The notes under the pieces: generated by a model | Told to the model about the DNA's origin: nothing | The model's input: the letters and a program-made list of their open reading frames with translations, nothing else | The model's database searches: none | Position numbers and translations under genes: made by a program | IMG/VR virus record: IMGVR_UViG_3300020178_000681 | Span: 1-22,927 of that record | DNA: 22,927 nt | Reading direction: 5' to 3' (one strand) | Source of the DNA: a virus | Part shown: positions 1 through 22,927 of the stretch, in pieces | Position numbering within the stretch: position 1 is the first letter of the stretch | Layout of the letters: each line of letters starts with the position of its first letter

Positions 1-459
1 TCATCTGCTGCGGTAGCTGATGTTGTAAGAGCACGTATTACACATGTTGAACCACGCTACAAAACAGTTTATAATAATGTACCCACAACTCAATGTCAAG
101 ACGTTGAAGTTCCTATCTACGGTAACACAGGTGGCGGCGCCAGTGGTGGCGATGTACTAGGTGGTATGATTATTGGCGGATTGCTTGGCAAAGGTGCTAC
201 TGGTAAGGATGATGGTGCAGCTATTGGCGCTATTCTCGGCGGGATGGTCGCAGCTGACAACAACAACGGTCGCAGGGTTATTACAGGATATCAGATTCAA
301 CGTCAGTGTAACGAAGTGTATGAAACACGTCAAGTACGCCAGATAAAAAACTATCTTATTAGGTTTGAATGGAACGGCCATTACGGACAAGCATACACAT
401 ACAACAACTACCGTGTAGGTGATCGTATTGATGCAACTGTTAGTGTAACGGCAAACTAA
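1..459 (+). CDS. Glycine-zipper surface protein, 5' end cut off
   Basis: The reading frame is open from base 1 and stops at 457-459, so the start and any signal peptide lie outside the window; 152 residues are visible. The early visible part contains a Cys followed by a VEVPIYG-type segment. A Gly-rich linker and two helices rich in small residues spaced by Gly follow (around GGMIIGGLLGKGATG and GAAIGAILGGMVA), then a basic and aromatic tail. This is the layout of glycine-zipper 2TM proteins related to the rickettsial 17 kDa antigen, which are normally outer-membrane lipoproteins. In a phage it may alter the host envelope or act at lysis or superinfection; that role is inference. The next gene starts on its last base, so the two are probably translated together. 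Confidence 0.7.
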   Translation, partial: SSAAVADVVRARITHVEPRYKTVYNNVPTTQCQDVEVPIYGNTGGGASGGDVLGGMIIGGLLGKGATGKDDGAAIGAILGGMVAADNNNGRRVITGYQIQRQCNEVYETRQVRQIKNYLIRFEWNGHYGQAYTYNNYRVGDRIDATVSVTAN

Positions 460-671
460 TGAGTGATTTTAAAATGGACGAAATGCTTGAACTTTTGTAC
501 AAGATTGACAGTCGTTTAGATGTTATTGAAAAATATCTTCACTTTGAAGATGAAGAAGTTGCAAGTATTCTAGATGAACTTATACAAGAAGAGCAAGACA
601 ACATAAACTCTAAACCAAAACTTGTTATTGTTGAGAATGATAAGATTGTAGAGTTTCCAACAAACGACTAA
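459..671 (+). CDS. Small acidic helical protein, unknown function
   Basis: A 70-residue protein whose ATG shares one base with the stop of the glycine-zipper gene (TAATG), which suggests translational coupling. The first 55 residues are strongly acidic with Leu/Ile spaced as in an amphipathic helix or short coiled coil (MDEMLELLYKIDSRLDVIEK, then EEVASILDELIQEE). The last 15 residues look like a beta strand. No cysteines, signal peptide or membrane segment are seen. Its final 47 bases overlap the 3' end of the minus-strand aminotransferase-like gene, so the two genes converge tail to tail without a spacer. I do not recognise a family. Confidence 0.6.
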   Translation: MSDFKMDEMLELLYKIDSRLDVIEKYLHFEDEEVASILDELIQEEQDNINSKPKLVIVENDKIVEFPTND

Positions 672-1422
672 GACAGTTACGTTTGTTGTTGTCTAGCCCA
701 AAAAGAACACAGTCGCTCTGAGTTAGATTGTGTTCTTCACAAAGTTTTATTTGATTGATCCTATATTTTTGAAATATCCAATCACTTGTAAACTTGTTCA
801 TTAGGTCGAGATGTAAAAGCATACTTGAATGATTTAGATAAAAATGTTTGTTTGTGACACTTGCAGGTGATGAATATGGCTCAGTTGTATACACAACTCC
901 ACATCTTATATGTCCTGTGTTGAATGCTTTGCTAAAACTAAATGCTACATGAGTAATACAAGAATGTGTTAGATCGAGTTTACCCAAACTCACACCTGCT
1001 AGACAAGCATCAACAAATACATCTATTCCCCATGTTATACAATGCTGGATAATATCATTCCAATCTTCGTGCGGATTGCCTGTGGCAGCAAATGGATAGC
1101 TTATGATAAGTCTACTACCAAACGGAATATCTTTGTAGTTGGATATCGGAATACCAATATCTTTATGATAACTGTATTCTCCGTTTAGCACATAACACCG
1201 TTCTCTATACACTTCGTTGAATGCTTCAGTTACACCAGCAGTTACATAACCGTATTTGAATGAGTCTAGACCAACTAATCTAAATGTGGTATTTTTAATC
1301 CATTCTCGATGCTGTTTTACAAAAACTTGTGGCGCATATATTTTATTTAGATGTATCTCTCTAGCATTAATAAACTCTTTGATTGAGTTATCATGTATAG
1401 GTATTGCTTTACTACTAAACAT
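625..1422 (-). CDS. PLP-dependent aminotransferase-like protein (short form)
   Basis: A 265-residue protein that resembles the core of fold-type I PLP enzymes. Visible landmarks are a TAGVTEAF segment near 61-68 (cofactor phosphate region), the motif VFVDACLAG with Asp138 where aminotransferases place the Asp that contacts the pyridine nitrogen, and SFSKAFNTGHIRCG at 162-175 with Lys165 as the likely Schiff-base lysine. Usual members are 350 to 400 residues, so this one has a reduced C-terminal domain and could be a minimal or inactive enzyme. Its ATG overlaps the stop of the upstream oxygenase gene by 8 bases and has an AGGTGG site just before it. It is last in a three-gene minus-strand operon. 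The substrate cannot be told from sequence. Confidence 0.62.
   Translation of the reverse strand: MFSSKAIPIHDNSIKEFINAREIHLNKIYAPQVFVKQHREWIKNTTFRLVGLDSFKYGYVTAGVTEAFNEVYRERCYVLNGEYSYHKDIGIPISNYKDIPFGSRLIISYPFAATGNPHEDWNDIIQHCITWGIDVFVDACLAGVSLGKLDLTHSCITHVAFSFSKAFNTGHIRCGVVYTTEPYSSPASVTNKHFYLNHSSMLLHLDLMNKFTSDWIFQKYRINQIKLCEEHNLTQSDCVLFGLDNNKRNCLSRLLETLQSYHSQQ
703..737 (-). repeat. Strong hairpin followed by a T-run on the minus strand
   Basis: AAGAACACAGTC at 703-714 pairs with GATTGTGTTCTT at 726-737: 12 pairs including one G-U, with an 11-base loop. Read on the minus strand the stem is followed by extra Ts, giving the shape of an intrinsic terminator. It lies inside the 3' part of the aminotransferase-like gene, about 80 bases before that gene's stop and about 30 bases after the plus-strand gene ends. 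It may be an attenuator or 3'-end stabiliser, or simply coding sequence. Confidence 0.4.
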
Positions 1423-2131
1423 CTACCACCTGCGCTTTGAAAAAGTTAAAGAACCCTGTGAGTGTTAATCTTACATTCTCACCAGCATCCTTGTCTACCC
1501 TAGTTATACCATGTACTACGTTCTTGTTTATCAACACAAGTCTATTAGGTTTGGGTGCTACAAAATAGCCCATGCCGTGTTCAATCAACCCTTTTTGTTT
1601 TTCTGCTTGCTCAAACATTTCCAATGTGCCTGTATTACGATACGTATCTTGTTGTTTAGTACCTGGTAACTTGCGCATGATTTGTTTGTATTCTACACTG
1701 TCTTTGGGCAACACCAACAACATACTGTCCCAGTTGATTTGCCAATGTTTGTGCAAGTAATAACTGTAAGTTACCCCGCCCATGTCTGTATGCCACGGAT
1801 TTTTACTGCCTACAGGGTAACCATGACATCGCATAGCAATGTCTGTGTAGCCTGCTGTATAATCTTGAGCTTCTTCGCTGTCTGCAAATGTCTTTATAGC
1901 ATCTGCCCATATGTCGTAGTTGTCGTTAAATGGCGCATCTCGGAGAAAGCGTTTGCTGGCTTTGTAGTTTGCACCATCGGTAATATGCCAATATTTGTCG
2001 TCAGTCTGACTCTGTGTCCATTCGTCACACTGCACTTGATTGAACAATCTATCCCAACTCTCTTGTGGCAAGAAATCATCTACCACAAGCACTTCGGGTG
2101 TTTTCATTACAACTTTATACATATGTTTCAC
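1415..2131 (-). CDS. 2-oxoglutarate/Fe(II)-dependent oxygenase
   Basis: A 238-residue double-stranded beta-helix oxygenase. The iron ligands are visible as H114-T-D116 (WHTDMGG) and H207 (VVHGITR), and Arg221 in VRLTLTGFF is placed to bind the 2-oxoglutarate carboxylate. Family members use O2 and 2-oxoglutarate to hydroxylate amino acids, sugars or other small molecules; the substrate is unknown here. The GTG at 2131 is preferred because AGAAGG lies five bases upstream; ATG at 2122 and 2107 are alternatives. The gene starts 17 bases inside the end of the amidinotransferase gene and ends 8 bases into the aminotransferase-like gene, so the three are almost certainly one operon and probably one pathway. 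Confidence 0.85.
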   Translation of the reverse strand: MKHMYKVVMKTPEVLVVDDFLPQESWDRLFNQVQCDEWTQSQTDDKYWHITDGANYKASKRFLRDAPFNDNYDIWADAIKTFADSEEAQDYTAGYTDIAMRCHGYPVGSKNPWHTDMGGVTYSYYLHKHWQINWDSMLLVLPKDSVEYKQIMRKLPGTKQQDTYRNTGTLEMFEQAEKQKGLIEHGMGYFVAPKPNRLVLINKNVVHGITRVDKDAGENVRLTLTGFFNFFKAQVVDV

Positions 2132-3113
2132 ATTTGCCTTCTCTAGTTAAATCTAATGTTACACAATGCAATCCACCATCCCAAAAGAACTTGTGTCTAA
2201 AGTCAAAAGGAACCATTTCCACACCATGCTTTTTAAGTTGTGCTGCTACACCTGCATCGTATCCATTTGTAATAACCAACTCTGGCGATACACTAACAAC
2301 ATTAACATCAAATATAGTTTCGTCTACATGTCCAATCCAGCTGTCTAACCATGTTGCTACATTTTTAGCACGTAATGGTTGCATACTTGCTTGCCAAAAC
2401 TGTTCTGGAACGTTTTGCTTGGGTACTTGTATATAGTCCCAATGCTTGAGTTCGTCTGGTATCATTTCAGGTAACCAACACATAAGCAGCCCTGGTTTGA
2501 TTAATGCTATTTTGCCATCAGCATGTCCGCTTTCGTGTAGTTGTATCCATTTAGCATCTATTTCATTCTTCATCCAATCTAGCCCTGCATAGGTACCTCT
2601 ACCAAACTGCCTTGTCATTGGATAACTGGTATCGTTGTATGGTGCAGTGTGTATCAGTGTGTCTCCGCATTTGAGTATGTTAGCAGCGTGATACAGTGGA
2701 GTGCCTTCGTGTGCTACATAAGGTTGATAGAAACTTCCTAGCGTAGGAGTTGGCATAGCATTGTATTTTCTATCTAAACCAAATACGATATCGTTGTAGT
2801 GCTCACGCTCGTAAAACCTATTAGGATCTCCTCCTATAGTGCCTACAACCTGATCACCGTATACAACATGCATATCACGTGGACACACAGCAGGATAACG
2901 AAAGTCTCCTTTGTATTCACATTTTGGTCTGTGTACTTTTACATCATAACTTTCAAATAACTCAGTTAACTTTACAAAGTCTTCTTCTGATTCTTCAAAA
3001 ATACGTTGTAGTCCGTTGCGAAACTCTATATCTTCTATGTGTGCTATATCATTTGGATCGTATACACGCCCAACAATGATTTCTTTTAGGGGATCCCATT
3101 CTGTCCATATCAT
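2115..3113 (-). CDS. Amidinotransferase of the glycine amidinotransferase family
   Basis: A 332-residue protein with the family opening WTEWDPLKEIIVGR, the CPRD motif at 77-80, HAD at 197-199 and the catalytic cysteine in GGLHCVTLDL (Cys317). Known members move an amidino group from arginine to an amine, making guanidinoacetate or guanidino groups in natural products. The Asp of the usual FDAA(D/N) segment is replaced here: the equivalent reads YHAAN at 141-145, so the Asp of the Cys-His-Asp triad appears to be His142. The protein may be catalytically altered. The gene opens a three-gene minus-strand operon. No Shine-Dalgarno is visible before the ATG, and a late-promoter-like octamer sits where it would start the transcript at the ATG. 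Confidence 0.82.
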   Translation of the reverse strand: MIWTEWDPLKEIIVGRVYDPNDIAHIEDIEFRNGLQRIFEESEEDFVKLTELFESYDVKVHRPKCEYKGDFRYPAVCPRDMHVVYGDQVVGTIGGDPNRFYEREHYNDIVFGLDRKYNAMPTPTLGSFYQPYVAHEGTPLYHAANILKCGDTLIHTAPYNDTSYPMTRQFGRGTYAGLDWMKNEIDAKWIQLHESGHADGKIALIKPGLLMCWLPEMIPDELKHWDYIQVPKQNVPEQFWQASMQPLRAKNVATWLDSWIGHVDETIFDVNVVSVSPELVITNGYDAGVAAQLKKHGVEMVPFDFRHKFFWDGGLHCVTLDLTREGKCETYV

Positions 3114-3118
3114 AATAT

Positions 3119-3126
3119 TATTTACA
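3119..3126 (-). promoter_or_regulatory. T4-late-promoter-like octamer for the minus-strand operon
   Basis: On the minus strand the octamer TGTAAATA differs at one base from the T4 late promoter TATAAATA. It occupies -13 to -6 relative to the ATG at 3113, so initiation would fall on the start codon. With no ribosome site before that ATG, a leaderless late transcript is possible. A single one-mismatch octamer in AT-rich DNA is weak evidence. Confidence 0.3.
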
Positions 3127-3145
3127 AAAAACTTGCATTCAGTGG

Positions 3146-3174
3146 TTGACTTCTGGTAAATAGACTGCTATATT
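3146..3174 (+). promoter_or_regulatory. Sigma70-type promoter for the tRNA
   Basis: TTGACT (3146-3151) is a good -35 box and TATATT (3169-3174) a good -10 box, with 17 bases between. The start would be near 3181, about 40 bases before the tRNA. The same GGTTGAC, 16 bases, GCTATATT layout recurs before the DNA ligase gene, which strengthens both calls. Confidence 0.65.
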
Positions 3175-3180
3175 ATACAA

Positions 3181-3198
3181 GTAAGCAGAAACGCTTAC
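3181..3198 (+). repeat. 5'-end hairpin in the tRNA leader
   Basis: GTAAGC (3181-3186) and GCTTAC (3193-3198) are perfect inverted repeats around a six-base loop. The stem begins on the base predicted as the transcript start, so it could protect the 5' end or guide processing of the tRNA precursor. Confidence 0.4.
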
Positions 3199-3219
3199 AA
3201 CACCATTTGTTATTATAAA

Positions 3220-3309
3220 GGGCAGCTGGCTGAGTGGTCGAAAGCACCGGTCTACTAAACCGACGAGGGTGAAAGTCCTCCCAGGGTTCGAATCCCTGGC
3301 TGCCCGCCA
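3220..3309 (+). tRNA. tRNA-Ser, anticodon ACT (reads AGT/AGC)
   Basis: A 90-base cloverleaf with a long variable arm. The acceptor stem GGGCAGC (3220-3226) pairs with GCTGCCC (3299-3305), followed by discriminator G and an encoded CCA (3307-3309). The D arm is 3229-3245. The anticodon arm is 3247-3263 with loop CTACTAA and anticodon ACT at 3254-3256; its first pair is a C-A mismatch. The variable arm has the stem GAGG/CCTC, and the T arm has stem CAGGG/CCCTG around TTCGAAT. Long variable arm and G73 mark serine. The loop matches tRNA-Ser(GCT) except that position 34 is A instead of G, which is very unusual in bacteria and phages. The window uses AGT and AGC heavily for serine. Confidence 0.93.
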
Positions 3310-3329
3310 TAATAAAAGGATAGGATACA

Positions 3330-3557
3330 ATGTTTACAAATGAGTTTGATCACGACTTAACAACCATTACAATAATGGATGAAACAGGTGAACATAGTGA
3401 TTTGATTATTGATGCATTTGATGATATAGTATACATACGTCAGTACGACGAAGAATGGAATACTGATACTATACTTGAAATAACATCAGATATGTTCAAT
3501 GATTTAATCAATGCTATTCATTCAACAGAAGGGTCGTTTCGTACAGTTAATAAATAG
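3330..3557 (+). CDS. Small acidic protein, unknown function
   Basis: A 75-residue, strongly acidic protein that starts 20 bases after the tRNA, behind the purine-rich stretch AAAGGATAGGA that serves as ribosome site. The sequence alternates beta-type segments (TTITIMDETG, SDLIIDAFDDIVYIRQYD) with a C-terminal helix (SDMFNDLINAIHS). No cysteine, signal peptide or membrane segment is present. It is probably on the same transcript as the tRNA, since no terminator separates them. I do not recognise a family; size and acidity are typical of early phage proteins that bind a host factor, but that is only a guess. Confidence 0.6.
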   Translation: MFTNEFDHDLTTITIMDETGEHSDLIIDAFDDIVYIRQYDEEWNTDTILEITSDMFNDLINAIHSTEGSFRTVNK

Positions 3558-3561
3558 TGTT

Positions 3562-3723
3562 ATGTTTAAAGCAGTTAAAGAAACTATTTGGCATCTAACT
3601 TGTGTTAAGTGTAAAAACTGGTTCACATATGCAACCATGGAGGATAATATGTGTATTGACAGATATAACTTTCATTGTCCGCATTGTGGGTCAAAAGGAC
3701 GTTGTACAATAGATGACAAATAA
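3562..3723 (+). CDS. Zinc-ribbon mini-protein
   Basis: A 53-residue protein with two zinc knuckles, CVKC near residues 14-17 and CPHC near 39-42, spaced as in a single zinc ribbon. The ATG at 3562 is chosen because the frame upstream runs through the previous gene and the new start follows that gene's stop by four bases. No clear Shine-Dalgarno is visible. Such ribbons usually bind nucleic acid or serve as small protein adapters. The end overlaps the next gene by 11 bases, so it sits in the same operon. Confidence 0.65.
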   Translation: MFKAVKETIWHLTCVKCKNWFTYATMEDNMCIDRYNFHCPHCGSKGRCTIDDK

Positions 3724-4192
3724 CGAAGACATTCTAGTCTTCGATTATGATTTTGATAAGTCAGCATTACTTGATTTTTGGAATCAGAATCAAGACAACT
3801 CTCAACCCTATACAGACAAACGTTTTGGCAAGTTTGTAATGAACAACTGGCGCATTCTCAACGACATCGAGTTGGAGTATGCAGACAAACTAAACAAATA
3901 TTTTGATATAGATACTTTACCCAAGTTTTATATTTTAAAAGCCAATACAAAACTACTTCCACATATAGACTATGATACAACGTGCAGCATCAACTTTTTA
4001 TTAAGTGATGGAGCTGCTCCTGTACGATTTGGTGACAATGAATATTATTATCGTACAGCATTATTAAACACAACTCGTAAACATTCTGTTGACAAACACC
4101 CTGCTGACCGTTTACTGTTTAAACTGAGTGTTAAATATGAAAGTTTTGACAGTGTGAAGCAAAAGATACTAAATACTATATCAAGGAGTTAA
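3713..4192 (+). CDS. Asp/Asn-hydroxylase-like oxygenase fold (HxD...H)
   Basis: A 159-residue protein with the pattern of a small double-stranded beta-helix oxygenase: PHIDYDTTCSINFLL with H84 and D86, then KHSV with H124, then Arg133 in DRLLFKLSV. The spacing fits an iron site plus a 2-oxoglutarate-binding Arg as in aspartyl/asparaginyl hydroxylases and similar short phage oxygenases. The substrate is unknown. It starts 11 bases inside the zinc-ribbon gene and ends one base before the next gene's start. It is unrelated in detail to the longer oxygenase on the minus strand. Confidence 0.62.
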   Translation: MTNNEDILVFDYDFDKSALLDFWNQNQDNSQPYTDKRFGKFVMNNWRILNDIELEYADKLNKYFDIDTLPKFYILKANTKLLPHIDYDTTCSINFLLSDGAAPVRFGDNEYYYRTALLNTTRKHSVDKHPADRLLFKLSVKYESFDSVKQKILNTISRS

Positions 4193-4193
4193 T

Positions 4194-4952
4194 ATGGGTG
4201 GCAAGGTATTTGACGGCACTAGTGATTTTGATCACAATGCTATAGAACAACTATTAGATGATGTGAACAATAAAGTCCTTAAAGGAACAGGCATTGAATG
4301 TATTCCGGTTGGCAGTGCTGCTACTCCTACACCTGGTAAACGTTCGGGCGACTTAGATGTTATTGTAGATGAAAATGCTGTTATTAGTTTTTTCAACAGC
4401 AAAGATGTCAAAGAAGCAAAACAAGCACTAGCAGATTATATAAATCAAAAAGGTTATAACACAAAAGTTATTGGTACAAATGTACACGTACAAATGCCGC
4501 TTGGTACAGAAAGTCATCAGCTGGATATTATGGTTGTTTCTGATGCAGCAAACACTGCCAAGTTTCACACACATGATATTCCTCAAGGGTCTCCGTATAA
4601 AGGCATTCACAAACAACTTGCAATAAGCAAGATTGCAAAAGTAAAAGGCTTGTTGTGGAGTGCATGGAAAGGCTTGTTCAAACGCAACGAGCAAGGCAAA
4701 GCTGGTGAATTTATTACAAATGATCTCAACGAAATAGCAAAAATACTATTAGGTGATAATCGTAGTGCAGCAGACTTGGGCAGTTTAGAAAGCATACTTG
4801 CTACAATGCCACAGAATGTGCAAGACAAACTAATGGCAGAATTAGAACAAGACAGAAACTGGGGTCCTAAGACAGAAAGTGTTATCACACTAGCTGATAA
4901 AAACCACAATCGTATTGTTGAACTAATGAATAGATTGGCCGACAGTAGATGA
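4194..4952 (+). CDS. Pol-beta-type nucleotidyltransferase
   Basis: A 252-residue protein with the signature of the polymerase-beta nucleotidyltransferase superfamily: GS at 40-41, then GDLDVIVD with Asp53 and Asp55, and the third carboxylate in LDIMVV (Asp111). These three Asp bind two metal ions for transfer of a nucleotide to RNA, protein or a small molecule. The C-terminal half is helical and lysine-rich (IHKQLAISKIAKVKG), fitting nucleic-acid contact. AAGGAG lies five bases before the ATG. The stop overlaps the next gene by ATGA, so this transferase and the KxDG protein are likely made in fixed ratio. The exact reaction cannot be told. Confidence 0.8.
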   Translation: MGGKVFDGTSDFDHNAIEQLLDDVNNKVLKGTGIECIPVGSAATPTPGKRSGDLDVIVDENAVISFFNSKDVKEAKQALADYINQKGYNTKVIGTNVHVQMPLGTESHQLDIMVVSDAANTAKFHTHDIPQGSPYKGIHKQLAISKIAKVKGLLWSAWKGLFKRNEQGKAGEFITNDLNEIAKILLGDNRSAADLGSLESILATMPQNVQDKLMAELEQDRNWGPKTESVITLADKNHNRIVELMNRLADSR

Positions 4953-6082
4953 GATACAGTGAATTTAAACTAGTAGAAGCAAAGCAACTTGGTCGTGCAT
5001 TCAACCACCTCGAAGACTTGGTTTTCTTTTATGGCAGTGACGGAACTATTGAAGCACTAGAGCATTTAAAAGATGTTGCTACTGATAGCGGCAGTCAAAG
5101 TATACGTATGAAGTGGGACGGCAATCCTCAAATCTATTGGGGACGTGAGCGTAAAGGTGGACCACTTATACTTGCTGGCCACAATGCGTGGAGCAAGGGT
5201 GTAGCTGCTACTAGTGAAGAAGAAGTAGCAGACTTTATATCCAACAAAAGTGGCAATCCTAAAACACCAGAAGAAAAAGCAGCAAGAAGTCAGTTTGCAC
5301 AGAAGTTTGCAAGCATGTATGATTACTTTGATAGAGCTACTCCAAAAGACTTTGAAGGATTTGTATATGCTGATGGATTATTTTTAGATCCACCTCAAGA
5401 GAAAGATGGAGTGTACACATTCTGTCCAAATCCAAAATCACAAACTTGTTATCATGTACGTGCAAATAGTGAACTAGGCAAACGAATTGATAGAGCAAAT
5501 ATAATGGTGGTTGGACATGCGTTCTTTCCAGAGTTTGGTATGCCAGATAGTGCGCAACAACCAATGCAAGACTTTAGTATGTTTGACAACGATCCTAGTA
5601 TTGTTGTGCTAGGACCAGTTTACAACGACAAGCCAGTACAAGTTGATACAAGTGCTATTGATAATGTAGAAAACTTTTTATCACAAAATAAACAAGCCAT
5701 TGATGGATTTTTAGCAGGTGTTCCAGGACTTGCAGATTTAAAAAATATTATTTACACATACGTTAATCAAACAGCAAAAGCAAAACAACTGGATAATCTA
5801 AGTGCAGAAGATTTTTCAAACTGGTTACAAACCAGTAAAGTAAGCACAGGTAAACAAGCCAAGATTGCTGAGTTAGATTTACAGTTCAAGGGTGCTACTA
5901 GTGCTATTTTTGAACTAGTAAAAATGATACAACGTATGAAAGACGAAGTGATTGATCAAATAGAAGGTGAACAAGGTGACATTTGGGATACCAACGGTGA
6001 AGGTCGGGTACGTTATGCAGACCCTAATAAAAAGTTTGGCAATGTAAAACTTGTTCCAAGAAAAAGGTGGACACCGTCATGA
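4949..6082 (+). CDS. KxDG ligase-like protein (DUF6267 type) with capsid-leader-like N-terminus
   Basis: A 377-residue protein resembling the phage family listed as DUF6267. MKWDGNPQIYWGR has Lys55 in a KxDG motif, the mark of covalent nucleotidyltransferases such as RNA and DNA ligases, and EGFVYADGL at 136-144 may be a later ligase motif. The other ligase motifs are not clear, so activity is uncertain. The first residues, MRYSEFKLVEA, match the plan of the T4 internal-protein leader (MKTYQEFIAEA), which the prohead protease cuts at L/I-x-E before A/G. If the match is real, the protein is packed in the capsid and cut after Glu10. The gene overlaps both neighbours by ATGA. Confidence 0.75.
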   Translation: MRYSEFKLVEAKQLGRAFNHLEDLVFFYGSDGTIEALEHLKDVATDSGSQSIRMKWDGNPQIYWGRERKGGPLILAGHNAWSKGVAATSEEEVADFISNKSGNPKTPEEKAARSQFAQKFASMYDYFDRATPKDFEGFVYADGLFLDPPQEKDGVYTFCPNPKSQTCYHVRANSELGKRIDRANIMVVGHAFFPEFGMPDSAQQPMQDFSMFDNDPSIVVLGPVYNDKPVQVDTSAIDNVENFLSQNKQAIDGFLAGVPGLADLKNIIYTYVNQTAKAKQLDNLSAEDFSNWLQTSKVSTGKQAKIAELDLQFKGATSAIFELVKMIQRMKDEVIDQIEGEQGDIWDTNGEGRVRYADPNKKFGNVKLVPRKRWTPS

Positions 6083-6666
6083 GACTAAGACAACTATTTG
6101 AAGCACCAGGCGAAACAGTAGGACTTATATTTGGTAGATTCAATCCTCCACACAAAGGTCACAAAAATGCGTGGGAAATGGCCAGTCGAGAAACACATTG
6201 GTATGTAGGCACTAATCAAAGCACGGTTGGTCCTAAAGACCCATTGCCTGCACAAGCAAAAGTTGTTGCAATGGAAACTATTTGGCCTGAAGTAAAAGGA
6301 CATATTGTATTCAGTCAAAGTTGGCTAACACTTGCTAGTGAACTGTATGCAAAGCACCCTGGTGCTACATTAAAACTTTACACAGACGAAGCATGGGTTC
6401 CTAAGACCATACAGCAATACAACGGTGCAGAAGGTCCACACGGTAGTTACAACTTCAAAGATATAGAATGGGTAAAGCCGCCAAGACTTGCAAGTGCAAC
6501 CGATCTACGTGCAGCAGTGTTAAATGATGATCCAGAAGCATTTGCTAAAGCAGCAGGTGTTCCTGCTGATACGGTAGTTGATATTCCAGGCAAGAATGTA
6601 ACTTTCTTTGAACTAGTTAAAAAGTATTTAGATCCACATCGCGAAAAACTTCTTGCTAAAAAATAA
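6079..6666 (+). CDS. NMN/cytidylyl-transferase-like protein with capsid-leader-like N-terminus
   Basis: A 195-residue HxGH-type nucleotidyltransferase. GLIFGRFNPPHKGH gives the HKGH motif, and SATDLRAAV near the C-terminal third matches the second ATP-binding motif (ISSTxIR in NMN adenylyltransferases). Family members make NAD or other nucleotide-linked products. The ATG at 6079 is preferred over 6067 because it forms an ATGA overlap with the upstream stop and follows GGTGG at a normal distance. The protein then opens MRLRQLFEAPGE, where LFE-A again fits a T4 prohead-protease site. A role in keeping NAD up during infection is plausible but unproven. Confidence 0.78.
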   Translation: MRLRQLFEAPGETVGLIFGRFNPPHKGHKNAWEMASRETHWYVGTNQSTVGPKDPLPAQAKVVAMETIWPEVKGHIVFSQSWLTLASELYAKHPGATLKLYTDEAWVPKTIQQYNGAEGPHGSYNFKDIEWVKPPRLASATDLRAAVLNDDPEAFAKAAGVPADTVVDIPGKNVTFFELVKKYLDPHREKLLAKK

Positions 6667-6681
6667 AATCTATAGTATACT
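6653..6681 (+). promoter_or_regulatory. Promoter before the radical SAM operon, possibly leaderless
   Basis: TTGCTA (6653-6658) and TATACT (6676-6681) are 17 bases apart. The -10 box lies inside the 14-base perfect palindrome TATAGTATACTATA (6671-6684). Initiation seven bases after the -10 box falls on 6688, the A of the next ATG, and no Shine-Dalgarno precedes that ATG. The palindrome could be an operator. Confidence 0.45.
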
Positions 6682-6687
6682 ATAACA

Positions 6688-7878
6688 ATGTACAAATGTT
6701 ATTTCCTATTGGACAATATTCTAGAATCTCCGTATGAGCCAATCTCTATAAAGTTGCCCGGATCAAGGCTTCATTCAATGCCGCTGGACTATCTACTAGG
6801 ACATTTTGACGATTTTAACTACAGAAACTTTTTTCATATAAGTCGAATAGAACTATTAGATACACAGACACCAAAGTTTATTGTTAATGTAATACATATG
6901 CCCAACTGGGTAGATACAAATCTATCAAAAGATGGTATTGATTTATTAAAAAATGATCCTAATGTTTATTTGTGCTTGATAACTACATTAGAAGGTGTAC
7001 TAGATACAAAGGCACTAGCAAATGAGTTAAACAGTAAAGAAATACCATTACACAAAGTTGTTGTTATGACTAGTAATATGCAGGCTCACGGAAATAAACT
7101 GGATGGTGTAAACTATATTTGTGTTAACTTTTGGGAAAGTATTACTAGGCTTCATCATCAGACGTTGCCCGATATTAGTGTAACTACACCTAAGCAACTT
7201 TCAATAAATACAGCAGAAAAAAAGTTTTTGTGTTTGAATAGGAATATAAAGCCTCATCGTATATGGCTAATGTACAGTCTATTGCGTAGTAATATAATCA
7301 ATGAAGGACATGTAAGTTTTAACCTTCCTAGTGTTGATCGTAGAGAATTTTATGTGTGTGCTAGATCGCATCATACACTAAAACGTATTCCAGAATCTCT
7401 CCACAGCGACTACAAAATGGCATTGGTTAGAGAAATGTATAATCGTAAACTAGACCCATTGCACAATCACCATGTAATAAACTATAACTCTAGTATCAAG
7501 TCTTACTACAATGACAGTTTGTTGAGTGTAATAACCGAAAGCGATACTAGTCTCAACTTTATTACAGAAAAAACTTACAAGGCTATAATGAATCTTCATC
7601 CGTTTTTTATTGTTGGCAACCCTGATCAACATGCATTACTTCGAGCTAGAGGCTATCATACTTTTGAAGATTTGTTTGGAGTTGATCAGATTACCAACTA
7701 TGCAGAAGCATCGAAAATGTGGAAACACATCGGTAGTAAAAATATAGATGTATTAAAACAAAACATCAAGAAAAAATATTTAGATAAATTAATACATAAC
7801 CAGCAGTTATTTCTTTCAAGGAAGATTAGTTGGAATGACATAACAGACAATCTTATAACAGCAATAGGTGATACTTGA
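6688..7878 (+). CDS. Glycosyltransferase-like protein
   Basis: A 396-residue protein. The C-terminal half carries SVITESDTSLNFITEKTYKA followed by HPFFIVG (about 280-310), the pattern of a GT-B nucleotide-sugar site in fucosyltransferase-like and related phage enzymes, where the EKT(Y/F)K segment contacts the donor. Before it, KKFLCLNRNIKPHR (178-191) is also common in this group. The N-terminal half is not recognised. No signal peptide is seen, so it should act in the cytoplasm. It heads the radical SAM operon, has no Shine-Dalgarno, and its stop overlaps the next gene by TTGA. The sugar donor and acceptor are unknown. Confidence 0.65.
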   Translation: MYKCYFLLDNILESPYEPISIKLPGSRLHSMPLDYLLGHFDDFNYRNFFHISRIELLDTQTPKFIVNVIHMPNWVDTNLSKDGIDLLKNDPNVYLCLITTLEGVLDTKALANELNSKEIPLHKVVVMTSNMQAHGNKLDGVNYICVNFWESITRLHHQTLPDISVTTPKQLSINTAEKKFLCLNRNIKPHRIWLMYSLLRSNIINEGHVSFNLPSVDRREFYVCARSHHTLKRIPESLHSDYKMALVREMYNRKLDPLHNHHVINYNSSIKSYYNDSLLSVITESDTSLNFITEKTYKAIMNLHPFFIVGNPDQHALLRARGYHTFEDLFGVDQITNYAEASKMWKHIGSKNIDVLKQNIKKKYLDKLIHNQQLFLSRKISWNDITDNLITAIGDT

Positions 7879-9086
7879 CCCAAGATTTTAAAAAACATTT
7901 TTGCATGGCGCCATGGACACACATGAGCGTATGGCAAAACGGTGATGCATATCCTTGTTGTATATACCACTGGGATATGCCTATTGGTAACATCAACGAA
8001 GCTGGGTTTAAAGGTGCATGGAACAGTGAAAAGATGCGTGACCTGCGTATGCGTATGTTGAATAATGAGCCAAGTGAAGGATGTAAAAAATGTATCAACT
8101 ATGACGCACAAGGTATTATTAGTTATAGACACAAGTTTAACACAGAGTATAACCATCACTTTAACTTAGTAGAAACAACCAGTGACGACGGCAGTGTTGA
8201 GCAAATGAATCTTGCATATTTTGATGTAAGGTTTAGCAATCTATGCAACATGAAATGTCGTAGTTGTGGTCCACATTTCAGCAGCAAGTGGGCAGAAGAC
8301 ATTTCTGGTAAGCCCGAAGTAGTAGAAATCAATCATCCAGAGATGTGGTCTGAGATTGAAGAAATGTTGCCCACTATCGAAGAAGTTTATTTTACTGGTG
8401 GCGAAAGCCTGTTTATGGAGCAGCATTACAGACTGCTGGATATGCTTATAGAGCGTGGACTCAAACCGAGATTAACATACAACAGCAATGCTAGTAGATT
8501 GAGCCTCAAAGGCAAACACATAAAAGACTATTGGCAGCACTTTGATAAAATATTCTTTTGTGTGAGTTGTGATCAAATCGGTGCCAAAGCAGAGTACACA
8601 CGCAATGGACAAAAGTGGAGTACAGTATTTGATAACTTGTGCTGGATACGTGATAACTTTGAACACAGCTATGACAAGGGTGTAGTTATACAACCAAATC
8701 CTACTATTAGTGTATTAAACATATTAGATTTGCGTAAGATTATCAACTTCCTGTTTGAACACAATATACCCACCGACTACGATATCAATCTCAGCAACTT
8801 GCTAGTTGGACCTGATTGGTTGAGTATAACAATACTTCCTGATCACATAAAACAACTGGCTAAAGAAAACATAATATTATTAAAAGAAGATATTGATAAG
8901 TTGAATATGTATCCACAACGCAAAGAGTTTTTGCACACAGGACTAGACAATATCATAAACTTCATGTATAGTAAAGATGACACACATTTGATTCCTGCAT
9001 TTAGGAATGAAATGCAAAAAATAGATTTAAAACGTGGTGAAAACTTTCTCAACGTATTTCCAGAACTAAAGGACTTGTATGTCTAA
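7875..9086 (+). CDS. Radical SAM protein with N-terminal twitch domain (copy 1)
   Basis: A 403-residue enzyme. An auxiliary Cys set comes first: C10, C28-C29, C70 and C73, with PIGNINEAGF and a WNS motif between. The radical SAM motif CNMKCRSC follows at 124-131 and binds the 4Fe-4S cluster that cleaves SAM; TGGES at 174-178 contacts SAM. The C-terminus ends in a shared signature (LKRGENFLNVFPEL). The start is TTG, forming TTGA with the upstream stop, with AGGTG five bases before. Its closest relative here is the next gene, which has the same layout and length, so they are tandem duplicates. The substrate is unknown. Of its 23 serines, 12 use AGT, 9 AGC and 2 TCT by my hand count. Confidence 0.88.
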   Translation: MTQDFKKHFCMAPWTHMSVWQNGDAYPCCIYHWDMPIGNINEAGFKGAWNSEKMRDLRMRMLNNEPSEGCKKCINYDAQGIISYRHKFNTEYNHHFNLVETTSDDGSVEQMNLAYFDVRFSNLCNMKCRSCGPHFSSKWAEDISGKPEVVEINHPEMWSEIEEMLPTIEEVYFTGGESLFMEQHYRLLDMLIERGLKPRLTYNSNASRLSLKGKHIKDYWQHFDKIFFCVSCDQIGAKAEYTRNGQKWSTVFDNLCWIRDNFEHSYDKGVVIQPNPTISVLNILDLRKIINFLFEHNIPTDYDINLSNLLVGPDWLSITILPDHIKQLAKENIILLKEDIDKLNMYPQRKEFLHTGLDNIINFMYSKDDTHLIPAFRNEMQKIDLKRGENFLNVFPELKDLYV

Positions 9087-10287
9087 ACAACTTAAAAACA
9101 GCAAACACTTTTGTATGATGCCTTGGGTGCATATGCATTTGTGGCCTGCTGGCACAACATATCCATGTTGTATGAGTGATCCAGAGTTTCCTATTGGAAA
9201 TACACAAGAGCAGAGTTTGCAAGAAATATGGAACGGCAAAGAACTACGCAATATACGTATGAACATGCTACAGGACAAGCCAAGCAAAGAATGTAGACGT
9301 TGCTACGAACTAGAAGAAAACGGCATGGGTACATTGCGTACCGGTAGTATTGGAAACTATGCACATCATTGGGACAAAGTTGAAGCAACTAGTGATGATG
9401 GTAGTGCAGGCGATGTTAACATGGCATATATGGACATACGCTTTAGTAATCTTTGCAATCTCAAATGTCGCAGTTGTGGTCCACAGTTTAGCAGCAGTTG
9501 GTTTGAAGATCACAAAGTAACACACGGCGACCCAGGACATCCTAAGATACTCCAAGTACGTGATGAAATGAAAAGTTTTATGGACGAGCTTGATCCGTTG
9601 TTGGAAAGTGTAGAACGTGTGTACTGGGCTGGCGGAGAACCTCTTATTACCAAAGAGCATTACAACATACTTGACAAATGGATTGCTATGGGCAAACGTG
9701 ATGTTAGTATGGATTATACTACAAACTTTACACAAATGTATTACAAAAAGAAAACAGCATTTGATTATTGGAATAAGTTTGAAAATGTTAGAGTAGCTGG
9801 TAGTTTAGATGCCAATCATGCTAGAGGTGAATACTTGCGTAAAAATATGGTGTGGAGTGAAGTTGTACAAAACAGACGCACAATGATAGAACAATGCCCA
9901 CATGTGTATTTTGAACTAACACCTACTGTGAGTGTGTACAACGTGCTTAACCTGCCTGACTTTCACAAGGAATGGATTGAAGAAGGATTGTTAGAGCCTT
10001 CTAATATACGTATCAACATATTGTTGGATCCTACATATATGCGTTTGAGTATATTGCCTCCGTGGATTAAATCTAAAGTTGCTGAAAGATATTCAGAACA
10101 TATTGCATACCTAAAGCAGTTTGATAATATTGCAGGTGTTATAAACGATTATGAAAGTATTTTAAACTTTATGGAAAAAGACCGCACAAACGAAATAAAA
10201 ATGTTTAAGTTTAAAACACAACGTATAGACACTCTAAGACAGGAAAACTTACTAGATGTATTTCCAGAACTAGAAGGTATTTGGTAA
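9079..10287 (+). CDS. Radical SAM protein with N-terminal twitch domain (copy 2)
   Basis: A 402-residue paralogue of the previous gene. The auxiliary cysteines are C12, C30-C31, C72 and C75; the radical SAM motif is CNLKCRSC at 126-133; AGGEP at 184-188 is the SAM-binding GGE motif. The segment around RFSNLC...RSCGP is nearly the same as copy 1, while the substrate-side C-terminal half differs more, which suggests related chemistry on a different substrate or step. The tail TLRQENLLDVFPELEG matches the tail of copy 1. The ATG lies 8 bases inside copy 1. The next gene starts on its last base. Confidence 0.88.
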   Translation: MSKQLKNSKHFCMMPWVHMHLWPAGTTYPCCMSDPEFPIGNTQEQSLQEIWNGKELRNIRMNMLQDKPSKECRRCYELEENGMGTLRTGSIGNYAHHWDKVEATSDDGSAGDVNMAYMDIRFSNLCNLKCRSCGPQFSSSWFEDHKVTHGDPGHPKILQVRDEMKSFMDELDPLLESVERVYWAGGEPLITKEHYNILDKWIAMGKRDVSMDYTTNFTQMYYKKKTAFDYWNKFENVRVAGSLDANHARGEYLRKNMVWSEVVQNRRTMIEQCPHVYFELTPTVSVYNVLNLPDFHKEWIEEGLLEPSNIRINILLDPTYMRLSILPPWIKSKVAERYSEHIAYLKQFDNIAGVINDYESILNFMEKDRTNEIKMFKFKTQRIDTLRQENLLDVFPELEGIW

Positions 10288-12455
10288 TGGGATTTTTTGA
10301 AAAAAGAGAAGTTGATCCAAACAGAGAAATACCCATAAAGCCAACGGGTACATTAGCCGAAGATAAACACACTGCTACACTTGCTGCTATTGCAAAGTAC
10401 AGCAAACCTGTACAAAAAGGTTTAGAAAATCTTGAAATAGAATACAAAGTTAATAGACAGACTAGACTGTGTATGTGTTTGTTGCCAGAATGGGATCCTA
10501 GTTTTCCACCTTACAATACAGCAAAACTTGCTAGTGCTGTAAAACGTGCAGGTTATGCTTGTAAAAGTTTTGATATAAATGTAGAAGCATACAATAGATT
10601 TCACAATGAAAAATGGCCTATTGATTTTGATCCTTGGGATCCACTACGTGACTGGCACTGGCTTGAAGAACATTATTACAAAGATATTCACCCACATCTA
10701 AAACCTATACTAGATGAAAAGATCGATGAGATAGTTGAGTTTGCACCAGATGTGGTTGGTTTTACACTGTACTATTGCAACGAAGCGCCTACAAAGTATG
10801 TAGCAGAACAACTGAAAAAGCGTATGCCAAATGTTCTAATCATGGTTGGCGGCCCTAGTACTCATGCTAGTTATTACAAGGGCGACGATTTATTTGATTA
10901 TGTAGTAAACGGCGAAGGTGAACAACCATTATTGCTTGCACTAGAAAGCATAGAAAAAAAGCAAGGTGTTCAATACAACGAAAAAGAAAAAAGTATGATT
11001 ATCCGGCAGCCTGAAAATCAGCGCTATAATCTAAGTACGTTGCCACTGCCTGACTACAGCGATTTTGACTTTAGCAAGTACAAGTTTCCAAATGGTGCAT
11101 TGTGTGAAATATCAAGAGGCTGTATTGCCAAGTGTACGTTCTGCGAAGAAACACACTTTTGGAAATATAGGCAGCGTAATGCACTTAGCACACTCAATGA
11201 GATTGAACATATGTACTATGAACATGGTACTAATGTATTTTGGTTTATTGATAGTTTGGTAAATGGTAATCTAAATGAACTGCGTGGATTTGTAAAAGGA
11301 GTTGCCGAAAAAGGACTAGAGATACATTGGACTGGTTATTGTAGATGTGATGGTAGAATGGATGCTGAATACTACAAAGATCTAAAAGCAGGCGGATGCG
11401 AAGTTCTTAACTATGGTATTGAAAGCGGCAGTCAAGTTGTACTAGATGCTATGGATAAAAAAGTTACTGTACCAGAAATGGAAGCCAACTTTAGAGATGG
11501 CTATGCAGCTGGCATTGATGCAATGACCAACTGGATTGTAGGCTATCCTAACGAAGGACATAAAGAACTTGAAGACACTCTTACTTTTATGTATAGAGTA
11601 CGCAATCAAGGACTTATTGCAATCAGTCAAGGTACAGGATTTAGTGTAGGTGTAGACACCATTGTAGGACAAAACTTTGACAAGTTTAATCTGTCACCGT
11701 TTTACTATTACGATCATTGGATTACAAAAGATTATAAAATGAGTATTGTACACAAACTCATACGTATGAAAACTTTTAGTATTTTTACAGACTTACTAAA
11801 AACAGAAAAAGTTTGCAGCAAGCCAACTCGTCCTAACTTGGCCAAGTTTCATTATGATATCAAGTTTGATAATCCTGATAACGAGTTTGATATTGAATAC
11901 GATTATGATGACTTTGATTATAATATTATCAAGCCAGGCATTAGTAACTTTGCTGATAGTTTGGTAAATGAGATCTGGCCATTTTTAAGAATAGTATGGC
12001 GCACAAAAGGTGCATATAAACTACATTTAAAGTTCCGCAAAGAATGGGAATATGAAGAATGGGGAGAGCGTAATGCTGCTCCATTGGATGCTGACTATAT
12101 ATTTGAAATAACAGATGATGGCAAATGGACTGCTGACTTTAAATGGAAATATCAACAAGACGAATACAGTGATTGGGAAGACAAGTACTGGATTGAAAAT
12201 GGTGCAATGCAAATGAGTCCAGATCCTTCGAGCCCTGTTTGGAGTATTATGGATTTCACCCGAGATAATAGCAATGCAGTTATTAGAGCACGTAAACTTG
12301 CATGGAAAGGTGATGCAGAGAAAAAGTCTAAAGATCCTTACAATGCTTATGATTTTAAAAAGTTTAAGCAAGACGAAAAAAACTTTATAAGTGTACGTAA
12401 TATAGACTTTAGTTTTGAATATGAATGGCAGGGCAAAGGAGACTGGAGTGAGTAA
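10287..12455 (+). CDS. B12-binding-type radical SAM enzyme with long C-terminal extension
   Basis: A 722-residue protein, the largest in the window. Residues about 60-225 look like a cobalamin-binding Rossmann domain: PPYNTAKLASAVKRAGY, DVVGFTLYYCNEAPT, LIMVGGPSTHASYY and VVNGEGEQPLLLALE. The classical DxHxxG cobalt-ligand motif is absent, as in several relatives. The radical SAM motif is CIAKCTFC at 279-286. Relatives do methylations, ring formations and other difficult C-C bond steps. The last 200 or so residues are rich in Asp, Glu, Trp, Tyr and Lys and I cannot place them in a known domain. ATG at 10287 (TAATG overlap with the previous stop) is chosen over an in-frame TTG at 10281. Confidence 0.85.
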   Translation: MGFFEKREVDPNREIPIKPTGTLAEDKHTATLAAIAKYSKPVQKGLENLEIEYKVNRQTRLCMCLLPEWDPSFPPYNTAKLASAVKRAGYACKSFDINVEAYNRFHNEKWPIDFDPWDPLRDWHWLEEHYYKDIHPHLKPILDEKIDEIVEFAPDVVGFTLYYCNEAPTKYVAEQLKKRMPNVLIMVGGPSTHASYYKGDDLFDYVVNGEGEQPLLLALESIEKKQGVQYNEKEKSMIIRQPENQRYNLSTLPLPDYSDFDFSKYKFPNGALCEISRGCIAKCTFCEETHFWKYRQRNALSTLNEIEHMYYEHGTNVFWFIDSLVNGNLNELRGFVKGVAEKGLEIHWTGYCRCDGRMDAEYYKDLKAGGCEVLNYGIESGSQVVLDAMDKKVTVPEMEANFRDGYAAGIDAMTNWIVGYPNEGHKELEDTLTFMYRVRNQGLIAISQGTGFSVGVDTIVGQNFDKFNLSPFYYYDHWITKDYKMSIVHKLIRMKTFSIFTDLLKTEKVCSKPTRPNLAKFHYDIKFDNPDNEFDIEYDYDDFDYNIIKPGISNFADSLVNEIWPFLRIVWRTKGAYKLHLKFRKEWEYEEWGERNAAPLDADYIFEITDDGKWTADFKWKYQQDEYSDWEDKYWIENGAMQMSPDPSSPVWSIMDFTRDNSNAVIRARKLAWKGDAEKKSKDPYNAYDFKKFKQDEKNFISVRNIDFSFEYEWQGKGDWSE

Positions 12456-13656
12456 TACATATTGCGTATACCCGTTTATAAACGTACACACTAACACCGA
12501 TGGTAGATGTAAACTATGCTGCCATGTGTACAGTGAAGACTATATTCAAGTAGATGGCAAAGATGCTGTACTAGGTAAAACTGACTGGTGGAACATTTGG
12601 AACGGGCAATACATGCTGGATGTTCGTGCAAAGATGCTGGCCGGTGGCAAAGTTAAAGAATGCAATCGCTGCTACGAACACGAAGAAAAAGGTTTAGAAA
12701 GCAGCAGACAATGGGCCAACAAAACATATCGTGCATCTGTAACACACGGCAACCCTACACACTTAGAACTACGATTAGGTAATCATTGTAACCTAAAGTG
12801 TAACAGTTGTTGGAGTGTGAGTAGTGATCAGATTTACAAAGAACGTAAGAAGATACTTGCTAAAGAGTCTGTACCTAAGTGGTTAGATGACCAATGGCAA
12901 CACGAGATTAAAAGTGTAGAGGAACACGATTGGGCATGGTACGAAACTCAGGAGTTTCGTGACTTTGTAGATCAAGTTGCACCTACATTAGAACGACTGT
13001 ACATGACAGGTGGTGAGCCTACACTGATACAAGCAAATCAGTATGTATTGGACAAACTAGTAGAAGCTGGTAATACAAAATGTCATGTAGCATGGACAAC
13101 CAATATGACTACATGGCCAGAAGGGTTTTATGACAAACTAGATTTTTTTGACACTAGTGAAATACAGATGAGCATTGACGGTTATGGTGATCATAACATG
13201 TACATACGCTATCCAACTGATTGGAACAAGGTAGAAGAAAACTTTGACAAAGCAATGAAGTTGCCTGAAAAAGTACAACTAAAGATTTACTTTGTGTATC
13301 AAGCATGGAATGTGTTTGATGTTGACAAACTAATACGTTGGCTAGAACAAAAGCAAACAAGGCGTGTGGACTTTGTTCCTATTTTCTTAGAACATCCTGA
13401 TCAACTGCACAGTTGTGTATGGCCTAGAGAACTACAGCATAATATCATTGGAAAACTAATGATGCTGGATACAAAGCTACACCAAGATGCTGTTCAAAGA
13501 ATCATTAACTACACACAGAATACTAATAAATATTCAGCAGAGAACCTCATGAGAATGAAACAGTTCATTAGTATCAATGATAGATATCGCAAGTATAAGT
13601 TTGCAGATATTTTTCCATTACTAAATGACATATTGGAAACAGAATGCAAGAAATAA
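12448..13656 (+). CDS. Radical SAM protein with N-terminal twitch domain (copy 3)
   Basis: A 402-residue enzyme of the same plan as copies 1 and 2: auxiliary C6, C21, C24-C25, C72 and C75, radical SAM CNLKCNSC at 114-121, and TGGEP at 187-191. It is more diverged, with an insertion rich in Trp, Glu and Asp between the cluster motif and GGE. A C-terminal tail (DRYRKYKFADIFPLL) is a weaker version of the shared signature. The start is GTG at 12448: AAGGAG lies six bases upstream and the start overlaps the previous stop by 8 bases. A longer reading from TTG at 12415 would add 11 residues inside the previous gene and has no ribosome site. Confidence 0.86.
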   Translation: MSNTYCVYPFINVHTNTDGRCKLCCHVYSEDYIQVDGKDAVLGKTDWWNIWNGQYMLDVRAKMLAGGKVKECNRCYEHEEKGLESSRQWANKTYRASVTHGNPTHLELRLGNHCNLKCNSCWSVSSDQIYKERKKILAKESVPKWLDDQWQHEIKSVEEHDWAWYETQEFRDFVDQVAPTLERLYMTGGEPTLIQANQYVLDKLVEAGNTKCHVAWTTNMTTWPEGFYDKLDFFDTSEIQMSIDGYGDHNMYIRYPTDWNKVEENFDKAMKLPEKVQLKIYFVYQAWNVFDVDKLIRWLEQKQTRRVDFVPIFLEHPDQLHSCVWPRELQHNIIGKLMMLDTKLHQDAVQRIINYTQNTNKYSAENLMRMKQFISINDRYRKYKFADIFPLLNDILETECKK

Positions 13657-14636
13657 AAGCTATTTTACCAGCTAAAGACAAATGGGTAAGCCTAGTATGG
13701 CAAGTCAACGATTGGTGCAACTTTCGTTGTACATATTGCAGCGAATGGAACTGGGCAGGACGTAATAAAAACGATACAGATATTCCGTTGATTGTTGATA
13801 CACTTGAGCGTATTATGTTACATTATAAAGCCAAAGGTTACAAGTATTTTAAACTGTATCTCAGCGGAGGCGAACCTACATTTTGGAAGGCACTTATTCC
13901 TGTTGTAGAAAAGTTTAGAGAACATGCTGAATGGCCTGGTAGTTGTGTAGGTATCAACACCAACTTTAGTAAGCCACTAAGCTGGTGGAAGGATCATCAT
14001 CACTTGTTCGAAGATGTTGTTGCTAGTTATCATGCAGAATGGAGCAAAGACGACAAGTACATGGATGTTTACAAGTTCTTACAAGATAAGAAAAACTATT
14101 TGTGTAGTCGTATTATGATGCATCACGATCATTTTGAACAGTGTATGGCATTTGGCGACAGAATAAAAAATGAGTGTGACAACTATATGATTGAGTATGC
14201 ACCAGTCTATGACGAGTTACGTCCTAGCACAGATCCGTATCATTATGACGAACCGTGGCAGATGGAGTTTTTTCAAACTAATAGTACAGTACAACAGCAG
14301 AGTATTCCTATAAAAAAAGATCCTAGTTATGCTTGGGCAAAAGTACAATACGAAGATGATACTATAGAACCTATTGATACAAACGGCATCATTACAAACG
14401 GTAAAAACTTCTTTAAAGGTTGGTTGTGCAATATACACGAAAGTTTGCACATTCATCCTAATGGTAAAATACAACAAGCAAGTTGTGGAGTAGGACCAGT
14501 TGTTGGAAATATTGTACAAGGCGAGTTTAATACTACAATGAGTGAAGGAGTGTGGTGTCCTAAATCACATTGTCATTGTGCAGCAGACTTTAATATTAGT
14601 AAAGCAAGGCCAGAATATGCAAAACAAATTAGATAA
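13644..14636 (+). CDS. Radical SAM protein with C-terminal SPASM-like cysteines
   Basis: A 330-residue enzyme with the ordinary domain order, unlike its neighbours. The radical SAM motif CNFRCTYC is near the start (25-32), SGGEPTF follows at 74-80, and a C-terminal set C262, C281, C305, C310 and C312 with HPNGK and GN.VQGEF segments looks like a SPASM or twitch auxiliary-cluster domain. SPASM enzymes often modify peptides or proteins, but some act on sugars or nucleotides. It lacks the C-terminal FPEL-type tail of the twitch copies. The ATG lies 13 bases inside the previous gene and the next gene starts 20 bases before its stop. Confidence 0.85.
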   Translation: MQEIKAILPAKDKWVSLVWQVNDWCNFRCTYCSEWNWAGRNKNDTDIPLIVDTLERIMLHYKAKGYKYFKLYLSGGEPTFWKALIPVVEKFREHAEWPGSCVGINTNFSKPLSWWKDHHHLFEDVVASYHAEWSKDDKYMDVYKFLQDKKNYLCSRIMMHHDHFEQCMAFGDRIKNECDNYMIEYAPVYDELRPSTDPYHYDEPWQMEFFQTNSTVQQQSIPIKKDPSYAWAKVQYEDDTIEPIDTNGIITNGKNFFKGWLCNIHESLHIHPNGKIQQASCGVGPVVGNIVQGEFNTTMSEGVWCPKSHCHCAADFNISKARPEYAKQIR

Positions 14637-15954
14637 ACTACCAAAAAACTTTTGTTACTTTAGTATGCAAGGATACAGCACACATTCGCATGGACGTACT
14701 AGACCATGTTGTTTTAGTAGAGTAGAAACTAATGCATACATGCCAGGTGTTGATGTAGATTCAGTTCCTTATTGGAAGGAACATCATAACTGGAATAGTC
14801 CTGATCTTGAAGATTTTATCAACGATCCAAAAGCCAAAGAAATACGCAAGCAACTACTAAATGACGAAGTTCCAGACGGATGTCGTAGTTGTTTCGAACT
14901 TGAAGATCAAGGCATACGCAGTTTTAGACAAACATGGAATGAAATATACGAAGATCAAATAGACACAACTTTAAAGCATGTTGATAATGAAGGACATTTA
15001 GATGCACAGGCTGTTACGTACTTGGATATCAGTTTGGGAAATATTTGTAACCTAAAGTGTAGAAGTTGCAATCCGTGGGCAAGTCATCGATGGATAGAAG
15101 AAGGACCTACAGTGCCACACACTGATTGGGATGACACAGCATATATGATTGCCAAAATGAGCAGTGACAAGCCTTGGTTTATTAAAGCATTTGCTGAAGG
15201 ATTTTTTGATGAAGTACTGCCTAATGTAAAAGTTATTAACTTTATAGGTGGCGAGCCATTAGTAGTCGAAGAACACTATGCTTGGTTAGAACACATAGTC
15301 GATCAAGGTTGGAGTAAGGATATTGAGCTCCATTATAATACTAATGGTACAACTATACCCGATAGACTATTAGCTATCTGGGATAAGTTTAAAGGTGTTA
15401 TATTAAGTTTGAGTATAGATGCTATAGGTGATCTTGCATACTATGTTAGACATCCTACCAAATGGAAAATAATAGAAAAGAATACAAAAAAACTAGCAGA
15501 GTTTAGTCGCACACGCAAAGGTGTTCTTGTGCATACACACGTTACACTTAGTTTGCTAAACTTGCATGACTTGCCCAACTTGTTGGATTGGTGCAAACAC
15601 CAATATGATACGTGGCACTATGAATGGGATTGGGGCAACTATGGTTATCAAAACTGTCTGCCGCATTTTAACATTGTAGATTTTCCACGTCACTTGAATA
15701 TACGAAACTTACCCGAAGATCGCAAAGTGTTGATGAACAAAATGTTGGAAGAGCAACATCTCAAATACAAAAATGCCAAGTTGCCGGATTGGGAGCAGTG
15801 GGCAGTTGAAAACATTATCAACTTAAAAAATATTCTAAATCAGCCACAAGATGAAACAGACTGGAAACACTTTATTGATAATACCAATGCTAGTGACAAG
15901 TTTAGAAAACTCGATATTGTTGAATATATTCCGTGGATGGAGAAATATTTTTGA
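14617..15954 (+). CDS. Radical SAM protein with N-terminal twitch domain (copy 4)
   Basis: A 445-residue enzyme. Auxiliary cysteines are C13, C31-C32, C89 and C92; the radical SAM motif is CNLKCRSC at 144-151; GGEP is at 211-214 in INFIGGEPLVVEEH. The ATG at 14617 is preferred because it follows an AAGG site and gives the conserved opening of the family (LPKNFCYFS, as HFCMAPW in copy 1); an in-frame GTG/ATG region further up would only add residues inside the previous gene. It is longer than the other copies because of inserts before and after the GGE motif. The tail KFRKLDIVEYIPWMEKYF again resembles the shared C-terminal signature. The stop overlaps the next start by TTGA. Confidence 0.87.
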   Translation: MQNKLDKLPKNFCYFSMQGYSTHSHGRTRPCCFSRVETNAYMPGVDVDSVPYWKEHHNWNSPDLEDFINDPKAKEIRKQLLNDEVPDGCRSCFELEDQGIRSFRQTWNEIYEDQIDTTLKHVDNEGHLDAQAVTYLDISLGNICNLKCRSCNPWASHRWIEEGPTVPHTDWDDTAYMIAKMSSDKPWFIKAFAEGFFDEVLPNVKVINFIGGEPLVVEEHYAWLEHIVDQGWSKDIELHYNTNGTTIPDRLLAIWDKFKGVILSLSIDAIGDLAYYVRHPTKWKIIEKNTKKLAEFSRTRKGVLVHTHVTLSLLNLHDLPNLLDWCKHQYDTWHYEWDWGNYGYQNCLPHFNIVDFPRHLNIRNLPEDRKVLMNKMLEEQHLKYKNAKLPDWEQWAVENIINLKNILNQPQDETDWKHFIDNTNASDKFRKLDIVEYIPWMEKYF

Positions 15955-16541
15955 AACTAGTAAGTTTTGGCGATGAACTAACTATAACTAAAAATAACCA
16001 TGTTGACTTGTTGGCAAAGCAACTGGGCATGTCTGTGGTGAACAAAGGACTGGAAGATACCAGCAATGAAAGAATATTCAACGATGTTGTAAAGTTTATA
16101 TGTGAAAACAACACAAGTGAATATTTTTTTTTAATAGGCTGGACATCGCAGGCAAGGCAAGATATATTCTGGAATGATGAATACTTTACATATCGTCCTG
16201 ACAAACGTGTGTACAATGATAACGCTATTAATGGAATGCACAGAGGCGATGAAATATTATTCAATCCTATATTAAATTCTGGACAATGGGCTACTATGGC
16301 ATTGTCCTTACAACAAACATTTGAGTTTCATGATTGTAAATATTTTATGTACAATACACAAGATTGTATTCATATTAGTGATTACAATGCAAAAAATATT
16401 AAAAGTTTAAAAACAACAAACTATCATAATCCGTTGAATAAAAGCAGTAGTATGAAATACTATTTAGAACAACAAAGTTTACAATCGCACACTTGGGCAG
16501 ATTTTCTTTATCGTAAAATAAATGCAGGAGGTGTACTTTGA
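15951..16541 (+). CDS. SGNH-like protein, probably inactive copy
   Basis: A 196-residue protein that aligns by eye along its length with the next gene: MKLVSFGDEL against MKYLVAFGCSHT, LIGWTSQAR against LINWSGANR, GQWATMALSLQ against DKWATYAYSLQ, and TWADFLY against LWADRLE. The serine of the first SGNH block is absent (GDEL replaces GCSH), and the terminal DGH is not kept (SH remains), so it is probably a pseudo-enzyme or partner subunit. TTG at 15951 is chosen over ATG at 15933 because it makes TTGA with the upstream stop, has GGAG at a normal distance, and aligns with the TTG start of the sister gene. Confidence 0.68.
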   Translation: MKLVSFGDELTITKNNHVDLLAKQLGMSVVNKGLEDTSNERIFNDVVKFICENNTSEYFFLIGWTSQARQDIFWNDEYFTYRPDKRVYNDNAINGMHRGDEILFNPILNSGQWATMALSLQQTFEFHDCKYFMYNTQDCIHISDYNAKNIKSLKTTNYHNPLNKSSSMKYYLEQQSLQSHTWADFLYRKINAGGVL

Positions 16542-17269
16542 AATATCTAGTTGCATTTGGATGTAGTCATACCAATGGCAGCATGTTAGACGGAAAAAAC
16601 AGTGCCAGTGAATACAATGTGCGCAACGGGTTTCCAGCTATGCTTGCAAAGCGGCATGGATATGAGCTGATTAATATAAGCAAACCCGGCGGCAGCAATC
16701 AACACATATTTCGTACAGTATTAGACTTTGTAAATAATCATATGGAAGACCAATATGAATATTTGTTTTTAATAAACTGGTCGGGTGCTAATAGAATAGA
16801 ACTACGCTATCCTGAAAAGAATGATCTACACAACTATGTACATTATGGAGATCATCTTGACTTTAAAAGTGTTCCATTTACTGTAGGTATTAAACCTAGT
16901 ATCTATACATATAAACCTATTGTGCATTTAATCAAATACATTCCTTATTTGTTTGATGACAATATGATGTTTGATAAATGGGCAACTTATGCTTACAGTT
17001 TGCAATGTATTCTAAAGAAAAATAATATACAATATCTAATGAGCAACACATGTGAAGGACTAAAATCAACAGAATACAATGCTAATGTTATCAACAAGTT
17101 GGATACATTGCACTATCCACATATCAGTAGCGAAAAAGATGCAATGGTTACATGGTTGTTGAATCAGGGTATTAAAAAAACACCTTGTTGGCATTTTAGA
17201 GAAGATGGACATGCATTGTGGGCAGATAGATTAGAAACATATCTCAAGGAGCTAGGGTATGTTGAATAG
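16538..17269 (+). CDS. SGNH-like hydrolase/esterase
   Basis: A 243-residue protein with the marks of an SGNH fold: GCSHT at 8-12 holds the candidate nucleophile Ser10, GGSN at 51-54 is a candidate oxyanion block, and a terminal REDGHALWAD gives Asp223 and His225. Family members remove or transfer acyl groups, often on sugars. The start is TTG, backed by a strong AGGAGG six bases upstream and a TTGA overlap with the previous stop. Placed beside a glycosyltransferase-like protein and an acyl-ligase-like protein, it may edit an acylated glycan or intermediate; that is inference. No signal peptide is seen, so it should stay in the cytoplasm. Confidence 0.72.
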   Translation: MKYLVAFGCSHTNGSMLDGKNSASEYNVRNGFPAMLAKRHGYELINISKPGGSNQHIFRTVLDFVNNHMEDQYEYLFLINWSGANRIELRYPEKNDLHNYVHYGDHLDFKSVPFTVGIKPSIYTYKPIVHLIKYIPYLFDDNMMFDKWATYAYSLQCILKKNNIQYLMSNTCEGLKSTEYNANVINKLDTLHYPHISSEKDAMVTWLLNQGIKKTPCWHFREDGHALWADRLETYLKELGYVE

Positions 17270-18248
17270 AAATATAGTAAGCAAAAACTTTAGATATCGT
17301 AGTAATGAGTTTAACTTTCGGTTGGGCTTTCCTGAAGAAAAAACTGTAAAAATAGGATCATTATACACTCGTATTGATTATTGGAAAAATGTTTATTTCA
17401 ATCTCTTAAAACTCAAACCATTTGATAATATAATGTTCTATATGAATCAAAGTGGATTTGATACATTTGCAATGATATTGGCTGCTACCGAACTTGATTT
17501 AAACATAGTTGCATCAAATCCTGATTTACTAATACACACACTTCCAGATTCAACACTAGATACCAAAGGATTTAATAAGCATCGAAACTATAGTTATCAT
17601 GATTTGTCAGATCATAAGTTTGACAGTGTTGTAGAATATACACAAACAGGAACTTCAACAATACTAGGTAAGACAAAAATACCAACAATAACTATACACG
17701 GAAATGTTCTGCACACAAAATATGATATTCAACCTGAGCTAATTGTAGACTTTATGCTGCCGGCATTGATGAATAATGCTGTTGAAACACACACCTGTTT
17801 AGGATTCAATGATGTTGTCGAAGGTATGCATCGGATATTAAAAGTTGTGCAAATGCAAGGTATCAACTGTATTCTTGTGCCATCTATCGAAACTTGCTAT
17901 AGTTTTGTCGAAGTAGCATTGTTAAAAAGTATTAACATTAATAACTTGCGCATCAACTGTTGGGACAATGGCCTTATAACACCTGTTGTTAATCCTGAAA
18001 CTATCAACTACAACGATCTCGATGACTTACCCAGTAAATATCGCATCAAAGGAAAAATATTAAGAGATGTCACCGAAGATAAAATATATTTTCAGTTTGT
18101 AAAACCTGTTGATAAAAGTATAGCCAAAATAAAAGTTTCTGCTATGAATGCCGAAGTCAAACGTAGAACAGGAAAAAAAATAAGCAAGTGGGCATATGCA
18201 CAAGGGCCTGATGACGAAACATTAATTTTGTTTAGGAATCTAGAATGA
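17259..18248 (+). CDS. Possible degenerate AMP-dependent acyl ligase-like protein
   Basis: A 329-residue protein that I do not recognise with certainty. Its layout recalls a shortened ANL (acyl-adenylating) enzyme: LYTRIDYWKNVYFNLL then DNIMFYMNQSGFDTFAMIL resembles the N-terminal part, and EYTQTGTSTILGKTK followed by THGNVL-like TIHGNVL (127-151) resembles the phosphate-binding YTSGTTGxPKG...THxN motif. The Gly/Ser-rich loop is altered and normal members exceed 450 residues, so it may bind rather than activate an acyl group. A basic segment near the C-terminus (EVKRRTGKKISKWAYAQG) could mimic the last lysine region. It overlaps the previous gene by 11 bases and closes the operon. Confidence 0.45.
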   Translation: MLNRNIVSKNFRYRSNEFNFRLGFPEEKTVKIGSLYTRIDYWKNVYFNLLKLKPFDNIMFYMNQSGFDTFAMILAATELDLNIVASNPDLLIHTLPDSTLDTKGFNKHRNYSYHDLSDHKFDSVVEYTQTGTSTILGKTKIPTITIHGNVLHTKYDIQPELIVDFMLPALMNNAVETHTCLGFNDVVEGMHRILKVVQMQGINCILVPSIETCYSFVEVALLKSININNLRINCWDNGLITPVVNPETINYNDLDDLPSKYRIKGKILRDVTEDKIYFQFVKPVDKSIAKIKVSAMNAEVKRRTGKKISKWAYAQGPDDETLILFRNLE

Positions 18249-18272
18249 TTAAAATAATCTACAATGCCGACA

Positions 18273-18292
18273 TTTTAGGTTGACACCTAAAA
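18273..18292 (+). repeat. Perfect inverted repeat covering the ligase -35 box
   Basis: TTTTAGGT (18273-18280) and ACCTAAAA (18285-18292) form an 8-base perfect dyad around TGAC. The -35 box TTGACA (18280-18285) lies in its middle. No T-run follows on the plus strand, so it is more like an operator than a terminator for the operon upstream. Confidence 0.5.
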
Positions 18293-18308
18293 AGTAGTAT
18301 GCTATATT
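18280..18308 (+). promoter_or_regulatory. Sigma70-type promoter for DNA ligase
   Basis: TTGACA (18280-18285) is a consensus -35 box and TATATT (18303-18308) a good -10 box, 17 bases apart. The start would be near 18315, leaving a 21-base leader with AGGAGG. The layout GGTTGAC, 16 bases, GCTATATT is the same as in the tRNA promoter. This is the best promoter in the window. Confidence 0.75.
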
Positions 18309-18335
18309 TATTAATATAAATAGGAGGGCGATGCT

Positions 18336-19637
18336 ATGAGAACACAACCACAAGCTGTAATCAAAAAACTTGAAGCAGACAACAGTCGCTTAGGCAAAGA
18401 ATCAATCCTAAAACAATCACACGAAGAAGGACTTCCAGAATTCTTTGAAGGTTTAAGCATGGCACTTGATGCTCTTGTAACATTTGGGGTAAAGCAAGTG
18501 CCAGAGCGTTCGGATGTGTTGAGTGGACAAGGATTATCTTGGAGTGTGGAGCTTGCAGATAAACTTGTTGCTCGTGAGCTTACAGGACATGCAGCTCGTG
18601 ACGCTATTGAACTAGCTATGAGTGTTGCTACAGTATCGCAATGGAACGACTGGTATCGTCGTATTCTTATCAAAGACTTGCGTTGCGGAATGAGCGAAAA
18701 GACTGTTAACAAAGTAGTACCAGGATGTATTCCTGTGTTCACTTGTGCTCTTGCTCATGACAGTGCCAAGCACGAAAAGAAAATGACAGGCAAGAAACAG
18801 ATCGAAATCAAACTCGATGGGGTGCGTGTTATCACAATCATTCGTGGCAACAAAGTAGAAATGTTCAGTCGCAACGGAAAACAGTTTCACAACTTTGGAC
18901 ACATCATTGAAGAACTTGAAGCTGTGATCAAAGATTATCCTGTACCATATCCCCTTGTACTAGACGGTGAAGTAATGAGTGCAGACTTCCAAGATCTTAT
19001 GAAACAGATCCATCGCAAAGATGGCAAACAGCACAACGATGCTGTACTGCACTTGTTTGACACTGTGCCGCTAGGATGCTTTATAAATGGTAGCTGGGAT
19101 AAGCCACAAAGTTTTCGTAGTGAGATTACCAAGCATTGGGTAGAAGAACACAAAGACGTCTTAGAGCACGTACAAGCACTGGATTGGGAAAATGTAGACT
19201 TAGACACTGCTGAAGGACAAACACGCTTTGTAGAGCTTAATAAAGCAGCCGTTGACGGTGGTTACGAGGGTGTTATGATCAAAGACGTTGATGCACCATA
19301 TGAATGTAAGCGTACACACGCTTGGCTCAAAGCGAAACCGTTTATTGAAGTAACATTGGAGGTAGTAGATGTCGAAGAAGGAACAGGACGAAACGAAGGA
19401 CGCTTGGGAGCATTGGTATGCTCTGGAGAGGATGATGGACGAAATATCCAAGTTAATTGCGGTAGCGGGTTCAGTGATACTGATCGTGATAGTTTTTGGA
19501 CTCGTCGTAGCAGTATTGTCGGCCAACTTGTAGAAGTAAGAGCAGACGCCGTAACACAAAATCAAGACGGAACATACAGCCTACGCTTTCCACGCTTTAA
19601 AACATTCCGTGGATTCGAAGTTGGTGAAAAATTATAA
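18336..19637 (+). CDS. ATP-dependent DNA ligase
   Basis: A 433-residue ligase that seals nicks in duplex DNA through a lysine-AMP intermediate. All main motifs are visible: I, EIKLDGVR with Lys159; III, LVLDGEVM (Glu212); IV, EGVMIKD (Glu311); V, WLKAKPF (Lys332 and Lys334). The N-terminal 150 residues are a helical DNA-binding region, and the C-terminal part (from about 340) is an OB-fold. Length fits the T4-like phage ligases. The ATG at 18336 follows AGGAGG by eight bases. It has its own promoter and stands apart from the operon upstream, so it is likely expressed early. It may also act with the nucleotidyltransferases in region 4, though there is no direct evidence. Confidence 0.93.
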   Translation: MRTQPQAVIKKLEADNSRLGKESILKQSHEEGLPEFFEGLSMALDALVTFGVKQVPERSDVLSGQGLSWSVELADKLVARELTGHAARDAIELAMSVATVSQWNDWYRRILIKDLRCGMSEKTVNKVVPGCIPVFTCALAHDSAKHEKKMTGKKQIEIKLDGVRVITIIRGNKVEMFSRNGKQFHNFGHIIEELEAVIKDYPVPYPLVLDGEVMSADFQDLMKQIHRKDGKQHNDAVLHLFDTVPLGCFINGSWDKPQSFRSEITKHWVEEHKDVLEHVQALDWENVDLDTAEGQTRFVELNKAAVDGGYEGVMIKDVDAPYECKRTHAWLKAKPFIEVTLEVVDVEEGTGRNEGRLGALVCSGEDDGRNIQVNCGSGFSDTDRDSFWTRRSSIVGQLVEVRADAVTQNQDGTYSLRFPRFKTFRGFEVGEKL

Positions 19638-19663
19638 TAAGGTTATCGCAAAGAAAGTAAAAG

Positions 19664-20143
19664 ATGATGTTGATGAAAATGTTTAAGCCTAAACACACCC
19701 ACGATTGGGAACTTGTTTCGTGTAATGACGACTATCATACTACCTATACTGACACAAACAAAACAGTAAACTGGCAACAGCGTTTTTATAAATGCCGTTG
19801 CGGTTCTAGAAAGCACGAAGACAATCGTACTAGTAAATATGAAACACATAAAGGGTTAGAAGCTGCTAAGAAAAACTGGATCGATGCCGGTGTTGTTCCA
19901 AAAAACAGTTACTACCCTGGAAACCAAAACGGTTATGTAAAGGTCGATGATGTACCTCAAGACGCATTAGATCCAATTGAAAAACTCAATAGCAATCTAG
20001 AGGACATTGCTCGCGCAGTTCTTGCTATCAAACGTGATTACGATCTTGAAGCAAAATATCCTAAACTCAAATCTGCTGCTGATGAATACAATCGTCAGTT
20101 GGACAAATATCATAATTTTGAAAGTTTAAAGGAGACTAACTAA
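19664..20143 (+). CDS. Unknown protein with a His/Cys cluster
   Basis: A 159-residue protein. An N-terminal region has HTHDWELVSC and later FYKCRCGSRKH (about 10-50), a His/Cys pattern that could bind one zinc ion. The C-terminal half is helical and charged (LNSNLEDIARAVLAIKRDYD, then KYPKLKSAADEYNRQLDKYH) and may be a coiled coil. The start is uncertain: four in-frame ATGs lie at 19664, 19667, 19673 and 19679, with only a weak purine stretch before them. It follows DNA ligase by 26 bases, with no promoter seen between, so it is likely on the ligase transcript. The family is not recognised. Confidence 0.6.
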   Translation: MMLMKMFKPKHTHDWELVSCNDDYHTTYTDTNKTVNWQQRFYKCRCGSRKHEDNRTSKYETHKGLEAAKKNWIDAGVVPKNSYYPGNQNGYVKVDDVPQDALDPIEKLNSNLEDIARAVLAIKRDYDLEAKYPKLKSAADEYNRQLDKYHNFESLKETN

Positions 20144-20322
20144 TGAACGGTGATTTAATTATAATTCTGGGTATGTACTTCGCAGCCTGTGTTTTAATTT
20201 TAGTGTTGCCCAGCGTTGAGCACTATATGGAACGGCAAAATGAACACGAGTTAAGAATAGCCTGCGTTAATGCAGGTAAAACTCTAATAGATGGTAATTG
20301 CATAAACGGAGAAACAAAATGA
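20143..20322 (+). CDS. Tiny membrane protein, triplet copy A
   Basis: A 59-residue protein. AAAGGAG lies a few bases before the ATG, which overlaps the previous stop by one base (TAATG). Residues about 5-23 are one hydrophobic segment (DLIIILGMYFAACVLILVLP). A short charged stretch follows, then a conserved domain C-V-N-AGKTLIDGNC with two cysteines. The best guess is an N-in inner-membrane protein with a periplasmic disulfide hairpin. It is clearly related to the next gene and to the gene at 20828. The function is unknown. Confidence 0.68.
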   Translation: MNGDLIIILGMYFAACVLILVLPSVEHYMERQNEHELRIACVNAGKTLIDGNCINGETK

Positions 20323-20486
20323 ATGGTAATTTAATTGTAGCAATGTTTTTTACTCTCTTTGTTTTGGCTATGGTGTTGCCCGGGTTTGGCCTATACATGG
20401 AACAGAAACGGGAACATGAGTTAAAAATAGCTTGTATCAACGCAGGTAAAACTCTAATAGAAGGTAGCTGCATAAATGGGAACTAA
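20319..20486 (+). CDS. Tiny membrane protein, triplet copy B
   Basis: A 55-residue paralogue of the previous gene, joined by an ATGA overlap. It opens MNGNLIVAMFFTLFVLAMVL, keeps the LPGFG turn after the membrane segment, and ends ELKIACINAGKTLIEGSC, retaining both cysteines. The DNA is also close to copy A in its last third, so the duplication seems recent. A longer in-frame reading from 20298 lies in copy A and is not needed. Confidence 0.7.
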   Translation: MNGNLIVAMFFTLFVLAMVLPGFGLYMEQKREHELKIACINAGKTLIEGSCINGN

Positions 20487-20519
20487 TCAAACGGAAAATG
20501 GGTTAGAGGAGGCTATTAA

Positions 20520-20828
20520 ATGACTATAGTTCGAACTGACACTGGTCACATCTGTGCTAACGGCAGTTGGTACAATCTCCATGACTTAGTAGATACTGTT
20601 TTTGAACGTGTCAAAGCCTGGGGCTCTAATAATCCAGGCTTTGACTCTCCGAATTGGTTCTATACAGGATCGCCATATGCTGATGAGATTGTTGCACTAG
20701 GCTGCTCAGAAGTAGACGCTCCTGCTAACTATAGAATTGAATGTGTTCCTAGGCTAGGCAAAGTTTGGCGCAGCCGAGAACCAATGTGGCCTGAGATTTT
20801 TAACTGTGCTGTTAAAGAGGAAATCTAA
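20520..20828 (+). CDS. Unknown small protein between the membrane-protein copies
   Basis: A 102-residue protein with a clear AGAGGAGG ribosome site. It opens MTIVRTDTGHICANGSWYNL and carries aromatic motifs (NPGFDSPNWFYTG, VWRSREPMWPEIF) and four cysteines, with no membrane segment or signal peptide. The last base of its stop is the first of copy C, so it has been inserted in, or kept between, the repeated membrane-protein genes. The family is not recognised. Confidence 0.6.
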   Translation: MTIVRTDTGHICANGSWYNLHDLVDTVFERVKAWGSNNPGFDSPNWFYTGSPYADEIVALGCSEVDAPANYRIECVPRLGKVWRSREPMWPEIFNCAVKEEI

Positions 20829-20998
20829 TGAAAGGTAATCTAATTGTGGCTATGCTCTTTTTTTCACTGGTTTTGTTTTTGTTTACGTTGCCCGGCTTTG
20901 GCAAATATGTAAACCAAAGGTATGAACGTGATTTAAAAATAGCTTGTATCGACGCAGGTAACACTCTAATAGAAGATAGCTATATAGGTGGAGAATAA
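20828..20998 (+). CDS. Tiny membrane protein, triplet copy C
   Basis: A 56-residue third copy: MKGNLIVAMLFFSLVLFLF membrane segment, LPGFG turn, then DLKIACIDAGNTLIEDSY. The second cysteine of copies A and B is replaced by Tyr, so the proposed disulfide is lost. Its ATG overlaps the previous stop by one base (TAATG), and the next gene starts three bases after its stop. Confidence 0.67.
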   Translation: MKGNLIVAMLFFSLVLFLFTLPGFGKYVNQRYERDLKIACIDAGNTLIEDSYIGGE

Positions 20999-21000
20999 AA

Positions 21001-21531
21001 ATGAAAACTAATCTAACTCAAAAACAACTAGATCAACTTGCAGAGCTTATCACATTCAGTGAGAACGAAGACGGAACTTTGTTTATTAAAGACATCAAAG
21101 GCACTGTCTATGGTGATATCTACGGCAATGTTAAAGGCAATGTTGAAGGTGACGTAGGCGGTTATGTTGGAGGTGATGTCAACGGTGATGTCCACAATAA
21201 TGTCTTAGGTGATATTGTAGGTGATGTCAAAGGCAATGTCGAGGGTGATGTCAAAGGCACTGTCGGAGGTAGTGTCTGTGGTGATGTCGAAGGTGATATC
21301 TATGGTAATGTCAACGGAAATGTCCACGATAATGTCTTAGGTGATATTGTAGGTTATGTTGGAGGTGATGTTGAAGGTATTATCTTTGGCAATGTCGAGG
21401 GTGATGTTAGAGGCAATGTCGGAGGTAGTGTCTACGGTGATGTTTTATGCAACGTCAAAGGTAATGTTTGGGGTGATGTAAAAGGTAATGTCGAAGGTAT
21501 TGTCTGTGGTAATGTTAAAGGAGAAACATAA
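21001..21531 (+). CDS. Protein made of 35 GxVx tetrapeptide repeats
   Basis: A 176-residue protein. The first 33 residues are a small non-repeat head (LTQKQLDQLAELITF, then GTLFIKDI). From residue 34 to 173 there are 35 consecutive four-residue units of the form G-(D/N/T/S/Y)-(V/I)-x, broken only by three units that start with N, D or C. Such a pattern should form a narrow beta-solenoid or stacked beta structure, with the Val/Ile inside and Gly at turns. A longer period of 44 residues is also visible (HNNVLGDIVG and HDNVLGDIVG). GGTGGAG precedes the ATG. Possible roles are a fibre, a scaffold or a DNA mimic; sequence alone does not decide. Confidence 0.7.
   Translation: MKTNLTQKQLDQLAELITFSENEDGTLFIKDIKGTVYGDIYGNVKGNVEGDVGGYVGGDVNGDVHNNVLGDIVGDVKGNVEGDVKGTVGGSVCGDVEGDIYGNVNGNVHDNVLGDIVGYVGGDVEGIIFGNVEGDVRGNVGGSVYGDVLCNVKGNVWGDVKGNVEGIVCGNVKGET
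21100..21519 (+). repeat. 12-base tandem repeats with a 132-base higher period
   Basis: Thirty-five in-frame 12-base units of GGTGATGTC type encode the tetrapeptides. The block TCCACAATAATGTCTTAGGT at 21191 recurs 132 bases later at 21323 with one change, showing duplication of an 11-unit segment. Copy number could change by slippage or recombination without shifting the frame. Confidence 0.85.
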
Positions 21532-21756
21532 ATGGCATATGTAACAGTTGATGTAGAGTTAAACGAGTTCGATGACGAAGAGATTGTATACGAACTTAAA
21601 GAACGCGGTTATTTCGTGCAGAAAGAATCATTCGAATTTAACAAACTAGACAAGTATGAACTTGATTTCATACTAGACTTGGTTGACAAGAACAACACAG
21701 ACGTGTATACTAATAGAGTAAGAGATAAACTTTATAACCTAAGGCACGGATTATGA
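21532..21756 (+). CDS. Small acidic protein, unknown function
   Basis: A 74-residue acidic protein that starts directly after the stop of the repeat protein, with AAGGAG in that gene's end as ribosome site. The opening MAYVTVDVELNEFDDEEIVYELKERGY looks like a beta strand and helix. A second helix is rich in Asp and Leu (LDKYELDFILDLVDKNN). No cysteines and no membrane segment are present. Its stop overlaps the next gene by ATGA. The family is not recognised. Confidence 0.62.
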   Translation: MAYVTVDVELNEFDDEEIVYELKERGYFVQKESFEFNKLDKYELDFILDLVDKNNTDVYTNRVRDKLYNLRHGL

Positions 21757-22190
21757 ACATACAACACTATCCATTATTTGATACAGCAAAAGTAGAAAAG
21801 ATTTACTCAGAAAAAGATGGTGTAGATGTAAAGTACGTTTGCACCACAGACTTGCAAGCAAGCGATGTTCCTGTGGATATCTTCTATCGTCCTACACCAC
21901 ATCCTGAGTTTGGCAATCGTTACTTTGGTATATTCCGCGCTACTGGGTATGGTGCTGCGTTAGAGCCTCAAATCATGATCACAAATGCTGATGTTGTAGA
22001 GTCATTTGTGTTTGGCATGGTAGAAGATGACAATGGTAAATTGCAGTACAGTCAAAGTCATCACGACTATTGTGCATTTGACAATGGTAATATGATTGAC
22101 GGCGGCAGAAAATATATTCGTACATCTCAAGGCTGTAGAATTTATAAGATAGTAGATGGTGAACTTCGTGAAACCAAAATCGAAGAATAA
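21753..22190 (+). CDS. Unknown phage protein
   Basis: A 145-residue protein, apparently all-beta, with many short strands (VKYVCTTD, VDIFYRPTPHPEFGNRYFGIF, IMITNADVVESFVFGMV, KYIRTSQGCRIYKIV). It has no signal peptide or membrane segment. The start forms ATGA with the previous stop. I do not recognise a family, and no catalytic motif is evident. Confidence 0.65.
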   Translation: MNIQHYPLFDTAKVEKIYSEKDGVDVKYVCTTDLQASDVPVDIFYRPTPHPEFGNRYFGIFRATGYGAALEPQIMITNADVVESFVFGMVEDDNGKLQYSQSHHDYCAFDNGNMIDGGRKYIRTSQGCRIYKIVDGELRETKIEE

Positions 22191-22242
22191 CAGCAAAAAC
22201 ACTGATGCATCAAATGTATATTAAATCAGTTGGAGACAACGA

Positions 22243-22506
22243 TTGAGATGGAAAACTAAAAAAAAGCCAGCGATTGGGGAAGAGCGTGTTGTGTGGTACT
22301 TTGCACTTTGGCCTACACCACTTTCAGATGGGAATACGGTATGGTTAGAACGCTACTGGTCTCGAGAAAGATGGGAGTATTCTCCATCTTCGGCATTCGG
22401 CGGCTGGTGGCGTGAGATTTCTACTCTTAGAAATGAAGGAGGCGGAGTTGACCTACAGCGTGAAACCGAAAAATCCTCTACTGTGGATCAAGTACAGGAT
22501 ACTTGA
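22243..22506 (+). CDS. Small Trp-rich phage protein
   Basis: An 87-residue protein. The start is TTG with GGAG seven bases upstream; no ATG gives a useful frame. The first part is basic (MRWKTKKKPAIGEER). A Trp-rich core follows (VVWYFALWPTPL, TVWLERYWSRERWEYS, GGWWREIS), a pattern seen in short T4-like marine phage proteins of unknown function. The last 25 residues overlap the next gene and are less conserved-looking. The 52 bases before it hold a 10-base palindrome (TGATGCATCA, 22203-22212) but no convincing promoter. Confidence 0.6.
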   Translation: MRWKTKKKPAIGEERVVWYFALWPTPLSDGNTVWLERYWSRERWEYSPSSAFGGWWREISTLRNEGGGVDLQRETEKSSTVDQVQDT

Positions 22507-22882
22507 GTGGCAGTGGGATAGAGTCCTGCGCAAGAGTAGACACAGTTCTTGGAATGCGTATCTTTGGTGGAATGACCTTGACTTCAATATCACTGGACAC
22601 ACTGTGCAAGATCAATTTCACGGATACACTTATATTGCAAAAGTGGATTATGCCAAACTTCCTACACACTTTAACGCACTATTTGGTCCCATCGAACACT
22701 GTGAAGAAATAACTGCGTGGTGTGAAAAAAACTGCCGCAGTAAATATAGAAATCACTGGGAGCGAGTGATACAGGATCACAAAGGACAGTATCTGCCCTG
22801 CGCCGCCGGTGGCACTGATGAACTGTTTTTTGCTTTCAAAGACGAAAGAGATTACATAATGTTTACGCTGAGGTGGCTTTGA
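22448..22882 (+). CDS. Unknown aromatic- and Cys-containing phage protein
   Basis: A 144-residue protein, starting at TTG with AAGGAGG five bases upstream; the frame could be read from GTG 22412 or ATG 22433, but those have no such site. It opens MTYSVKPKNPLLWIKYRILEW, has WNAYLWWNDLDFNITGH, and a Cys-containing stretch (HCEEITAWCEKNCRSKYRNHW). A C-terminal beta/helix part (ELFFAFKDERDYIMFTLRWL) follows. It overlaps the previous gene by 59 bases in another frame and the next by TTGA. No family is recognised. Confidence 0.58.
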   Translation: MTYSVKPKNPLLWIKYRILEWQWDRVLRKSRHSSWNAYLWWNDLDFNITGHTVQDQFHGYTYIAKVDYAKLPTHFNALFGPIEHCEEITAWCEKNCRSKYRNHWERVIQDHKGQYLPCAAGGTDELFFAFKDERDYIMFTLRWL

Positions 22883-22927
22883 CTTATAGAGTTGAAATAA
22901 AACAATGTCTTGAACAGTTCCATCGTG
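22879..22927 (+). CDS. Start of a further gene, cut by the window end
   Basis: A TTG at 22879 makes a TTGA overlap with the previous stop, with AGG six bases before. The frame stays open to the end for 16 residues (MTYRVEIKQCLEQFHR). The opening MTYxV resembles the gene before it. Too little is visible for a function. Confidence 0.45.
   Translation, partial: MTYRVEIKQCLEQFHR

What the first reader, a model, noticed from the sequence alone, without database searches (positions are those of the whole stretch)
3220..3309. tRNA-Ser with anticodon ACT matched to AGY-rich coding
The anticodon loop is CTACTAA rather than the usual CTGCTAA of tRNA-Ser(GCT). In the first radical SAM gene, 12 of 23 serines use AGT and 9 use AGC, so a phage tRNA for these codons makes sense. 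An A at position 34 is rare; if it were turned to inosine it could also read the arginine codon AGA, so it is probably left unmodified.
Basis: seen in the sequence. Interest (0 to 1): 0.6.

Follow-up and report, generated by a model that had tools for sequence, protein, structure and literature searches.

The report
Phage serine tRNA with forbidden anticodon
This virus carries a serine tRNA whose anticodon (ACT) a published review calls universally missing, yet in the rows examined about one in seven serine tRNAs of this type in viral DNA had it, while bacterial genomes nearly always had the ordinary form.

Summary
In detail: window 3220-3309 is a complete tRNA-Ser gene, anticodon ACT at 3254-3256, with encoded CCA. 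It is no read error: three relatives carry the identical tRNA, and the anticodon stem differs from that of tRNA-Ser(GCT). In 84,980 prokaryote species genomes the ACT pattern gave 34 stretches, 13 of them tRNA-Ser(ACT). A 2021 review calls A34 in the Ser/Arg box universally missing and phages no exception. Inner stem pairs are of the tRNA-Ser(TGA) type in ACT tRNAs (purine 30: 63 of 65, against 9 of 88 GCT). Most likely it is an accessory, mobile tRNA with unmodified A34 reading AGU only; print supports that for the same loop in E. coli. Against: the codon-usage match across phages does not survive relatedness control, and function was not tested. New variant of a known kind.

The parts
3220..3309 (+). 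tRNA-Ser(ACT) gene with encoded CCA
   Evidence: ARAGORN, Rfam RF00005 53.4 bits
3247..3251 (+). 5' strand of the anticodon stem, CCGGT (positions 27-31); G30 and U31 are of the tRNA-Ser(TGA) type
   Evidence: sequence; class comparison
3252..3258 (+). anticodon loop CTACTAA
   Evidence: sequence
3254..3256 (+). anticodon ACT, A34 at 3254
3259..3263 (+). 3' strand of the anticodon stem, ACCGA; pair 27-43 is C-A, not a standard pair
   Evidence: sequence and the mismatch mark in the Rfam alignment
3264..3281 (+). long variable arm (18 nt), as in type II tRNAs such as tRNA-Ser
   Evidence: sequence; my own position count
3306..3309 (+). discriminator G73 and encoded CCA
   Evidence: sequence
3146..3174 (+). 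promoter-like site TTGACT-17-TATATT with TG, a candidate only
   Evidence: consensus scan, 7 such sites found in 3000-3600 on both strands against 2.7 expected

Best explanation
An accessory phage tRNA-Ser(ACU) that moves between phages. Shown: the gene, its recurrence in viral DNA, its rarity in cellular genomes, its distinct inner anticodon stem. Inferred: the host's seryl-tRNA synthetase charges it (long variable arm, G73), A34 stays adenosine, it reads AGU by a Watson-Crick pair and leaves AGC to the host's tRNA-Ser(GCU), and it thereby speeds translation of AGU-rich phage genes. The G30-C40 / U31-A39 stem may tune the arm to a wobble base other than G.
For: Complete tRNA with CCA. 65 distinct ACT sequences in viral loci. 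The same loop tested in E. coli in print: AGU read, no inosine. PF14437 and PF00383 matched 0 of 11 phage records, all of them possibly fragments, so no phage deaminase was seen. AGT is 204 of 360 serine codons in the window. AGT/(AGT+AGC) minus the T/(T+C) share of six other boxes is 0.034 to 0.092 in five ACT records and -0.068 to 0.020 in five GCT records; the record with neither has 0.027 (differences by hand; window and G161 are nearly one virus, G170 is otherwise unrelated). Mobility: in G170 only 419 window bases align, but 3203-3315 at 97.3%.
Against: With related contigs collapsed, the AGT excess is +0.036, p 0.095 (95 points), and +0.006 and +0.025, p 0.83 and 0.64, within the largest group. 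The printed decoding test used a different tRNA body. Charging, expression and modification are untested; the host is unknown.
Confidence: 0.58

Rival explanations
1. Evasion of a host nuclease: changing G34 to A34 and the inner stem spares the tRNA from an enzyme that cuts tRNA-Ser(GCU), so AGY reading survives infection defence.
For: Phage tRNAs with altered anticodon loops are proposed to evade tRNA-targeting defences (PMC10264068, title, abstract start and passages). The change is in the anticodon arm.
Against: In the passages I saw, tRNA-Ser(gct) is named as the serine tRNA not targeted in that phage. No nuclease for tRNA-Ser(GCU) was sought here.
Confidence: 0.14
2. A34 is made inosine in the host and reads AGU and AGC, with risk at AGA.
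For: [quoted passage not shown]
Against: UACU lacks the G that TadA is reported to need; no inosine was detected for the ACU tRNA in E. coli; AGA stays Arg at aligned sites.
Confidence: 0.08
3. Unmodified A34 reads loosely, all of AGN, giving low-level Ser at Arg codons.
For: A34 in a glycine tRNA also competed for GGA and GGG in vitro (Boren 1993, as told in PMC11066159). AGA share of Arg was lower in ACT loci after regression on composition, and in the window's family 0.284-0.378 in five ACT against 0.372-0.419 in five GCT records.
Against: AGA below detection and AGG 0.36% for ACU in E. coli; the AGA difference is not significant after relatedness control (p 0.39, 0.72 and 0.70).
Confidence: 0.08
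4. A hitchhiking tRNA without a selected decoding role, spread by mobile phage tRNA arrays.
For: The tRNA occurs in otherwise unrelated phages and the codon signal is weak.
Against: Intact across 65 distinct sequences with a consistent inner stem.
Confidence: 0.12

Closest known systems
tRNA-Ser(GCU)
   Same: Amino acid, long variable arm and codon box; without the anticodon arm, GCT tRNAs are the nearest class for 61 of 77 ACT tRNAs (only 38 TGA against 98 GCT sequences were held then).
   Different: A34 instead of G34; C30-G40 with C31-G39 in 63 of 88 GCT and 0 of 65 ACT.
tRNA-Ser(UGA)
   Same: Inner stem G30-C40 with U31-A39 in 104 of 119 TGA and 40 of 65 ACT; two TGA tRNAs have exactly the window's stem.
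   Different: Anticodon; the rest of the body is not clearly of either class.
tRNA-Ser ACU listed for chlorella virus ATCV-1
   Same: Same anticodon in a virus (PMC4810235, Table 1, passage).
   Different: A virus of a green alga; its sequence was not examined here.
tRNA-Arg(ACG), read as ICG
   Same: A34, C35 and, as I recall, the same loop but for one base.
   Different: G36 there, and it is a TadA substrate; here U36.

Membership tests
tRNA (RF00005) | match above the curated cut-off | tested here: met
   53.4 bits against 29
tRNA-Ser | long variable arm | tested here: met
   18 nt between anticodon stem and T stem (own count)
tRNA-Ser | charged with serine | not testable with these tools
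   needs an aminoacylation assay
tRNA-Ser(GCU) | anticodon GCT | tested here: not met
   ACT
tRNA-Ser(GCU) | inner stem C30-G40 and C31-G39, usual in that class here | tested here: not met
   window has G-C and U-A
inosine-34 tRNA | U33 A34 C35 G36, as TadA is reported to need | tested here: not met
   U33 A34 C35 U36; requirement from PMC12255301 passages
phage tRNA | lies in a virus record | tested here: met
   G000 is an IMG/VR virus record

The most novel reading that the evidence does not exclude
A34 is not forbidden in the Ser/Arg split box: phages keep a mobile class of tRNA-Ser(ACU), rare in cells, whose anticodon arm is built unlike that of tRNA-Ser(GCU) so that an unmodified A34 reads AGU alone. 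If so, these are a natural source of unmodified A34 tRNAs, whose scarcity has left A34 decoding little studied.
Probability: 0.5. Interest if true: 0.75.

Novelty: new variant of a known kind. Interest (0 to 1): 0.6.

Why it matters
A 2021 review states that A34 in the Ser/Arg split box is universally missing and that phages lack the same tRNAs as bacteria (PMC8007984, passages and section 4). The sequences here contradict that for phages, including two named ones, Salmonella phage Munch and Xanthomonas phage XaC1. It makes the question why cells exclude A34 testable with natural tRNAs.

Tried and rejected
Read error at 3254: rejected, because relatives carry the identical tRNA and the stem differs too. 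Phage TadA: PF14437 and PF00383 matched 0 of 11 records. AGA reassigned to Ser: rejected. AGA avoidance: the regression effect was not kept. A first clustering lumped 127 of 188 loci into one group and was replaced. Origin from tRNA-Ser(TGA) by anticodon swap: open; only the inner stem is TGA-like in nearly all ACT tRNAs. A tree without the anticodon arm needs at least 23 anticodon changes over 169 tRNAs, but only 5 independent pairs lie on supported branches (sign test median p 0.125), no shuffle of labels was run, and an unrooted count cannot tell gain from loss. Named phage neighbours of the window tRNA: in eight fetched regions no ACT was found, mostly TGA; of six further regions two were ACT. 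No match of the window to named phages in near mode.

ARAGORN did not call ACT in 8 of 118 loci. L105 and L125 repeat the contigs of L002 and L001. The 150 Pseudomonadota genomes were centred on G001, chosen for its ACT. One search used 89 of 110 ACT and 88 of 109 GCT loci (at least 1000 codons); one search used 94 and 94 (at least 800 codons, ACT loci that also hold GCT left out). My first notebook entry began with a wrong number and was corrected in the same line to 13 loci.

Full report
The gene. ARAGORN and Rfam agree on a tRNA-Ser at 3220-3309 with anticodon ACT at 3254-3256. The loop is CTACTAA, the discriminator G, CCA is encoded. Folded alone as RNA, its minimum-energy structure keeps acceptor, variable and T stems but not the usual anticodon arm (z -1.61), so the cloverleaf rests on ARAGORN and the covariance model.

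Relatives. A flanking ORF (2118-3113, minus) found 15 loci. L001-L003 carry ACT, L004, L005, L006, L008 and L009 carry GCT, L007 has no AGY serine tRNA, and L010-L015 (28-31% identity) have no tRNA. The ACT tRNA is identical in the window and L001-L003. L002 and L003 hold it in an array of ten tRNAs. G170 (locus L066) shares only 419 window bases, yet 3203-3315 is 97.3% identical: most likely the tRNA has moved between phages.

How common. Of 118 ACT loci, 110 are ARAGORN tRNA-Ser(act); over all 253 loci then held there are 65 distinct ACT sequences. A pattern accepting both listed 80 of 119 rows: 12 ACT, 68 GCT, told apart by the loci. In prokaryote genomes the ACT pattern gave 34 stretches, 13 of them tRNA-Ser(act) in 11 genomes. 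In 150 Pseudomonadota genomes 117 matched the joint pattern; outside the centre G001, which I chose for its ACT, every listed match was GCT. Six carriers (G001, G002, G008-G011, Polynucleobacter or beta-proteobacterial) also show one shared match that looks like tRNA-Ser(GCT) (not scanned by ARAGORN), and the ACT pattern occurs in 3 of 61 genomes of that genus, the centre included. There it is accessory.

Stem. Purine at 30 occurs in 63 of 65 ACT, 9 of 88 GCT and 118 of 119 TGA tRNAs (tRNAs that the parser could not cut were left out). By distinct acceptor sequence the majority have purine 30 in 36 of 38 ACT and 4 of 51 GCT groups. Other regions separate ACT tRNAs weakly or not. Gly, Thr and Val tRNAs in these loci also tend to C30-G40 with G34, but Asn, Cys, Tyr and Phe do not, so a coupling to base 34 is only a suggestion. 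[quoted passage not shown]

Codons. AGT is 204 and AGC 70 of 360 serine codons. Contrasts of ACT and GCT loci gave median AGT/(AGT+AGC) 0.696 against 0.633 and, after regression, a lower AGA share of Arg. After collapsing related contigs none of the AGT, AGA or AGG measures reached p 0.05, while CGT (p 0.047) and CGC (p 0.021, 0.033) shares of Arg and one control box (Phe, p 0.041) did in some of the three settings, without correction for the many tests. The codon role is therefore open. Within the window's family the direction fits, on few independent lineages.

Wobble base. PMC11066159 (passages, section 6 part 1 and section 13) reports for ACU in E. coli AGU 9.4%, AGC and AGA below detection, AGG 0.36%, and inosine in only three of 15 A34 tRNAs; its Table 1 prints ACU on two rows, the Arg CGU one evidently meaning ACG. 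PMC12255301 (passages) gives UACG as the TadA motif, with some edited mRNA sites deviating by a base. Aligned AGA codons remain Arg.

Print. Paper searches. None listed a study of phage tRNA-Ser(ACU). PMC8007984 (passages and section 4) states the absence rule. PMC6409571, which it cites, was searched for six terms only, without a passage on this anticodon. PMC4810235 lists tRNA-Ser ACU for a chlorella virus (passages). PMC13015707 and PMC11273794 were searched for terms without finding this anticodon. Most subscription papers are not held and supplements were not searched, so annotation tables may hold earlier sightings.

Noticed in passing
window 7875-15954: A run of radical SAM or SPASM proteins in a phage, one with a B12-binding domain.
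   Followed up: no
window 21001-21531: A 176-aa ORF made largely of GDV/GNV repeats without a Pfam match.
   Followed up: no
L265 3185-4389 and L268 5999-7181: In two Patescibacteria MAGs a LAGLIDADG-domain ORF lies between tRNA-Ser(GCT) and tRNA-Ser(ACT).
   Followed up: partly
L256, L281: In Polynucleobacter the ACT tRNA lies on stretches with a phage integrase, or a recombinase and a ParB-like gene, consistent with mobile elements.
   Followed up: partly
L016-L133: Other rare A34 tRNAs in the same loci: Leu(aag) 8, Asp(atc) 3, Asn(att) 2, Thr(agt) 2, Tyr(ata) 1, Phe(aaa) 1.
   Followed up: no
window 3139-3330: A minus-strand ORF list entry overlaps the tRNA; probably no gene.
   Followed up: no

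Follow-up and report, generated by a model that had tools for sequence, protein, structure and literature searches.

In bacteriophage T4 the cut made by the prohead protease gp21 falls behind L/I-X-E; for packaging, the first 10 residues of the internal protein IPIII are enough, and the propeptides of the T4 internal proteins (IPs) are 10-19 aa long (PMC9026906). T4 also has a packaged enzyme, the injected ADP-ribosyltransferase Alt, which is carried in the head core and processed by gp21 (PMC9026906). For cyanophages, the relevant passages of the proteomics papers report the 'citidylyltransferase' T4-GC190 in S-SM1 virions, with the same protein undetected in S-PM2 virions (Sullivan et al. 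2010, PMC3037559), and homologues of the HxGH protein described below in virions of S-CREM2 (PMC10665884), S-SCSM1 (PMC9602691) and S-SZBM1 (PMC9146016). The S-CREM2 authors caution there that virion detection may be carry-over in CsCl preparations (PMC10665884). The passages on the NMNAT-like proteins of S-SM1, S-SCSM1, S-SZBM1 and S-CREM2 do not mention a leader. A search of the open-licence literature turned up no paper that connects cyanophages with capsid targeting sequences, bar one T4 review that mentions both, and none that names DUF6267.

The window (the whole stretch of DNA that was analysed) is a 22.9-kb virus record, and an IMG/VR contig of 36 kb carries its DUF6267 and HxGH genes again, with 100% identity. 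We consider it likely that a marine T4-like phage holds the DUF6267 and HxGH proteins inside its head as cargo (internal head proteins) and that their leaders are capsid-targeting propeptides cut by gp21. The cargo is best read as what is new here, and the packaging system as the known one of T4. The features of the locus are as follows.

4194..4952, + strand: PolB-type nucleotidyltransferase-like protein GSAATPTPGKRSGDLDV, upstream in the same cassette (from sequence)
4949..4978, + strand: capsid-targeting-type leader of the DUF6267 protein, MRYSEFKLVE, with the predicted gp21 cut at Glu10/Ala11
4979..6082, + strand: predicted mature DUF6267 body, 367 aa, with covalent-nucleotidyltransferase-like motifs (PF19782, AF2 model)
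5111..5122, + strand: DUF6267 motif I, K55-W-D-G58 (K55, D57 and G58 invariant)
5372..5374, + strand: DUF6267 Asp142, motif III-like (invariant)
5999..6010, + strand: DUF6267 motif IV-like E351-G-x-V354 (E351, G352 and V354 invariant)
6047..6049, + strand: DUF6267 Lys367, motif V-like, VKLV (invariant)
6079..6102, + strand: capsid-targeting-type leader of the HxGH protein, MRLRQLFE, with the predicted gp21 cut at Glu8/Ala9
6103..6666, + strand: predicted mature HxGH nucleotidyltransferase body, 187 aa (TIGR00125, phrog_3041, Foldseek)
6151..6162, + strand: HxGH motif, H25-K-G-H28 (alignment invariance)
6493..6510, + strand: SATDLR of the HxGH protein (S139 and R144 invariant in alignment A2 of HxGH homologues)

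The three genes (4194-4952, 4949-6082 and 6079-6666) overlap head to tail, and the DUF6267 and HxGH genes each open within an ATGA shared with the preceding gene. The DUF6267 ORF (4949-6082, MRYSEFKLVEAKQLGR) has an ATG start; the HxGH ORF (MRLRQLFEAPGETVG) runs from the ATG at 6079 to the stop at 6666, and the GTG at 6067 given in the ORF list is an alternative upstream start. The N-termini read MRYSEFKLVE-AKQLGR and MRLRQLFE-APGETVG, respectively. The PolB-type protein is without a leader here; the N-termini of 21 relatives read MILLE-GG, MILVE-GG or MILNE-GG, and searches of Pfam, PHROG and NCBIfam with this protein gave no assignment above cut-off. The T4-type late promoter TATAAATA, searched across the window, has a single match, 5' of the DNA ligase gene, and none 5' of the cassette; late expression of the cassette is thus unsupported. 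The window ORF 6688-7878 (MYKCYFLLDNILES) also matches a loose leader pattern, which we judged to be a chance match, its N-terminus being unlike the leaders and its counterparts in two related fragments (G004, G006) starting otherwise.

Both leaders stand outside the modelled enzyme folds. In the AF2 model of DUF6267 (mean pLDDT 92) residues 1-10, that is the leader, are the sole segment below 50. In the model of the HxGH protein (mean pLDDT 91) residues 1-10 have a mean of 52, and nearly all of the remainder is above 85. A short helical turn at residues 3-7 is present in both models.

A short N-terminal leader with an early basic residue and an L/I-x-E-A junction is common to these proteins and T4 IPI, IPII and IPIII (MKTYQEFIAE-A). 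The sequence-only reading had claimed a match to the T4 IP leader in both length and cleavage context. The cleavage context agrees for both proteins; the length agrees for DUF6267 (10 aa) but not for the HxGH protein, since its 8 aa fall below the 10-19 aa of the T4 IP propeptides. The window leaders also differ from those of the T4 IPs in beginning with MR(Y/L), whereas leaders of cyanophage homologues, such as MKSYKEFLSE-A and MKKFSAFLNE-A, are almost the T4 IP leader. Unlike the T4 IPs, which are small, basic and without known enzyme folds, the cargo here would be two conserved enzyme-like proteins. T4 Alt belongs to an unrelated enzyme family and is itself trimmed at the C-terminus too. 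The cyanophage virion NMNAT-like cytidylyltransferases (S-SM1, S-SCSM1, S-SZBM1, S-CREM2; T4-GC190) have a homologous HxGH body, a leader and, in the passages cited above, detection by mass spectrometry; they differ by a mostly longer N-terminal linker and C-terminal region, and by their cyanobacterial host.

To follow the leaders among relatives, 80 DUF6267 and 32 HxGH loci were gathered from IMG/VR, and a second IMG/VR collection of 80 loci, in which some contigs occur again, was obtained with an alignment query down to ~20% identity. In close relatives of DUF6267 the body start KQLGRAFNHLEDLVFF is nearly invariant and the preceding leader differs in length and sequence (MRYQELIE-A, MRFLEFRTITE-A, MRLREFFIKE-ADVP, MRAFEFLNE-ADAP). 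The junction [LIVF]-x-E, the T4 gp21 cleavage motif, is kept in 44 of the 47 distinct DUF6267 leaders, where one of the three exceptions is a wrongly chosen start and also fits the motif, and in 38 of the 40 distinct HxGH leaders. Distant DUF6267 proteins, with the body KNTHLEHLED, have the motif likewise (MLKFSSFLTE-D, MITFKDFLLE-S, MQSFKQYLKE-D, MKLFEIRQTPPRWLILE-G). In the de-replicated deep set, which spans ~20-97% identity, a cleavage site lies at most 8 residues from the body in 51/59 leaders, against a mean of 19.3 (sd 3.4, maximum 32) over 2000 rounds of shuffling the same residues, a comparison that serves as a guide and gives no formal probability because related sequences are not independent. 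The sequence-only reading had given both leaders with the right sequences and coordinates, and these three counts argue that they are not a product of chance.

Glu8 of the HxGH leader is invariant from the window phage to cyanophages (alignment A2, including the virion-detected S-SM1 homologue). In the isolate Melnitz, a Methylophilales phage, the two proteins each have a leader, MINFSKYITE-D on DUF6267 and MKKFSEIIE-A on the HxGH protein. At P1', T, S, D, E, K, N and Q also occur among relatives beyond Ala and Gly. Leader length ranges from 6 to ~50 aa, with inserts; the hydrophobic P3 and the P1 Glu are held and nearly all else is variable. Two controls bear on the leader pattern: its simple form has matches at 0.5-1.1% of start codons inside genes, and in T4 a form that is a little broader at P1' picks out ipII, ipIII, gp22 and gp24. 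The strict pattern under-counts, as it misses both leaders of one near-complete relative, G002 (DUF6267 MRFLEFNQTLTE-K, HxGH MILRQLFE-S). Leaderless DUF6267 occurs in S-CAM9, S-SM1, Syn9 and S-SZBM1, and at two loci (L036, L092) both proteins are without a leader. We weighed this joint loss as a sign that the two leaders are linked and set it aside, because in some cyanophages the HxGH protein has a leader and the neighbouring DUF6267 has none; the leaders of the two proteins are not strictly coupled.

The machinery that would read these leaders is encoded in near-complete relatives. The window's record, a fragment, yielded neither gp21 nor gp23, and gp21 was absent from 17 medium-sized contigs, also fragments; the fragments G004 and G006 have neither gene. 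Both gp21 (PF03420) and gp23 are encoded by G001, G002 and G003 (153-176 kb) and by the isolates Melnitz, P-SSM2 and S-CAM9, and gp22 is also encoded in near-complete relatives. The gp23 proteins of relatives have FLSE-A, FLNE-A, YLSE-S or YLSE-T aligned with the T4 maturation site FLTE-A. In G001, 6 of the 13 leader-pattern matches are grouped within 9 kb (83.9-92.7 kb), immediately ahead of the DNA polymerase gene gp43, and G006, whose radical-SAM neighbourhood matches that of the window, has three further leader proteins before gp43. A gp21-type protease and other proteins with this leader, both named in the sequence-only reading as things to look for, are thus present in relatives: the protease in the more complete genomes and not in the window or its sister fragments, the leader proteins in G001 and G006, clustered near the DNA polymerase gene.

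The bodies behind the leaders resemble nucleotidyl-transfer enzymes. DUF6267, present in >400 phage records, matches PF19782 with E 3.5e-17 (63.3 bits against the curated Pfam cut-off of 27), and the family is matched by 56/56 members of alignment A3. K55-x-D57-G58, D142, E351-G352-x-V354 and K367 are invariant in 56/56 DUF6267 sequences, down to ~20% identity, and the same residues are kept in cyanophage and Melnitz homologues. Along the chain these residues come in the same succession (KxDG, Asp, EGxV, K) as motifs I, III, IV and V in the covalent nucleotidyltransferases, such as DNA/RNA ligases and capping enzymes; unlike in those, ~200 residues lie between the equivalents of motifs III and IV. 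The DUF6267 sequence found nothing relevant among solved structures, its model matched no PDB fold at E < 0.2, and viral RNA ligases gave weak matches (E 0.05-0.13). The claim of a ligase-like KxDG protein therefore stands for the motifs and not for the fold, which we do not claim; that DUF6267 acts in a ligase-like manner is plausible from its residues.

The HxGH protein matches TIGR00125 with E 7.8e-6, slightly short of the cut-off, and phrog_3041/395 'cytidyltransferase' (phrog_3041, E 3e-13); by Foldseek its nearest solved folds are NadD, NMNAT and PPAT (E 1e-5 to 1e-4). G27 and H28 are invariant in alignment A2, which includes cyanophage homologues, and H25 in alignment A4. SATDLR is presumably the counterpart of the (S)SxTxxR motif in NMNAT-type enzymes. 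With the HxGH and C-terminal S-x-x-x-x-R motifs and a predicted Rossmann-type fold, this protein can be assigned to the HxGH nucleotidyltransferase superfamily, so that motif and fold agree with the adenylyltransferase-like character proposed from the letters. The fold is equally near NadD, NadM and PPAT, and scores against the NMNAT equivalogs are far under their cut-offs. The DUF6267 and HxGH genes adjoin in the window, their adjacency is conserved in relatives and in S-PM2 one fused protein combines the two (DUF6267-HxGH); from this adjacency and fusion we suggest that the two bodies probably work as one nucleotidyl-transfer unit.

T4-GC190 of P-SSM2 matches the window HxGH protein (E 4e-8), which connects the locus to the published cyanophage proteomes. 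All four virion-detected HxGH homologues examined carry a T4-type leader: MKKFSAFLNE-AERS in S-SM1, MKNFSSFLTE-ADEK in S-CREM2, MKSFLQFLKE-AAES in S-SCSM1 and MRFRQFIIE-AVAA in S-SZBM1. The S-PM2 fusion starts with MATQNKHLEHLEDE and has no leader. The DUF6267 protein adjoining the virion-detected HxGH protein of S-SZBM1 (S-SZBM1_141, MAKNTHLEHLEDD) is leaderless and is not named, in the part of that paper covering the proteome, among the 30 identified virion proteins (PMC9146016). Leaderless homologues, which were expected to count against the packaging of these proteins, do exist, and both checkable ones, the S-PM2 fusion and S-SZBM1_141, were not found in virions according to these passages. 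Detected and undetected homologues agree, which fits a leader that decides packaging, over few cases and with unequal detection limits. Packing in the head, as the sequence-only reading proposed, is well supported as regards the leaders by motif conservation, gp21 in near-complete relatives and the leader clusters; the virion proteins it pointed to appear in the cited proteome passages for HxGH homologues only.

This last restriction would be expected if only the HxGH protein were packaged and DUF6267 were a core-associated assembly factor, non-packaged or degraded, that acts in the infected cell. Leaderless DUF6267 is indeed common in cyanophages, and S-SZBM1_141 is missing from the virion list given in that paper's proteome section. 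However, the checkable DUF6267 forms without virion detection are the leaderless ones, and where DUF6267 has a leader, the cleavage Glu persists down to ~20% body identity, which would be needless for an uncut protein; we consider this arrangement quite unlikely. The leaders might also stay uncut and serve as contacts to the scaffold or to some other phage protein, with the Glu inside an interaction helix. LF/LI-x-E is also plausible as an amphipathic contact, and the helical turn at residues 3-7 fits a binding peptide. This is nevertheless very unlikely: as all but the hydrophobic P3 and the P1 Glu varies, a protease site suits the leaders better than a fixed interface, their variable length and inserts favour it as well, and the motif is the same as in T4 gp23, gp22, gp24 and the IPs. 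It is hardly credible that the resemblance is coincidental, the leaders being ordinary variable N-termini in which Glu is frequent. The motif is short and has the background of chance matches given above, but the 51/59 count far exceeds the shuffle, Glu8 is invariant into cyanophages and the leader is on 4/4 virion-detected homologues.

A further, speculative proposal, which follows the sequence-only reading on function, that the injected enzymes repair cleaved RNA and restore NAD against host defence, is additional to packaging and no competitor to it. The HxGH fold closest to NadD/NMNAT/PPAT, the ligase-type motifs in DUF6267 and the S-PM2 fusion point this way; many myoviruses are presumed to carry NAD-related enzymes in their particles (PMC9503650), and a NAD role is also proposed in the passages by the S-CREM2 and S-SCSM1 authors (PMC10665884, PMC9602691). 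DUF6267, however, is without a PDB fold match and NMNAT identity reaches the HxGH superfamily level only, and we regard this function as unlikely.

For the packaged-cargo reading, we suggest that the N-terminal 10 residues of DUF6267 and 8 residues of the HxGH protein would bind the prohead core during assembly. A gp21-type prohead protease would cut after the Glu of L-V-E-A and L-F-E-A, respectively, and the mature enzymes would remain in the head beside the DNA and enter the host with it at injection. Core binding and cutting are taken over from what is known of T4, and we infer the packaging of DUF6267 itself and the injection of both proteins. As relatives of the HxGH enzyme are known from virus particles, the virus probably injects both enzymes with its DNA.

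The proteomics papers have repeatedly found the NMNAT-like enzyme in cyanophage particles, where, in the passages concerned, cargo and contamination are not distinguishable. With a leader on each detected form and none on the undetected counterparts, this question becomes directly testable. DUF6267, a family without known function, is nominated as injected cargo partnering the HxGH enzyme. More tentatively, and with less than even confidence, we suggest a modular injected arsenal of marine and freshwater T4-like phages, in which interchangeable leaders would load into the head a conserved nucleotidyl-transfer machine made up of the ligase-like DUF6267, the HxGH protein and sometimes a PolB-type nucleotidyltransferase. 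Two leader forms belong to this picture, a leader followed directly by cargo, and a leader followed by a basic Cys/His peptide and then cargo, with a second cleavage site. If true, such an arsenal would target nucleic acid of the host or the phage, or cofactors, at the very start of infection.

A basic Cys/His module of about 35 residues, W-S-x-K-Y-K-x-S-I-[ND]-C-[SN]-[NH]-P-K-G-F-S-Q-[KR]-A-H-C-[AQ]-G-[RK]-K-K, recurs in unrelated phage proteins, usually immediately after an acidic site of the leader type ([LIVF]xE) or one resembling it (arrows below mark cleavage-like positions). It is carried at the following loci:

L161 (contig G006), L169, L034, L067, L106, L185 and L137 (9939-10661): basic Cys/His module
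L052-L059, L064 and L074-L076: the module within DUF6267 proteins

In one case it forms a stand-alone 42-aa protein, MKIREIISE↓KWSEKYKKSINCSNPKGFSQKAHCAGRKKRKK, and in the DUF6267 copies a second cleavage-like site, NESVNE↓AE, comes after it. The module looks like a mobile packaged peptide.

The NTase-like protein encoded upstream of DUF6267 (window 4194-4952) starts with MILLE↓GG, MILVE↓GG or MILNE↓GG in many relatives (compared at L015, L040, L058 and L063-L078), and with M-GG instead in the window lineage. We suggest that MILLE, MILVE and MILNE are possibly a minimal cleavable leader of 5 aa. A PolB-type NTase motif, GGNANYNYTPYSDIDLHLVV, is present in the uncharacterised, virion-detected gp156 of cyanophage S-CREM2 (L272, 8013-8726), and is reminiscent of the NTase of the window cassette.

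An extra leader protein, (M)RYREIIKE↓ASYNNWDH, sits between DUF6267 and HxGH in some close relatives, and in cyanophage S-PM2 the p141/p142 pair is a single 591-aa DUF6267-HxGH fusion; a frameshift divides it in two in the older record, and the newer one has it as one ORF.

L154 17965-18492 (G004) and G011 49967-50506: inserted leader protein
L266 19026-20805 and L268 486-2261: records of the S-PM2 fusion

Downstream of the cassette, six radical-SAM-type genes lie in a row (window 7875-15954), one matching twitch-domain family NF033640 (E 4e-109) and one having a B12-binding domain; the run is kept in G004 and G006 and in part in L092. Farther on, a 176-aa ORF (window 21001-21531) is built almost entirely from repeats of the G-[DN]-V type (GDVYGNVKGNVEGDV...) and may encode a beta-helix-like repeat protein.

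In the sub-lineage of L036 and L092 both DUF6267 and HxGH are without a leader, with the genes still neighbours. This leaderless sub-lineage is a natural control for packaging experiments.
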